Below, piece after piece: positions 1-64,000 of a DNA stretch of 64,000 nucleotides. The notes beneath the pieces were generated by a model. The model did not search any database, had not been told where the DNA came from, and saw only the letters and a list, made by a program, of their open reading frames with translations. This DNA is from Chloroflexota bacterium. GTDB taxonomy: Bacteria; Chloroflexota; Anaerolineae; UBA1429. The stretch is from NCBI GenBank assembly GCA_019873625.1, contig JAIOAW010000012.1:1-64000 (forward strand), written 5' to 3'. Numbering within the stretch: the first letter of the stretch is position 1; every line of letters begins with the position of its first letter. The position numbers were made by a program, and so were the translations under genes.

Positions 1-1
1 G

Positions 2-379
2 GCGCAATATGCCGAGATGTGGGGCGGGCTGACGCCCACCTTTTGGGATAACGCCTCCCTCCCCGGGCACGGCCAAGTGGTGTGGGAAGAGGTCTGGTAC
101 CCCCTCGCGGGGGTCGAGGGCCTCTCGTTTGCCAACGGTGAGGCCGCCCTAGCCGTGCAGGTGGGGGCGAACGCAACGCGCCTAACCATCGCCGCGCCGG
201 CAGAACGGGTGTGGACCTTGGTCATCCTGCAAGGGGGGCGCGAGGTATATCGCCAGGAAATGGCTGTGCGGCCCGATGCGCCGTTCTTCGCGGACCTGCC
301 GGTGGGGAACCAAGGGGGGCGGCTGGCCGTCCACCTCGTAAGGCGAGATGGATCTCTCGTGGTCTCGTGGGCCGAGTAG
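2..379 (+). CDS. C-terminal fragment of a DUF5107-like protein (5' end outside window)
   Basis: Frame is open from base 2 (AQYAEMWGGLTPTFWD...) to TAG at 377-379; the YAEMWGGLTPTFWD...WEEVWYP pattern resembles DUF5107 proteins. Confidence 0.6.
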   Translation, partial: AQYAEMWGGLTPTFWDNASLPGHGQVVWEEVWYPLAGVEGLSFANGEAALAVQVGANATRLTIAAPAERVWTLVILQGGREVYRQEMAVRPDAPFFADLPVGNQGGRLAVHLVRRDGSLVVSWAE

Positions 380-389
380 GGGTTAGCAC

Positions 390-1373
390 GTGGCAACGCG
401 CCTTTGTAAGCGGTGTGGTTACCCAATTTCTGAAAAAGCGCTCTTTTGCCCGAACTGCGGCCAAAAGGTCGAGCCGCCGTCGGCTCCGATCATCCCGCGT
501 GCGCCCAGCCACGCCTCGCCGGGAGATCGCCCGGCGCGCTCCGGCTGCGGCTTGACGCTCGCCATCTTGGGCGTGGCCTTGGGCACGTTGGTTTTCATCT
601 TGGCCTTGGGGGGTGCGGCCGTCTATATGGGCCTGGCCGATCGGGCCAAGGCCGAACAGCGTTTCGCCGAAGAGCACTATCTCAAGGGCGAGCGCTACCT
701 ACAAGAGGGGCAGTATGAGTTGGCCATCGCCGAGTTGGAACTCGTCTTGCGGATCAACCCGAACTACCCCCAGGCCCGCGCCAAACTGGATGAGGCCTAC
801 CGCCGCCTGGAGGTGGAGCCGACGCCGACCCCGATGTACCAGCAGGAGACCAAAGAGGCCATTTTGGCGGCTATGCAGGAGGCCCACGAGAAGGGAGATT
901 GGCCGCGCCTCATCGAACAGGCCGACCGGCTCTTGGCGCTCGATGCTTCCTTCCGCCGAGACGAGGTGGATCGCCTGCTGTATGATGCGTTTTACCAGAT
1001 GGGCCTGGCCTTGGTGGGGCAAGATCGCCTCCCGGAGGCGCTGAACTATTTTGACCGCGCCCTGCGCCTGCGCCCCGAAGACGCTCAGGCCAAACGCGCT
1101 AAGGAGTTGGCCTCCCTTTATCTGGAGGGGATGAGCACGTGGGGCGCCGATTGGGCGCAGACGATCGAGCACCTCGCCCCACTCTATGCGCGCGACCCGA
1201 ACTATAAAGACGTGCGCACCAAATTGTGGCAGGCGTATGTGGCCTATGGAGATGCCTGGGTTGAAAAGGGCGAATGGTGCCGCGCCAAGGAGGCCTATCA
1301 GGCGGCGCTCCAGATAGAGGCCGCCCCTGCCGTAACCGAAAAGGCCCAAAAGGCCTCTCAGTCATGCCCCTGA
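390..1373 (+). CDS. Zinc-ribbon, single-TM, TPR-repeat protein
   Basis: N-terminal CKRCGYPISEKALFCPNCG zinc ribbon, TM segment, TPR-like repeats; GTG start. Confidence 0.8.
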   Translation: MATRLCKRCGYPISEKALFCPNCGQKVEPPSAPIIPRAPSHASPGDRPARSGCGLTLAILGVALGTLVFILALGGAAVYMGLADRAKAEQRFAEEHYLKGERYLQEGQYELAIAELELVLRINPNYPQARAKLDEAYRRLEVEPTPTPMYQQETKEAILAAMQEAHEKGDWPRLIEQADRLLALDASFRRDEVDRLLYDAFYQMGLALVGQDRLPEALNYFDRALRLRPEDAQAKRAKELASLYLEGMSTWGADWAQTIEHLAPLYARDPNYKDVRTKLWQAYVAYGDAWVEKGEWCRAKEAYQAALQIEAAPAVTEKAQKASQSCP

Positions 1374-1393
1374 ACGCACAAGGGAGGGGAGAT

Positions 1394-2047
1394 ATGGCTT
1401 CGCTCGATGAGATCATCGAACGCATCCGCAAAGATTGGGATCGCAAGAACACCATCCGCGATGCGACGCTGGCGCGCTCACGCACCTTGGTGCGTTATTG
1501 CGCGAATAGCATCCGTGCCACCCACCGCCGGGAGTTCGACCTGGCTCGCCAACTCCTGGCCGAGGCCCGAGAGGCCGCCCGCGAAATGTGCCAGGAGGCC
1601 AGCGCATATGCCGATCTCCTAGTGGCCGGCTACACGCAGGACGCCCTCAAAGAACTCGCCGAGGCGGCCATCACCTTGGCCTTGGTGACGAATTCCCCCA
1701 TCCCTGACCCCGATGAGATGGGCATCGAATACGCGGCCTATTTGAACGGCCTGGGCGAGGCGATGGGCGAGATGCGCCGCTACGCCTTGGATTGCCTGCG
1801 CCGCGACGACCTCGCGGAGGCGGAACGCATCGTCGAGGTGATGGATGAGGTGTACACTCACCTCGTAACGATGGATTTCACCGATTCGTTGACGGGCGGC
1901 CTGCGGCGCACCACGGATATGGTGCGCGGCGTGAATGAGCGCACACGCGGCGACCTGACCACCGCCGTGCGCGAAGATCGCTTGCGGAAGGCCCTCCATG
2001 CCCTGGAAGAGCATTTGGATTCTTGGAGCGAGCCGCCGGCCGATTAG
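1394..2047 (+). CDS. Translin family protein
   Basis: Ends TRGDLTTAVREDRLRKALHALE; MDFTDSLTGGLRRTTDMVRGVNERTRGDLT matches the translin C-terminal signature; ATG at 1394 preferred over the track start at 1274. Confidence 0.8.
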   Translation: MASLDEIIERIRKDWDRKNTIRDATLARSRTLVRYCANSIRATHRREFDLARQLLAEAREAAREMCQEASAYADLLVAGYTQDALKELAEAAITLALVTNSPIPDPDEMGIEYAAYLNGLGEAMGEMRRYALDCLRRDDLAEAERIVEVMDEVYTHLVTMDFTDSLTGGLRRTTDMVRGVNERTRGDLTTAVREDRLRKALHALEEHLDSWSEPPAD

Positions 2048-2089
2048 GCTCCGCTTGATGATGACCGCTTACGAAAGGTTCTTATTGAG

Positions 2090-2839
2090 ATGACGCGCGA
2101 GCGCTGGGGGTTTATCGTCCTTTTGATCGTGGCTTCGACGCTTCTCCTTTCCTTCCGCAACCCGCAAGGGGCGGTGGGAACGCGGCCCTCTCCGGAGGCA
2201 AGCACCCTCACGCCCGAGCCTACGGCCACGCAGGAGCCTACTCCCCTGCCCGTCGCGCTCGCGTTGCCCACGCGAGAACCTTCTCCTACGGTTATGCCGC
2301 TCCCCACGTGGACGCCGGTGCCCACGCCGACGTTTGAAACCTCGCCCACCCCCGCACCCACGCTCACGCCCACACCGTGGCCCTTTGACACGCGGCCCGA
2401 CCTGCCCCGCTACCTCTATGTGGACCAAAACACGCAACACCTCTATGTGTTCGAGCAGGGCACCCTGGTGCGGGATATCCCCTGCAGCACGGGGCTTCCG
2501 TATTCGAATACCTATACGCCGGCCTGGAGCGGCGTAGTGGGGGAATATTGGGGGACCTTTTTCGCCTACGGCGTGTATGCCGACGAGGCCTGGTACCTCT
2601 ACAAGTCGGATGGGTCCATCCTCATCCATAGCCTGCCCTACACGGTAACCGTGGAGGGCGGCCCCAAAGAGTATTTCGATGCGGAGGCCCTCGGCGTGCG
2701 CCCCGCCTCGCATGGGTGCATCCGCATCTCGCCGGAGGATGCGGCCTGGCTCACCGAGTGGAACCCGGCGGGTGTGCCCATCACGGTGAGCGACCCCTAT
2801 CGCGAAAAGTGGCTGGCCATCCTCGGCCCTCAGGAGTGA
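2090..2839 (+). CDS. L,D-transpeptidase (YkuD) with N-terminal TM and Thr/Pro-rich linker
   Basis: SHGCIRISPEDAAWL catalytic motif, LPRYLYVDQNTQHLYVFEQG, TP-rich spacer. Confidence 0.88.
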   Translation: MTRERWGFIVLLIVASTLLLSFRNPQGAVGTRPSPEASTLTPEPTATQEPTPLPVALALPTREPSPTVMPLPTWTPVPTPTFETSPTPAPTLTPTPWPFDTRPDLPRYLYVDQNTQHLYVFEQGTLVRDIPCSTGLPYSNTYTPAWSGVVGEYWGTFFAYGVYADEAWYLYKSDGSILIHSLPYTVTVEGGPKEYFDAEALGVRPASHGCIRISPEDAAWLTEWNPAGVPITVSDPYREKWLAILGPQE

Positions 2840-4656
2840 AAAAGGAGCGCCTCGGCAAAGACCTCTTGAAAATCGGGGCGGCCCGAAAGTTCCAGGTATT
2901 CGGTGCGGCGGGCGATTTCTGAGGCGCGTTCGCGTTCGCGGCGCGAGAGGAGCGCCATCTTGGCGCCCTCGCCGGCTGCATTGCCCACGGGGAGGATCTC
3001 GGCCTGCGGAAAATGCGGGATGAGGCCGATGGCCAGGGCGCTCTCCGGCCGGATATAGTTGCCAAAGGCGCCGGCCAGAAAGACCTTTTTCACATCGCCG
3101 TACCCTACGCCGAGTTCCTTGAGGAGGATTTCCACCCCTGCGCGGATGGCCCCTTTGGCAAGTTGCAGTTCGCGCACATCCCGCTGGGTGACGTGGATGG
3201 CCCGGCCGTTCGCCCCTTCGGAGGGGAAGGCCACGATGAATTCCCTCTGGCGGCCGTTCTGCACGATCCTGCGGCGCAGGGCCTGAGAGCCATCTCCAAG
3301 GGCCTCGCCATTTTGCAGGAGGCCGCTCGGGGCAAGGATCCCGGCGCGCAGCATCTCGGCCACCAGGTCCACCAGGCCGGAGCCGCAAATGCCCCTAGGG
3401 GGGGCCTCGCCGATGGCGTGCCAAGACACATCCTGCTCGATGTGCACGCGGTCAATCGCACCATCGGCGGCGCGCATCCCGCAACTCAGGTGCGCCCCCT
3501 CGAAGGCGGGGCCGGCCGCCGTGGAGCAGGTGACGAGGCGCTCGCGGGAGCCAAGGGCCATCTCGCCGTTTGTGCCGATATCTATCGCCAGGCCGATCTC
3601 CTCTTGGGCGTAGAGGCGCGTGGCGAGGAGCACGCCCACCGTATCAGCCCCCACCCAGCCGGCGATGTTAGGGAGCGCCCAAACGCGCGCGCCGGGGGCC
3701 ATATCGAGGCCCAGTTCTTCGGCAGCCAGGGAGAGCGCGTCCTCCACCACGGGCACATAGGGCGCCTGGGCCAGGGCCGCCGGGCTGATGCCTAAGAAGA
3801 GGTGTTGCATCGTCGTGTTGCCCACCACCGTGGCGGCGAGCACATCGCGCGGAGCAAGCCCTACGCGAGCGGTCGCCTCGGCGATGAGCGCGTTGAGGCA
3901 CTGCACGATGGCGCCCCGCAGCGCCTCCAAGCCCCCTGGCTGGCTGGAGAAGGCGATGCGCGAGACGACGTCATCGCCATAGCGCGTTTGGGGGTTCAAC
4001 TGCGAAGAGACGGCCAGCGGCTGGCCGCTTTCGAGGTCCATCAGATACCCCACTACGGTGGTGGTGCCGATATCGAAGGCTATGCCCACCAGCCGTTCGG
4101 GGCCTGGCCCTGGGGCGATGTGTACAAGGAAATCATCCGCCGTGATGAGGGCGACCTTGCCCTCGCCCTGGCGCAAGGCATAGGGGAGTTGCCGCAAGGC
4201 CTGCAAGGTGGGGCGATAAGCCGCCCCCTCGCGCCCCCAGGCGCGGCGGAGGGCCTCCCAATCGCAGAGTTGCTCTTCGAGAGTGGTGGGCGGCACGTCA
4301 AGGCGATGCCGCCGCACCCACGGGTCGAGCGCGATGCCCTCCGCTAAGCCCTCGGCGAGGATGCTCACCCGCGAGCGGCGAGATTCCTCCGGCACGACGA
4401 CCTCCACATCTCCCTCGACGAGGGCCTGGCAGGCCAAGCGGTAGCCCTTGGCTCGTTCGGCGGCGCTCAAGGCGCGCCGCTCCAGGTCCGTCACGGGGCC
4501 GAGGCCGCGCGTGGCAATGACCCTGCATTTGCCGCAGGTGCCCCGGCCGCCGCATACGCTTTCGATCTCCACGCCAGCCCGCATCGCCACCTGGAGGAGG
4601 GTCTCTCCGGCCTGCGCCTCGGTGGCGATGCCCGAAGGTTCAAAACGGATCTTCAA
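2830..4656 (-). CDS. 2Fe-2S ferredoxin/ASKHA-type corrinoid activation protein (RACo-like, DUF4445)
   Basis: CGGRGTCGKC ferredoxin motif; GIAFDIGTTTVVGYLMDL and AIDIGTNGEMALG ASKHA motifs; likely TTG start overlapping the upstream stop (TTGA). Confidence 0.85.
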   Translation of the reverse strand: MKIRFEPSGIATEAQAGETLLQVAMRAGVEIESVCGGRGTCGKCRVIATRGLGPVTDLERRALSAAERAKGYRLACQALVEGDVEVVVPEESRRSRVSILAEGLAEGIALDPWVRRHRLDVPPTTLEEQLCDWEALRRAWGREGAAYRPTLQALRQLPYALRQGEGKVALITADDFLVHIAPGPGPERLVGIAFDIGTTTVVGYLMDLESGQPLAVSSQLNPQTRYGDDVVSRIAFSSQPGGLEALRGAIVQCLNALIAEATARVGLAPRDVLAATVVGNTTMQHLFLGISPAALAQAPYVPVVEDALSLAAEELGLDMAPGARVWALPNIAGWVGADTVGVLLATRLYAQEEIGLAIDIGTNGEMALGSRERLVTCSTAAGPAFEGAHLSCGMRAADGAIDRVHIEQDVSWHAIGEAPPRGICGSGLVDLVAEMLRAGILAPSGLLQNGEALGDGSQALRRRIVQNGRQREFIVAFPSEGANGRAIHVTQRDVRELQLAKGAIRAGVEILLKELGVGYGDVKKVFLAGAFGNYIRPESALAIGLIPHFPQAEILPVGNAAGEGAKMALLSRRERERASEIARRTEYLELSGRPDFQEVFAEALLFHS

Positions 4657-5417
4657 CGTTCCTCGCCTGCCTTGTAAGAGGGTGCCTTGCGAAAGACGAG
4701 CCAATGCGAAAGCCCCAGCCACTGCAAGGGCGTCCGTTCTAGGCGGTATGTCAGGTTTCTCAGCCAGCGCCCCAGGCGCGGGTGGCGCGCCGCCAGCCGA
4801 TCGTACCCGGCAAAGATGCCCCGATGGAGGATGATTTCGCCCTCCAAACCGTCAAACAGGCGCCGTAGGTCGCGCCGCCGGTAAGCGCGCACGTGGGGGC
4901 ACAGCCGGTTGCGCCAGGGGTTCGGCAAATAGTTCACGAAGGGGATATTCCCAAAGCGGTAGCGGCCCCGCCAAAAGATGCCGTGCGTCTCGAATGGGTA
5001 GCCCCGGTTGGGCACAAAGAGGGCCAAATATCCCCCGGGTTTTAGCGCGCGGTAGGCCTCGCGCACAGCGGCGCGGTCATCCTGCACGTGCTCGAGCACC
5101 TCGTGCGAAAAGATGACGTCGAACGAGCCATCGGCAAAGGGCAAGGCCTCCACCGAACCCTGGATGACGCGCAAGCCTCCCGCCTTGGCCTCGGCGGCCC
5201 GCTCAAAGTCAATCTCTACGCCATAGGCGCGCGCGCCGAATTCGCCCAGGCGCCGCGTATAAAGGCCCACCCCACAGCCCGCATCGAGGGTGCAGGCCCC
5301 CTCTAGGGGCACGGCTTCGCGCACCAAGGCGAACCGCCGCTCTTGGCCGGCCCGCCAGAGGTAACTGGGGCAGCCCAGGGTCGCCGCTTTTTCCTCTTCC
5401 GCCATAGCGCGAATCAT
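4653..5417 (-). CDS. Class I SAM-dependent methyltransferase
   Basis: LDAGCGVGLYTRRL motif I, FDVIFSHEVLEHVQDD. Confidence 0.85.
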   Translation of the reverse strand: MIRAMAEEEKAATLGCPSYLWRAGQERRFALVREAVPLEGACTLDAGCGVGLYTRRLGEFGARAYGVEIDFERAAEAKAGGLRVIQGSVEALPFADGSFDVIFSHEVLEHVQDDRAAVREAYRALKPGGYLALFVPNRGYPFETHGIFWRGRYRFGNIPFVNYLPNPWRNRLCPHVRAYRRRDLRRLFDGLEGEIILHRGIFAGYDRLAARHPRLGRWLRNLTYRLERTPLQWLGLSHWLVFRKAPSYKAGEER

Positions 5418-5472
5418 ACTATGGCGCGGCCAGAAGGGCAAAACCTGGGCGCGGTGGACCATCGATGAGCGG

Positions 5473-5496
5473 AGGGGTATGCTGCAGCATACCCCT
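5473..5496. repeat. Perfect 24-bp palindrome AGGGGTATGCTGCAGCATACCCCT
   Basis: Read directly; lies between two minus-strand genes. Confidence 0.95.
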
Positions 5497-5513
5497 ACGC
5501 CCGTCGGCCAGGG

Positions 5514-6254
5514 TTACAATAAGCGCCGGAGCACGAACTCGAGCGCCAAGGGCAGTTGGGCATCCCACGTGGCCTGGTCGTGCGCGCCGGGGTGCTCCAC
5601 CCACTCGTGGGGAACGCTTAGCGCCTCCAAGTGGCGGTGAAAGGCCAGGTTCGTCGCGTAGAGGAAATCCTCCGTGCCGCAGGATTGGCGGATGGCGAGC
5701 GGCGGGCCAGCGTGGGCGTGCCGCTCGGCCAGGTAAAAGAGGTCGTTCGCCTCTCGCGGGAGCGCCGCGGCCAGGTAGCCCACGTCATCCTCTCTATGGC
5801 GCTCCGAGGGCTCATGGGCGAAATAGGTCGAGCCGGAGATCGAGGCCGCCGCGCAAAAGAGGTCGCTGTGGCGAAGCGCCATAAGGAGCGCGCCGTATCC
5901 GCCCATACTGATGCCCACCACGGCGCGCCCCGCGCGGTCGCGCCGTGCGGGGAAGACGCGCTCCACATACCCCAGCACGTCTTGGACGATGTGATCCTCA
6001 TAGCGCATCCCGCCGGGGCGCACATCGTTGGCGTAAAAGGAGCGCCCGCCGTCGGGCATTACTGCCAAGATGGGCCGGTTGCGCAGGAGGTTCTCGATAT
6101 TGTTCGAGCGGATGTAGGAGTCATAGGCCCCGCCCAGGCCGTGGAGGAGCAAAAGGACGGGGAACGGCCCCGCGCCCTCGTCGGGCACGAGGAGGTTCAT
6201 CGCCGTCTCGCGGCCGATGCCCTGGCTGCGAAAATGCACCGTGATGAGCGACAT
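5514..6254 (-). CDS. Alpha/beta hydrolase, esterase D/tributyrin esterase-like
   Basis: LLLLHGLGGAYDSY, GISMGGYGALLMA nucleophile elbow, HDQATWDAQL. Confidence 0.85.
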   Translation of the reverse strand: MSLITVHFRSQGIGRETAMNLLVPDEGAGPFPVLLLLHGLGGAYDSYIRSNNIENLLRNRPILAVMPDGGRSFYANDVRPGGMRYEDHIVQDVLGYVERVFPARRDRAGRAVVGISMGGYGALLMALRHSDLFCAAASISGSTYFAHEPSERHREDDVGYLAAALPREANDLFYLAERHAHAGPPLAIRQSCGTEDFLYATNLAFHRHLEALSVPHEWVEHPGAHDQATWDAQLPLALEFVLRRLL

Positions 6255-6256
6255 AA

Positions 6257-6733
6257 TCAGGATCCTTTCGTCTCAGTGGGGGCGTGTTCGGCCTTGGCGG
6301 GGCGCTCTTCGGGGAGCATCTCCAGCCGCTGGCAGTAAGGGCGAAAGCCCATAGCGCGCCAGAAGGCCTGGCCGGCGGGGTTGGCTTCGAGCACCTCGAG
6401 GAGCACGCGCTCGCCGGGCGGCAAAATCTCCGTGAGCAAAAGGTGCACGCAACGCCTGCCGATGCCCTGCCGGCGGAAGGGCCGATCCACATAAAAGTGG
6501 CGGAGGTAAATACCCTCTGGCTCCTGCCGGTAGAGGGCATAGGCCACAGGGCCATTTTCCGCCTCGAAAATGACGGCCTGGTACTCGCCCCGCGCGAGCC
6601 AGCCGTGCATACGCTCCGTGAACTCTTGGAGGCTCTTGTGGCCGGGCATATGTTCATCCACCCAAAGGCGCGCATTCCATTGGGCGAGGAGGGGCACATC
6701 TTCCACCGTGGCCGAGCGGTAGCGCACCATCAT
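6257..6733 (-). CDS. GNAT family N-acetyltransferase
   Basis: RHFYVDRPFRRQGIGRRCVHLLL acetyl-CoA binding motif. Confidence 0.85.
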   Translation of the reverse strand: MMVRYRSATVEDVPLLAQWNARLWVDEHMPGHKSLQEFTERMHGWLARGEYQAVIFEAENGPVAYALYRQEPEGIYLRHFYVDRPFRRQGIGRRCVHLLLTEILPPGERVLLEVLEANPAGQAFWRAMGFRPYCQRLEMLPEERPAKAEHAPTETKGS

Positions 6734-7965
6734 ACCGAGGGGGCCTCCGCGATGGGTTTAGGCTTCCAGGCGATCATCAGCACGGCGGCGAGGAAGGCGA
6801 GGGCCGCGCCAAAGAAGAACGGCGCCGGCGCCCCGAACCCGTGCCAAGGCCCCACGCCCTGCCACAGGAGGCCAGCGATGAGCGAGGCCGGAAAGTCCAA
6901 AATCCCCAGCACGCCGTTATAGGTGCCGTAGGCCGTGCCGCGCAGTTCCACCGGCACGATATCGGCCACCATAGCCCGGGTTGTGCCAAAGGCCAGGGCG
7001 TAGTAGATGCCATAAAGGCCGTAGAGCGCCCATACGTGCCACCCCTTGCCGGCCACGGCAAAACCAAGGTAGATGGCCGCATAGACGAGCCAACCGCCGA
7101 CGATGAGCCGCTTGCGGCCGATGCGATCGGAAATGTCCCCGGCCGGGGTGGAGAGGAGGGCATAGACGAGGTTGAAGGTGATGAGCATCCCCAAAATGCC
7201 GAGGACGTTCAGCCCGCGCTCTTGGGCGCGCAGCACGAGGAAGGCATCGGAAGAGTTCCCCAAGTCAAAGATGCTCACGATGATCATAAAGGTGAGGAAA
7301 TTCTTGCCCAGGCCCCGGAAAGTGATCTTGGGAGGTTTGGCGCCTTTGGCGCCCACCCGAACCTCGCGTGCGCCGAGGGCGAGCGCGAGGACGGCGAGGA
7401 CGGCTGGGATGAGGCTAACCCACACCACCGTGCGAAAGGTCTCGGCGCCCAGTTTGACGGCGGCAGCCTGCGCCCCCCACACGAGGCCCAAGGCGATGAT
7501 GAGGCCCAGCACGGCGCCGCCCGTATCGGCGGCGCGGTGCAGGCCGAAGGCCAAGCCGCGCCGGTTCTCGTCCACGCTATCGGCCAAAAGGGCGTCTCGC
7601 GGGGCGGTGCGAATCCCTTTGCCCACGCGATCGGCCCAGCGCGCCCCGAGCACGGTACCCCACGAGTTGGCGACGAGAAAGAAGGGTTTGGCCAGGGCTG
7701 AGAGGGCATACCCCGCCACCGCGAGCCACTTGCGAGTGCCCAGGCGGTCAGAAAGCCACCCTGAGAACAGTTTCAAGATGCTCGCCGTGGCCTCGGCGAT
7801 GCCCTCGATGAGGCCGATGACGCTGGTGCGCACGCCCAGCACGTTGGCCAAAAAGAGCGGCAGGATGTTGATAACCATCTCCGAAGAGACGTCCATAAAG
7901 AAACTGGTGAGGCTGGCGGCCCACACGTTGCGAGGCAGTTGGCGGATGCGCTTTGAGAAACTCAT
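6730..7965 (-). CDS. MFS transporter
   Basis: Multiple TM helices, SGWLSDRLGTRKW and GDISDRIGRKRL loop motifs; start set at MSFSKRIRQLP. Confidence 0.85.
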   Translation of the reverse strand: MSFSKRIRQLPRNVWAASLTSFFMDVSSEMVINILPLFLANVLGVRTSVIGLIEGIAEATASILKLFSGWLSDRLGTRKWLAVAGYALSALAKPFFLVANSWGTVLGARWADRVGKGIRTAPRDALLADSVDENRRGLAFGLHRAADTGGAVLGLIIALGLVWGAQAAAVKLGAETFRTVVWVSLIPAVLAVLALALGAREVRVGAKGAKPPKITFRGLGKNFLTFMIIVSIFDLGNSSDAFLVLRAQERGLNVLGILGMLITFNLVYALLSTPAGDISDRIGRKRLIVGGWLVYAAIYLGFAVAGKGWHVWALYGLYGIYYALAFGTTRAMVADIVPVELRGTAYGTYNGVLGILDFPASLIAGLLWQGVGPWHGFGAPAPFFFGAALAFLAAVLMIAWKPKPIAEAPSV

Positions 7966-8117
7966 CTTTCCCCTTTCTTCACCGGGATGCTTCCCTTGAA
8001 TGTGAGGCAAAAAGGCGCCCCGAGGGCGGTCACCCGATCGCCCTGGAGGCCCCTTTGTCTCAAGCCAAGTATCTCCCCTTTGCAAACGCCTTGTCAAGCC
8101 GAAGGCGGGGTTGGCAA

Positions 8118-9197
8118 TCAGGCGTTTGGCACAAAGACCACCTTATATGCCCTTTTCGGCTCCTCGAGGAGGAGGTCAAAGGCCTCCTGATAGGCCTCCA
8201 ACCGAAAGCGGTGGGTGATCATCGAGCGCACGTCCACCGCGCCCGTCTGGATCAACGTATGGGCCTCGCGTTCGTCTCGGTAGAAGGCGTTTGAGGAACT
8301 CGTGAGCACGCGTTCGGAGCCGAGCGCGCGGGCGTTCAGGGCCAGGGCCTCGTCGTGCACGGCCAGGTTCACATAGGTGCCGGCCGGCCCCAAGAGGGCC
8401 ATGGCCTGCTGGAAGGTCTCCTCGGTGCCCACCGTATCGAAAATGGCCTGGCAAGAGGCCTCGCCAGTGGCTTGCCGAATGGTCTCGCGAAGGTCGGAGG
8501 TGGCGGGGTCCACCGCATAAAGGCCCGCATAGCGGCCGATCACCTCGCGCGCGATGGGGCTGGGGTCCGAAAGAAAAACATGCCGCGCACCTCGCACGCG
8601 GGCCACCTGGGCGATGCACAACCCGGCTGGCCCGCCGCCGATGCAGAGCACCGTCGCGCCGGGTGAGATCTGCGCCCGCCCCACGGCGTGGACGGCCACG
8701 CCCAAAATATCCCGCATCGCCTCCTCTTCGAAAGAGACGTGCTCCTCCATAGGGTGAAGCACGTCGGCCCAGGCCAGGCAATATTCGGCGTAAGCGCCGG
8801 GGTAATAATCCATCTCGCCCCACCCTTGGGCGTGGCCGATGTGCATCGTATGGGGGCACAGGTTCTCGTGGCCCGAACGGCACAGGGCGCACTCGCCGCA
8901 CACGCGGAAGGCCTGCACGCCCACGCGCCGGCCCAAAAGGCGCTCATAGAGGGGAGAGTTGACCTCCACCACCACGCCCGCGAACTCGTGGCCGAGGATC
9001 ATATTCGGCGGGTTATCCACGTGGTAACCCAGGGTATGGAGCGCCCAAGGGTTTTCTCCCAAATAGTAGCGCACGTCGCTCCCGCAGATGCCGCAAGCCT
9101 CGACCCGCACGATCACTTGGTTGGGTTCGGTAAGGCGCGGCCGAGGGATATCCACCAGTTCGAGGCGCTTTGGCCCCCTCAAGACGATGGCTTTCAT
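8118..9197 (-). CDS. Zinc-dependent alcohol/polyol dehydrogenase (MDR family)
   Basis: CGICGSDVRYY, GHEFAGVVVEV, structural-Zn Cys cluster CGECALCRSGHENLC. Confidence 0.85.
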   Translation of the reverse strand: MKAIVLRGPKRLELVDIPRPRLTEPNQVIVRVEACGICGSDVRYYLGENPWALHTLGYHVDNPPNMILGHEFAGVVVEVNSPLYERLLGRRVGVQAFRVCGECALCRSGHENLCPHTMHIGHAQGWGEMDYYPGAYAEYCLAWADVLHPMEEHVSFEEEAMRDILGVAVHAVGRAQISPGATVLCIGGGPAGLCIAQVARVRGARHVFLSDPSPIAREVIGRYAGLYAVDPATSDLRETIRQATGEASCQAIFDTVGTEETFQQAMALLGPAGTYVNLAVHDEALALNARALGSERVLTSSSNAFYRDEREAHTLIQTGAVDVRSMITHRFRLEAYQEAFDLLLEEPKRAYKVVFVPNA

Positions 9198-9206
9198 CTC
9201 TCTCCT

Positions 9207-10310
9207 TTAGGATAGTGCTTGGCCCTTTTCTTCAACCCCTTCGAGGAGGGCGGCCATCTCACGCTGGAAGCGTTCCACGCCAAAGGTCTGAGCGTGCGCT
9301 TTGATCTCTTCGGGGTCGAAGCGCATCGCCTCCAAGGTCTGCACGGCCTTCACGAGCGCCTCCGGAGTCGGCTCGCGGAAAAAGATCCCCGTGCGCCCCT
9401 CGACAATTGTATCGAGCGCCCCTCCGGCGGCATAGGCGATCACCGGTCGGCCCACGGCCATCGCCTCCAGCGGGGCGATGCCGAAATCCTCCTCGCCGGG
9501 GAAGATGAAGGCGCGGCAGCGCGCCATCTGGGCGCGCACAGTACGGTCATCGGCGATATAGCCCAAGAATTGGATATTCGGCGCGGCCATCGCCTCCAGC
9601 GCGGCGCGGTCGCGCCCATCCCCGATGATGCGCAGCGGCAACCCCAAGCGGTTGAAGGCCTGCACGGCCAGGTCAATCCGTTTATAGGGGACGAGCCGCG
9701 AGACGATGAGATAATACGCCTCCGGCTCGGCGCGTCCCACTGCGAGGCGCGTCTCCACCGGGGGATAGATGATGCGCGAGGGGCGGCGGTAGGTCTTCCA
9801 AATGCGCGCCTGCACCGTGCGCGAGATGGCCACGAACTCATCCACCCGCTGGGCGGCTAGGCAATCCCACTCGCGCAGGCCCTTCAAAAAAGGCTGCAGC
9901 GCCCACTGGGCCAGGCGCCCCACGCCCTCGCGCTCGATGTAGGCATGATAGTTCCACAAAAACCGCGCCGGCGTGAGGCAATAGCATACGTGGCGCGTCT
10001 CCGCTGGCGTGATGACGCCGTGGCCAAAGGCGCTCGTGAGGCTCAGCACCACGTCATAGCCGCGCAAGTCAAAATGTTCGAAGGCCAGGGGGTAGAGCGG
10101 CAAAAAGGGCTGATGGTGCCGTTTGATGAAGGGCAAGCGGTTGAGGAACGAGGGGCGGATATCCCACGTGCGGTAGCGCTCCGGCAGGGCTTCGGGGTTG
10201 TAGATGGAGGTGTAGATGGGCGCTTGGGGGTACATATCGTGTAGGACCTCCAACACCCGTTCGGCGCCGCCGTATTGGTTGAGCCAAGAGACGACCAGGG
10301 CAAGTTTCAT
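9207..10310 (-). CDS. Glycosyltransferase family 4
   Basis: NQYGGAERVLEVL; FIFPGEEDFGIAPLEAMAVGRPVIAY motif. Confidence 0.87.
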   Translation of the reverse strand: MKLALVVSWLNQYGGAERVLEVLHDMYPQAPIYTSIYNPEALPERYRTWDIRPSFLNRLPFIKRHHQPFLPLYPLAFEHFDLRGYDVVLSLTSAFGHGVITPAETRHVCYCLTPARFLWNYHAYIEREGVGRLAQWALQPFLKGLREWDCLAAQRVDEFVAISRTVQARIWKTYRRPSRIIYPPVETRLAVGRAEPEAYYLIVSRLVPYKRIDLAVQAFNRLGLPLRIIGDGRDRAALEAMAAPNIQFLGYIADDRTVRAQMARCRAFIFPGEEDFGIAPLEAMAVGRPVIAYAAGGALDTIVEGRTGIFFREPTPEALVKAVQTLEAMRFDPEEIKAHAQTFGVERFQREMAALLEGVEEKGQALS

Positions 10311-10319
10311 CCGCCCCCC

Positions 10320-11693
10320 TTATTTGCCGATGCAGAATTGGCTAAAAATGGTCTCGAGAAGGTCCTCGGTGGCCGTCTCCCCGGTGATCTCCCCCAGGGC
10401 CTCCACGGCCTCGGTAAGGTCAATGCTCACGAAATCGTCCGGCAGGCCCTCCCGAAGGGCCTGGCGCGCCTCGCGCACGTGTTGCAGGGCGCGTTGGAGC
10501 AGGTCTCGATGGCGGGGGTTGCTGGCGCGGGGCGCATCGGCAATGGCCACCTGGCCGGAAAGGATCACATCCACCAGCAGGGCCTCCAAAGCGGGCAATC
10601 CCTCGCCCGTGAGGGCCGAGATCGCGATGTGGGGGACTTCTGGGAGGATCTCTTCGGCGGCCGTCGCGCGGGGCAGATCGCACTTGTTGACCACCACCAC
10701 GGCGGGCCGCGCCCCCACCAGCGCGGCCACTTGGCGATCCTCTTCCGTGAGCGGCACGCTCCCATCTACCACCAAGAGCACGAGGTCCGCCTGTTCGATG
10801 GCCCGCCGGCTGCGTTCCACGCCCAGGCGTTCGACGAGGTCCTCGGCCTCGGTGAGGCCGGCCGTATCCACCAAGACCAACGGGATGCCTTGCAGGTCAG
10901 CCGTCTCTTCGATGGTATCGCGCGTGGTGCCGGGGATAGGCGTTACGATGGCCCGATCTTGCCGCAAAAAGGCGTTCAAGAGGCTGCTCTTGCCCACATT
11001 GGGCCGCCCAACGATGGCCGTGCGCACCCCTTGGCGGTAGATGATCCCCCGGCCGGCCTCCGCGAGGAGCGCCTGCAAACGATCCTCGGCCTCGGCGAGG
11101 GAGGGGGAGATATCCTGCGGGGGGATGTCATCCTCCGGAAAGTCTATCGCGGCTTGCAAATAGGCGAGGGCGCCTAGCAACCCTTGGCGCACAGCGCGCA
11201 CCGCCTGCGAGAGCCGCCCGCTCAGTTGGCCCACGGCCACGCGCAGGGCTGCCTCCGTTTTGGCACGGACGATATCCAGCACGGCCTCGGCCTGGGCGAG
11301 GTCGAGCCGCCCATTCAGAAAGGCGCGCAGGGTGAACTCCCCCTCGCGCGCGGGGCGCGCGCCGGCCTCCAGGCAGAGGCGCAAGATCTCGCGGAGCGCC
11401 ACGGGGCCGCCGTGGGCGTTGATCTCGAGCACGTCTTGCCGGGTGTAGGAGCGCGGCGCCTTCATAAACGAGAGGAGCACCTCATCCACCACGCGCCCGG
11501 TTTGTGGGTCTCGGATGTGCCCATAGTAAAGGCGGTAGGGTTTGGGCCAATGGCGCGCGCCGCGCGCCGGGTGAAAGAGGCGCCGGCCGATGGGCACCGC
11601 CTCTGGGCCGCTCACCCGCACGATGCCGATGCCCCCCTGCCCAAGCGGCGTGGCGATGGCTGCGATGGTATCATCCAGCGAATAGGTGCTCAT
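10320..11693 (-). CDS. mnmE: tRNA modification GTPase MnmE
   Basis: DTIAAIATPLGQGGIGIVRVSG N-terminus, GRPNVGKSSLLNAFL G1, C-terminal FCIGK. Confidence 0.97.
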   Translation of the reverse strand: MSTYSLDDTIAAIATPLGQGGIGIVRVSGPEAVPIGRRLFHPARGARHWPKPYRLYYGHIRDPQTGRVVDEVLLSFMKAPRSYTRQDVLEINAHGGPVALREILRLCLEAGARPAREGEFTLRAFLNGRLDLAQAEAVLDIVRAKTEAALRVAVGQLSGRLSQAVRAVRQGLLGALAYLQAAIDFPEDDIPPQDISPSLAEAEDRLQALLAEAGRGIIYRQGVRTAIVGRPNVGKSSLLNAFLRQDRAIVTPIPGTTRDTIEETADLQGIPLVLVDTAGLTEAEDLVERLGVERSRRAIEQADLVLLVVDGSVPLTEEDRQVAALVGARPAVVVVNKCDLPRATAAEEILPEVPHIAISALTGEGLPALEALLVDVILSGQVAIADAPRASNPRHRDLLQRALQHVREARQALREGLPDDFVSIDLTEAVEALGEITGETATEDLLETIFSQFCIGK

Positions 11694-11920
11694 CGCTCCG
11701 GGGGCACCTCAGGGGCGGCAGGGGGCGTTTCGGCGCGGGAGACGAAGGCCTTGAGGCGCTTGTTGAACTCGCCGCGCGGCAAAAGGACGCGCCGACCGCA
11801 CTTCTGACAGCGCAGGCCGATATCCGCGCCGATGCGCACCACCACCCACACGTAGGATCCGCAGGGGTGCGGCTTGCGCAGTTGCACCACATCTCCCACC
11901 GAAACGGGGATGTAAGCCAT
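11690..11920 (-). CDS. DUF951 family protein
   Basis: MAYIPVSVGDVVQLRKPHPCGSYVWVVVRIGADIGLRCQKCGRRVLLPR. Confidence 0.85.
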   Translation of the reverse strand: MAYIPVSVGDVVQLRKPHPCGSYVWVVVRIGADIGLRCQKCGRRVLLPRGEFNKRLKAFVSRAETPPAAPEVPPER

Positions 11921-11922
11921 CG

Positions 11923-12510
11923 TTACGCCTCCTCTTCGGCCGGGGCCTCGCGCCCCAGGGCATAAAAGAGGAGCACCGTGCTCCCGTAACTCCTTTCGCG
12001 GACGAGCGCCAGGTTCTGGAGCGGCAGAGGACGGTACTCTTTGGGATGAATCTGCACGATGGCCCATCCCCCTGCGGTGAGGAGGTAGGGGCGCTCATCG
12101 AGGGCGAGCAGGGCCTCTGCCCACAGTTCGTGATACTGGGGCGGCGCGATGTAGATGTAATCAAAGGCCTCTTCAGGCGCGGCGTGGCGGAGATAATGGA
12201 AGGCGTCTCCTCGCACGACCTGCGCGTTGGCCTTGAGGCCCGTTATCTCCAGGTTGCGGCGGATCACCTCCAGGGCTTTGTGTCCCCTTTCCACAAAGAC
12301 GACGCGCGCCGCCCCTCGGCTGAGCGCCTCGATGCCCACGCCGCCCGTGCCGGCAAAGAGGTCCAAGAAGGAGGCCCCTTCGATTTCGGCGCCCAAGATG
12401 TTAAAAAGCGCCTCTTTGACGCGGTCGGTGATGGGGCGCGTGCCCTCGCCGGGCACCGAAAACAGGCGGCGCCCCTTGGCCTGGCCTGAGATGACGCGCA
12501 TCGCCTCCAT
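11923..12510 (-). CDS. rsmD: 16S rRNA (guanine966-N2)-methyltransferase RsmD
   Basis: MRVISGQAKGRRLFSVPG...RPITDRVKEALFNIL; DLFAGTGGVGIEALSRGA; YIYIAPPQY instead of the usual DPPY. Confidence 0.93.
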   Translation of the reverse strand: MEAMRVISGQAKGRRLFSVPGEGTRPITDRVKEALFNILGAEIEGASFLDLFAGTGGVGIEALSRGAARVVFVERGHKALEVIRRNLEITGLKANAQVVRGDAFHYLRHAAPEEAFDYIYIAPPQYHELWAEALLALDERPYLLTAGGWAIVQIHPKEYRPLPLQNLALVRERSYGSTVLLFYALGREAPAEEEA

Positions 12511-12571
12511 TCCCTCCTAAAATTCGTGCCCGATATCTCACAACTGGCTTTGGTGGTGCGGATGCCACCCC

Positions 12572-12961
12572 TTACGGCAGTTTCTGGCGCGCGTCCAGGT
12601 CGAAACTGTAGTAATCGCAGGTCAGTTCCTCGCCGGGGGCGATATCTCGCGCGGCGATGTTGACCTCTACGCCTTCGATAAAGGCGTCAAGGCAGTTGGG
12701 GGTATCCGAATGGTTCATATGCTTGGCATGGTCGCCGCAAAGGATGATCACCTTGCGATCGCCTTGCATCGTAACATAGCCGTACATATTCAGAAAATCC
12801 TGCGCGGGTTTTGGGAAGGTCCCCAGCGCATCATAGGGGATGACCAGATCCAGCCTGGGGTCAAACCGCCAGACCACCTGCCCTTTGCGAATCGGCTCTT
12901 CCGTAAAGCATCCCAACCCGTGGATGGGGCTGGGCCGAGCAGACGCCTTGATGAGTAACAT
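12572..12961 (-). CDS. Small SET-domain protein (putative lysine methyltransferase)
   Basis: IHGLGCFTEEPIRKGQVVWRF, HMNHSDTPNC, GEELTCDYYSFD. Confidence 0.85.
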   Translation of the reverse strand: MLLIKASARPSPIHGLGCFTEEPIRKGQVVWRFDPRLDLVIPYDALGTFPKPAQDFLNMYGYVTMQGDRKVIILCGDHAKHMNHSDTPNCLDAFIEGVEVNIAARDIAPGEELTCDYYSFDLDARQKLP

Positions 12962-13003
12962 AATCGAATCAACTCCTTGACGTGCGAAGGGTGTCTATGC
13001 GCC

Positions 13004-13858
13004 TCAGGCGGCCTGGCGCCAGGCCGCCGTCAGCACATTGCGCAAGAGCATCACGTTCGTCATCGGGCCGGTGCCGCCTGGCACGGGGGTAACCCAATCG
13101 GCCACTTCCATCGCCGCGGCGGTATCCACATCGCCCACCACGCGGTTGCCCACCACGTTTATGCCAAAATCCACCACCACGGCCCCTGGGCGGATCATCT
13201 CCCCCGTGATGACGCCCGGCCGCCCCACGGCCACCGCCAGAATCTCTGCCTCGCGCGTGATGGATGCCAAATCGGGCGTGCGCGAGTGGCAGATGGTTAC
13301 CGTGGCGTGCTCGTGGAGCATCAGGAGCGCCATCGGGCGCCCCACCACATTGCTTCGCCCCACCATCACGGCATATTTGCCGGCGAGCGCTATACCATAG
13401 CGGCGCAAGAGTTCTATGCCGCCGGCCGGGGTGGCGGGTACAAAGTAATCCCCTTCCGCCTGCAAAAGGCGCCCGGCGTTCAAAGGGTGAATGCCGTCCA
13501 CGTCTTTGCTCGGGTCTATGGCGTTGGCCACGAGCGACGGGGGCAAATGCCCCGGCAGGGGCATCTGCACCAGGATGCCATTGACAGCCGGCTCGCTATT
13601 GAGCGCCTCGAGCAGGCCGATGAGATCGGCGGCGCCAGCCGTGCGGGGCAAACGCCGGAGCGAAAAGCGCATCCCCACGCTTTGAAAGGCCCTCTCGATT
13701 TGCGCGATGTAACGCACAGCGGAGGGGTGTTCCCCCACCTGCACCACGGCGATGCCGGGCGCCAGGCCGTAGTGCTGGCGAAAGAGGGCCGCCTCTTGGG
13801 CGATCTCTTGCGTCATCGTGCGCGCCAAGGCACGCCCATCGAGAAGCCTTGCGGTCAT
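13004..13858 (-). CDS. folD: Bifunctional methylenetetrahydrofolate dehydrogenase/cyclohydrolase FolD
   Basis: NGILVQMPLPGHL, KDVDGIHPLNAGRL, VGRSNVVGRPMALLL, PVPGGTGPMT. Confidence 0.97.
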   Translation of the reverse strand: MTARLLDGRALARTMTQEIAQEAALFRQHYGLAPGIAVVQVGEHPSAVRYIAQIERAFQSVGMRFSLRRLPRTAGAADLIGLLEALNSEPAVNGILVQMPLPGHLPPSLVANAIDPSKDVDGIHPLNAGRLLQAEGDYFVPATPAGGIELLRRYGIALAGKYAVMVGRSNVVGRPMALLMLHEHATVTICHSRTPDLASITREAEILAVAVGRPGVITGEMIRPGAVVVDFGINVVGNRVVGDVDTAAAMEVADWVTPVPGGTGPMTNVMLLRNVLTAAWRQAA

Positions 13859-13886
13859 TCACTCCCTCCGTTGGGCGCTGTGGCCC

Positions 13887-14885
13887 TTATTCCGTGGCGG
13901 CCTGGGCCATCGCCTCCACATTGGCCGGCGGCACGTTCGGCAAGATGGCCTCGTGGCTGGGGGAAACGATCAAGCACGGCCCCAAGAGGCGTTTGACGCG
14001 CCGCACTTCGGCCTTGACCTCCTCTGGCGAGGCATGGATGAGGAGGTCTTGCGTGTCAATGCCGCCCAAGAAGGCGATGCGCCCCTTGAACGAGCGCGCC
14101 AGGGTTTCGGCATCCATATTCGCGGCCAGGGCCTGCAGCGGGTGCAGGCACTCTACGCCCGCCTCGATGAGGCGGTCTATCACCTTATAGATGGATCCGC
14201 ACGAATGCAGGATGACCTGGTATCCGTGGCGGTGCGCCTGCTCGGTGAACTGGCGAAACCACGGCATCACAAACCGGTCGAAATGCTTCGGGCTGCAGAT
14301 GAGGTCAATCTGCGTGCCGAAATCGTTCCCGAAAAAGTAGCCATCCATCTCGTCTTTGGCCAGGGCGAAGAAGCGCTCGTTTGCCTCGTAATAGAACGAA
14401 CATACCCGATCGGTGACGGCCTCTACCAAGGGAGGGTTGAGGTACATATTCATCATATAGGTTTCCATCCCAAAGAGATCCATCACGTTGTGGTAAAAGG
14501 GCGCCCACATACCGCTCGCGCGGTAATAGGGACCGGCCTGGCGCAGGGCCTCCAACGTCTCGGTAAAATCGAGGTCATCCACCGACGGCCAATCGTAATC
14601 GTCCAGTTCGGCTACCTCTTGGCAATGGGCCAGGGGGCCGGCCGTGCCGTGGGCCACCTTGCCGGGGATCTCGAAGGGGTTCTTGCGCGTGGGGTGGCGG
14701 TAGGTGCCCGCTGGAATCCAGCGAAAATCGTCGCCCAAATATCGGCGGATGGCCTCCTGATCGGTGGTGCCGAAATAGTCGTAATACAAGGGCCAGGAAT
14801 CGGCGTGGGGGTTGCCCAGCCAAAAGCCGCAACGGTCGGCGGCCCGCCCTGAGATGATGGTGCGAATGCGTTCGCGGCTATCCAT
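13887..14885 (-). CDS. Uroporphyrinogen decarboxylase (URO-D) family protein, methyltransferase-like
   Basis: VILHSCGSIYKVIDRLIEAGVECLHPLQ; FLGGIDTQDLL. Confidence 0.82.
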   Translation of the reverse strand: MDSRERIRTIISGRAADRCGFWLGNPHADSWPLYYDYFGTTDQEAIRRYLGDDFRWIPAGTYRHPTRKNPFEIPGKVAHGTAGPLAHCQEVAELDDYDWPSVDDLDFTETLEALRQAGPYYRASGMWAPFYHNVMDLFGMETYMMNMYLNPPLVEAVTDRVCSFYYEANERFFALAKDEMDGYFFGNDFGTQIDLICSPKHFDRFVMPWFRQFTEQAHRHGYQVILHSCGSIYKVIDRLIEAGVECLHPLQALAANMDAETLARSFKGRIAFLGGIDTQDLLIHASPEEVKAEVRRVKRLLGPCLIVSPSHEAILPNVPPANVEAMAQAATE

Positions 14886-14908
14886 ACCTCATTGCTCCCG
14901 AAAAAGGA

Positions 14909-16114
14909 TCATCCTTTGCTCGTGGGTGGCTCGCTGAGGGCGAGCGCGAGGGCCATATAGCCGAGGGTCGCCTCCAGCAGTTGGCTCAGGGGCAAACGCT
15001 CATCGGCCACGTGGGCCATCGTCTCCTGGCCGGGGCCGAACCCCAAACAGGGCACACCCTGGGCGTAGAGAAACCCCCCGTCGGTGAAAAAGGGCCATAT
15101 CTCGATGGGCACCGGGTGCCCAAGCGCCCCCTCCAACGCCCGATGGGCCTTGGTAAGGAGGGGATCATCCGGTGCGGTGATGAAGGGCGTTATGGCGTGG
15201 CGCACGGTCTCGGTGTAGCCCGTGTAACTCGATACGCGTTGCGTGCGAAGGGTTACCTCCGCCGTGATACCCGGCTCTAGGCAAGATTGGATGATTCCCT
15301 CCAAAAGGGCTTGGGCTTGCGCGGGCGTTTCTTGAGGGGCGCTTCGCCAATCGAGGTGCACGCGCACCTCGGCGGGGATGACGTTGCTATTGTGCTGGTC
15401 CACGCCGATTAGCGTGGGCACCGCGGTCGTGCCGCCGAACTCGGCATCGCGCGCCAGAGGTGCCTCGCGCAAGGCAAGGAGAAAGCGCGCCATAGCGTAA
15501 TGGGGGTTGCGCCCTTCGTGGGGCACGCTGGCGTGCGCCGAGCGCCCGCGAAAGGTAACGATGAACTCAAAACGCCCTCGGTGCCCCCGCCGCAGGGTGT
15601 TGTGCGAAGGCTCGCCGATGATGGCCACATCGGGCCGCAGGGTGCGGCTCAAATAGCGCGTGCCCAGGCCCCCGACCTCCTCGCCGACCACGGCGGCCAA
15701 GAGGAGATCGCCGGGCGGCGTGAGGCCCGCCTCGCGCAAAAGGCCCAGGGCGTAAACCTGAGCGGCCACGGATCCCTTGTCATCCACCGCGCCACGCCCC
15801 CACAGGTGCCCCTCTTCGAGGGCGCCGGAAAACGGCTCATAGCGCCACAAGGAGGGGTCGCCGGGGTCTACGACGTCCAAATGGGCATGCAGGAGCACGC
15901 GGCGCCCCGGCCCGCCGCGCAGGCAACCGATGACGTTGCCCGCTTCATCCACCGAGATGTCGTCAAAACCGAGGGATTCCAACTCGCGCCGAACGAGCGC
16001 TGCCGCCTCGCCCTCCTGGCCCGTGAGGCTTGGCGTGCGCACCAACGCTTGGGCAAACCGCACGATGCGCTCACTGGCCCCATCTACGAGGGCGCGCAAA
16101 TCGGACTTGGGCAT
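14909..16114 (-). CDS. M20 family metallopeptidase/deacylase (ArgE/DapE/YgeY-like)
   Basis: LLHAHLDVVDPGD, GRGAVDDKGSVAAQ, VVGEEVGGLGTRYL; start at MPKSDLRALV rather than the ORF start. Confidence 0.87.
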   Translation of the reverse strand: MPKSDLRALVDGASERIVRFAQALVRTPSLTGQEGEAAALVRRELESLGFDDISVDEAGNVIGCLRGGPGRRVLLHAHLDVVDPGDPSLWRYEPFSGALEEGHLWGRGAVDDKGSVAAQVYALGLLREAGLTPPGDLLLAAVVGEEVGGLGTRYLSRTLRPDVAIIGEPSHNTLRRGHRGRFEFIVTFRGRSAHASVPHEGRNPHYAMARFLLALREAPLARDAEFGGTTAVPTLIGVDQHNSNVIPAEVRVHLDWRSAPQETPAQAQALLEGIIQSCLEPGITAEVTLRTQRVSSYTGYTETVRHAITPFITAPDDPLLTKAHRALEGALGHPVPIEIWPFFTDGGFLYAQGVPCLGFGPGQETMAHVADERLPLSQLLEATLGYMALALALSEPPTSKG

Positions 16115-16203
16115 TTTCCCCCTCCTCGGCGCAGTAGGCGCGGGATACATAGCGAAAGTGTAGCCCAGACCAAGGACTATGGCAAAACGGTTGGGGGCAC
16201 CCT

Positions 16204-16854
16204 CTAGCGCCGTTTGGTCAGTTCTGCCTCGTCTATCTCGAGGATTTGGTAGCCGTAGGTGTTGATCACCGTCGTCTCGCCGAACTGGGTGATGCGAGGC
16301 GCATCTTGCCGGTAGAGGTGCGTGTGCCCATGGATGAGGTAGCGGGGTTTGTAGCGCTCCATAAAGGTCAAAAAGGCGCGGAACCCTTGGTGAGGGAGGT
16401 CCGGCGCATCGTGGATGCCCTCCGGCGCGGCATGCGTTACGAGGATATCCACCGCACGGCCGTAACGCCAGCGGTTCCACATCAAGATGGGGGCCATCGT
16501 GAAGACCATCCAATCCATCTGCCCTTGGGTGTATTGGTGGGCGCCCAGGCTGTAACGCATCGAACCTTCGAACCCCGCGATGAGGAGGCCCTTGTAGTTC
16601 ACCACGCGCCGATGGATGTTGATGCAGCCCTCGGGCGCCTCTTTGACCGTTCCATCGGCGCGGATGAGTTCGCGCAAGGGGTGGTTCCCAAAGACGTAAA
16701 ACAGGGGCCGGTTGAAGCGCGAAACGAGGTATTCCATATAATCGAAGGGCAGGTCGCCGCAGGCCAAGATGAGGTCAATTCCCTCAAAGCGTTCGGGCAG
16801 TTGGGCGCACTGCAACAGGCTAACGACCACATCGCTTACGGTAAGGATTTTCAT
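16204..16854 (-). CDS. Metallophosphoesterase
   Basis: ILACGDLPFDYMEYL, YVFGNHP, DILVTHAAPEGIHD, YLIHGHTHLY. Confidence 0.87.
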   Translation of the reverse strand: MKILTVSDVVVSLLQCAQLPERFEGIDLILACGDLPFDYMEYLVSRFNRPLFYVFGNHPLRELIRADGTVKEAPEGCINIHRRVVNYKGLLIAGFEGSMRYSLGAHQYTQGQMDWMVFTMAPILMWNRWRYGRAVDILVTHAAPEGIHDAPDLPHQGFRAFLTFMERYKPRYLIHGHTHLYRQDAPRITQFGETTVINTYGYQILEIDEAELTKRR

Positions 16855-16891
16855 CGTGCTGGCTCCCGTTCTTGTGGGGGCGTCTAAACAT

Positions 16892-16920
16892 ATTATAAAA
16901 GAAAGGGGGACTGCTGCCAA
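16892..16920 (-). promoter_or_regulatory. Sigma70-like promoter for metallophosphoesterase
   Basis: Minus strand TTGGCA-N17-TATAAT. Confidence 0.65.
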
Positions 16921-16931
16921 GGGCGGGAGCC

Positions 16932-16960
16932 TTGACAGGGAGGCTCGTTTGCCCTATAGT
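16932..16960 (+). promoter_or_regulatory. Sigma70-like promoter for the glycosyltransferase pair
   Basis: TTGACA-N17-TATAGT. Confidence 0.75.
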
Positions 16961-17014
16961 CAGCCCTTGCCTGTCCCCGGTGTGGGGCGGCGCAGCAAGG
17001 TGGGGGTGATCTCG

Positions 17015-17686
17015 ATGAAACTATCGGTGCTGATGCCCGTGTACAATGAGGAGGCCGGCCTGGAGACCATCCTGCAGCGCGTGGCGGCCGTGCCCATCGA
17101 AAAAGAGATCATTGTCGTGGACGATTGCTCGAACGATGCGACGCCCCGCATCCTCGCCGAGACCTCTCTGCCGGGGTTGCGGGTCATCCGCCACCCCGTC
17201 AATCGCGGCAAGGGCGCGGCCATCCGCACGGCCTTGGAGGCCGCCACCGGAGATGCCATCATCATCCAGGATGCCGACCTCGAATATGACCCGCAGGATT
17301 ACCCCGCCCTCCTCGAGCCGATCCTCTCTGGCAAGGCACAGGTGGTCTATGGCGTGCGCGACCTCTCTTTGCAAAAACCGATGGTGCGCTGGGGGAACCG
17401 GCTCCTCACGTGGCTCACGAACTTGCTCTATGGCGCCCGCCTGCACGATATGGAGACCTGCTACAAGGTGATGCTTGCCCCCATCGCCAAAAGGTTGCAA
17501 ATCGAGTGCAACCGCTTTGACCTGGAGCCAGAGATCACCGCCAAAATCCTGCGCCAAGGCTATGCCATTTATGAGGTGCCCATCTCTTACGCACCGCGGG
17601 AGGAGAAAAAACTCTCCCCCTGGAAGGATGGCTGGCCGGCCGTGCGGGCGCTTTGGCGCTACCGTCGTTGGCGGCCATCGGCCTAG
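17015..17686 (+). CDS. Glycosyltransferase family 2
   Basis: [43 protein letters not shown]; start moved downstream of the track start. Confidence 0.9.
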
Positions 17687-17700
17687 GAGGTGAGGAGCGT

Positions 17701-18429
17701 ATGCAGCCCCATAATGCTCTAGGGCGCGCTTTGGTCATCGTGCCCACGTATAACGAGGCCGAGAATATCGAGCACCTCATCGCCGAAATCCTCGCGCAGC
17801 CCGGCCCCTTCGATGTGCTCGTCGTGGACGACAACTCTCCCGATGGCACTGGCTGCCTGGCCGAGGCGTGGGCGGCCAAGGGGCCGCGCGTGCGCGCCCT
17901 GCATCGGCCGGCGAAACTGGGGCTAGGCACGGCCTATATCGCCGGGTTTCGCTACGCCCTTGAGCACGGCTACCCCTACGCCTTGACGATGGACGCTGAC
18001 TTTTCGCATAATCCGCGCTATTTGCCCGCGCTCTTGGGGCTGATGGATCGCTATGACGTGGCCATTGGCTCGCGCTATGTGCCCGGCGGGGGCGCCACGG
18101 GCTGCAGTTTAGGGCGCGTCCTCCTGAGCCGAGGGGCCAATGCCCTGGCGCATTGGGTGCTGGGCCTCAAGGTGCACGATTGCACGGCCGGCTTCCGCTG
18201 CTACCGCGCCGAGGTATTGCGCGCCATTGACCTCGATTCGATTTTCTCAGACGGCTACTCTTTTTTGGTCGAGATGGTTACCCGCTGCGCGCGGCGCGGG
18301 TTTGCCATCGGCGAGTTGCCCATCCTGTTTGAGAATCGGCGCCGTGGCGCGAGCAAAATCTCGCGCCGCGAGATATATAAATCCGTTTATACCCTTTTTC
18401 GCCTGCGCTTCTCCCGTTCATCGCGTTGA
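17701..18429 (+). CDS. Polyprenol monophosphomannose synthase-like GT2
   Basis: [48 protein letters not shown]. Confidence 0.9.
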
Positions 18430-18522
18430 GGATCCGCCCCCTTCATTCCCTCCCCCTCACGCCGGCCTCTGGGGCAGGCGAATTGCCTTTGGAATAGGGC
18501 CTTACCCAAGCCCCTTCCATTC

Positions 18523-18552
18523 TTGACAAAACCACTCAACTATTGGTACAAT
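18523..18552 (+). promoter_or_regulatory. Sigma70-like promoter of copA
   Basis: TTGACA (18523-18528)-N18-TACAAT (18547-18552). Confidence 0.8.
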
Positions 18553-18592
18553 GTTCTTAAGGCGGAAGACAATGCCGCCTTGGGAGGCTTTT

Positions 18593-21040
18593 ATGGAGAC
18601 CAAAAAGACGCTCGATCTTTCCATCCTCGGGATGACCTGCGCGAGTTGTGCGCGCACCGTCGAGCGCACCTTGCAGCGCACCGAGGGGGTGGCCGAGGCC
18701 CACGTCAACCTGGCCACCGAGCGCGCTACGGTGATCTTTGATCCTTCGGTAGTGGACGTAAGCCGCCTGGTGGAGCGCGTTCGCGAGAGCGGCTACGATG
18801 CGGAGGTGCGGCGTGTGGTGCTCCCCATCGGCGGGATGACCTGCGCCGCCTGCGTGCGCCACGTGGAGCGCGCCCTGCGAGGGGTGGAGGGCGTCCTTTC
18901 GGCGAACGTCAACCTGGCCACGGAACGCGCTACGGTCGAATATGTGAGCGGCGTAACCGGCCTGGAGGCGCTCAAACGGGCCGTCTCCGAGGCGGGTTAT
19001 GAGGTCATCGAAGAAGAGGCTTCGCCGCTGGCCGAGGCGCCCGACCCCGAACTCCTCAAGATGCACACGGCCCGGCGGCGTATGATAGTGGCCTGGGCCT
19101 TTACGGCGCCCATCCTGCTCCTTATGGTTCTGCATATGGGTTGGCACATCGCCTGGCCCAGTATGGCCGCGGCGGAGATGGCGACCATCCTTCTCGCCTT
19201 GCCGGTGCTCCTCTGGCCGGGCTATGCCACGTTCCGTTCGGCTTGGAACGCCGTGCGCCACGGCCATGCGAATATGGATGTGCTCATCGCGATGGGCACG
19301 GCCGCCTCGTGGGCGAGTGGGCCGCTTTCCTTTGCCTTGCCCGTCTCCAGTTATGCGGGCGTGGCCGCAATGATTATGGCCATCCACCTCACGGGGCGTT
19401 ACATCGAAGCCAGCGCCAAAGGGCGCGCCTCGCAGGCCATCCGCAAACTCCTCCAACTCGGCGCCAAGACGGCTTTCATCCTCATCGAGGGCCGCGAGTA
19501 CGAGGTGCCCCTCTCCCAAGTGAAGGTGGGGGATGTGATGATCGTCCGCCCAGGGGCCAAAATCCCCACGGATGGCGTCGTCATCGCGGGCGAGAGCGCG
19601 GTGGATGAATCTATGGCCACGGGAGAGGCGATGCCCGTGCCCAAAAAACCGGGCGATGAGGTCATCGGCGCTACGGTGAACCAAGGGGGGCTGCTTCAGG
19701 TGCGCGCCACGCGAGTGGGGGCCGATACGTTCCTTGCCCAGGTCATCCGCCTGGTAGAAGAGGCCCAGGGCACCAAGGTGCCCATTCAGGAGTTCGCCGA
19801 TCGGGTGACGGCCGTCTTTGTGCCCATCGTCATCGGCCTGGCGGCGCTCACGGCCCTCCTGTGGGGGCTGAGCAGCGCCCCTCTGCGGGGCCTTTTGGCG
19901 GTTGTGCAAGGGGTGCTCCCCTGGGTGGACCCCAGCCTCTCTACGCTGACCCTTGCGCTCGCCGCGACGATTTCCGTCCTCGTCATCGCCTGCCCTTGCG
20001 CCCTGGGGCTGGCCACGCCCACGGCCCTGATGGTGGCGAGCGGCATCGGCGCCGAGAACGGCATCCTCATCCGCCAGGGGGCGGCCATCCAAGCGCTGGC
20101 TGGGGTCAAGGCCATCGTCTTTGATAAGACGGGCACCCTGACCGAGGGCCGCCCGATGGTTACCGACTGGGTGCCCCTCGGCGTGCCCGAGGTCGAACTC
20201 ATCCGCCTCGCGGCCTCTGCCGAAAAGGGGAGCGAGCACCCCATTGGGCAGGCCATCGTGGCCGGCGCCGAACACCGTGGCATTTCTTTGCAGGACCCCG
20301 AAACCCTGCAGGCCGTGCAGGGGCAGGGCATCTGGGCGCGGGTGGATGGGCACGAGGTTCTGGTGGGGAGCCGCCGCTTTATGCAGGAATCGGGCGTCTC
20401 TGCCGAGGCGGCCGAGGAGCACCTGGCGCGCCTGGAAGGAGAGGCCAAAACGACCGTCTTGGTGGCGCGCGATGGCGCGCTGGTCGGCCTGGTGGCGGTG
20501 GCCGATCCCCTCAAAAAGGAGGCGCCGGAGGTGGTCCGCGCGCTAAAGGCCCTTGGCCTCCAGGTGGCTATGATCACGGGGGATAACGCGCGCACTGCCG
20601 AGGCCATTGCCCAAGAGGCGGGCATTGACCGTGTGGCGGCGGGCATCTTGCCGGAGGGGAAGGTGGCTGAGTTGCACCGCCTGCGCGAGGCCTTGGGGAT
20701 GGTGGCGATGGTGGGAGATGGCATCAATGACGCGCCGGCCCTTGCCCAGGCGGATGTCGGCATAGCCATCGGCACGGGCACCGATATTGCCATCGAGGCT
20801 GCGGATATCACCCTGGTGCGCGGCGACCTGCGCGGTGTGGTGAGCGCGGTCAAATTGGCCCGCGCGGCCTTTCGCAAGATCCGCCAAAACCTCTTTTGGG
20901 CCTTTTTCTACAACCTAATTATGATTCCTTTGGCGATGTTGGGGTTTATGCACCCCGTTTTGGCAGAGGCGGCCATGGCCTCAAGTTCCATCACCGTGGT
21001 AACGAACGCCAACCTCCTGCGCCGGGCGCGCCTGCGCTGA
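18593..21040 (+). CDS. copA: Cu(+)-translocating P1B-type ATPase with two N-terminal HMA domains
   Basis: Two GMTCASC/GMTCAAC HMA motifs, [45 protein letters not shown]. Confidence 0.95.
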
Positions 21041-21090
21041 TTATTCGGAACGCGGGCCTCCCGGCCGCAACGCCGTAAGGCGCCATCCTC

Positions 21091-21330
21091 GTTTGCACCG
21101 AGGGACCCCCTGCGATTGGCTATGGGGAGGCCTAGCGGCCTCCCCCGCGAGGCAGGTGCCTCGCGCTCCAAAGATACTATGGGAGCGCGGGCCGGGAGGC
21201 CCGCAGGCGCTGCAAGGCGCCCCCCCGTTTGCACCGAAGGACCCCCCTGCGATTGGCTATGGGAAGGCCGCTAGGCCTCCCCCGCGAGGCAGGTGCCTCG
21301 CGCCCCAAGGGGGAGCGCGGGCCTCCTATT
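21091..21330. repeat. Tandem pair of imperfect, palindrome-rich intergenic repeat units (about 136-bp period)
   Basis: GTTTGCACCGARGGACCCCC...CTGCGATTGGCTATGGG...CGCGAGGCAGGTGCCTCGCG occurs at 21091 and again at 21227. Confidence 0.9.
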
Positions 21331-21352
21331 CCTTTAGCCCGAGAAAGGGTTT

Positions 21353-21381
21353 TTGACGTTGGCTCCAGCCGCCGTTATAGT
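21353..21381 (+). promoter_or_regulatory. Sigma70-like promoter of the ECF transporter operon
   Basis: TTGACG-N17-TATAGT. Confidence 0.7.
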
Positions 21382-21409
21382 AAGGACGCTCCCAGTGAAC
21401 GGATAAGGT

Positions 21410-22516
21410 GTGAGCATAGGCGATGATCCAATTGCGGTGGGGTCTCGTATGAGGCACCCTTTGGCCTGGTTTCTCTGGACTGTGGCGGCGGCCACCACAG
21501 CCCTCATCTTGCGCAATCCCCTCTATCTCACGCTCCTCCTCCTGGCGGTGTGGGCCAACTATGCGGCGGTGGAACAAAGCACCGCCCAGGCCAAGAGTTG
21601 GCGCGCCTTGCTCCGGGTGGGCGCGTTGATTTGGGCGCTCACCATCCCCTTCAACGCCCTGATGCTCCACCAAGGGGAGATCACGCTCTTTCGTTTGCCG
21701 TCCCACTGGCCGCTCATCGGCGGCAAGGTCACGCTCGAGGCCGTGGCCGTGGGGTTCGCCTCCGGCTACAGCCTCTGGGCGCTCCTTGGGGTTTTTGCCG
21801 TGTTCAACCTCGCCGTAGATGCCTCCCAACTCTTGCGCTACACGCCCAAATTCCTCGAGCAGGCCGGCGTCATCATCGCCATTGCCTTGACCTTCATCCC
21901 GCAGATGATCGTCAGCCTGCAAGAGATCCGCGAGGCGCAGCGCATCCGCGGCCACCGCTTCCGCCGCTGGCGCGACCAACTGCCCCTCGTGATGCCGCTC
22001 CTCACCACCGCCCTGGAGCGCGCCATCCAACTGGCCGAATCTATGGAGGCGCGCGGTTTCGGCGCGGAGGGAGGGGATAGGCAAGGCCGCCCGATGTGGG
22101 CGCAGTGGCTCATCGCGCCGGGGTTGGGCCTCCTCCTGAGCGGCCTTGTGCTGCGCGCTTTGGCCCCTGCGCCGGCCTATCGGTTCATCGCGCTCCTCCT
22201 AGCGGGCGCGGGCCTTATCGCGTACGCTTTTGGGCGCTTGGGCCACCGGGCGCGCCGCAGCCGCTACCGGCGGTCGGCGTGGCGCCCTCAGGATACGCTG
22301 GGGGCGTGCGTGAGCGGCCTCGTTTTGAGCGGCGTGATTGCCCTGCGCTGGGTGCGCGGAGGGAGTTTGGGCTACTATCCCTTTGCACCGGGCGCGCTTT
22401 TGCCCCCCTTTGAGCCGGGGATTGGACTCCTTATCGCCTTGCTAAGCCTGCCCGGGCTTATCCTTCTCATCGCTGAGATACGCGCCTCGGGCGCGCCGTC
22501 TGGGGGCGCTGTATGA
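21410..22516 (+). CDS. ECF transporter T component (EcfT/CbiQ/CbrV-like)
   Basis: EIREAQRIRGHRFRRW and ERAIQLAESMEARGFG signature of EcfT; GTG start at 21410 or ATG at 21449. Confidence 0.88.
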   Translation: MSIGDDPIAVGSRMRHPLAWFLWTVAAATTALILRNPLYLTLLLLAVWANYAAVEQSTAQAKSWRALLRVGALIWALTIPFNALMLHQGEITLFRLPSHWPLIGGKVTLEAVAVGFASGYSLWALLGVFAVFNLAVDASQLLRYTPKFLEQAGVIIAIALTFIPQMIVSLQEIREAQRIRGHRFRRWRDQLPLVMPLLTTALERAIQLAESMEARGFGAEGGDRQGRPMWAQWLIAPGLGLLLSGLVLRALAPAPAYRFIALLLAGAGLIAYAFGRLGHRARRSRYRRSAWRPQDTLGACVSGLVLSGVIALRWVRGGSLGYYPFAPGALLPPFEPGIGLLIALLSLPGLILLIAEIRASGAPSGGAV

Positions 22517-24111
22517 TCCTCTTTGACCGTGTAACCTATCGCTACCCCGGCGTAGAGGCCCCCATCTTGCAGGATGTCTCGCTCGCCATCCGCGAGGGGG
22601 AGTTCGTCTTGGTCGTGGGCGCCTCGGGCGCGGGTAAATCCACCCTCCTGCGGTGCCTGAACGGCCTGGTGCCCCACTTTTATGGGGGCACGTTACAGGG
22701 CACTGTGCGCGTGGCCGGGCGAGATCCCGTCCAAGCCGGGCCGGCGGCGATGAGCCGCCTGGTGGGGTTCGTCTTTCAAAACCCAGAGGCGCAATTCGTG
22801 GTAGATACGGTCGAGGCGGAATTGGCCTTCGCCATGGAGAACCACGGCCTGCCTCAAGCCGCGATGCGCAAGCGCATCGAAGAGGTGTTGGATCAACTGG
22901 GCATCGCCCATCTTCGCGAGCGGCGCATTAGCACCCTTTCGGGTGGGGAAAAACAGCGCGTAGCCATCGCCGCCGTCTTGACGCTTCAGCCCCAGGTGCT
23001 CGTGCTCGATGAACCGACCTCCCAACTCGACCCCCAAGCCGCCGAAGAGGTGCTCACCGCCTTGCAGAAACTCAATGCGGATTTGGGATTGACGGTCATC
23101 CTTTCGGAGCACCGCCTGGAACGCGTCATCCAATATGCGGATCGGCTAATCTACCTGCCCGGCGCAGGGCGTGCCCCCTTGCAAGGCGCGCCGCAGGAAG
23201 TGCTCGAGCAGATAGACCTCGTGCCGCCGCTGGTGCAACTCGGCAAGGCCCTGGGGTGGCGCCCCCTGCCTTTGACCATCAAAGAGGCGCGCCGCCTGGC
23301 GGAGGGCCTCTCCCTTCAGGCCCCGCCTCTGCCGGCGGCCCCACCGCCGGTAGGCGAGGTGGAGATCGCCATCGAAGACCTCTGGTATGCCTATGACGGC
23401 CGGCCGGCCCTGCGCGGCGTGAACCTGGAGATCCATCGCGGCGAGTGCGTCGCCTTGATGGGGCGCAACGGCTCCGGCAAAACGACGCTTCTCAAGCACC
23501 TGGTGGGGCTGCTTCAGCCTGGGCGCGGCCGCGTGGTGGTGCGGGGGATGGATACCCGCCGCGTGGATATGGAGGCGCTGATCCGCCTGGTGGGCTATGT
23601 GCCGCAGAACCCCGACGCGCTCCTTTTCGCCGACCGCGTGCGCGACGAACTGGCCTTCACCCGCGCTAACCACGGCATCGCCGATGCGTCGCGCGATGAG
23701 GCCCTCCTCGAACTCCTCGGCCTCGCCGCCTATGCGGACGATTACCCGCGCGATTTGAGCGTGGGAGAGCGCCAACGGGTGGCGCTGGCCTCCGTCTTGG
23801 TGGCGCGGCCAGAGATCATCCTCTTGGATGAGCCGACGCGCGGGGCGGATTATCTCCAAAAGCGCGCTCTGGCGCGCTACCTGGCCGCCGAAAGAGAACA
23901 AGGGCACACGGTCATCCTCTCTACGCACGATGTGGAACTGGCCGCCGCCCTTGCCGACCGTGTGGTCATCTTGGGAGATGGCCAGGTAGTGGTGGATGGC
24001 CCCACCCGCGAGGTGATGACCCATTCCCTGGTGTTCAGCACGCAGGTGGGCCGCCTCTTTCGAGATAGCCGCTTCCTGACGGTGGATGACGTCTTGAAAG
24101 GGCTGGTATGA
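22513..24111 (+). CDS. Duplicated ECF-type ABC ATPase (two NBDs fused)
   Basis: Two Walker A (GASGAGKSTLL; GRNGSGKTTLL) and two signature motifs (LSGGEKQR; LSVGERQR). Confidence 0.94.
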   Translation: MILFDRVTYRYPGVEAPILQDVSLAIREGEFVLVVGASGAGKSTLLRCLNGLVPHFYGGTLQGTVRVAGRDPVQAGPAAMSRLVGFVFQNPEAQFVVDTVEAELAFAMENHGLPQAAMRKRIEEVLDQLGIAHLRERRISTLSGGEKQRVAIAAVLTLQPQVLVLDEPTSQLDPQAAEEVLTALQKLNADLGLTVILSEHRLERVIQYADRLIYLPGAGRAPLQGAPQEVLEQIDLVPPLVQLGKALGWRPLPLTIKEARRLAEGLSLQAPPLPAAPPPVGEVEIAIEDLWYAYDGRPALRGVNLEIHRGECVALMGRNGSGKTTLLKHLVGLLQPGRGRVVVRGMDTRRVDMEALIRLVGYVPQNPDALLFADRVRDELAFTRANHGIADASRDEALLELLGLAAYADDYPRDLSVGERQRVALASVLVARPEIILLDEPTRGADYLQKRALARYLAAEREQGHTVILSTHDVELAAALADRVVILGDGQVVVDGPTREVMTHSLVFSTQVGRLFRDSRFLTVDDVLKGLV

Positions 24112-24902
24112 GGCGCACGGCTGCGAGCGAGGGGATCATCTTGGCCTTGGCGAGCGTCGTTGGGCTGGCGGCCTTTTTCTATCCCTTCTTTATGGCCTCG
24201 CTCCCGCAATCGCTCAGCCGCGCCAATGCCCACGCCGAAGATGCCCCCTTGATGACCATCCTTCTGGTGGGGCTGTGTTTGGGGGCGATGTTGGCCCCCC
24301 TCAACGCTCGGCGGATGAATTCCAAAATCGTAGCCGTTTTGGGCGTTCTTGCGGCGGTCAACGCTGTGCTCCGTGCTGTGCCAGGGCCGGCGGGGTTTTC
24401 GGCGATGTTCGTCTTACCCATCCTCTGCGGATATGCCTACGGCGCGACCTTTGGCTTCCTCTTGGGGGCGCTTTCGCTGTTGGTTTCGGCCTTTATCGGC
24501 GGAGGGGTGGGGCCGTGGTTGCCCTATCAAATGTTGGCCGTCGGCTGGGTGGGGATGAGTTCGGCCTGGCTGCCGCGCCTCGAGGGGCGCCCTCGCCTAG
24601 AGGTGCTGATGCTGGGGCTATGGGGGGCCTTATGGGGGTTCGCCTTTGGCGCGTTGATGAATATCTGGTTCTGGCCTTACGTCTTTCAACCGCAGCAGGC
24701 CGAACTGTACTGGCGGCCTGGCCTGGCCCTGGCCGAGACCTTGCGCCGTTATGCCGTATTCTATGCCGTAACCTCGCTCGGCTGGGACCTGGGCCGCGCC
24801 GTGGGGAATGCGCTCCTCCTATGGGCTTTTGGCCGGCCCATCTTGCGGCTTTTGCGCCGCTTTCAACGGCGTTTTCATTTTGTGCACGTCCCGGCGGAGT
24901 GA
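24108..24902 (+). CDS. ECF transporter S component (CbrT-like; cobalamin or precursor substrate suspected)
   Basis: GFLLGALSLLVSAFIGGGVGPWLPYQMLAVGWVG; translationally overlapped with the ATPase gene. Confidence 0.78.
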   Translation: MRRTAASEGIILALASVVGLAAFFYPFFMASLPQSLSRANAHAEDAPLMTILLVGLCLGAMLAPLNARRMNSKIVAVLGVLAAVNAVLRAVPGPAGFSAMFVLPILCGYAYGATFGFLLGALSLLVSAFIGGGVGPWLPYQMLAVGWVGMSSAWLPRLEGRPRLEVLMLGLWGALWGFAFGALMNIWFWPYVFQPQQAELYWRPGLALAETLRRYAVFYAVTSLGWDLGRAVGNALLLWAFGRPILRLLRRFQRRFHFVHVPAE

Positions 24903-24918
24903 TTCCCCAGGCTGCGCC

Positions 24919-25767
24919 CTATTCCGCCACCACCGCGATGGCGCCAAGCGTCCCCTCTCCGCCATGGCAGGCGAGGATCGTGCCGGCCTCGCCGAGCCAA
25001 ATCGCCTCGCGCGGGATGCGCGCCAGGCGCACGATTTCTTCGGCGAGTTGCTCGGCGGCGTTTTGGCAGCGCACGTGCATCACGGCGATGAACTCCAGCG
25101 CCCCGATCGCGGCCACTTCTTCGGCTATCCTCTTGATCCCCTTGGAGGTGGAGCGCGCCATCGCCAGCAGTTTCAATTCCCCCTCTTCGATGTGCAGGAG
25201 GGGCTTTAAGTCCAGCACTTTCATAAAACGGTCAATAAGGGGCATCAATTTGGCCGCGCGCCCGCCCCGGCGGAGGTTTTCAAGCGTCTCGATTTGGATA
25301 AAGACCCGCGTGCGGCGCTTGATGGATTCCACGGCCTCGAGGATGCGCTCCAGCGTTTCGCCTTGGAGGGCCAAGCGCGCCGCTTGGATGGCCTGCCACC
25401 CCTGGCCCAGGGAGAGAGAGGCCGAGTCAAAGACGCGCACACGGCCTCCAAATTCCTGTGCGGCGCTCCAAGCGGTGCTGAGCGTGCCGCTGTGCCGCCC
25501 CGTGAGGGCGATATAGAGGACGCGATACCCCGCCTCCACCAGGCCGCGAAAGGTCTTTTGAAAGGTGCCCATCCCCGGCTGAGAGGTGTACGGCGCCAGC
25601 CCGCTCTGATGCACCTTTTCCCAAAAGGCATCGTGAGAGAGGGCCGTATCTTCGAAGGCCTCCTCGCCGAAGCGGATCATCAGCGGTACGATGGCAATGC
25701 CCAACTCTTGGGCCAGCGGCGCAGGTACATCGGCGGCACTATCGGTAACAATTTTGACTCTCTCCAT
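24919..25767 (-). CDS. DegV family (fatty acid-binding) protein
   Basis: VKIVTDSAADVPAPLAQELGIAIVPL...; TSQPGMGTFQKTF. Confidence 0.92.
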   Translation of the reverse strand: MERVKIVTDSAADVPAPLAQELGIAIVPLMIRFGEEAFEDTALSHDAFWEKVHQSGLAPYTSQPGMGTFQKTFRGLVEAGYRVLYIALTGRHSGTLSTAWSAAQEFGGRVRVFDSASLSLGQGWQAIQAARLALQGETLERILEAVESIKRRTRVFIQIETLENLRRGGRAAKLMPLIDRFMKVLDLKPLLHIEEGELKLLAMARSTSKGIKRIAEEVAAIGALEFIAVMHVRCQNAAEQLAEEIVRLARIPREAIWLGEAGTILACHGGEGTLGAIAVVAE

Positions 25768-25775
25768 ACCGCTCC

Positions 25776-26930
25776 TTATATCCTCGCACCCGTGGGGATA
25801 TCGTACAGGCGATAGGTGCGGTATTTGACGCCGCCCATCCCCTCGATGCCGCGAATGATGTTATAGTTATCCTCGAGAATCCAAGACATTTCGGCCCACT
25901 GGTAACCTTTGCGGGCCGCCACGCGGCACCCCTCCAGGTAAAAGAGCGATTCGATGCCTTTGAGGCGGTGCTCCTCAAGGACGCCCATAATGATCACGCG
26001 CACGCCCGTGATCTTGCGCCGATACCAGAGGTATTTGATCCAGCCGATGGGGAAAAGGTGCCCATTCAGATGTTTGGCCACCTGGCAGAAGTCGGGCAGG
26101 GCCAAAAAACACCCCACGGGCTGGCCGTCTACAAAAGCGAGGTAGGTCAAATCGGGGTCTACGATTTGTTTGAGGTTCTGGGCAAGGTAGGCGAACTCGG
26201 CATCCGTCATAGGGATGGCCCCCCAGTTTTTGGCCCAGGCCTGGCGATAGATGCCCTTGATGCGCTCCACCTCGGCGTCGAAATCCTTCATATGGATGGC
26301 GCGCATCGTCACGTGGTAACGCTCTTGGGCTACGTGGGCTACGCGCTTCACGCGCTCGGGGAGGTTTTCCAGGTTGGGGCCGTAACTGGCCACATCCACC
26401 TTGTAGGCGTAGAGGTCCTTGGCTTTCTGAAAGCCATAGCGCTCCAAAAAGGCGGGATAGTAGCGCTTGTTGTAGGTCATCATAATGACCGGCGGCCCAT
26501 CGAACCCCTCGATGAGCAAGCCGCACTCGTCGTTGATGTTGAGGTCCATCGGGCCGCGCATCACCTCGCGTCCGCGCTCTGCGAGCCATTGCCGAGCGGC
26601 GTCAAACAGGGCCTTGGCCACCTCATAATCCTCAATGACCTCAAAGGCGCCAAAGAACCCCACGGGTTCCCCCCAGATGCGCGGGTGCATCTCATCGGCG
26701 ATGGCCGCGATGGTGCCCACCGTCTCGCCATCGCGCACGGCGCGAAAGTATTGGGCGGTGGCGTGTTCGAAAAAGGGGTTATGGTGAGGGTCAAAGTGCT
26801 TCAGGCGGTCGGAGATGAGGGGCGGCACCCAGTTGGGGTCGCCACGGTATAGGCGAAAAGGGAACATCACGAAATCGCGCAGTTCCCGCTTGTTCGAGAC
26901 GGGCACGATCTGAGCGGCTGACCTGGCCAT
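25776..26930 (-). CDS. GNAT-fold acetyltransferase-like protein
   Basis: MFPFRLYRGDPNWVPPLISDRLKHFDPHHNPFFEHA; common 370-400 aa family; start at MARSAAQ. Confidence 0.75.
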   Translation of the reverse strand: MARSAAQIVPVSNKRELRDFVMFPFRLYRGDPNWVPPLISDRLKHFDPHHNPFFEHATAQYFRAVRDGETVGTIAAIADEMHPRIWGEPVGFFGAFEVIEDYEVAKALFDAARQWLAERGREVMRGPMDLNINDECGLLIEGFDGPPVIMMTYNKRYYPAFLERYGFQKAKDLYAYKVDVASYGPNLENLPERVKRVAHVAQERYHVTMRAIHMKDFDAEVERIKGIYRQAWAKNWGAIPMTDAEFAYLAQNLKQIVDPDLTYLAFVDGQPVGCFLALPDFCQVAKHLNGHLFPIGWIKYLWYRRKITGVRVIIMGVLEEHRLKGIESLFYLEGCRVAARKGYQWAEMSWILEDNYNIIRGIEGMGGVKYRTYRLYDIPTGARI

Positions 26931-27058
26931 ATCCCCCTCCTCACAGCACGAAGGCTCTCTTCCCCACAACACCGCGCGGGCCTTGGCGATGCGCCCTCAC
27001 CCCATATAGGGCGATTGTAGCACGCACTGCGGGAAGGGGTGAAATCGCCGAGCGTTGT

Positions 27059-27087
27059 TTGACACGACCTTGGCGATATGTCATACT
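27059..27087 (+). promoter_or_regulatory. Sigma70-like promoter overlapping the track-predicted start
   Basis: TTGACA (27059-27064)-N17-CATACT (27082-27087). Confidence 0.7.
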
Positions 27088-27116
27088 TGCGCGTAATCGA
27101 GCCGGGAGAGGGGTAT

Positions 27117-27671
27117 GTGAAGCAAGAAGTCCCTTTGAGCCAAGCCCATCGGCTGCTATCGGCCCGGCCTACCTGCCTTTTGACCGTTCGTTACAAAGGC
27201 CGGGTGAACGTGATGACCATCGCCTGGGTGTGCCCCATCAGCCTGGAGCCGCCCTTGGTGGCGATGGCCCTGCACCCGGCCGCCTATACGCACGATATGC
27301 TCAAAAAGAGCGGCGAGGCCGTGCTGAACATCCCCGGCCGCCCCTTGCTGGAGCAGACGTATCAATGCGGCACCCTCTCGGGCGCCGATGAGGATAAAAT
27401 TGCCCTCACCAAACTCTCGCTGGAGGCGGGCCGCCGCGTCGAGGCCCCTTGGATCGCAGAATGCCTGGCCCACCTGGAGTGCGGCATCGTGGATATCTTG
27501 ACGCCCGGGGACCACTCGCTCTTTATCGCTGAGGTTGTGGGCGCCTGGGCGGAGGAGGAGGCCTTTGCCGAGGTTTGGTTGGCCCCACAAGATAACGAGG
27601 AGTTGCTGCCTTTTTATCACCTGGGGGGGAAGCAGTTCGGCCTTTTAGGCCGCACGCTCTCCGCGCCGTGA
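27117..27671 (+). CDS. Flavin reductase family protein (FMN-binding split barrel)
   Basis: NVMTIAWVCPISLEPPLVAMALHPAAYTHDMLKKSGEAVLNIP; GTG start at 27117 preceded by GGGAGAGGGG. Confidence 0.85.
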   Translation: MKQEVPLSQAHRLLSARPTCLLTVRYKGRVNVMTIAWVCPISLEPPLVAMALHPAAYTHDMLKKSGEAVLNIPGRPLLEQTYQCGTLSGADEDKIALTKLSLEAGRRVEAPWIAECLAHLECGIVDILTPGDHSLFIAEVVGAWAEEEAFAEVWLAPQDNEELLPFYHLGGKQFGLLGRTLSAP

Positions 27672-28201
27672 TGCGAACCAAGGAGCCTGGCCGGATGCCC
27701 GCTCGCACGGAACGATCTTTCGATATCATCACGCACAGCCCCGAGCAGACCTTTGCGGTGGGGAAGACCTTGGGGTCTTTGCTGCGGCCCGGCGATATCA
27801 TCTGCCTGCAAGGCGAGTTGGGGAGCGGCAAGACGTGCCTCACCCAAGGCATCGGCGCGGGGATGCATGTGCAGGGCACCATCAATAGCCCCACCTTTGT
27901 CTTTGTCAACGAACACGCCCCCGCGAATGACGGCCCCTATCTCTACCACGTGGACCTGTACCGCATCAGCGACTGTTCAGAGGTGTATAGCCTGGGCCTT
28001 GAGGACTATATGTACGGCGATGGGGTTACGGTCATCGAGTGGGCCGAGCGGGCCCTTGAGATTTTGCCGCCCTATCGCCTTTGGGTGCTCCTCAAACATA
28101 TGGGCTATACCGAACGCCTGCTCGTGTTCGAGGCCTCAGGGCCGAGGTATTTGGAGATTTTGCAGGCGCTGGAGCGTCTCCTCGCAAGCGAGGGGATATG
28201 A
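27671..28201 (+). CDS. tsaE: tRNA threonylcarbamoyladenosine biosynthesis ATPase TsaE
   Basis: LQGELGSGKTCLTQGIGAGM; INSPTFVFVNEH; HVDLYRI; ATG at 27671 or 27695. Confidence 0.93.
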   Translation: MRTKEPGRMPARTERSFDIITHSPEQTFAVGKTLGSLLRPGDIICLQGELGSGKTCLTQGIGAGMHVQGTINSPTFVFVNEHAPANDGPYLYHVDLYRISDCSEVYSLGLEDYMYGDGVTVIEWAERALEILPPYRLWVLLKHMGYTERLLVFEASGPRYLEILQALERLLASEGI

Positions 28202-28226
28202 GCGCCTTTCTACGCGAGAGAGAGCG

Positions 28227-28901
28227 ATGATCCTAGCCATTGATACGGCGACGCGTTATGCCAGCGTGGCGCTTTACGGTGAGATGGGCGTCCTCGCCGA
28301 AACGACTTGGCGTTCGGTCAACAACCATTCGGTGGAACTCGTCCCCGCCATTGCCGAGATGCTCAAGCGCCAGCGGTTGAACGTCTCGGCCATCAGCGCG
28401 CTGGCTGTGGCGCAAGGGCCGGGGTCTTTTACCGGCCTGCGCATCGGTATGAGCGTGGCCAAAGGGTTCTGCCTTGGGTTGGATGTGCCCTTGGTGGCCG
28501 TGCCCACGCTGGAAATCACAGCCTATGCCACGGGCAACCCCGGCTGCCCGGTGTGGGCCGTGCTGGAGGCGGGGCGGGGGCGCATTTGCGTGGCCACCTA
28601 TCGCTTTGAAGAGGGCCTGCCCGTTCAGCAGGGGCCTTTGCAGGTGGTGCGCGTGGAGGAATGGTTCCCCGTCATCGCGGAGCCTGTGCTGGTGGCCGGC
28701 GAGGTCAGCCCAGAATTGGCCGAGCACCTGTTGCGCCTGCCGGGGGCGGAGGACCTTGCCATCGTCTCGTTGGCCGGCGCGGTGCGGCGAGCAGGTTACC
28801 TGGCCGAGTTGGCCTGGAATAGACTGCACGAGGGCCAGGCCGATGACCCCGATCGCGTCGAACCGCTGTATATCCATCTTAGCCAAGTGGGTGCGCCGTA
28901 A
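28227..28901 (+). CDS. tsaB: tRNA threonylcarbamoyladenosine biosynthesis protein TsaB
   Basis: MILAIDTATRYASVALY; VAQGPGSFTGLRIGMSVAKGFC. Confidence 0.95.
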   Translation: MILAIDTATRYASVALYGEMGVLAETTWRSVNNHSVELVPAIAEMLKRQRLNVSAISALAVAQGPGSFTGLRIGMSVAKGFCLGLDVPLVAVPTLEITAYATGNPGCPVWAVLEAGRGRICVATYRFEEGLPVQQGPLQVVRVEEWFPVIAEPVLVAGEVSPELAEHLLRLPGAEDLAIVSLAGAVRRAGYLAELAWNRLHEGQADDPDRVEPLYIHLSQVGAP

Positions 28902-29578
28902 TGGACCTGGCCGGTTTGCCCTATCTCGTCGAGGCGATGACCCCGGCGGATATCCCCACGGTGGCGGCCATCGAACGGGCCGTCTTCACTGCGCCGTGGC
29001 CCGAAGAGGCCTTTCGCAGTGAATTGGCCCACCATGAGGGGGCCTGCTATCTCGTGCTCCGCTATCGCCCTTGGGCCGCCGCACGGGGCGACCCCGCGCG
29101 CGCCCATCTCCTCCAGCGGCTTTGGCCGCGCCCCGCGCTCGATGAATCTCTAATCGGCTACGGGGGGTATTGGCGCGTGGTGGACGAGGGGCACATCTGC
29201 ACCCTCGCCGTGCGCCGGGCTTGGCGCGGCCGGGGCCTGGGCGAACTGTTGCTCCTTTCTCTCATTGAGCATGCCCTCGCCTCGGGCATCGAGATGATGA
29301 CGCTCGAAGTGCGCGTGAGCAATACCGTAGCGCAGAGCCTCTACCAGAAATATGGTTTTGAGCGGGTGGGGCGGCGCAAGGGATATTACGGCGATAACGG
29401 CGAGGACGCGTGGATTATGTCCACGGGTTCGATCCGCACCGAGGCCTACCGCACGATGCTGGCGGAACGTGAGGCGGCCCTCCGTGCCCGGTTGATGACC
29501 GCCGATTCGGCGCCCCCCGAGCCAGAGCCGGCCCCTTGGCCGAAAGAATCCTCAAACGCCCAACGGGAGAAGGGATGA
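28901..29578 (+). CDS. rimI: Ribosomal-protein alanine N-acetyltransferase RimI-like
   Basis: MTPADIPTVAAIERAVFTAPWPEEAF; GHICTLAVRRAWRGRGLGELLL; adjacent to tsaB. Confidence 0.9.
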   Translation: MDLAGLPYLVEAMTPADIPTVAAIERAVFTAPWPEEAFRSELAHHEGACYLVLRYRPWAAARGDPARAHLLQRLWPRPALDESLIGYGGYWRVVDEGHICTLAVRRAWRGRGLGELLLLSLIEHALASGIEMMTLEVRVSNTVAQSLYQKYGFERVGRRKGYYGDNGEDAWIMSTGSIRTEAYRTMLAEREAALRARLMTADSAPPEPEPAPWPKESSNAQREKG

Positions 29579-30351
29579 CATCCAGCCGACCGCTGATCCT
29601 CCTCACCAACGATGACGGCGTTCAAGCGCCGCCGCTCCTTGCCCTGCACCGCGCCTTGCGCGAGGTGGGCGAACTGGTCGTCATCGCGCCCGAGCACAAT
29701 TGGTCTGCGTCGGGCCACTCGAAGACGATGCACAAACCCCTGCGCGTCTCCCCGGCGCGCCTTGAAGATGGCACCGAGGCGCTGGTGGCTAGCGGCTCCC
29801 CCTCGGATTGCGTGGCCTTGGCCCTGTTGGGGGTGCTCGACCGCCAGCCAGACCTGGTCATCTCGGGCATCAACATTGGGGCAAACGTCAGCACAGACCT
29901 CACGTATTCAGGCACGGTCTCGGCTGCGATGGAGGCCTATATCGCGGGCGTTTCGGCTATGGCCGTCTCGCTCGATAGCCACGAACCCTACCCGCCAGAG
30001 GCCGCCGCGCGCTATGCTGCGCGCCTGGCGTGCCTCCTGTTAGAGCACCCGGAGGGTGCGCCCTGGCTCTTGAACGTGAACGTGCCGGCGCTCCCGGAAG
30101 AGGACATCAAGGGGATTCAGGTAACGCGCCTGGGCCGGCGCATTTACCGCGATGCGTTGGTGAAGCGGCGCGACCCGCGCGGCCGCATCTATTATTGGAT
30201 TGGGGGAGAAGTGCCCACGGGCATCCCGGAGGAGGGGACCGATATCGGCGCGTTGGCCGAGGGGTGGGTCTCCGTCACGCCGTTAAGGTTGGACCTCACC
30301 GACCACGAGCGGCTAGAGACCCTGCGCGCCTGGTTTGCGCCCCGGCCCTAG
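29575..30351 (+). CDS. surE: 5'/3'-nucleotidase SurE
   Basis: ILLTNDDGVQAPPL, VIAPEHNWSASGHSKTM, SGSPSDCVALAL, SGINIGANVSTDLTYSGTVSAAMEA; ATGA overlap with rimI. Confidence 0.96.
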   Translation: MTSSRPLILLTNDDGVQAPPLLALHRALREVGELVVIAPEHNWSASGHSKTMHKPLRVSPARLEDGTEALVASGSPSDCVALALLGVLDRQPDLVISGINIGANVSTDLTYSGTVSAAMEAYIAGVSAMAVSLDSHEPYPPEAAARYAARLACLLLEHPEGAPWLLNVNVPALPEEDIKGIQVTRLGRRIYRDALVKRRDPRGRIYYWIGGEVPTGIPEEGTDIGALAEGWVSVTPLRLDLTDHERLETLRAWFAPRP

Positions 30352-30361
30352 GGGCAACTCC

Positions 30362-30640
30362 TCAGGGGGTGGGGAAGCGCAGGTGAGCCACCGCAGGGGC
30401 CGGGTGCCCCAAAAGGCCCCCCGGCTGGGACCCGCCTGGCGTAGACCACGGCATCCGAATGCCGCACATCCGAAAGACCGTGGCGAACATAAAGAGGAGC
30501 ACCGCGATATAGAGCCACGTGCGGGCCGATTTTTGAGGATCTCGCCGCTTGGGCGGGGGTTGCTTGGGCAGGTCCTGATCACAACGCCAACACCGCGTGC
30601 GCCCTTCGGGGTTGTATGCTCCACAATTTGGACAATCCAT
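30362..30640 (-). CDS. Small zinc-ribbon single-TM protein
   Basis: MDCPNCGAYNPEGRTRCWRCDQDLP plus TM helix. Confidence 0.7.
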   Translation of the reverse strand: MDCPNCGAYNPEGRTRCWRCDQDLPKQPPPKRRDPQKSARTWLYIAVLLFMFATVFRMCGIRMPWSTPGGSQPGGLLGHPAPAVAHLRFPTP

Positions 30641-30754
30641 CGTCTCTTAGCCCTTGTTTCGTCCCTTGCGGACCCAACACCCCTATTATAACACAACCGC
30701 TTGGGGCAAAATAATCTCAAAAAGGCCCGTTTCTTTCCCGAGGGAGCCAATCCT

Positions 30755-30783
30755 TTGACCGCCAGACCCCTTTCGGCTATACT
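30755..30783 (+). promoter_or_regulatory. Promoter of tRNA-Pro/tRNA-Gly transcription unit
   Basis: TTGACC-N17-TATACT, ending 11 nt before the tRNA. Confidence 0.8.
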
Positions 30784-30794
30784 ATATTCGGGTC

Positions 30795-30868
30795 CGGGGT
30801 GTGGCGCAGACCGGTAGCGCGCAGCGTTTGGGACGCTGAAGTCAGAGGTTCAAGTCCTCTCACCCCGA
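30795..30868 (+). tRNA. tRNA-Pro (anticodon TGG)
   Basis: CGGGGTG...CACCCCG acceptor; CAGCG-TTTGGGA-CGCTG anticodon arm; GAGGTTCAAGTCCTC T arm; no encoded CCA. Confidence 0.96.
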
Positions 30869-30871
30869 CTT

Positions 30872-30944
30872 GCGGGCGTAGCTCAGTTGGCAGAGCTCCT
30901 GCCTTCCAAGCAGGTTGTCGCGCGTTCGAATCGCGTCGCCCGCT
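30872..30944 (+). tRNA. tRNA-Gly (anticodon TCC)
   Basis: GCGGGCG...CGCCCGC acceptor; CCTGC-CTTCCAA-GCAGG anticodon arm. Confidence 0.96.
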
Positions 30945-30962
30945 CTAGAGTTCCGGGGAGAG

Positions 30963-30992
30963 CCGCGCTTGAGTAAAGCGCGGTTTTGTTTT
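30963..30992 (+). terminator. Rho-independent terminator after tRNAs
   Basis: CCGCGCTT-GAGTA-AAGCGCGG-TTTTGTTTT. Confidence 0.9.
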
Positions 30993-31064
30993 AGGTTGCG
31001 GTGCGGGGCCAGCCCATTATGATGGGCCGTGCGGGTACATCGAGCGTGGGCGGGGTGGGGCGAT

Positions 31065-31619
31065 ATGCGCGTGCGGAAGGCCTCTTTTATCGGCGTATTC
31101 CTTTTGGCCCTGGTGGGTTGTACAGCCTCGCCGCCGCGGGGTGCTGAAATCGCTGCGCACGCCGCGGAGGCGGTGGAGAGGCCCTCGTTCACTGTGGCGC
31201 CGACCCCTCTCACCCCCACGCGAACGGTAACCCCTTCACCCGTTCCCACCTTCACGCCCACACGGGTGCCTGCGCCCACCCCAACGTGGGCGCAGACGCC
31301 CACCCAAACCGCCGTGCCCACCGCAATGCCCACGTGCACGCCATCCCCCACGCGCACTTCCCCACCCACGCCGCACCCGCCGACGGCCACCCCCCGGCCG
31401 GGCGTCCCCCCTGGCGCCGAGGCCTTGGCCGAAGGCGTGTGGCGCTGCCCCCGGAGCATCGAGGGCGCCGCCTATGTGGGGAGCGCCCAAAGCAACAAGT
31501 TCCACAACCCGCAATGCCAGTGGGCCGAAAAGATTAAAGACGAAAACCGCCTTTGCTTCACCAGCCGAGAGGCCGCCCTGGGCTATGGCTATGTGCCCTG
31601 CAAGGTGTGCAAGCCCTAG
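31065..31619 (+). CDS. Lipoprotein with Thr/Pro-rich stalk and Ada-like zinc-binding C-terminal domain
   Basis: Lipobox LVGC; long TP-rich spacer; YVGSAQSNKFHNPQCQWAEKIKDENRLCFTSREAALGYGYVPCKVCKP. Confidence 0.85.
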   Translation: MRVRKASFIGVFLLALVGCTASPPRGAEIAAHAAEAVERPSFTVAPTPLTPTRTVTPSPVPTFTPTRVPAPTPTWAQTPTQTAVPTAMPTCTPSPTRTSPPTPHPPTATPRPGVPPGAEALAEGVWRCPRSIEGAAYVGSAQSNKFHNPQCQWAEKIKDENRLCFTSREAALGYGYVPCKVCKP

Positions 31620-31784
31620 CCCCTATGGCGGGTTGAAGCCTTGCATCGGCGTGCTTGGCACACGCGGGGCTTGCGCCCCCCTCTGATTTAGGGGAATCGA
31701 ACCCGCGCATTCGCAAAGTGGCGCTCAAGCCGTTCTCGTGTAAAATGGAAGGCGTTTTCGGAATATCTCCTTTTGTGAGGGCCT

Positions 31785-33146
31785 ATGCTCACGTACCGCC
31801 AGGCGCTTGAGGCGATTTTCCAACGGGCCGATTACGAGCGGGGCGATCGTCCCCCCTATCCGGAGCGGGTGTGGCGCCTTGCGCGCGTGGAGGAACTCCT
31901 TGGGCAAATTGGGAACCCCCACCGCGCCTACCCCTCAGTGCACATCGCGGGGACCAAGGGCAAGGGGTCCACCACGGCGATGATCGAATCCATCCTGCGG
32001 GCGGCGGGCTACCGCACGGGGATGTACACCTCGCCCCATCTGCATACCTTTCGAGAGCGCATCCAGATGGAGGGTGCGCCCATCTCGGAAGAAGAGGTGT
32101 CGGCGCATATGGAGGAACTCATCCCCATCCTGAAGGAGCGCCCTGAGGTAACCGTGTTCGAGATTATCACGGCCCTGGCGATGAAGGCCTTTCGGGCGCG
32201 CGGGGTGGAGTGGGGCGTGTTCGAGGTGGGGATGGGCGGCCGCTTGGATGCCACGAACGTCCTTCTGCCGGAGGTGGCCGTGATCACCTCCATCAGCCTA
32301 GATCACGTGAACGTGCTGGGCCATACGCTGGATGCCATCGCCCGCGAAAAGGCGGGCATCATCAAAGAGGGGCGGCCGGTGGTCAGCGCACCCCAGCGCC
32401 CCGAGGCGCTAGAGGTCATCGAACGCACGGCGGCGGAACGCAACGCACCCCTTACCCTCGTCGGGCGAGATTGGCATTGGCGCTACGAGGGCACCGATGG
32501 CGCTCGGCAGTGGCTCACCATCTGGCGCGAGGGGAGCGAGGCGTCGCCCGAATATCCCCACGTGGAACTGCCCCTTTTGGGCGCGCACCAGTTGGAAAAC
32601 GCCTGCAATGCCGTGGCCGCCATTGAAATCTTGCGCGAGAAGGGCGCCTCGATAAGCCGAGAGGCCGTGCGCCAAGGGCTGAGGGAGGTGCGCTGGCCCG
32701 GCCGGTTGGAGGTGCTCGGGCGCACGCCGCTCGTCGTGCTCGATGGCGCCCACAACGGCTATTCGATGCATTGCCTCCTAGAGGCCGTGGAGGCCTATCT
32801 CCCCCATCGGCGGCTCCTGGTGGTGTTCGGCGCGGGGGTTACGCACAACCCGGCGGAACTCTTGGCCGAGATTGGGCCGCGCGCCGCGGGGCTGTTCATC
32901 ACGCGTTCGCGCCACCCCAAGGCCGCCCCCATCGAGACGCTCGCGGCCATCGCGCAGGATATGGGGCGCCTTGCGGGCACGGTTGAACCCGTCAGCGCGG
33001 CGCTTGAGGCCGCCTGCGCCGCCGCTCAGGCGGAGGATATGGTCTTGGTGACGGGGTCGCTCTTTGTGGTGGCCGAGGCGCGCGAGGCCTGGGCCATCAC
33101 GCACGGCTGGCCCCCCCTGCCCAGCGACCCGCCAGGGGTCTATTAG
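31785..33146 (+). CDS. folC: Folylpolyglutamate/dihydrofolate synthase
   Basis: VHIAGTKGKGSTTAMIESIL, YTSPHLHTFRERI, EVGMGGRLDATNVL, LDGAHN. Confidence 0.96.
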   Translation: MLTYRQALEAIFQRADYERGDRPPYPERVWRLARVEELLGQIGNPHRAYPSVHIAGTKGKGSTTAMIESILRAAGYRTGMYTSPHLHTFRERIQMEGAPISEEEVSAHMEELIPILKERPEVTVFEIITALAMKAFRARGVEWGVFEVGMGGRLDATNVLLPEVAVITSISLDHVNVLGHTLDAIAREKAGIIKEGRPVVSAPQRPEALEVIERTAAERNAPLTLVGRDWHWRYEGTDGARQWLTIWREGSEASPEYPHVELPLLGAHQLENACNAVAAIEILREKGASISREAVRQGLREVRWPGRLEVLGRTPLVVLDGAHNGYSMHCLLEAVEAYLPHRRLLVVFGAGVTHNPAELLAEIGPRAAGLFITRSRHPKAAPIETLAAIAQDMGRLAGTVEPVSAALEAACAAAQAEDMVLVTGSLFVVAEAREAWAITHGWPPLPSDPPGVY

Positions 33147-34717
33147 AGGCGCACGTAGGCCGCTCGCCGGATGCTCGGCATCGCCATCACGCGGGCCATC
33201 ACCTCCGGGGGGAGGGGATCGTCCAACCCGGTGACCATCAGCCCCGGGCCGCCGCGCTCTTGGCGACCCACCTGCACAAACGAGATATTGATCCCCGCGT
33301 TCCCCAAGAGGAGGCCCATCTGCCCGATGATGCCGGGCTGTTCGATGTGCTCGCTCACCAAGAGGTGCCCTTGGAGGACGAAATCCAGCCAGTAGTCGCC
33401 CAGGCGCACGAGGTGAGGTTGGCCGCGCATCACCGTGCCGCTCAAAAGGTGCTCTTGTGAAGTGGTGCGCACGATGAGCGTAATCAGCCCGCTGAACCCC
33501 TGCGCCTCGGGCGTGCGCGATTCGCGGATGATGAGGCCCCGTTCGGCGGCGATGAGGCGGGCATTCACCAGGTTCACCGCCTCTTCGCCCGATTCGCCCA
33601 AAATCCCCATAAGCACCGCCGCCGTGATGAGTTGCGTATTGTGTGCTTCCACATCGCCGGCGTAGATGATCTCCAAATGGGAGAGGTTATTTTCCGCGTA
33701 TTGGGCGTAAAAGCGGCCCATCTGCGTGCCCAGGTTTAGGTAGGGGCGCAAAAAGGCCATCTCCTCCGCCGAGAGGGCCGTGATATTCACCGGGTAGCGC
33801 GGCGGCCGGCCAGAGAGCACGTCGAGCACCTGCTGGGCCACTTGCAGGGCAGCGCCGCTCTGCGCCTCTTGGGTAGAGGCCCCGAGGTGCGGCGTGAGGA
33901 CGAGGTTGGGGCAGGCCAAGAGGTCTGGGTTGAGGTGCGGCTCATCGGGGAAGACGTCCAGCGCGGCCCCTGCGATGAGGCCCTCGCGCAGGGCGCGGAT
34001 GAGGGCCTCCTCTACGATGAGGTCGCCGCGCGCACAGTTGATGAGGTAGGCCGTGCGCTTCATCTGTTCGAGTTCGCGCGCGCCGATCATCCCCCGCGTG
34101 CGCTCCGTGGAGGGCACGTGGAGCGACACGTAATCGGCCTCTCTGAGGAGCCTTTCCAGGCTCACGAGTTCCACGTTCAGCCGCTGCGCCCATTCGGGCG
34201 CCACGAACGGGTCATGGGCGATGACGCGCATCTCAAACCCCCTCGCCCGCGAGGCGACCGCCGTGCCCACGCGCCCCAGGCCGATCAACCCCAGCACTTT
34301 GTCGCGCAACTCGGTGCCCATAAAGTGTTTTTTCTCCCAGCAGCCAGCGTGCATCAAGGCATCGGCCTTGGGGATGTGCCGCGCGAGGGAAAGCATCAGG
34401 GCTAGCGTATGCTCCGCCACGGCCACGGTGTTGCTCGTGGGCGCATTCACCACCAAGATGCCCCGCCGCGTGGCGGCCTCCAGGTCAATATTATCCACGC
34501 CGGTGCCGGCACGGGCGATGACCACCAACCGCTCGGCCCGTTCGATGATCTCCGCCGTGACGGGCGTGCTCGAGCGCACGATGAGCGCATCGTAGGCGCC
34601 GATCATCTCGCGCAGGGCCTCCGGCGAAGGGTTCAGGTGCACGTCCACCGCGCAGGTTCCCTGCAAAAGGGCCAACCCTTCCGGCGAAAGCGGCTCCGTA
34701 ACGAGAATGCGCCTCAT
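33143..34717 (-). CDS. serA: D-3-phosphoglycerate dehydrogenase
   Basis: VIARAGTGVDNIDLEAATRRGILVVNAPTSNT; C-terminal ACT-like IIGQMGLLLGNAGINISFVQVGR. Confidence 0.96.
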   Translation of the reverse strand: MRRILVTEPLSPEGLALLQGTCAVDVHLNPSPEALREMIGAYDALIVRSSTPVTAEIIERAERLVVIARAGTGVDNIDLEAATRRGILVVNAPTSNTVAVAEHTLALMLSLARHIPKADALMHAGCWEKKHFMGTELRDKVLGLIGLGRVGTAVASRARGFEMRVIAHDPFVAPEWAQRLNVELVSLERLLREADYVSLHVPSTERTRGMIGARELEQMKRTAYLINCARGDLIVEEALIRALREGLIAGAALDVFPDEPHLNPDLLACPNLVLTPHLGASTQEAQSGAALQVAQQVLDVLSGRPPRYPVNITALSAEEMAFLRPYLNLGTQMGRFYAQYAENNLSHLEIIYAGDVEAHNTQLITAAVLMGILGESGEEAVNLVNARLIAAERGLIIRESRTPEAQGFSGLITLIVRTTSQEHLLSGTVMRGQPHLVRLGDYWLDFVLQGHLLVSEHIEQPGIIGQMGLLLGNAGINISFVQVGRQERGGPGLMVTGLDDPLPPEVMARVMAMPSIRRAAYVRL

Positions 34718-34748
34718 CCCGCTCCTCTCAAACGCCCCGTGGGCTGCT

Positions 34749-34791
34749 GGCCCGCCTTCCCCAGGCAAATGGCGCCCACGGAAGGCGGGCC
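34749..34791. repeat. 12-bp perfect inverted repeat between trpB2 and serA (hairpin)
   Basis: GGCCCGCCTTCC...GGAAGGCGGGCC, no obvious T run. Confidence 0.85.
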
Positions 34792-34798
34792 TTGAACG

Positions 34799-36157
34799 CT
34801 AGAGATTCACCTGCGGCAGGCTCTGCAAGGCGCGCTGAATCATCTCTTCGGGGTAGGCATAGTTCTCCAAACGCCCCTCAAGATAGGCGTCATAGGCGCC
34901 CAAGTCAAGGAAGCCGTGCCCGCTCAGGTTGAAGAGGATGACCCGCTCCTCGCCCTTTTCTTTGGCATCGAGCGCTTCATCAATGGCCGCGCGGACGGCA
35001 TGGGCCGACTCTGGCGCGGGGATGATCCCCTCGGTGCGGGTAAAGAGCGCGGCGGCGTCGAACACGGGCACCTGATGATAGGCCCTCGGCTCGATGTAGC
35101 CCAAGCGGTGCAAGAGCGCTAGAAGCGGTGCCACGCCGTGGTAGCGCAACCCCCCTGCGTGGATGGCCGGCGGCACGAAATCGTGGCCCAAAGTATCCAT
35201 CTTGACCACGGGGGCCATCTTGGCCGTATCGCCATAGTCAAAGGCATACACGCCGCGCGTCATACTCGGGCAAGCCATCGGTTCCACGGCCACAAAACGC
35301 GTCTTGGCGCCCTCGCGCAGGTTCTGGCGGAGGAAGGGCAAGGCCAACCCGCCAAAGTTCGAGCCGCCCCCCACACACCCAATGACCACATCCGGGTAGG
35401 CGCCGGCCAGGTCCATCTGCTTGATGGCCTCTTCGCCGATGACCGTTTGATGCATCAGAACGTGGTTCAGCACGCTCCCCAGCGAGTACTTGGTATCGGC
35501 ATTCTTGAGGGCTACCTCCACGGCCTCGCTGATGGCAATGCCCAGCGAACCGGTGGAGTTGGGGTCTTTGGCGAGGATGGCGCGGCCCGATTCCGTTTCG
35601 TCGCTGGGGCTGGGCACCACATCGGCCCCAAAGAGGCGCATCACCGAGCGACGGTAGGGCTTTTGCTGGTAACTCACCTTGACCATATAGATTTTGCATT
35701 CCAGCCCGAAAAAGTTGCAGGCCATCGCCAGGGCAGACCCCCACTGCCCTGCGCCCGTCTCCGTGGTGAGCCGCTTCACCCCCGCGATTTTGTTGTAAAA
35801 GGCCTGGGCCACGGAGGTGTTCGGTTTATGGCTGCCCGTGGGGCTGGTGCCCTCGTACTTGTAAAAGATCTTGGCCGGCGTGCCGAGGGCCTGTTCCAGG
35901 CGCACGGCGCGGTAGAGGGGCGTGGGCCTCCACAGTTGAAGGATCTCCCGCACCTCCTGCGGGATGTCAATGTACCGCTCTTGGCTCACTTCCTGCAAGA
36001 TGAGATCCATCGGGAAGATCGGCTCGAGGTCGCTCGGCCCCACAGGCTGGAGCGTTACCGGGTGCAGGGTGGGCGGCAGCGGTTCGGGCAGGTCCGCCTG
36101 CACGTTATACCACTGGGTCGGCACGTCATTTTGCGAGAGTAGGAATTGCGTTTGCAT
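34799..36157 (-). CDS. trpB2: Tryptophan synthase beta-like protein, TrpB2 type
   Basis: [75 protein letters not shown]. Confidence 0.93.
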
Positions 36158-36261
36158 GGCTCTCCTTTCGGTCATAGATTGCGAATATCCTCGGTGCGGC
36201 ACAAACCCGCGCTAGACCCCTTTGCTCCTCATCGTGCCATCTTCACCTCCTTGCCTTATAA

Positions 36262-36616
36262 CAAGAAAGGCCCTCGCCCCCAAGGGACGAGAGCCTTGCG
36301 CTCCCGAGGTGCCACCCTCCTTAGGTGGCCAAAGGAATCAAAAAATCCGCCGTGATGGCGGATAGGGTTCCTTGGCCAGCCTCACTCTGCAGGTACGGGG
36401 CGAAACATCTTGCGTTGATGTGGCCCGATACCCTCGGCCATAATAACGGTGGCGGCTCCGTCACCCCCTACTGGGGCGGCTTGTGCCCGTTCGAAGGTGC
36501 AACTCCCAGGCCCATTCGCTGCCCGCGCAAGCGCCAGGCTCTCACCTCACCCTGGCTCTCTGGAACCCCGCCTTGGCAGGTACTCTTCCTGATCTACGTC
36601 TTTCGGCTTCGGTTTG
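36262..36616 (-). promoter_or_regulatory. T-box leader (apparent Trp specifier TGG) controlling trpB2
   Basis: Minus strand: AGAGTACC, GGTGAGGTGAGAGCC, specifier context GCGAATGGGCC (TGG at 36514-36512), T-box core AGGGTGGCACC (36318-36308), terminator AAGGCTCTCGTCCCTTGGGGGCGAGGGCCTTTCTTGTT. Confidence 0.93.
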
Positions 36617-36622
36617 GGCATC

Positions 36623-36650
36623 ATTATATAGCCTTTGAGAGGGTTGTCAA
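36623..36650 (-). promoter_or_regulatory. Promoter of T-box-trpB2 transcript
   Basis: Minus strand TTGACA-N16-TATAAT. Confidence 0.85.
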
Positions 36651-36690
36651 ACGAGGCAAAGGCCGGTGCTTTTTAGCGGCAGCGCCCCCT

Positions 36691-36719
36691 TTGACCCCCC
36701 TTCGGGGGACGGTTATACT
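36691..36719 (+). promoter_or_regulatory. Promoter of UXS-like gene
   Basis: TTGACC-N17-TATACT. Confidence 0.75.
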
Positions 36720-36751
36720 TTACGTAGACCAATCTTGCCAGAAGGGGGCCT

Positions 36752-37702
36752 ATGCGTATCCTGATTACCGGAGGGGCGGGATTCATCGGTTCGCACCTGT
36801 GCGACTATTTATTGGAGCAGGGGCATGAGGTCATCGCGATGGATAACCTCATCACGGGGAGTTTGCGCAACATCGCCCATTTGCGCGATCACCCTCGGTT
36901 TTCCTTCATCAACCACGATGTCACCCAGCCCATCCACGTCGAAGGCCCGCTCGATGCCATTTTCCATCTGGCCTCGCTCCCCAGCCCGGTAGATTACCTC
37001 GAAATGCCCATCAAGACGCTCAAAGTGGGCGCCCTGGGCACGTATTACGCCCTGGGGCTGGCCAAGGCCAAAGGGGCGCGGTTCCTCTTGGCCTCGACTT
37101 CGGAAGTGTACGGCGACCCGTTGGTGCACCCCCAAAGCGAGGAGTATTGGGGCAACGTGAACCCCGTCGGCCCCAGGGGGGTATATGACGAGTCGAAGCG
37201 CTTTGCCGAGGCGCTCACGATGGCTTACCACCGCACGCACGGCCTGCAGACGCGCATTGCGCGCATTTTTAACACCTACGGCCCTCGGATGCGCCTCAAC
37301 GACGGGCGTGTAGTGCCTAATTTCATCCGCCAGGCCCTGCGCGGCGAACCGCTCACCGTATATGATGATGGCTCGCGCACGCGCAGTTTCTGCTACGTGA
37401 GCGATATGGTGGATGGCCTTTACCGCCTGCTCCTCTCGGATGAGCCGACGCCCGTCAACCTGGGGAATCCCCATGAGATGACCATCCTCGAATTCGCCCA
37501 GTTGGTGCTGCGCATTTCGGGGAGCAAGTCCGAGATCGTCTTTGTGACGCCGCAGGACGAGCGCACGAAGGATGACCCCCATGCTCGCCAGCCCGACGTG
37601 CGCAAGGCTCTGAGGGTGCTCGGCTGGTCAGCCAAGGTGCCCATCGAAGAGGGGCTGGCCAAGACTATCGCCTATTTCGCCTCCATCCTTGACGAGATCT
37701 AG
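36752..37702 (+). CDS. NAD-dependent epimerase, UDP-glucuronate decarboxylase (UXS)-like
   Basis: [61 protein letters not shown]. Confidence 0.92.
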
Positions 37703-37708
37703 CCCCCT

Positions 37709-39151
37709 ATGGAACGCTTGCTCGCGCGTCGCCTTCCTGAGGAGTTCGGGGCTTGGCGGGCAAGCCTTGGGCGCATCGGGCGTGCGGGCCTCGTCGCCCT
37801 CGTGGGGTTGGCGTTGGCGCGCTTGCCCCTGAAAGGGGCGGCCATCCTGGCCGGGGGAGCGGCGGCGGGGCTTCTCATCCTGCGGTGGCCGTCCTTGGGG
37901 TTTTTCCCTTTGGCCTTGAGTATCCCCTTCGGCTCTTTGTTCGCCCTTCCGGTGGGCGGCCTAGCGCTTAGCCCGAGCCAGCCTCTGTTGGCGCTCCTCT
38001 CCGCCGCCTGGGCGGCGCGCCGCGCGGCCTTGGGCGCAGGGCGGGTTCGGCGGCTGCCCTTGACGGTGCCGCTCCTTCTTTTCCTAGGCGTGGTGAGCCT
38101 GGGCCTCCTCCCCGCGCGCGACCTCCCCTCGGCGCTCACCGAGTGGCTCAAATGGGCGGAGGTGCTGTGGGTCTACCTCCTTGCCGGGAGCGTGCTGACC
38201 CCCGCGATGCGCCGTTGGCTGTGCGGCGCCTTGCTCATCGCGGGGGCGCTTGAGGCGGCCTTGGGGTTGTATCAATTCCTCTTTCAGGTGGGGCCGCCGG
38301 GGTTCATCCTGTTGGGGCGCTATATGCGCGCCTATGGCACCTTTCGCCAGCCGAACCCCTTCGGCGGTTACCTCGGCCTCCTGTTGCCCGTGGGGTATGC
38401 GCTCGTTTGGGTAGGGGCGCGCCCGGCGCTCTCTCGCCGGGGCGCCTTGGGAGATCGGCTCCTTTGGGGGCTGGCCCTCGGCTCCAGCCTCTTGATGGCG
38501 CTGGGCATCGTGGCGAGTTGGTCTCGGGGGGCGCTCGTGGGGGTGTTGGGCGGTTTGGCCCTCGTCGCGCTCCGTTTGGGGCGGCGGGTATGGCTTATCC
38601 TCTTCATTGTGGCGCTTGTCCTGGCGATCTGGGCACCGACCCTTTTCGGGGCGCTGCCGGAGGGATTCATAGGGCGGCTGGGCGACGCCTTCACCCTCAT
38701 CGGGCAGGACCTTTCCACCCTCGAAATCACCGATGCGAACTTTGCCCTCGTAGAGCGCTATGCCCACTGGCAGGCAGCCTGGCGTATGTTCGCGCAAAGA
38801 CCTTGGTTCGGCGTGGGGGTGGGGCAGTATCCCGTGGTTTACCCGAGCGTCGCCATACCTCGCTGGCAGGACCCACTGGGCCATGCGCATAATATCTATC
38901 TGAATATCCTGGCCGAGCAGGGATTGGTGGGCCTAGGGGCGTATCTGGCCCTGGTATTCGCCGCCCTGGTAGCCCTCTGGCGGCGGGCCGGCAAGGCCGC
39001 GGGCTGGGAGCGCGCTTTTGCCTTGGGCGCCTTGGGGATGCTCGGTCACCTGATGGCGCACAGCCTGTTCGATAACCTCTATGTGCACGAGATGTACCTC
39101 CTCGTTGCGCTCGTTTGGGCCATAGCCACCCCGCCCAGTGCGGAACCCTAG
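37709..39151 (+). CDS. O-antigen ligase/polymerase (Wzy/WaaL-like) membrane protein
   Basis: Many TM helices, FRQPNPFGGYLGLLLP, GHAHNIYLNILAEQGLVGL. Confidence 0.87.
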   Translation: MERLLARRLPEEFGAWRASLGRIGRAGLVALVGLALARLPLKGAAILAGGAAAGLLILRWPSLGFFPLALSIPFGSLFALPVGGLALSPSQPLLALLSAAWAARRAALGAGRVRRLPLTVPLLLFLGVVSLGLLPARDLPSALTEWLKWAEVLWVYLLAGSVLTPAMRRWLCGALLIAGALEAALGLYQFLFQVGPPGFILLGRYMRAYGTFRQPNPFGGYLGLLLPVGYALVWVGARPALSRRGALGDRLLWGLALGSSLLMALGIVASWSRGALVGVLGGLALVALRLGRRVWLILFIVALVLAIWAPTLFGALPEGFIGRLGDAFTLIGQDLSTLEITDANFALVERYAHWQAAWRMFAQRPWFGVGVGQYPVVYPSVAIPRWQDPLGHAHNIYLNILAEQGLVGLGAYLALVFAALVALWRRAGKAAGWERAFALGALGMLGHLMAHSLFDNLYVHEMYLLVALVWAIATPPSAEP

Positions 39152-39168
39152 GGCCAAGGCCCCTCTTT

Positions 39169-39197
39169 TTGCGCCTTTTCTCCCCTCTCGGTACAAT
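39169..39197 (+). promoter_or_regulatory. Candidate promoter immediately upstream of gtrA-like gene
   Basis: TTGCGC-N17-TACAAT; ATG only 7 nt past the -10 element. Confidence 0.6.
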
Positions 39198-39204
39198 CTC
39201 GCCT

Positions 39205-39654
39205 ATGCAGCAAGCGATTTCGCGGGCCAAAACGTTCTTTTACGCTAACCGCGCCGAGGTGAGGCGCTTTCTCAAGTTCAGCGTGGTGGGCACCATCGGC
39301 GCAGGCGTGGATTTCGGCATCCTGAACTTGGGCATCCAGGTGTTCGGCTTGCCTAAATGGTTGGCGAACACCTTTTCCTTTTTTGCCGCTGTATTCAGCA
39401 ACTTTATGTGGAACCGCTTCTGGACCTACCCCGAAACCCGCCGGGAGCGCTTTCTTCCCCAATTTGGGCAATTCCTTTTGGTGAACCTGGCGGGCTATGG
39501 CATCAACCAGGCCATTTTCCTTTCGCTCGATCACTATGTCTTTAGCCCGTGGGGCGTGTGGGGATATAACCTCTCCAAGACCATCGCTATCGGCGTGGTG
39601 CTCTTTTGGAATTTCGGCGTGAACCGGGTGTGGACGTATCGGAAGGTCAAATGA
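39205..39654 (+). CDS. GtrA family membrane protein
   Basis: RFLKFSVVGTIGAGVDFGILNLGI...ANTFSFFAAVFSNFMWNRFWTYPETR. Confidence 0.9.
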   Translation: MQQAISRAKTFFYANRAEVRRFLKFSVVGTIGAGVDFGILNLGIQVFGLPKWLANTFSFFAAVFSNFMWNRFWTYPETRRERFLPQFGQFLLVNLAGYGINQAIFLSLDHYVFSPWGVWGYNLSKTIAIGVVLFWNFGVNRVWTYRKVK

Positions 39655-40787
39655 TGCGCGTGGCGATAGATTATACCGCCGCCGTGCGCCAAAGGGCGGG
39701 CATCGGCCGCTATACGCGGGGCCTGGTGAGCGCCCTGGCGGAGATGGATCGCGAGACGGCCTATGTCCTTCTGAGCGCCGGGCGAGGCGCGGAGGAAGGC
39801 CCTTGGCCGGCGAACTTTTCTCGGCGCATCTTGCCCCTTTCCGACCGGCACCTCGCCATCCTGTGGCAAAGGGTGCGGCTCCCCCTGCCCGTGGAACTCT
39901 TTACCGGCCGCGTGGACGTATTCCACTCGCCCGATTTCACCTTGCCGCCCGTATGGCGCGCGCGGACGGTGGTTACCATCCATGATCTTTCTTTTATCCG
40001 CCATCCGGAGTGTTTCTCAAAACCCCTGCTGGAATACCTTTTGGCGAGCGTGCCGCGCGCCGTGCGGCGGGCGGATTTCCTCTTGGCGGATTCGGCAAGC
40101 ACCCGGCAGGATCTCATCGAACTCTTGGGCGCGGCGCCCGAGCGGGTGGCCGTGGTGTACCCCGGCGTGGAGGCGCACTTTGGCCCGGCGGAGGATGCGG
40201 CCCGGCTCGAGGCATGCCTTGCGCGATACGCCGTTCGCCGGCCCTACATCCTGGGGGTAGGCACGCTCCAGCCGCGCAAGAACTTTGCACGGCTCATCCG
40301 CGCCTACCACCTCTTGCGCCAGCGGCACGGCATCCCCCACCGGTTGGTCATCGCCGGCGCCAAGGGGTGGCTTTTTGAGGAGATCGAAGAGACGATCCGC
40401 ACCCTGCGCCTTGAGGAGTGGGTTCAGATCACGGGGTTCATCCCCGATGAGGATCTTCCGGCCCTTTACCAAGGGGCGGACGTCTTTGCCTTCCCCTCGC
40501 TTTATGAGGGGTTCGGCATCCCGGTGCTCGAGGCCTTGGCCTGCGGCACGCCTGTGGTCGCCTCGAACACCTCCTCGTTGCCCGAGGCGGCCGGGGAGGC
40601 CGCGCTCCTTGTGGACCCGGAGGACGTCGAGGCGCTTGCGGAGGCCTTGTGGCGCTTGCTCGTCGATTCCCCTTTGCGCAACGCTTTGCGCGCGCGTGGG
40701 TTTGAGCAAGTAAAGCGGTTTTCTTGGGCCGGTTCGGCCCAAAAGGTGCGTTCCATTTATCGCCATCTCGTCGAGGGAGGAGAGTAA
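39651..40787 (+). CDS. Glycosyltransferase family 4
   Basis: GIGRYTRGLVSALAEM; GTLQPRKNFARLIRAY; FAFPSLYEGFGIPVLEALACGTPVVASN. Confidence 0.92.
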   Translation: MMRVAIDYTAAVRQRAGIGRYTRGLVSALAEMDRETAYVLLSAGRGAEEGPWPANFSRRILPLSDRHLAILWQRVRLPLPVELFTGRVDVFHSPDFTLPPVWRARTVVTIHDLSFIRHPECFSKPLLEYLLASVPRAVRRADFLLADSASTRQDLIELLGAAPERVAVVYPGVEAHFGPAEDAARLEACLARYAVRRPYILGVGTLQPRKNFARLIRAYHLLRQRHGIPHRLVIAGAKGWLFEEIEETIRTLRLEEWVQITGFIPDEDLPALYQGADVFAFPSLYEGFGIPVLEALACGTPVVASNTSSLPEAAGEAALLVDPEDVEALAEALWRLLVDSPLRNALRARGFEQVKRFSWAGSAQKVRSIYRHLVEGGE

Positions 40788-40790
40788 GAG

Positions 40791-41975
40791 ATGTTCCAGT
40801 TTGCCAAACGGATGAGCCGCATCGGCACGGAATCGGCCTTTGAGGTGCTGGCCCGCGCTAAGGCGATGGAAACCCAGGGCCGCGAGGTGATCCACCTGGA
40901 AATCGGCGAGCCGGATTTCGACACGCCGGCCCACATCATCGAGGCGGCCTGCCGCGCCCTACGCAACGGGGCTACGCACTATACCCCTTCGGCGGGTATC
41001 CCCGCGCTGCGCGAGGCCATCGCAGAGCACTTTAGCCGGGCGCGTCGCCAGCCCATCGAACCGAGCCAGGTGGTCGTCACACCGGGGGCCAAACCGATTA
41101 TGTTCTACGTCATCCTGGCCTTGGCCGAAAAGGGGCGCGAGGTCATTTACCCCAACCCCGGCTTCCCCATCTACGAATCTATGATCAACTTTGCGGGGGC
41201 TAAGCCGGTGCCCATCCCGCTCCGCGAGGAATACGGCTTCAGCCTGGACGTCAACGAGTTCAAAGATTTGGTAACCGACCGCACCGCGCTCGTCATCCTG
41301 AACTCGCCGGCCAACCCCACGGGGGGCGTCTTGAGCCGGGCCGATTTGGAGGCGATTGCCGAGATCTGCGCCGAACGGGATATCCCCGTCTTGGCGGATG
41401 AGGTTTATGAGCACATCCTCTACGAGGGCGAATTTGAGAGCATCGCCACCTGCGAGGGAATGTCCACCTCAGAGCGGACGATCATCCTGCACGGCTTTTC
41501 TAAGACGTATGCGATGACGGGGTGGCGCTTGGGGTTCGGCATTATGCCCAAGGCCGTGGCCGAGCAGGTTACGCTCTTGATGATCAACTCGAACTCTTGC
41601 ACGAACGCCGCCACCCAGTGGGCGGGCGTGGAAGCCCTGAAAGGCCCGCAAGATAGCGTGCGCCAGATGGTGCAGGCCTTCCGCGAGCGCCGCGATGTCA
41701 TCGTCCAAGGGTTGAACGAGATTCCGGGCATCACTTGCCTCAAGCCCAAGGGGGCGTTCTACGTCTTCCCCAACATCCGCGGCACGGGGATGACGAGCAA
41801 GGAATGCGAAACCTTCCTCTTGGAGGAGGCCGGCGTGGCCGCCCTATCGGGCGCCTCGTTTGGGGCCTACGGCGAGGGCTATCTGCGGCTCTCGTATGCG
41901 AACTCTATCGAGAATATCCTCAAGGCGCTGGATCGCATTCGCACGGCGCTGGCTAAGCGGCGGGGGAGAGGGTAA
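40791..41975 (+). CDS. PLP-dependent aminotransferase class I/II
   Basis: EIGEPDFDTPAHI, YTPSAGIPALREAIAEH, NSPANPTGGVLS, HGFSKTYAMTGWRLGF. Confidence 0.94.
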   Translation: MFQFAKRMSRIGTESAFEVLARAKAMETQGREVIHLEIGEPDFDTPAHIIEAACRALRNGATHYTPSAGIPALREAIAEHFSRARRQPIEPSQVVVTPGAKPIMFYVILALAEKGREVIYPNPGFPIYESMINFAGAKPVPIPLREEYGFSLDVNEFKDLVTDRTALVILNSPANPTGGVLSRADLEAIAEICAERDIPVLADEVYEHILYEGEFESIATCEGMSTSERTIILHGFSKTYAMTGWRLGFGIMPKAVAEQVTLLMINSNSCTNAATQWAGVEALKGPQDSVRQMVQAFRERRDVIVQGLNEIPGITCLKPKGAFYVFPNIRGTGMTSKECETFLLEEAGVAALSGASFGAYGEGYLRLSYANSIENILKALDRIRTALAKRRGRG

Positions 41976-41995
41976 CCCCCCGCCGCGCCCCAGCC

Positions 41996-42550
41996 CTAGG
42001 GGGAAGAAGCGTAGGCCTCTCGCTTGAGGACGCCGATAAAGGGGAGGTTGCGATAGTCTTCGGCAAAATCCAGCCCGTAGCCGATGACGAACTCATCGGG
42101 AATCTCAAAGCCGACGTAATCAATGTGCAGGGGCACTTGGCGGCGGGCCGGCTTGGTGAGGAGCGCGCAGATGCGCAGGCTGGCGGGTTGGCGCACGCGG
42201 AGGTTCTCCAGCAAGTAGGCTAGGGTGTTCCCCGTATCAATGATATCCTCGACGATGAGCACGTGCCGCCCGCTGATGTCGGTATCCAAGTCTTTGAGGA
42301 TGCGCACCACGCCGCTGGAGACGGTGGAATTCCCATAACTGGAGATGGCCATAAAATCCACGCCGTGGCGGATGGTCAAGGCGCGGCTGAGGTCGGCCAG
42401 GAAGAGGAACCCCCCTTTGAGGACGCACAAGAGCAAGGGGTTCAGGTCGTGGTAATCCGCCGAGATCTGCGCCCCCAATTCGCGCACGCGCTTTTGTAAT
42501 TCCTCTTGAGAAATCAGCACACGATCCACATTCTGCAAGAGCGCGTTCAT
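41996..42550 (-). CDS. hpt: Hypoxanthine phosphoribosyltransferase
   Basis: LCVLKGGFLFLADLSRA, VLIVEDIIDTGNTLAYL, FVIGYGLDFAEDYRNLPFIGVL. Confidence 0.95.
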   Translation of the reverse strand: MNALLQNVDRVLISQEELQKRVRELGAQISADYHDLNPLLLCVLKGGFLFLADLSRALTIRHGVDFMAISSYGNSTVSSGVVRILKDLDTDISGRHVLIVEDIIDTGNTLAYLLENLRVRQPASLRICALLTKPARRQVPLHIDYVGFEIPDEFVIGYGLDFAEDYRNLPFIGVLKREAYASSP

Positions 42551-42589
42551 CTCCTCACCCCTGGCCTTGGGCCATCCTTCACGTTCTTG

Positions 42590-42740
42590 ACCCCTATTCT
42601 AGGCTTTTTGCCCTAGGCCGCAAGGCCGGCCTACTGGCCCCTCTCCCACTCGACGTGGGAAAGGGCCATATGGAGTGCGGAAGTGGAGCTTCCGCGATGG
42701 CCGCATTGCGGGCCTCTCGGCCCGCCGCGAGGCCGGCCCT
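42590..42740. repeat. Intergenic palindrome-rich repeat cluster
   Basis: AGGCCGCAAGGCCGGCCT, CCTCTCCCAC...GTGGGAAAGG, GGAAGTGGAGCTTCC, GCGGGCCTCTCGGCCCGC. Confidence 0.75.
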
Positions 42741-43309
42741 TACCGCAGCCCCTTCCCTATCGAGAAGGCGGGGCCGAGGAACGCGCCCAGGCCGTAGTAG
42801 GTGCGCGTATCCGGCGCAAAGATGATGGGCCGCACCTTAGCGATATCCACCCGCCCGTGCGCGTCGAGCACCTCCTCTTCGGCTTTGACGTCCAGCACCT
42901 CGCCGATGAATTGGGTATGCAGGCCCAGTTCCAAGGCCTGCACCAGCCGGCATTCGAGCACCACGGCGGCCTCGGCCACATACGGGGCGTGGATGCGTTC
43001 CGCCGGAACGGGCGTAAGGCCGGCGGAGGCGAACTTATCTCCCTCGCGGCCGCTGGCGATGCCGCAGTAATCCACTTGGCGCACGTAGGTCTCGGGGAGG
43101 ATATTCACCGTGTAGCCCCCCTGCGCCAAGATGCAGTGGTGCGAATAGGTGGCCTTGCGCAGAGAGACGTACACGCAAGGCGGCTGCGAGTTGCAGATGC
43201 CGCCCCAGGCCGCGGTCATCACATTGGGTTTGCCTGCTTCGTCATAGGTGCCCACCAAGAGGGCGGGCGTGGGGTAAAGGATCGTCTTGGCGCCGACGGA
43301 CTTTTTCAT
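42740..43309 (-). CDS. Flavin reductase family protein
   Basis: KPNVMTAAWGGICNSQPPCVYVSLRKATYSHHCILAQGGYTVNILPE. Confidence 0.87.
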   Translation of the reverse strand: MKKSVGAKTILYPTPALLVGTYDEAGKPNVMTAAWGGICNSQPPCVYVSLRKATYSHHCILAQGGYTVNILPETYVRQVDYCGIASGREGDKFASAGLTPVPAERIHAPYVAEAAVVLECRLVQALELGLHTQFIGEVLDVKAEEEVLDAHGRVDIAKVRPIIFAPDTRTYYGLGAFLGPAFSIGKGLR

Positions 43310-43327
43310 CGCCTTCCCTCCCTCGTA

Positions 43328-44656
43328 TCAGTGCTGTGGAACGGGCGAAGCGGCCTCTACCTGGCGCAGGCGCGCCCGATGCTGCCAAGCCGCCCTGGCC
43401 AGGTAAAGCGCCCCGCCCAGGATGATCGCCGTCATCGAGCCGATCATCGTGCGGAACCCCGCCACCTGCGTAATGGCCCCGCCAATCGTATTCCCCAAGA
43501 TGGAGCCGATGCTCCCCGCCGAGTTATATAGCCCGGAGACCTGCCCCCGTTGAGATTTGCCGCGCACCTCCGTGGCATAGACCATCGCCGCCACCGTAAA
43601 GGCCGAGAAGGCAAAACTCCGCACGACTTGGATGAGGATGATCCAGGGCATCGTGGGTGCGACGATATACCCCATAAAGACCACCGCCCAGGCCACGAAC
43701 CCCATACTGAGCATCGGGAGCCGCCCCGTGCGGTCGGAGAGCCACCCGGCGAGGATCATCATCGGGAACTCGAGCGAAGAGGCAAGCGACCAGAGTTGGC
43801 TCACCAAGCGCTCCGAATAGCCGATCTCCTCGTGCATATAGTTTGCCCACAGGGCGTAGACGGCCCCAAAGACGAGCGACCACAGGAGCGAGGCGATGAG
43901 GAGCGGCGCGAGGGGCAACGTCACCTTAGGGGCCTCGGCGAGTTCCTCGGCGGTGCGCTCATCGGCGAGCATCTCGCCCGTCCCTTCATGGCGCAAGGCT
44001 GCGCCCAGGCGAGTGATCGCATCGCGCACGGCAGCCACGGTGGCCGATATAACCTCCCGCAGAAACCCGCCGACGCCCTGGAAGGCCTTTGCCTGTTGGG
44101 CTTGGCCCTCCTCCTGCACATAGAGCGCGAGGATAAAGGCCACGAACAGGAAAAGGGCCGAAATGCGGTAAGGCACCCGCAGAGAGGTGGCCTCCACGAT
44201 ATACCCGGCGATAAAGGCCATCACCCCGAACCCGAGGGAGGAGAATCCCCGGTAGGCACCCATACGCCATCCTCGGCCGGCCCTCTGCCGCCCAAGGATA
44301 TCGCCCATCAAGGCCAGGCTGGCCACGCCATAGGCGGCCTGAGCGATGGCATCGAGGATGCGCAAGGGGAAAAGGTAGATGTAGTTCGGCACAAAGGAGG
44401 TGATTATGGCGTCAAGCCCCAAGAAAGCCAGGCCCAAGAGGAGGAAACTCTTGCGCCGCTGGAGGATATCCGAGGCGCGCCCCCAAAAATAGGCAAACAC
44501 CACGGACATCAGCGAGGTGACGGTGCTCAGGGCGCCGATGGCGATATAACTCGCCCCGAGCGACCGGGTGTAGACCGACCCCAGCGGCCCGATGATGCCG
44601 CGCGACATAAAGAGGATAAAACTAATCGCCGTGATGAGGGCATAGTTCCGTTTCAT
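43328..44656 (-). CDS. MFS transporter
   Basis: About 12 TM helices; FAYFWGRASDILQRRK, GWLSDRTGRLPM; start at MKRNYALITA. Confidence 0.87.
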   Translation of the reverse strand: MKRNYALITAISFILFMSRGIIGPLGSVYTRSLGASYIAIGALSTVTSLMSVVFAYFWGRASDILQRRKSFLLLGLAFLGLDAIITSFVPNYIYLFPLRILDAIAQAAYGVASLALMGDILGRQRAGRGWRMGAYRGFSSLGFGVMAFIAGYIVEATSLRVPYRISALFLFVAFILALYVQEEGQAQQAKAFQGVGGFLREVISATVAAVRDAITRLGAALRHEGTGEMLADERTAEELAEAPKVTLPLAPLLIASLLWSLVFGAVYALWANYMHEEIGYSERLVSQLWSLASSLEFPMMILAGWLSDRTGRLPMLSMGFVAWAVVFMGYIVAPTMPWIILIQVVRSFAFSAFTVAAMVYATEVRGKSQRGQVSGLYNSAGSIGSILGNTIGGAITQVAGFRTMIGSMTAIILGGALYLARAAWQHRARLRQVEAASPVPQH

Positions 44657-44713
44657 AACCTCGCGTGCTCCCCAACGAGATGCGCCCACCGGCCAACGCG
44701 GTGCAGCCTTCCG

Positions 44714-44742
44714 ATTGTAGCCCGAAATAAAGCGCTGTCCAA
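44714..44742 (-). promoter_or_regulatory. Promoter of MFS gene
   Basis: Minus strand TTGGAC-N17-TACAAT. Confidence 0.6.
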
Positions 44743-44753
44743 CCGAAAGGGCC

Positions 44754-44782
44754 TTGCGGGGGCGGGGCGATCTATGCATAAT
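44754..44782 (+). promoter_or_regulatory. Candidate promoter of aldo/keto reductase gene
   Basis: TTGCGG-N17-CATAAT. Confidence 0.5.
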
Positions 44783-44819
44783 CGCCAGGTAAGGGATTCG
44801 AAACGTAAGGAGGTGCCAT

Positions 44820-45812
44820 ATGGAGAGCGTGCGGTTAGGGCGCTCGGGGCTAAAGGTCTCGCGCGTCTGCCTGGGGACGATGACCTTCGGCAATGAGGCC
44901 GATGAGGAGGCCTCTTTTCGGATTATGGATCGCTTTGTGGAGTGGGGTGGGACGTTCATTGATACGGCCGACCAATACCAACGTGGCCTCTCCGAGGAGA
45001 TCGTGGGGCGCTGGCTCGCCTCGCGCGGGGTGCGCGATCAGATTATCTTGGCCACCAAGGTCTATGCCCCTATGGGGCCGGGGCCGAACGATGGATACCT
45101 TTCGCGCTACCACATCTTCAAGGCGTGCGAGGCCAGCCTGCGGCGCTTGCAGACGGACGTGATTGACCTGTACCAAATCCACCGTTGGGACCCCGAAACG
45201 CCCCCAGAGGAGACCCTAGAGGCCTTGAACGACCTCGTGCGCCAAGGCAAGGTGCGCTACATCGGTTTTTCGAACCTCAAGGCCTGGCACTTGGCGCAGT
45301 TCTTGCGCCTTTCAGAGAGGCACCACTGGTCGCGCTTTATCTGCGCCCAGATGCTCTATAACGCCCTGAACCGCAGCATCGAGGCCGAGGTCTTGCCCTA
45401 CTGCGCGTATGAGGGAATCGGCGTCATCGTCTATAACCCCTTGGCCGGCGGGATGCTCACGGGCAAATACCGGCGCGGCGAACCCCTGCCCGCCGGGGCG
45501 CGGCTGGAGGCCAACCCGATGTACTATCAGCGCTATTACACCGAAGAGGCGCTCCAAATCGCCGAGGGGTTGGCCCAGGCCGCCAAGGAACGGGGCGTTA
45601 CGCCGGCGCAGTTAGCGCTCGCTTGGGTGCTCGCCGAGCCGCGCATCACGTGCCCCATCGTTGGCGCGCGCAACGTCGAGCAACTCGAGGATACGCTGGG
45701 TGGGCTGGATGTTCGCCTCACGCCGGAGGAACGCGCCGCGCTGCCGGCCGTCCTCCCCGGCCGCTGGGTCGGGCGAGACCAGGTATACGACCGGGATGAG
45801 AGGGTGCGGTAG
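44820..45812 (+). CDS. Aldo/keto reductase
   Basis: RLGRSGLKVSRVCLGTMTFG, FIDTADQYQRGLSEEIVG, IDLYQIHRWD, YIGFSNLKAWHL; SD AAGGAGGTG. Confidence 0.94.
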   Translation: MESVRLGRSGLKVSRVCLGTMTFGNEADEEASFRIMDRFVEWGGTFIDTADQYQRGLSEEIVGRWLASRGVRDQIILATKVYAPMGPGPNDGYLSRYHIFKACEASLRRLQTDVIDLYQIHRWDPETPPEETLEALNDLVRQGKVRYIGFSNLKAWHLAQFLRLSERHHWSRFICAQMLYNALNRSIEAEVLPYCAYEGIGVIVYNPLAGGMLTGKYRRGEPLPAGARLEANPMYYQRYYTEEALQIAEGLAQAAKERGVTPAQLALAWVLAEPRITCPIVGARNVEQLEDTLGGLDVRLTPEERAALPAVLPGRWVGRDQVYDRDERVR

Positions 45813-45844
45813 AAAAAAAGGGGCTTGGCCTTGACCAAGCCCCC
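45813..45844 (-). terminator. Rho-independent terminator for tRNA-Gly(CCC) transcript
   Basis: Minus strand GGGGCTTGGTCAAGGCCAAGCCCC-TTTTTTT. Confidence 0.85.
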
Positions 45845-45853
45845 GATCTTCAG

Positions 45854-45926
45854 AGCGGGTGATGGGATTCGAACCCACGACATTCTGCTTGGGAAGCAGA
45901 CGCTCTGCCAACTGAGCTACACCCGC
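45854..45926 (-). tRNA. tRNA-Gly (anticodon CCC)
   Basis: Minus strand GCGGGTGTAGCTCAGTTGGCAGAGCGTCTGCTTCCCAAGCAGAATGTCGTGGGTTCGAATCCCATCACCCGC. Confidence 0.96.
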
Positions 45927-46006
45927 AATGAGCAACTCCTATTATAGCGCCACAGGGGGCGCTGTCAAATTTTGGCCCATTTTGCCTCGCGCCCGTGCTT
46001 TAGCGG

Positions 46007-46035
46007 TTGACAATTCTCCCAGAAGTTGCTACTAT
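46007..46035 (+). promoter_or_regulatory. Promoter of hpf
   Basis: TTGACA-N17-TACTAT. Confidence 0.7.
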
Positions 46036-46124
46036 CGAACCACCCGCGAGACCCCTCTTATCGCCGCGCTGTGGGGGTGAAAACCCTGCCTCGAACGATA
46101 TCCCACTATAGGAAGGAGCCGACC

Positions 46125-46682
46125 ATGGACGTGATCCTCAAGACCCGCAATCTCGATCTCAGCGATACCCTGCGTAACTATGTCGAAAAGAAAGTAAGCA
46201 AACTGGAGCGCTTTCTTCCGAACATTGACCAGGCGACGGTGGAACTCGCGGTGCAGAATTCCAAGAGCGCGCAAGATCGGCACGTGGCGCAGATCACCCT
46301 GCGCAGCACGAACGGCGTCATCCTCCGCGCCGAGGAGCGTTCGGCGGATATGTATGCCTCGATTGACGCCGCCTTAGATAAGATGACCCGCCGCATTCGG
46401 CGCTACAAGGGCAAGCATTGGAAGTCTCTGGGGCGGCCTCAAGAGGAGGAGTTGCCGGAGGAAATGCTGGCCGAAGTCGCGGAGGAGGCGGAGGAGCCTG
46501 CGGCCGTGGTGCGCACCAAGACCTTCCCCACCCGCCCGATGACGGTGGAAGAGGCCATCGAGCAGATGGAACTCTTGGGGCACGACTTTTTTGCCTTCTA
46601 CAATGTAGAGGGCAATACCTTCAGTGTGGTCTATCGCCGGCGCAACGGCGGCTACGGCCTCCTCTTGCCCGAAGTGGCCTAA
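46125..46682 (+). CDS. hpf: Long-form ribosome hibernation promoting factor (HPF/RaiA)
   Basis: LKTRNLDLSDTLRNYVEKKVSKLERFL; C-terminal MTVEEAIEQMELLGHDFFAFYNVEGNTFSVVYRRRNGGYGLL. Confidence 0.95.
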   Translation: MDVILKTRNLDLSDTLRNYVEKKVSKLERFLPNIDQATVELAVQNSKSAQDRHVAQITLRSTNGVILRAEERSADMYASIDAALDKMTRRIRRYKGKHWKSLGRPQEEELPEEMLAEVAEEAEEPAAVVRTKTFPTRPMTVEEAIEQMELLGHDFFAFYNVEGNTFSVVYRRRNGGYGLLLPEVA

Positions 46683-46700
46683 CGGAGAGGATGCCAAAAA

Positions 46701-46726
46701 GGGCGGCCTATTGGGGCCGCCCTTTT
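46701..46726 (+). terminator. Rho-independent terminator after hpf
   Basis: GGGCGGCC-loop-GGCCGCCC-TTTT. Confidence 0.85.
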
Positions 46727-46760
46727 CTATCGGTTACGCTTTGCCAGAAAGGAGGGAACG

Positions 46761-48182
46761 ATGGTCAAAATCGCGATGATCGGTGCGGGGAGCGTGGGCT
46801 TTACGCGCACCCTGGTGATGGATATCCTGGCCGTGCCCGAACTGCAAGATGCCGAATTTCGCTTTATGGATATCAACGCCGAAAACCTCGAGATGGCGGC
46901 CAACCTATGTCGCAAGATGATCGCCGATAACGGCCTGCCCGCCACAGTCGTTACGACGACCTGCCAGCGCGAGGCCATCGCCGGAGCCGACTATGTCATC
47001 TCGACGGTGCGCGTAGGGGGCCTGGAGGCCTTTGCCTACGATATCGAAATTCCCCTCAAATATGGCGTGGACCAGTGCGTGGGCGATACGCTCGGGCCGG
47101 GGGGCGTGTTCTATGCCCTGCGCACCATCCCCGTGCTCCTCGATATCGCCAAGGATATCCGCGAGGTGGCCCCGCAGGCCCTCTTTATCAACTATTCCAA
47201 CCCGATGGCGATGAACTCCTGGGCCATTCGCCGGGCGGGCGGCGTCTACTATGTGGGGTTGTGTCACGGCGTCGAGGGCGGCCATGCCCTCATCGCCCGC
47301 GCCTTGGGGTTGCCCCGCGAGGAGGTGGATTTCATCTGCGCGGGCATCAACCATCAGACGTGGTACATCCAGGTGACGTACCAAGGGCGAGACCTGTTGC
47401 CCTTCATCGCCGAGGCGATGGAGAAGGACCCCGATATCGCCCCGCGCGAACCCGTGCGCCTCGATATCCTCAAGCGCTTTGGCTATTTCTCGACGGAATC
47501 CAACGGGCACCTGAGCGAATACCTGCCCTGGTATCGCAAGCGCCCCGCCGAGTTGCCCCGCTGGATCCACCCCGAGCGCTGGATTGACGGCCAGACGGCC
47601 GGCTACCTCAACCACTGCCGCGAGCGCAATGACGAATACCGCCAGATGTATCCTAAATGGCTGAGCGGCGAGGCGGATTTCATCCGCCTGGGGGAGCGCT
47701 CCACCGAGCACGCCTCGTACATCATCGAGTCGCTGGAGACGGGCCGGCTCTATCGTGGGCACTTGAACGTCGCCAACCGTGGGATGATCCCCAACCTGCC
47801 GCCCGATTGCACGGTGGAAATCCCCTGCTATGTGGATGCGAACGGCATCCATCCCTCGTATGTGGGGCCTCTCCCGCCGCAGTGCGCGGCCACCTGCCGG
47901 GCGAGCATCAGCGTGCAGGAGATGGCCGTGGAAGCCGCCCTCACGGGGAACCGCGAACTTGTGAAACTCGCCGTCTTGCATGATCCGCTCACGGCCGCGG
48001 TGTGCAACACCGAAGAGGTCTGGGCAATGTGCGACGAGATGTTCGAGGCGCTTGCCCCCTGGCTGCCGCAGTTCAATGGCGAGGGGCGCACCTGGCCCGA
48101 TATCCCTCTGCCGAACAACGGGAACCTGCGCATCGTAAAATCGCCGGGAGATTGGCGCCCGCCAGCCTTGGCCGAAGGGTGA
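46761..48182 (+). CDS. Glycoside hydrolase family 4 (alpha-galactosidase/alpha-glucosidase-like)
   Basis: KIAMIGAGSVGFTRTLVMDIL, INYSNPMAMNSWAI, GLCHGVEGGH, DFICAGINHQTWYI. Confidence 0.93.
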   Translation: MVKIAMIGAGSVGFTRTLVMDILAVPELQDAEFRFMDINAENLEMAANLCRKMIADNGLPATVVTTTCQREAIAGADYVISTVRVGGLEAFAYDIEIPLKYGVDQCVGDTLGPGGVFYALRTIPVLLDIAKDIREVAPQALFINYSNPMAMNSWAIRRAGGVYYVGLCHGVEGGHALIARALGLPREEVDFICAGINHQTWYIQVTYQGRDLLPFIAEAMEKDPDIAPREPVRLDILKRFGYFSTESNGHLSEYLPWYRKRPAELPRWIHPERWIDGQTAGYLNHCRERNDEYRQMYPKWLSGEADFIRLGERSTEHASYIIESLETGRLYRGHLNVANRGMIPNLPPDCTVEIPCYVDANGIHPSYVGPLPPQCAATCRASISVQEMAVEAALTGNRELVKLAVLHDPLTAAVCNTEEVWAMCDEMFEALAPWLPQFNGEGRTWPDIPLPNNGNLRIVKSPGDWRPPALAEG

Positions 48183-48250
48183 TGCCCTTTGGCCCCTCGC
48201 GGCGGGGTGTGCTATGATGCATAGGCCAAGGGAAGATCAAGGGGGGAAAG

Positions 48251-50869
48251 ATGATGCGCCGAGCGACGCTCGATAATGGCCTGGAGGTCATCCTCAAAGA
48301 GGTCCATTCCGCGCCGGTCATCAGCACCTGGCTGTGGTACCGCGTGGGCAGCCGCAACGAGTTAGGGGGCGATACCGGCATCTCACACTGGGTAGAACAT
48401 ATGCTCTTCAAGGGGTCGGCGCGCTTCCCCAAAGGGGAAATCACGCGCGCGGTGGATCGCCTCGGCGGCTACATCAACGCGATGACGAGCCACGACTTTA
48501 CCGTGTTCTACACCACGCTCCCCAGCGATCACGCCGAGTTGGCCTTGGAAATCGAGGCGGATCGCATGGCCTCCGCCGAGTTCGCGCCGGCCGAGGTGGA
48601 GGCGGAGCGCACCGTCATCATCGCCGAACGCGAGGGCGGCGAAAACGAGCCAAGTTATATGCTTGCCGAGGAGGTCTGCGCCTCGGCCTTTCGCGTGCAC
48701 CCCTACCATCATCAGACTATCGGCTGGAAGGAAGACCTCCTGCGGCTAACGCGGGACCAACTCTATGCCCATTATCGGCGCTATTACATCCCGAATAATG
48801 CCATCCTCGTGGTGGTGGGAGATTTCGACACGGAAGATTGGCTGAAGCGCATCGCCGAGGCCTTTGAACCCATCTCTCCCGGCGATCCCCCTCCTCAGGA
48901 TGTGCCCCAAGAGCCGCCCCAACGCGGCGAGCGCCGCCTTACCTTGCGGATGCCGGGGGCGGCGCCCATCGTGCGCATCGCCTATCACACGCCGCCGGTT
49001 TCCCACCCGGATTTCGTACCCCTGGCCATCGTAGATGCTATCCTTTCGGGGGGGCGGGCGATCTTTGCCTTTGGAGATGGCCAGGCGCGCAGCGCGCGGC
49101 TCTACCGCGCCTTGGTCGAGACGGAACTGGCTTCCTCGGCGGGCAGCCATTATCACGCCAGCCTTGACCCCTACTTGATGACCCTGGGGGCCACGGTGCG
49201 CCAAGGGCGCACGCCCGCCGAGGTCGAGGCGGCCCTCTTGGCTGAAATCCAACGCCTGCAAGAGGCGCTGGTAGAGCCACACGAACTGCGTATGGCCATC
49301 CGGCAGACGCAGGCGCAATTCGCCTATGCGAACGAAAGCGTCTCCGGCCAGGCGCTAGGGCTGGGGTTCCTGGCCATCCTCGACCGGCCGGAGCGGATGG
49401 AGACCCTCTTTGAGGAACTCGCCGCCGTCACACCGGAGGATGTGCAACGCGTGGCGCGCACATATTTCACCGAAGAGAACCGCACCGTGGGCTGGTTCGT
49501 GCCCTCTGAGGAGGGCGCCGCCCGCGAGGCCGGGCCGGCCGAGGCGCCTGGGTGGGCGCCTCGGCACCCAGGGGTCTCTTTTTACCGCGCGCCCAAGGGG
49601 GGCCTTGGCCCCGAAAGCATCCTTCGCGCCGAATTGGATAACGGCGCCGTCGTCCTCGTGCATGAGAAGCACGATAGCGCCACGGTGGTCATCGGCGGGC
49701 AGATCCGTGCCGGAAGTTATTTCGATCCCCCAGGCCAAGAGGGGCTAGCCGGGTTCACCGCGGCTATGCTGCGGCGGGGTGCGGCGGGGCGCACCTTCCA
49801 AGAGATCAACCTTGCCCTGGACGAGGTGGGGGCCTCGCTGGAGATCAGCGCCGGCCGGAACGATGTGGGTTTTGGCGGGCACGCCTTGGCGGAGGATGCC
49901 GACCGCCTCATCACCCTGCTCAGCGAGATGCTTATGGCCCCCTCCTTCCCCGAGGAGGAGATCCGCAAACTGCGTGGGCAGATCTTGACGCGGCTCGCCG
50001 TGCTGGAGATGGATACGGGCTACCGCAGCGACCGCGCCTTTATGGAGGCGCTCTATCCGCCAGGGCACCCCTACGGGCGAGAGGCCCTCGGCAAACCCGA
50101 GACGATCGCGGCCCTCACGCGGGAGGATTTGATGCGGTTCTATCGGCGAGTCTACCACCCTCGGACGATGGTCTTGAGCGTGGTGGGTGCGGTGGAAGCG
50201 GCCCGTATGGTGGATCGCCTCAATGAGACCCTCGGCCAGTGGCGGTTGGCGGAGGATCCGCCCCCTTGGGAACCCCCCTTGGCCGAAACGCCAGCGGAGG
50301 CAGTCGTGCGGCAGGTGCACATCCCCGGCAGGCCCCAGGTGGATTTGGTCTTGGGCGTGGTGGGGATGCCGCGCACCTCGCCGGACTATTACCCTGCCGC
50401 GATGGCCAACATCATCCTGGGGCGGTTGGGGATGATGGGCCGCCTGGGGCGCAATGTGCGCGATGAGCAGGGCTTGGCCTACTACATTACGAGCATCTTG
50501 CAGGCCGGCCAGGGGGCGCGCCCGTGGAGCATTGAGGCGGGCGTCCAGCCCGACCACATTGACCGCACGGTGTCGGCCATCCTCGAGGAGATCGCCCGCC
50601 TACGGGAAGAGTTGGTCAGCGACGAGGAATTCGCCGATTGCAAGAGTTACCTGATTGGCGCCCTGCCCCTTCAGTTGGAGACGAACGAGGGCATCAGCGA
50701 CCTGCTAATCCACATCGAGCAATACGGCCTCGGGCTGGATTACCTCCAGCGCTATAAGGCTCTCATCGAGGGCGTCTCGCGCGAGGCCATCCGCGAGGTG
50801 GTGGCCCGGTACTTCCCGCCGGGGCGTTACGTCTTGGCGATGGCCGGCTCCCTGGCGAGCGAGGGATGA
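48251..50869 (+). CDS. M16 family zinc peptidase, fused two-half form (872 aa)
   Basis: HWVEHMLFKG (HxxEH) with distal E; second M16-like half without HxxEH. Confidence 0.93.
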   Translation: MMRRATLDNGLEVILKEVHSAPVISTWLWYRVGSRNELGGDTGISHWVEHMLFKGSARFPKGEITRAVDRLGGYINAMTSHDFTVFYTTLPSDHAELALEIEADRMASAEFAPAEVEAERTVIIAEREGGENEPSYMLAEEVCASAFRVHPYHHQTIGWKEDLLRLTRDQLYAHYRRYYIPNNAILVVVGDFDTEDWLKRIAEAFEPISPGDPPPQDVPQEPPQRGERRLTLRMPGAAPIVRIAYHTPPVSHPDFVPLAIVDAILSGGRAIFAFGDGQARSARLYRALVETELASSAGSHYHASLDPYLMTLGATVRQGRTPAEVEAALLAEIQRLQEALVEPHELRMAIRQTQAQFAYANESVSGQALGLGFLAILDRPERMETLFEELAAVTPEDVQRVARTYFTEENRTVGWFVPSEEGAAREAGPAEAPGWAPRHPGVSFYRAPKGGLGPESILRAELDNGAVVLVHEKHDSATVVIGGQIRAGSYFDPPGQEGLAGFTAAMLRRGAAGRTFQEINLALDEVGASLEISAGRNDVGFGGHALAEDADRLITLLSEMLMAPSFPEEEIRKLRGQILTRLAVLEMDTGYRSDRAFMEALYPPGHPYGREALGKPETIAALTREDLMRFYRRVYHPRTMVLSVVGAVEAARMVDRLNETLGQWRLAEDPPPWEPPLAETPAEAVVRQVHIPGRPQVDLVLGVVGMPRTSPDYYPAAMANIILGRLGMMGRLGRNVRDEQGLAYYITSILQAGQGARPWSIEAGVQPDHIDRTVSAILEEIARLREELVSDEEFADCKSYLIGALPLQLETNEGISDLLIHIEQYGLGLDYLQRYKALIEGVSREAIREVVARYFPPGRYVLAMAGSLASEG

Positions 50870-50882
50870 GGAGGGTTTAGGG

Positions 50883-51030
50883 GCGCGGGCCTCCTGGCCC
50901 GCGTGCGAGGCGGGAGCCTCGCGCTCCGAAGTTCCCTCTCCCGCGTTGGCGCGGGAGAGGGCCAGGGTGAGGGCCGAATGCCCGGAGCGCGGGCCTCCTG
51001 GCCCGTGTGCGAGGCAGGAGCCTCGCGCTT
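50883..51030. repeat. Composite intergenic repeat: two palindromic modules flanking a 12-bp-stem hairpin
   Basis: GCGCGGGCCTCCTGGCCCGYGTGCGAGGCRGGAGCCTCGCGCT at 50883 and 50987; CCCTCTCCCGCG-TTGG-CGCGGGAGAGGG at 50934-50961. Confidence 0.92.
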
Positions 51031-51035
51031 TATGT

Positions 51036-51065
51036 TTGGACGAACTCACCCAGCGCGGTTATAAT
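51036..51065 (+). promoter_or_regulatory. Promoter of udg-rnj operon
   Basis: TTGGAC-N18-TATAAT. Confidence 0.6.
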
Positions 51066-51110
51066 GCGATTACATTCGCCTTGGTGTGGCCAATGCCCCG
51101 GGAGGTTGAG

Positions 51111-51716
51111 ATGACGACGCTCGAAGAGCTCAACGCGCAAATTCGCGCTTGCCAAAGGTGCCGTTTGGCCAAATCGCGCACCTTGGCCGTGCCTGGGGAG
51201 GGGCCGAGCAACGCCAAGATTATGTTCATCGGCGAGGCGCCGGGCTTCCACGAAGATCAGCAAGGTCGCCCCTTCGTGGGGGCGGCGGGGCAATTCTTGG
51301 AGGAATTGCTCGCCTCCATCAACCTGACGCGCCAGCAGGTGTTCATCGCCAACGTCGTCAAGTGCCGCCCGCCCAACAACCGCGATCCGCAGCCCGATGA
51401 AATCGAGGCCTGCCGCCCCTTTTTGGAGGCCCAGATCGCCCTCCTCAAGCCGAAAATCATCGTAACCCTCGGGCGCTATTCTATGGCCTTGGCCTTTAGC
51501 AACGTCTCCATTTCGCGCATTCACGGCCAGCCCAAGCGGGTGGGCGATATCGTTTACTTTCCGATGTTTCATCCAGCGGCCGCGCTCCATCAGCCGCAGT
51601 ATCGCGCCCTCATCGAGCGCGATATCCTGAAACTTCCGCAGATTTTGGCGGATCTCGAGGCCATCAAGCCCGCGCCGGATGAGCCATCTTCTCCTCAGCA
51701 ACTCCGTTTGTTCTAA
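51111..51716 (+). CDS. Type IV uracil-DNA glycosylase family
   Basis: CQRCRLAKSRT, FIGEAPGFHEDQQGRPFVGAAGQFL, NVVKCRPPNNRDP, FPMFHPAAAL. Confidence 0.93.
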   Translation: MTTLEELNAQIRACQRCRLAKSRTLAVPGEGPSNAKIMFIGEAPGFHEDQQGRPFVGAAGQFLEELLASINLTRQQVFIANVVKCRPPNNRDPQPDEIEACRPFLEAQIALLKPKIIVTLGRYSMALAFSNVSISRIHGQPKRVGDIVYFPMFHPAAALHQPQYRALIERDILKLPQILADLEAIKPAPDEPSSPQQLRLF

Positions 51717-51731
51717 CCCTCGGAGGACCTT

Positions 51732-53369
51732 GTGAGCGACGGGACACTGCGCATCATCCCCCTAGGGGGCCTCGGTGAGATCGGCCGCAATATGCTCGTT
51801 TTGGAATATGACGAGGCCATCCTCATCATTGATGCCGGCATTATGTTCCCCGAAAACGATATGCTGGGCGTGGATGTGGTCATCCCCGATTTTTCGTACG
51901 TCTTTGAGCGTGCCGACCAAGTCAAGGCCATCATCATCACCCACGGCCATGAGGATCACATCGGCGCGTTGCCCTACCTCCTCGATCGCGTTCAGGCGCC
52001 CATCTATGCCACCAGGCTCACGCGGGGGTTGATCGAAGTCAAACTCCCCGCCCTAAAAGAAGTTGACATCCATACCATCAAGGCCGGAGATCGGCTGGAG
52101 GTTCCTCCGTTTGCCGTCGAGTTTTATAACGTGAGCCACAGCATCCCCGATGGGGTGGGGCTGGGCATCACCACGCCCGTGGGGTTGATCGTCCATTCGG
52201 GAGATTTCAAGTTCGACCACAGCCCCGTCAACGGCCAGCGCACCGATTTCGCCAAGATCGCCGAGTTGGGCAGCCGAGGGGTGCTCCTCCTCCTTTCGGA
52301 TTCCACCAACGCCGAAAAGCCGGGCTATACCCCTTCGGAACGCTACTTGGAAGAGACGTTGGGGCGCATCTTTGCCGGGGCGCAGGGCCGGGTCATCGTG
52401 GCGACCTTTGCCTCCAACATCTCGCGCATCCAGCAGGTGATAGATACTTCCGAGCGCTATGGCCGGCGCGTGGCCATCGTGGGCCGCAGCATGGTGAACA
52501 ACTTTCGCATCGCCCGGCAGTTGGGGTACGTCCGCGTGGCCGATGAACTCCTCCTCCCCCTCAACCAGTTGCGAGATGTGCCCGATCGGGAAGTGACCCT
52601 CATCTGCACGGGCAGCCAAGGGGAGCCGACCTCGGCGCTGGTGCGTATGGGCGAAAGGGGGTATCACTCGGTCAACGTCAAGGCGGGGGATACGATCATC
52701 GTCTCGGCAAACCCCATCCCCGGCAACGAGGAATACGTCAACCGCACGCTCGATAACCTCTTTCGCCTGGGCGCCGACGTGTATTACGATGAGATTTTGG
52801 ATGTGCACGTCTCCGGCCACGCCAGCCAAGAGGAGCAGAAACTCCTCATCAGCATGCTGCGCCCGCGCTATTTCGTGCCCATCCACGGCGAATATCGCCA
52901 TTTGGTGTGGCATTCGAAACTGGCCCGCGAGTGCGGCATCCCGCAGGAAAATATCTTTGTCATCGAGACGGGAGACGTCCTCGAAATAGATCAAGAGGGG
53001 GCGCGCGTGGCCGGCCGCGTGGCCGATCATCTCGTCTTGGTGGATGGCCATGGCCCCAAGGCCGTGGCGCATAATGTGCTCGAGGAGCGCACCAACCTGG
53101 CGCGGAGCGGTTTTCTCGTGGTGGTGGTGCTGGCCGACAAGTACACGAACGCCCTTGTGGGCGAGCCGCAGATCGTGACGCGTGGGTTCTTGTACGAGGG
53201 TGAGGAGGTTGCCTTGGAGGCGCGCCTTCGCGAGGAGATCGAAGAGACCCTTTCGCGCGGGGGCACCCGCGCCGATTTGACCAAGCGCCTTCAGGCCAGC
53301 CTGGAGCGCGCTGCCTATGCCGAGACGGGCCGGCGACCCATCGTGGTGCCCGTGGTCATCAAAGTATGA
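51732..53369 (+). CDS. rnj: Ribonuclease J
   Basis: RIIPLGGLGEIGRNMLVLEYD, ITHGHEDHIGALPYLL, VHVSGHASQEEQKLL; GTG start. Confidence 0.96.
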   Translation: MSDGTLRIIPLGGLGEIGRNMLVLEYDEAILIIDAGIMFPENDMLGVDVVIPDFSYVFERADQVKAIIITHGHEDHIGALPYLLDRVQAPIYATRLTRGLIEVKLPALKEVDIHTIKAGDRLEVPPFAVEFYNVSHSIPDGVGLGITTPVGLIVHSGDFKFDHSPVNGQRTDFAKIAELGSRGVLLLLSDSTNAEKPGYTPSERYLEETLGRIFAGAQGRVIVATFASNISRIQQVIDTSERYGRRVAIVGRSMVNNFRIARQLGYVRVADELLLPLNQLRDVPDREVTLICTGSQGEPTSALVRMGERGYHSVNVKAGDTIIVSANPIPGNEEYVNRTLDNLFRLGADVYYDEILDVHVSGHASQEEQKLLISMLRPRYFVPIHGEYRHLVWHSKLARECGIPQENIFVIETGDVLEIDQEGARVAGRVADHLVLVDGHGPKAVAHNVLEERTNLARSGFLVVVVLADKYTNALVGEPQIVTRGFLYEGEEVALEARLREEIEETLSRGGTRADLTKRLQASLERAAYAETGRRPIVVPVVIKV

Positions 53370-55729
53370 AACCGAGAAGGATCAAGCGCAGCACCCTTCG
53401 CCTTTCCTCCTCTCGCCCTGAGGCGCGGCGCACGGCAGAACGCCGCACGGCGCGTAGGGCAATCTCCCCGGCCATCTCGCCGACCCAGCGAGATTGGATC
53501 ATCGGCCTCGTCCTTTTGGCGGTGGCTCTCATCACGCTATTGGGGCTGGCCTCCAAGAGCCTGGGCAGTTTGACGTTGGGGTGGATCGGCCTCTTGCGCC
53601 GCATCTTTGGGTGGGGCCTGTATGGGGTGCCTTTGGCCTTGGCCGGCCTGGGCCTTTGGCTCATCCTGCGTACGACGCCCATCCTCCTGCGCATCCCCTG
53701 GCCGCGTTTGGCGGGCATTGCCCTGCTCTTTTTCGTGACCTTGGCGCTGATGCACCACCTCTTGCGAGATCCCCTTGCGGCCCGAGAGGCGGGCCAGGGC
53801 GGCGGTGCGGTGGGTTACGGGCTTAGCCAAGCCCTAACGCGCGCCCTGGGGTGGGGCGGAGCGGCGGTGCTGCTCGTCATCCTCGAGGGGATTGCCCTGA
53901 TGATCACGTTTGACCTCACCCTGAACGAGGTGGTCGCGAATACGGTAGAGGTCGCGCGCCGCGTGGCGGGCTGGGTAAGCCCGCTTTGGGCGCGGCTGAA
54001 ACCCTCGCAGCCCCCCGAACCGTTTGCCTTCCAACCGTTCCTCCCTTCGCCGGAGGAGAGGCCCTCGCCGAAAGAGGCGCAGACCCCACCTGCGCCATCG
54101 CCTGGGCCGGCTCCCCACGCCGCTTTTGAAGAGGGGGCCGGGCAACGGGCGGCGGTTGCCGAGGCCGCATCGCGGGCGGCCTCCGGGCTAGAGGCGCCCG
54201 CCCGCCGTTGGATGCTCCCGAACCCTGCTGAGATATTGGTCGAAAGCGAAGAGGCCCCCTTGAGCCTGGGGGATATCCGCGAGAAGGCGCGCCTCATCGA
54301 AGAGACGCTCACCAGCCTGGGCGTGCCCGTGACCGTGGTGGAAGTGAACCCCGGCCCCGTGGTAACCCAATTCGGCCTGGAGCCGGGCTACGTCGAGCAA
54401 AAGGATCGGCAGGGGCGCGTGAAAAAGGTCCGCGTAAAGGTGAGCCGCATCGCCGCCCTGGCCAACGACCTGGCCTTGGCCCTGGCCGCTGCGCCCATTC
54501 GCATCGAAACGCCCGTGCCGGGCAAGGGCATCGTCGGGATTGAGGTGCCCAACGTGCATTCCTCTCTCGTTACCCTGCGCGGGGTGATGGAATCTGAGCA
54601 GTTCCAGGCCTTGGGCAACGCTCCTCTAGCGATGGCCTTGGGGCGGGATGTTTCGGGCACGCCCGTGGTGGATGACCTTTCGACCTTGCCGCATCTCCTC
54701 ATCGCCGGTGCCACGGGCACGGGCAAGAGCGTCTGCGTCAACGCGATTATCGCCAGTTTCCTCTGCCGCAACACGCCCGATGATTTGCGCCTGCTGATGA
54801 TAGACCCCAAACGGGTGGAACTTTCGGGGTACGAGGGCATCCCGCATCTCCTTGCGCCCGTGGTGGTGGATGCGGAGCGCGTGGTAGGGGTGCTGGGCTG
54901 GCTCACGCGCGAGATGGAACGCCGTTACAAGGTCTTTGCCCGTGTGGGCGCGCGCAACATCGAGGCCTATAACCGCCTGGCCGCCTCGCGGGGCGAGGCG
55001 AGATTGCCTTACATCGTGGTATTCATTGACGAACTGGCCGACTTGATGATGGTCTCGGCCGATGAGGTGGAACGGTTGATTTGCCGCATTGCGCAGTTGG
55101 CGCGCGCCACGGGGATTCACCTAGTCATCGCCACGCAGCGCCCCTCGGTGGATGTGGTTACAGGCCTTATCAAGGCTAACTTTCCGGCGCGCCTCTCGTT
55201 TCGCGTCTCTTCGCAGGTGGATTCGCGCGTAGTGCTCGATGCCCCAGGCGCTGAAAAACTCCTCGGCCGGGGAGATGCCCTCTATATGGCGCCCGGTTCC
55301 CCCAAACTGCTGCGCATCCAGGGGTGCTTTGTCTCCGATGAGGAGATCAATCAGTTGGTCGCTTTTTGGAAGGCCCAGGCCGCCCAGCCCCCAAGCGAGG
55401 GCGCGCCCAGCGCCGAACGGCCGGCCGTGTCCCTCCAGCAGCAGGCGCTTTGGCCGGAGGCCCAAGCGGAGCCGAAAGCGGAGGATGAGGACCCCCTTCT
55501 GCAGGAGGCGATTGCCATCGTCCAGCAGGAGGGCAAGGCCTCTGTATCGCTTTTGCAGAGGCGGCTGCGCATCGGTTATACGCGGGCGGCCCGCTTGGTA
55601 GATATCCTTGAGGCACGCGGCATCATCGGCGCGCCCACGGGCACGAGCAAACCCCGCGAGGTGATCCAAACGCCCGAGCCGCCCCCTTCGGAGGAGGGGG
55701 GCAAAAATACCCCGTCACGGAGCCTGTAG
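53366..55729 (+). CDS. ftsK: DNA translocase FtsK/SpoIIIE
   Basis: N-terminal TM region, LLIAGATGTGKSVCVNAII Walker A, C-terminal winged-helix gamma-like domain. Confidence 0.96.
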   Translation: MKPRRIKRSTLRLSSSRPEARRTAERRTARRAISPAISPTQRDWIIGLVLLAVALITLLGLASKSLGSLTLGWIGLLRRIFGWGLYGVPLALAGLGLWLILRTTPILLRIPWPRLAGIALLFFVTLALMHHLLRDPLAAREAGQGGGAVGYGLSQALTRALGWGGAAVLLVILEGIALMITFDLTLNEVVANTVEVARRVAGWVSPLWARLKPSQPPEPFAFQPFLPSPEERPSPKEAQTPPAPSPGPAPHAAFEEGAGQRAAVAEAASRAASGLEAPARRWMLPNPAEILVESEEAPLSLGDIREKARLIEETLTSLGVPVTVVEVNPGPVVTQFGLEPGYVEQKDRQGRVKKVRVKVSRIAALANDLALALAAAPIRIETPVPGKGIVGIEVPNVHSSLVTLRGVMESEQFQALGNAPLAMALGRDVSGTPVVDDLSTLPHLLIAGATGTGKSVCVNAIIASFLCRNTPDDLRLLMIDPKRVELSGYEGIPHLLAPVVVDAERVVGVLGWLTREMERRYKVFARVGARNIEAYNRLAASRGEARLPYIVVFIDELADLMMVSADEVERLICRIAQLARATGIHLVIATQRPSVDVVTGLIKANFPARLSFRVSSQVDSRVVLDAPGAEKLLGRGDALYMAPGSPKLLRIQGCFVSDEEINQLVAFWKAQAAQPPSEGAPSAERPAVSLQQQALWPEAQAEPKAEDEDPLLQEAIAIVQQEGKASVSLLQRRLRIGYTRAARLVDILEARGIIGAPTGTSKPREVIQTPEPPPSEEGGKNTPSRSL

Positions 55730-57109
55730 ATGACCCTTATCGAAACGGATGTTGCCACATTAGCCACTATCGTCGGCGAAGAGAACGTCTCCCTTCGCCA
55801 TACCGATTTGGAGGCGCACTCGGCGGACGAGTCGCACGTCGAGCCGCACCTGCCCGATGTGGTCGTCTGGCCGCAATCCACCGAGCAGATTGCGGCCATC
55901 TTGCGCTATGCCAATGACCGGGAGATCCCCGTGGTGCCTTGGAGCGGCGGCTCCAGCCTGGAGGGGAACCCCGTCCCAGTGATGGGGGGCATCGTCCTTG
56001 CGATGTATCGCCTGAACAAAATCCTCCAGGTTCGCGAGGAGGATATGCAGGTGGTGGTGCAGCCGGGCGTGGTGTATGACGCGCTCAATGCTCACCTGCG
56101 CCGCGTGGGGCTTTTCTTCCCCCCTGCGCCGGGGAGTTCCGATGTGGCCACCATCGGCGGCATGGTGGCCAACAATTCGAGCGGTATGCGCGCTTTCAAA
56201 TACGGCGTAACGCGCGATTACGTGCGGAGGCTCAAGGTCGTCTTGCCCAATGGGCAAATCATCGAGACGGGCACGCGCGCCAAAAAAAGCACGAGCGGCT
56301 ATGACCTGACCAGCCTGTTCGTCGGCTCTGAGGGGACCTTGGGCGTGGTGACCGAGGTGACCTTGCGCCTTCTCCCTTTGCCAGAGCACGTCGCGGCGGC
56401 CATTGCCGTGTTCGATTCGCTCCACGAGGCGGCCGCCACGGTGCACGATTGCGTCCGCTATGGGCTGGATGCCTCGGCCATCGAGTTCCTCGACGAGCAC
56501 ACCCTGCACGCCACTAACGTTCAGCATAACCTCTCGCTCCGCGAGACGCCGACGCTCTTTTTCGAGTTCCACGGGAGCGAAGCCGGCGTCGAGGCGCAGG
56601 TCGAATATCTGCGCGAGTTGTGCGAAGATAACGGCTGTATAGACCTCCAAGTTGCCTCCAGCGCGGAGGTGCGCGAGGAACTGTGGACGGCCCGCCGCGA
56701 GGCGCGAGAGGCCATCAAACAATGTCACCCCGGCAAGGCGATGATCTCCGGGGATGTTTGCGTGCCCATCTCGGCGTTCAGCGGGATGGTCGAGTACGTC
56801 CATGGCCTGGCGGAGGAGATGGCCCTGCGCATCTACACCTTTGGCCATGCCGGAGATGGCAATCTCCACACCGAGATCATCGCCGACCGCGCCGATCGGG
56901 GGGAATTCGCCCGCGCCCTAGAGGCCACCGATCGCATCGTCCTGCGTGCCCTGGAGGTGGGCGGCACCATCGCGGGCGAGCATGGGGTGGGGGTGGCCAA
57001 GCGGACCTTTATGGAGCGGGAACATGGCCCCAGCCTGGAAGTTATGCGCGCCCTCAAGGCCCTGTTTGACCCGAAGGGCATTATGAACCCCGGCAAGATG
57101 TTCCCCTAG
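55730..57109 (+). CDS. FAD-linked oxidase (GlcD/D-lactate dehydrogenase-like)
   Basis: VVPWSGGSSLEGNPVPVMGGIVL, TIGGMVANNSSGMRAFKYGVTRDYV, GEHGVGVAKR. Confidence 0.93.
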   Translation: MTLIETDVATLATIVGEENVSLRHTDLEAHSADESHVEPHLPDVVVWPQSTEQIAAILRYANDREIPVVPWSGGSSLEGNPVPVMGGIVLAMYRLNKILQVREEDMQVVVQPGVVYDALNAHLRRVGLFFPPAPGSSDVATIGGMVANNSSGMRAFKYGVTRDYVRRLKVVLPNGQIIETGTRAKKSTSGYDLTSLFVGSEGTLGVVTEVTLRLLPLPEHVAAAIAVFDSLHEAAATVHDCVRYGLDASAIEFLDEHTLHATNVQHNLSLRETPTLFFEFHGSEAGVEAQVEYLRELCEDNGCIDLQVASSAEVREELWTARREAREAIKQCHPGKAMISGDVCVPISAFSGMVEYVHGLAEEMALRIYTFGHAGDGNLHTEIIADRADRGEFARALEATDRIVLRALEVGGTIAGEHGVGVAKRTFMEREHGPSLEVMRALKALFDPKGIMNPGKMFP

Positions 57110-57145
57110 GGGAGCGCCGCAGAATCTCGGTGCGGGCGGCGTGAA

Positions 57146-57910
57146 ATGTCTATGGAAATCTTGAAGGCGGGGGCCAAGAGCCTGGGCCTTACGCTGGGCG
57201 CTCATCACCTAGCCCGCTTTGAGGCCTATTACCGCGAACTGGAGGCCTGGAATAAACGCTTTAACCTGACGGCCATCACCGGCTGTGAGGAGATTCAGCG
57301 GCGCCACTTTATTGACTCGTTGACCTGCCTGCTCGCCTTCCCCAGCGGTGTGGCCAGCGCCTCTATCCCCGATGAGGTACCCCTTCAATGGCAGGGGACC
57401 GATTTACGCTGTGCCGACGTGGGCACGGGGGCGGGCTTTCCCGGCTTGCCCCTCAAGATCGTATTCCCCGAAATTCGGCTGACGCTCATCGAGGCCACGG
57501 CCAAGAAGGTGGTCTTTTTGGAGCATATGGTCAGGACGCTTGGCTTGAGCCAGGTGGAGATCATCCATGCCCGGGCGGAGGATATAGGCCGCCTGCCCGA
57601 GCACCGCGAGCAGTATGACGTGGTGCTCGCGCGCGCCGTGGCGCACCTTGCGGTGCTCGCCGAGTATTGCCTCCCCCTGTGCCGGGTGGGAGGGCGGTTC
57701 ATCGCGCCCAAGGGGGAAGATGCCCTCGAGGAGATCGCCGCCGCCGAGGAGGCCATCGCCCTCCTTGGAGGAGCGCTGGTGGCCGCCAAGCCGATTACCC
57801 TGCCCGATGTGCCGGGCCAACGCTACCTCGTGGTGATAGACAAGGTTGCCAAAACGCCCGATCGGTATCCCCGCCGGGCGGGCATCCCTCTCAAACGCCC
57901 TTTGCCGTAG
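57146..57910 (+). CDS. rsmG: 16S rRNA (guanine527-N7)-methyltransferase RsmG
   Basis: WNKRFNLTAITGCEEIQRRHFIDSL; DVGTGAGFPGLPLKI. Confidence 0.95.
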   Translation: MSMEILKAGAKSLGLTLGAHHLARFEAYYRELEAWNKRFNLTAITGCEEIQRRHFIDSLTCLLAFPSGVASASIPDEVPLQWQGTDLRCADVGTGAGFPGLPLKIVFPEIRLTLIEATAKKVVFLEHMVRTLGLSQVEIIHARAEDIGRLPEHREQYDVVLARAVAHLAVLAEYCLPLCRVGGRFIAPKGEDALEEIAAAEEAIALLGGALVAAKPITLPDVPGQRYLVVIDKVAKTPDRYPRRAGIPLKRPLP

Positions 57911-59093
57911 GGCGCTCGTCGAGAAGTAAAGTCCCCTTGACCACGCGCCAACGCACGGCGCTCGCGCAGAAATCCGCTGGGTAATCTCTCAGCGAGGTGG
58001 TCGTGATGAGGACCTGGGGCGCCTCGCGGATGGCCCCGAGCAAAAAGCGGCGGCGCTGTTCATCCAGTTCAGAGGCCACGTCATCCAACAAGAGCACGGG
58101 GAACTCGCCGGCGGCCCGGCGCATAAAGGCCATCTCGCCCAGTTTGAGGGCGAGGGCCACGGTGCGCTGCTGCCCGCGCGAGCCGTAGATGGTCATATCC
58201 ACGCCATCTGCCAAAAGGCGCACATCGTCGCGGTGAGGCCCTATCGTCGTGACGCCGCGCCCAATCTCCTCGCTGCGCGCCGCCTCTAGGGCTACCCGAA
58301 AGGCCTCGATAAGGCGCGCCTCCTCGGGCGGGGTGGGGGCGCCCGGCGCCCCTGGGCAAGGCACCGTGCTCATATAGTGCAGGCTCAACCTTTCTTGGCC
58401 CCCTGTGAGGGCGTGGTGAACGGGCTGAACATCCTGCTCCAAGGCGCGGAGGCCCTCCATCCGCCGCGCCAAGATGAGGGCGCCCAGTTTAGAGAGTTCC
58501 TCATCCCAATAGGTGAGTTCGTTCCTTTGGGCCTGCCGCTCGCGGATGGCGCGCAGCAGGGCGTTGCGCTGGGCTAGCACGCGGTTGTAGCGCGCCAGGG
58601 CGCGGCAATAGGCGCTATCCGTCTGGCAAAGGGTGATGTCGAGGTAGCGGCGCCGCTCTCCGGGCGCCCCGGCCACCAGGGCGATATCCTCCGGCAAAAA
58701 AAGGACGACGAGCAGCCTCCCCACCACGTCCATAGCCCGGCGCGGCACGCCATCCAGCCAAATCTGCCGGCGGAAGGTGGCCCCTTCGAGGGGTTCTCCC
58801 GGTTGGCGCTCGAGGACGAGCGACATCTCGGTGGTATGCTCCTCGCCGCCGCGCAGATAGGTCGCGCTCAAGCGCGCATAGGGGATGACCTCCCCCCGCG
58901 CGCCCCAGGCGATGAGTTCGCGATCCGAACTGGCCAGAGGAGACCGCGTGGTGGCCAGGTAGTAGATGGCCTCGAGGAGGTTCGTCTTACCTTGGGCGTT
59001 CTCGCCTTCTAATAAGTGAATGCGCGCCGAGAGAGAGACCTCCAGGCGCGCATAGTTGCGAAAGTTAGTCAGCGCCAGGCGCGTGAGATGCAT
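57891..59093 (-). CDS. recF: DNA replication and repair protein RecF
   Basis: LTRLALTNFRNYARLEVSL, EGENAQGKTNLLEAIYYL, LLLDDVASELDEQRR. Confidence 0.96.
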   Translation of the reverse strand: MHLTRLALTNFRNYARLEVSLSARIHLLEGENAQGKTNLLEAIYYLATTRSPLASSDRELIAWGARGEVIPYARLSATYLRGGEEHTTEMSLVLERQPGEPLEGATFRRQIWLDGVPRRAMDVVGRLLVVLFLPEDIALVAGAPGERRRYLDITLCQTDSAYCRALARYNRVLAQRNALLRAIRERQAQRNELTYWDEELSKLGALILARRMEGLRALEQDVQPVHHALTGGQERLSLHYMSTVPCPGAPGAPTPPEEARLIEAFRVALEAARSEEIGRGVTTIGPHRDDVRLLADGVDMTIYGSRGQQRTVALALKLGEMAFMRRAAGEFPVLLLDDVASELDEQRRRFLLGAIREAPQVLITTTSLRDYPADFCASAVRWRVVKGTLLLDERPTAKGV

Positions 59094-59104
59094 TGCGGCT
59101 CGAT

Positions 59105-60232
59105 CTAGCGGGCGATATGCATCGGCATAATGATGTGCACGAAATCTTGGCCGCCCACCGGCTTGATGACCCCTGGGCTGGTGGGGTCGCGCGTCTCCAA
59201 GGCGACCTGCGCCGTATCAATCACCTCGAGCGCATCGAGCAGATACCGCACGTTGAAGGCGATTTCGATAGGCTGGCCCTCGACGGTTACGTCCAACTCG
59301 CTCACGTTATCGCCATGCTCCGCGGAGGTGGCCGAGACGATCAAACGGCCCATCCCGCCCTCGTTGGGGAGGATCTGCAAGCGCACGATGTTCGCCGCAT
59401 CCCGTGCAAAGATGGCGGCCATACGCAGGGCTTGGAGCAAATCCGCCGTGGTGGCCACCATACGCGTGTTATACGTGGTGGGGATGATCTGGCGATAATC
59501 TGGGAAGGTGCCCTCGACGAGTTGCGAGATCAACTCCACCTCCGGCATACGGAAGAAGACCTGGTTGCGCGCGGAGGAGACGAGCATCGTAACCGATTCC
59601 GCCTCGCCGCTGATACGGCGCAATTCCTGCAAGGCGCGCGCTGGGATGATGATGCTGATGCGTTCCGCGGGCGCCTTGGGGATGGGCGAGGAGACCACGG
59701 AGAGCCGGTAACTATCGGCGGCCGCGAAGGTTACGCCCTGGGGGGTGAGTTCCGTGTGCACGCCCGTCAGCACGGGGCGGCTCTCGTCGGTGGCGGCGGC
59801 AAAGACCACGCGGTCAATCATTTTGGCGAGGTCGGCTGTGGCGAACTGCGAGGCCTTGTCTTCCTCCGGCACGAGGATGATGGGGAACTCTTGGGCGTCA
59901 ATCCCCTTGATGTTCGCCTCATACCGGCCGCAGCGGAGGTTGAGCGTCTGTGTGCGCGCGATGAGGCTGAGGTCAATGCGCTCCGGCGGGAGGGAGTTCA
60001 CAAAATCGGTGAGGAGGCGGGCCGGCACCGTGATGGCCCCTTCCTCCGTCACGTTCGCGCCCACCCAGCAGTTCACGCTGATCTCCAAATTCGTGGCCGA
60101 AAGTTTCAGGCGCGATTCATCCGTCGCGAGCAGGATATTCGAGAGCACGGGCAGGGTGCTCCGCGTGGCCACCGCCCGCCCCACGATGGAAAGCCCCTTG
60201 GCGAGGTTCTCTTGAAGGCAAGAAAGTTTCAT
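59105..60232 (-). CDS. dnaN: DNA polymerase III beta sliding clamp
   Basis: MKLSCLQENLAKGLSIVGRAVATRSTLPVLSNILLATDESRLKLSATNLEIS; C-terminal HIIMPMHIAR. Confidence 0.97.
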   Translation of the reverse strand: MKLSCLQENLAKGLSIVGRAVATRSTLPVLSNILLATDESRLKLSATNLEISVNCWVGANVTEEGAITVPARLLTDFVNSLPPERIDLSLIARTQTLNLRCGRYEANIKGIDAQEFPIILVPEEDKASQFATADLAKMIDRVVFAAATDESRPVLTGVHTELTPQGVTFAAADSYRLSVVSSPIPKAPAERISIIIPARALQELRRISGEAESVTMLVSSARNQVFFRMPEVELISQLVEGTFPDYRQIIPTTYNTRMVATTADLLQALRMAAIFARDAANIVRLQILPNEGGMGRLIVSATSAEHGDNVSELDVTVEGQPIEIAFNVRYLLDALEVIDTAQVALETRDPTSPGVIKPVGGQDFVHIIMPMHIAR

Positions 60233-60262
60233 CGCGTCCCTCCTCCGCGTATGAGTGAAAGG

Positions 60263-60291
60263 AGTATAAGGGGATTGCCGAGGCGCGTCAA
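60263..60291 (-). promoter_or_regulatory. Promoter of dnaN-recF
   Basis: Minus strand TTGACG-N17-TATACT. Confidence 0.75.
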
Positions 60292-60313
60292 AGGAAAGGG
60301 TTCCCCCCGCCGC

Positions 60314-61333
60314 TTACTCGGCCAAAGCCCGTTCAATCTCGGCGAGCCACACCTCTTCGCGGCGCCGCGCGGGATCCTTTTCCCGCTGGGCAAGGTCTGC
60401 CCGCCATAGGCGAAGCGCGCCCCGCTGTTTGCGGAGCCGCCGCCATTCGCGTTGGGCCTCTTCGGCATATCCCCCGGCGCGCAGGGCGCGCCACAGTTCA
60501 TAGCGGGCCGTCAATTCGGTGATGGGGTCATTCAACCCCAAGCGCAGGGCGCGCGCCAGGGCCTCTGCCGCGCGCGCGTGATCCCCCGCCTCGCGGTAGG
60601 CCATGCCCACATTATAGTGCGCCGTGGCAAAGTGCGGCGCGAGAGCGGCCGCCCTTTGGAGCACCTCCAGCGCCTCGGGCACCCGGCGCATCTCCAGAAG
60701 GGTCAGCCCCAATTCGGCATAGCCGTGATAGAGGCCCGGCTGCAGCGCGATGAGCCGCTCCGCCGCCCTTTGGCTGGCGGCCAGGTCTCCTCGTTGGCGC
60801 AAAATCTGCGAACGCAGTAGGTAGGCCTCTTCGAAATCGGGGCGGTCTCGTTCGACCTCCTCCAAAGCGGCCAAGGCGGCGGCCTCGTCTCCCTCTGCGT
60901 GGGCCTGAAAGGCCCGCCGATAGGCACTCGGCGTGCCTTGGCGGGCCAAACCCCAGCCGAGGTACAACGCGCCCCCCAGCGCCAAGAACGACCCCGCGCC
61001 GGCCACGCCGCGCCACTTGGCAGGGAGAGGTAGGAGGTTCAGGGCGATGGCGAGCAGCGCACAGAGGACGAGCCAGGGGCCGCGCGTGGCCCAACGGCGG
61101 GCGGCGCTCGTCAGCCCTGGGGAACGTTGAGCGGCGCCTCGCGCATACAAGGCCAGGCCCGCAAGGGCCAGCGCGGCGCCGCCCGCGCACGCATACCATA
61201 GCGCGGTGCGCCAAGGGGCGGCGGTGGGCAGGGCAAAGGTCATCCCGGCTAGGAGCGCGACGAGCGCCCCGCCGCAACCAAGAAGGATATCCCACCGCGC
61301 GCCCCGGCGCGATGCGAACAGCCGTTTGCTCAT
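60314..61333 (-). CDS. TPR-repeat membrane protein
   Basis: N-terminal TM helices, then TPR repeats (FATAHYNVGMAYREAGDHARAAEALARAL). Confidence 0.78.
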   Translation of the reverse strand: MSKRLFASRRGARWDILLGCGGALVALLAGMTFALPTAAPWRTALWYACAGGAALALAGLALYARGAAQRSPGLTSAARRWATRGPWLVLCALLAIALNLLPLPAKWRGVAGAGSFLALGGALYLGWGLARQGTPSAYRRAFQAHAEGDEAAALAALEEVERDRPDFEEAYLLRSQILRQRGDLAASQRAAERLIALQPGLYHGYAELGLTLLEMRRVPEALEVLQRAAALAPHFATAHYNVGMAYREAGDHARAAEALARALRLGLNDPITELTARYELWRALRAGGYAEEAQREWRRLRKQRGALRLWRADLAQREKDPARRREEVWLAEIERALAE

Positions 61334-61398
61334 AAGCCTCCTCTGGGCCAATGCGCCCTTTTGGGCGAGAGGATAGAACGATTGTTCCGATTCGTCAA

Positions 61399-61427
61399 TT
61401 GACAGAAGCGCCCTGGGCGGACATAAT
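61399..61427 (+). promoter_or_regulatory. Promoter of recN
   Basis: TTGACA-N17-CATAAT, inside the track-predicted ORF start. Confidence 0.7.
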
Positions 61428-61464
61428 GAAATCGCCGAGAATCCCTCGCGGTAGGGGAGGGCGT

Positions 61465-63198
61465 GTGCTTATCGAGTTGGCCATCGAAAACCTCGCGATT
61501 ATCGAATCCCTCCGGCTGCAGTTTGGGCCGGGGTTTAGCGTCCTCACGGGCGAGACGGGCGCGGGCAAATCCATCATCATCGATGCCGTAACGCTCCTTC
61601 TGGGGGGGCGCGCCTCCACCGAGATCATCCGCACCGGCTGCGATACGGCCGTCGTCGAGGGCGTCTTTGCGCTCAATGGCGACCTTCTGGCCACCTTGGG
61701 GCCGACCCTTGAGGAATTCGGCCTGGAGGTGGAGGAGGATACCCTCATTTTGCGGCGCGAGGTCAGCCGCGAACGGCGCAACATCTGCCGGGTGAACGGC
61801 CGCGCTGTAACCCTGAGCACCCTAGAGGAGATCGGCCGCCATCTGGTGGATATCCACGGCCAGGGCGAGCATCTCTCGCTGATGCAGCCGCGCCGCCATA
61901 TAGATTTCCTCGACCGGTACGGGGGCCTTTTGGAGGAGCGCCAGGCCTTGAGCCGGCTGGTGCAATCTTGGCGGGAGGTGCGCCAGGCCCTGCGCGCCCT
62001 CCAGCAAGATAAGCGGGAGATGGCCCGCCGCGCCGACTTGCTCGCCTATCAGATAGACGAAATTCGCAGTGCGCGCCTGGAAATCGGCGAAGAAGAGGCC
62101 CTGCGGCGCCAGCGCACGCTCCTCAGCAACGCCGAAAAGCGCCTCCAATTGGCCGCCAGGGCCTATGCCCTTTTGGCCGGCGGCGAAGAACGCCAACGGG
62201 GCATTGTGGACCTCCTCGCGCTGGCCAGCGAACACCTCACCGATTTGGCCGCCCTCGACGATTCCCTGCGCGGCGAAAGCGAACAATTGGAAAGCCTCTA
62301 TTACCAGGTAGAAGAGTTGGCGCGCACGCTCCGCGCCTATCGAGACGAAATCGAGTTCGACCCCGAAGGGCTGGAGGCCGTGGAAGAGCGGCTGAACCTC
62401 ATCCAGAACCTCAAGCGCAAGTATGGCGATTCCATCGCCGAGATTTTGGCCTATGCTGAGCGCGCCCAGGCCGAATTGGAGGGCATTACCCACAGCGAAG
62501 AGCGCATTCAGGAACTGACGCAAGAGGAGGAGCGGCTCCTTCAGGCCATTTCTCAGGCCGCGGAGGCCCTGAGCCGCGCGCGCCAGGAGGCGGCCGCAAG
62601 GCTTTGCCAAGCCGTGGAGGCGGAACTCGCCGAACTGAATATGGAGCGCGCCCAATTCTTGGTGGATATCCGCTGGGAAGAGGACCCCCACGGCGCCCTA
62701 ATTGGGGGCAAGCGCTACCGCTTTGATGCGCTGGGGGTGGATCGCGTCGAGTTCCTCATTGCCCCCAACCCTGGCGAAGAGGCCAAGCCCCTCGCCAAGA
62801 TCGCCTCCGGCGGCGAGACCTCGCGCCTGATGCTCGCGATGAAGACGGCCCTCTCTCACGTGGACCCCGTGCCCACGCTCATCTTTGACGAGATAGACGC
62901 AGGCATCGGCGGGCGCACGGGAGATGTGGTGGGGCGCAAGTTGTGGGCCTTGGCGCGAGATCACCAGGTGTTCTGCGTGACGCACCTCCCGCAGATTGCC
63001 CGCTACGGCGCCCAGCACTTTCGCGTGGAAAAGGCCGTCGTTGGCGAGCGCACGATCTCCACAGCCCGCTTGCTCACCGATCAGGAGCGCGTCGAAGAAT
63101 TGGCCATTATGCTCGGCGGGGCCTTTACCGAGGCGACGCGGCGCAGCGCCGAAGAACTCTTGAGCATCCAGCCGCCCCAAGGCCCGCGCCTAAATTAG
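61465..63198 (+). CDS. recN: DNA repair protein RecN
   Basis: LIELAIENLAIIESLRLQFGPGFSVLTGETGAGKSIIIDAVTLLLG; FDEIDAGIGGRTGDVVGRKLWAL; GTG start at 61465. Confidence 0.95.
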   Translation: MLIELAIENLAIIESLRLQFGPGFSVLTGETGAGKSIIIDAVTLLLGGRASTEIIRTGCDTAVVEGVFALNGDLLATLGPTLEEFGLEVEEDTLILRREVSRERRNICRVNGRAVTLSTLEEIGRHLVDIHGQGEHLSLMQPRRHIDFLDRYGGLLEERQALSRLVQSWREVRQALRALQQDKREMARRADLLAYQIDEIRSARLEIGEEEALRRQRTLLSNAEKRLQLAARAYALLAGGEERQRGIVDLLALASEHLTDLAALDDSLRGESEQLESLYYQVEELARTLRAYRDEIEFDPEGLEAVEERLNLIQNLKRKYGDSIAEILAYAERAQAELEGITHSEERIQELTQEEERLLQAISQAAEALSRARQEAAARLCQAVEAELAELNMERAQFLVDIRWEEDPHGALIGGKRYRFDALGVDRVEFLIAPNPGEEAKPLAKIASGGETSRLMLAMKTALSHVDPVPTLIFDEIDAGIGGRTGDVVGRKLWALARDHQVFCVTHLPQIARYGAQHFRVEKAVVGERTISTARLLTDQERVEELAIMLGGAFTEATRRSAEELLSIQPPQGPRLN

Positions 63199-63971
63199 GT
63201 TTTCTCCCCCTCTTCGGGTGCCAGTTCGCGGAAGGCGAGCGTCCACACGGCGGAGCGGAAGACCTGATACACGCCCGCGACGAACACCCCCGCCAGGCCG
63301 ATGAGCGCCAAAAAAGGCACGGCTAGGATGGCGACCCAAGGCGCCGAGCGAAAGATCGAATAGGCCGCTGTGCCCGCCCCCACGCCCAGACCGATGACGA
63401 CGGCCATAATCGGCAGGAGGATGATCCCCAACGCGAGGCCGACGAGCCACATCACCACCCATACGGAAAGGGATTCTTTGAGCCGCGCCCGCAGGAGCGC
63501 AAACCCGCGACCGATGGCGCCAAAGACGTTCTGCGCCCTCAAGATACAGGCACGCTCAGCCCAGGCCTGGACGATCGTGACGGTAGCGGCGAGGGCGATC
63601 ATCGCGAGGATAAAGATCAAGAAGAAGAATAGCCCCACGATGACCATCCAGGCGATGCCCAGCGCCCGCGCCTCGCCTGCAGCAAGGAGCAAAATCCCCG
63701 GCGCCATAAAGATCAGGCCGATCCCACCGAGGATGAGGAGGATCGCGCAGGCCACGAGAAAGGCCCCCAGGCCGATGAGGAGATCAATGGCCAACAGGTA
63801 AAGGAAGCGCCGCCAACCCCGCGCAAGCCCCGCTTTGAAGGTCGTCTCTTGCGCTTCTTCGACCTCATCCACCATCGCGATGAGGGCGCCCACGCTCGTG
63901 TAGCGGACGATGATCCCCACGATGGCCAAAATGAGGCCCATTATGAGAACCACGCCGATGACCGCCGCCAA
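63195..63971 (-). CDS. Integral membrane protein, multiple TM, possibly 5'-truncated by window end
   Basis: Hydrophobic segments, RAQNVFGAIGRGFALLRARLKESL; frame may continue beyond 64000. Confidence 0.65.
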   Translation of the reverse strand: MAAVIGVVLIMGLILAIVGIIVRYTSVGALIAMVDEVEEAQETTFKAGLARGWRRFLYLLAIDLLIGLGAFLVACAILLILGGIGLIFMAPGILLLAAGEARALGIAWMVIVGLFFFLIFILAMIALAATVTIVQAWAERACILRAQNVFGAIGRGFALLRARLKESLSVWVVMWLVGLALGIILLPIMAVVIGLGVGAGTAAYSIFRSAPWVAILAVPFLALIGLAGVFVAGVYQVFRSAVWTLAFRELAPEEGEKT

Positions 63972-64000
63972 GATGGGCCAGGCCGCCTGGATATTGGCGA

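Follow-up and report, generated by a model that had tools for sequence, protein, structure and literature searches.

The locus lies on the minus strand of a 64,000-nucleotide stretch of Chloroflexota DNA, which we refer to as the window, and consists of a sigma-70-type promoter, a T-box leader, a trpB2 gene, and a serA gene (Table 1). A preliminary description had read it as a Trp-specific T-box riboswitch preceding an orphan trpB2, and the parts that it listed were recovered. The RF00230 covariance model matches the leader over its full length (model positions 1-219 of 219) with 92.3 bits and E=7.3e-21 in E-value-mode cmscan, and the same match was returned by a search of the whole genome. 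The promoter is an exact match to the consensus; promoter-like sites numbered 4, compared with 0.3 expected in shuffles. Both Stem I motifs are present (AGAGTACC at 36586-36579 and GGTGAGGTGAGAGCC at 36551-36537), and the specifier loop and the distal double T-loop motifs (AGUA/GAA, AGAGA, GGUGA) align with RF00230, as does the antiterminator. The T-box core AGGGTGGCACC was found at 36318-36308 and the terminator hairpin at 36297-36267 with a 14-pair stem, and the antiterminator and terminator sequences are mutually exclusive. The RRRxG-Stem III-AA discriminator motif reads GAGUG...CCUAA. The minimum free energy of the full leader is unremarkable (z -1.6), but that of its 3' half stands out (z -3.6).

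The covariance score is 0.7 bit below the Rfam gathering cut-off (93), and a gathering-level Rfam scan of the window returned three tRNAs and nothing else. With its E-value, the match is thus far from chance, yet it is missed by a scan at the default cut-off. Since the genome has eight T-boxes and seven of them score below this cut-off, the threshold is at issue and not the sequence. The RF00230 cut-off under-calls T-boxes in this group, and pipelines relying on it may miss most of them.

Table 1. Features of the trpB2 leader and the genes that follow it, in window coordinates
Feature	Position	Strand	Basis or detail
Sigma-70-type promoter TTGACA-N16-TATAAT	36623..36650	-	12/12 consensus matches, read in sequence
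T-box riboswitch RF00230, full length	36280..36605	-	cmscan
Stem I: AGUA/GAA specifier loop, AGAGA and GGUGA distal loops	36502..36599, approximate	-	RF00230 alignment
Specifier codon UGG (Trp) in GCGAA-UGG-GCC	36512..36514	-	sequence; comparison with relatives
Stem II and IIA/B region: ACGG...CCGUUA; GAGGGUAUC...GUACC	36389..36499, approximate	-	Stem II: RF00230 alignment; IIA/B placed from sequence, borders approximate
Purine string AGAGUGAGG 5' of Stem III; GUGA (36385-36382) complements nested loop	36380..36388	-	published motif match; complementarity test
Stem III, outer helix AGGCUGGCC...GGCCACCU, then AA	36323..36382	-	MFE fold
Nested hairpin AUCCGCC-AUCAC-GGCGGAU and U6 (36345-36340)	36340..36363	-	terminator scan, fold, position kept in relatives
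T-box core AGGGUGGCACC; UGGC (36314-36311) pairs with tRNA-Trp 3' end GCCA	36308..36318	-	sequence, RF00230 alignment
T-box terminator hairpin and T-rich tail; 5' arm shared with antiterminator	36261..36297	-	14-pair stem, fold
trpB2 (TrpB-like PLP enzyme)	34799..36157	-	ATG 36157; Shine-Dalgarno AAAGGAG 36168-36162
serA (phosphoglycerate dehydrogenase)	33143..34717	-	TIGR01327, 597 bits

Specifier, target gene, and the tryptophan regulon

The specifier had been given as an in-register UGG, and our comparison agrees. UGG is invariant in about 35 trpB2 leaders of Anaerolineae, while the base after it can be G, A, T, or C. Because the specifier loop of the Trp T-boxes lacks one base relative to the other T-boxes in this genome (GAA-UGG-G-CC compared with GAA-N-NNN-N-CC), a register one base further on, with GGG (Gly) as the specifier, is formally possible. 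The invariance of UGG next to a variable base speaks against this register, and so does the discriminator base: the genome's tRNA-Trp(CCA) ends in ...CGCCU-G-CC (RF00005 scan) and hence has G73, which suits the UGGC bulge in the UGGN-NCCA pairing, whereas its tRNA-Gly(CCC) has U73, which does not. As the genes behind these T-boxes are moreover trpB2, trpE, and trpS, we ruled out the glycine register, whose chance of being correct is vanishingly small. Some relatives carry a UGGU bulge, in agreement with the G:U wobble recorded in TBDB for 46% of Trp T-boxes (PMC7778990). The survey of relatives also turned up other unusual pairings of specifier and gene, in which the downstream genes were named by eye. 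A T-box with a Tyr-like GAA-UAC-A specifier (L160, G008:C25) has the shortened register of the Trp T-boxes and precedes a gene resembling tryptophanase or tyrosine phenol-lyase, and four Ile-type (AUC) T-boxes (L237, L241, L235, and L244) are found not before ileS but before genes for AlaX-like editing-domain proteins and GNAT acetyltransferases.

The assignment of the target gene to the TrpB2 type was equally borne out, as its product lies far above the cut-offs of NF009057 and TIGR01415 (664 bits for the latter, cut-off 519) and is set apart from TrpB1 by a TIGR00263 (trpB) score of 158 bits, below the cut-off of 392. The nearest solved chains are from 6hul (6hul_B first), 4qys, and 6hte, and a PADLOC scan of the protein gave no match. 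The word orphan holds in part. The gene stands alone, but its regulation is not isolated, since the same genome has Trp T-boxes before the trpE operon and trpS. The whole-genome search found eight T-boxes, each upstream of a gene suiting its specifier: valS (GUC), thrS (ACC), ileS (AUC), pheS (UUC), serS (UCC), and, with UGG, trpB2, trpE, and trpS. The trpE T-box (contig C5) precedes a complete operon of trpE, fused trpGD, trpC, trpF, trpB1, and trpA, so that the genome has a separate trpB1-trpA pair besides trpB2, and the trpS T-box lies on the same contig as trpB2 (C12), past the end of the window at 73.4 kb. In two Dehalococcoides genomes, ileS, trpE, and a trpB-like gene have been described as preceded by T-boxes (Wels et al., 2008; PMC2494555), and the association of T-box and trpB2 was therefore already known in this phylum. 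Our findings confirm this known Chloroflexota Trp T-box regulon and extend it in this genome to trpS. In another genome, a Trp T-box with the Stem III hairpin described below precedes a gene for an ABC-type substrate-binding protein (L226, G038:C177), which was named by eye and may be a tryptophan transporter.

The serA gene starts about 80 nt downstream of trpB2, with an inverted repeat between the two, and is possibly co-transcribed with it. The order trpB2-serA is shared by no relatives other than the two nearest (L038 and L039), so that co-regulation of serA is a guess at the level of this lineage, and we rejected a conserved trpB2-serA operon. Phosphoserine is used by some TrpB2 enzymes, and serA would suit such an enzyme as a neighbor.

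Small open reading frames were also seen ahead of trpB2. In other Anaerolineales, the stretch from T-box to trpB2 contains a tiny ORF ending in FHPP-stop (or LHPP/LQPP-stop, with UGA as the stop codon) and/or an ORF of 45-80 amino acids ending in F-[IVL]-P-stop. Such Pro-stop ORFs occur at loci L049, L051, L056, L058, L066, L069, L070, L089, L096, L190, and L202 and, in a second list, at L056, L057, L060-L064, L071, L083, L093, L187, and L198, and the shared Pro-stop ending is reminiscent of leaders with nascent-chain arrest such as TnaC. The window itself has only a three-codon ORF, ATG-GCA-CGA-TGA (36240-36229, minus strand), between the T-box terminator and trpB2, with a good Shine-Dalgarno sequence (AAGGAGGTGAAG), and we do not claim TnaC-like control for this gene. 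Similar two-codon ORFs (ATG-TTT-TGA and alike) are found in the Dehalococcoides-like leaders L188, L191, L194, and L196.

A terminator-like hairpin nested in Stem III

Absent from the preliminary description is a second terminator-like hairpin, seven pairs closed by an AUCAC loop and directly followed by six U residues, which lies inside Stem III, past Stem II but ahead of the T-box core and upstream of the normal terminator. Most trpB2 leaders of Anaerolineae have a nested hairpin in the same place, among them that of the cultured relative Leptolinea tardivitalis (L092). We surveyed 111 T-boxes from 41 genomes of the class to which the organism belongs, grouped them according to gene, and looked in the linker for a hairpin of -6 kcal/mol or lower with a U-tract behind it. 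This combination was present in 12 of 14 trpB2, 10 of 14 trpE, 3 of 20 trpS, and 2 of 2 other Trp T-boxes, compared with 1 of 61 non-Trp T-boxes (22/28 for trpB2 and trpE together against 1/61, Fisher p=2e-14, with the proviso that T-box sequences are related and the counts are not independent events). Dinucleotide-shuffled trpB2 and trpE linkers gave 30 of 420 (7%). The second batch of loci was picked partly by length, which may favor long linkers; the gene assignment is independent of this.

A strict pattern for the nested element (AGTGARGCTGGC-N8-36-TTTTT), scanned over the 41 genomes, was found in 16 distinct places, all of them within T-boxes, and the reversed control gave 0; a free-standing element outside T-boxes was not found with this pattern in these genomes. 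The T-boxes concerned precede trpB2, trpE, trpS, or one ABC-type binding protein. In two of the 16 places, the T-box core is slightly altered or more distant, and one of these two has no resolved downstream gene. The nested hairpin is missing from Dehalococcoides-like trpB2 T-boxes and from some trpE T-boxes, so that a T-box does not need it in order to function. In the literature that could be searched, a scope outside which two key older reviews fall, we found no description of a Stem III with such a nested hairpin, and to that extent we regard it as a new structural variant of a T-box that is otherwise of a known kind.

The loop of the nested hairpin is complementary to the purine string at the 5' side of Stem III. 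In trpB2 T-boxes, the loop is CAUCAC and the purine string AGUGAGG, such that UCAC faces GUGA; trpE T-boxes of the family to which the window belongs combine GAGAGAGG as the purine string with a UCUC(UC) loop, and further string/loop variants are GUGAGA/UCUCAC, GUGAAA/UUUCGC, and GUGAA/UUCAC, so that a few of the differences are compensatory. A four-pair duplex between loop and flank can form in 73 of 78 elements, where shuffling leads one to expect 21 (maximum 34). Over 80 elements, the best flank:loop duplex scores 4.41, compared with 3.36 +/- 0.10 when the loops are shuffled and 4.17 +/- 0.06 when partners are exchanged (0/5000), and the 75 simple Stem IIIs gave no such loop:flank signal (2.53 against 2.66). 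In the gap-aligned subset (alignment A2), the paired share is 82.4%, compared with 80.7% when the 3' letters are exchanged (26/500) and 27-65% when the strands are slid. Only three double changes occur in the alignment; the covariation is thin because both strands are nearly invariant. Judged by this complementarity, the nested loop and the purine string likely form a pseudoknot.

A further lead concerns the 5' strand of Stem III (GCUGGC, 36380-36375), in which UGGC complements the GCCA end of tRNA-Trp. All 35 trpB2 elements compared keep its GCUGG unchanged, while the 3' partner varies.

Possible roles of the nested hairpin

Overall, it is highly probable that a terminator-type T-box at this locus reads tRNA-Trp and controls trpB2, perhaps together with serA, with a nested Stem III hairpin that possibly acts as a pause site. 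By analogy with the T-box family, uncharged tRNA-Trp would stabilize the antiterminator and allow trpB2 to be transcribed, and charged tRNA would leave the terminator to form. What the nested hairpin might add is less certain. We tentatively propose, at a little under an even chance, that it makes RNA polymerase pause, or terminates transcription in part, between the tRNA-binding half of the leader and the decision hairpin. The pause would give the tRNA time to bind, and the pairing of loop and purine string would form during it. The RRRxG-Stem III-AA motif is published, and in known structures the tRNA-bound discriminator is where the purine string docks (PMC7583486); docking and pairing with the nested loop should therefore exclude each other, which would order the steps, as docking would have to wait until the loop pairing has opened. 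For glyQS, pausing at Stem III has been published, and the role of Stem III has been called unclear, with pausing as a proposal (PMC6197855). The Trp T-boxes with a terminator-grade Stem III lie beside sisters with a simple Stem III in the same genomes, which makes the role of Stem III directly testable.

The chief rival to a pause site is a constitutive partial terminator that lowers the maximum output of the tryptophan-making genes and in which the loop complementarity has no function. By the usual rules, the nested hairpin is indeed an ordinary intrinsic terminator (7 pairs, U6), and it precedes the biosynthetic genes trpB2 and trpE and mostly not trpS. A plain terminator, however, needs neither a location within Stem III nor complementarity to the purine string, both of which are kept across the class, and we consider this explanation unlikely, though worth serious attention. 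An improbable further reading is that the Trp T-boxes of Anaerolineae are switches with two checkpoints, in which the nested element would itself be a regulated attenuator. The pseudoknot of nested loop and purine string would then make a first stop/go decision, coupled to tRNA-Trp or another Trp signal, before the classical one, and the invariant UGGC of Stem III might offer a second pairing site for the GCCA end of tRNA-Trp.

It is also rather doubtful that Stem III is merely stable, with no effect on polymerase and an incidental T-run. Stem III is the least conserved part of the T-box and tolerates changes in length (PMC6197855), and several Trp T-boxes do without the nested hairpin, but a T-run directly follows the hairpin in 22 of 28 trpB2 and trpE T-boxes, compared with 7% of shuffles. 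Poorer still are the prospects of a vestige of a duplicated antiterminator-terminator module, that is, a partly double T-box: ahead of the first terminator, the Stem III 5' strand does retain a UGGC resembling the T-box bulge, but that terminator has neither a T-box core nor antiterminator pairing, no second AGGGUGG-type core lies 5' of the nested hairpin, and UGGC and the hairpin lie at widely varying distances from each other. Two other candidates were rejected. Leader-peptide attenuation would have a Trp-rich short ORF reading into the nested terminator, and none was seen; an upstream arm that opens the nested hairpin was considered on account of partial matches to CCGUU of Stem II or to GCC in some relatives, which are inconsistent.

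Comparison with known T-boxes and TrpB enzymes

The leader shares with the RF00230 family (e.g. B. subtilis tyrS and glyQS) Stem I with its specifier loop, Stem II, CCGUUA, the order purine string-Stem III-AA, the AGGGUGGNACC core, the antiterminator, and the terminator. It differs in its Stem III, which holds a terminator-like hairpin and U6; the loop of this hairpin is complementary to the purine string. In glyQS, a pause ahead of the antiterminator decision has likewise been proposed or seen at Stem III, but that Stem III is small and simple, whereas here a full terminator-type hairpin lies within it. The Trp T-boxes of Dehalococcoides (PMC2494555) agree with ours in phylum, specificity, and target genes. 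The Dehalococcoides-like trpB2 T-boxes of our survey (genome family f38, L186-L196) differ in that their Stem III is short and lacks the nested hairpin. The encoded enzyme matches the TrpB2/TrpB-like family over its full length (TIGR01415, NF009057; PDB 4qys, 6hte, 6hul), and its gene is set here as a stand-alone trpB2 followed by serA, apart from the trpB1-trpA pair of the same genome.
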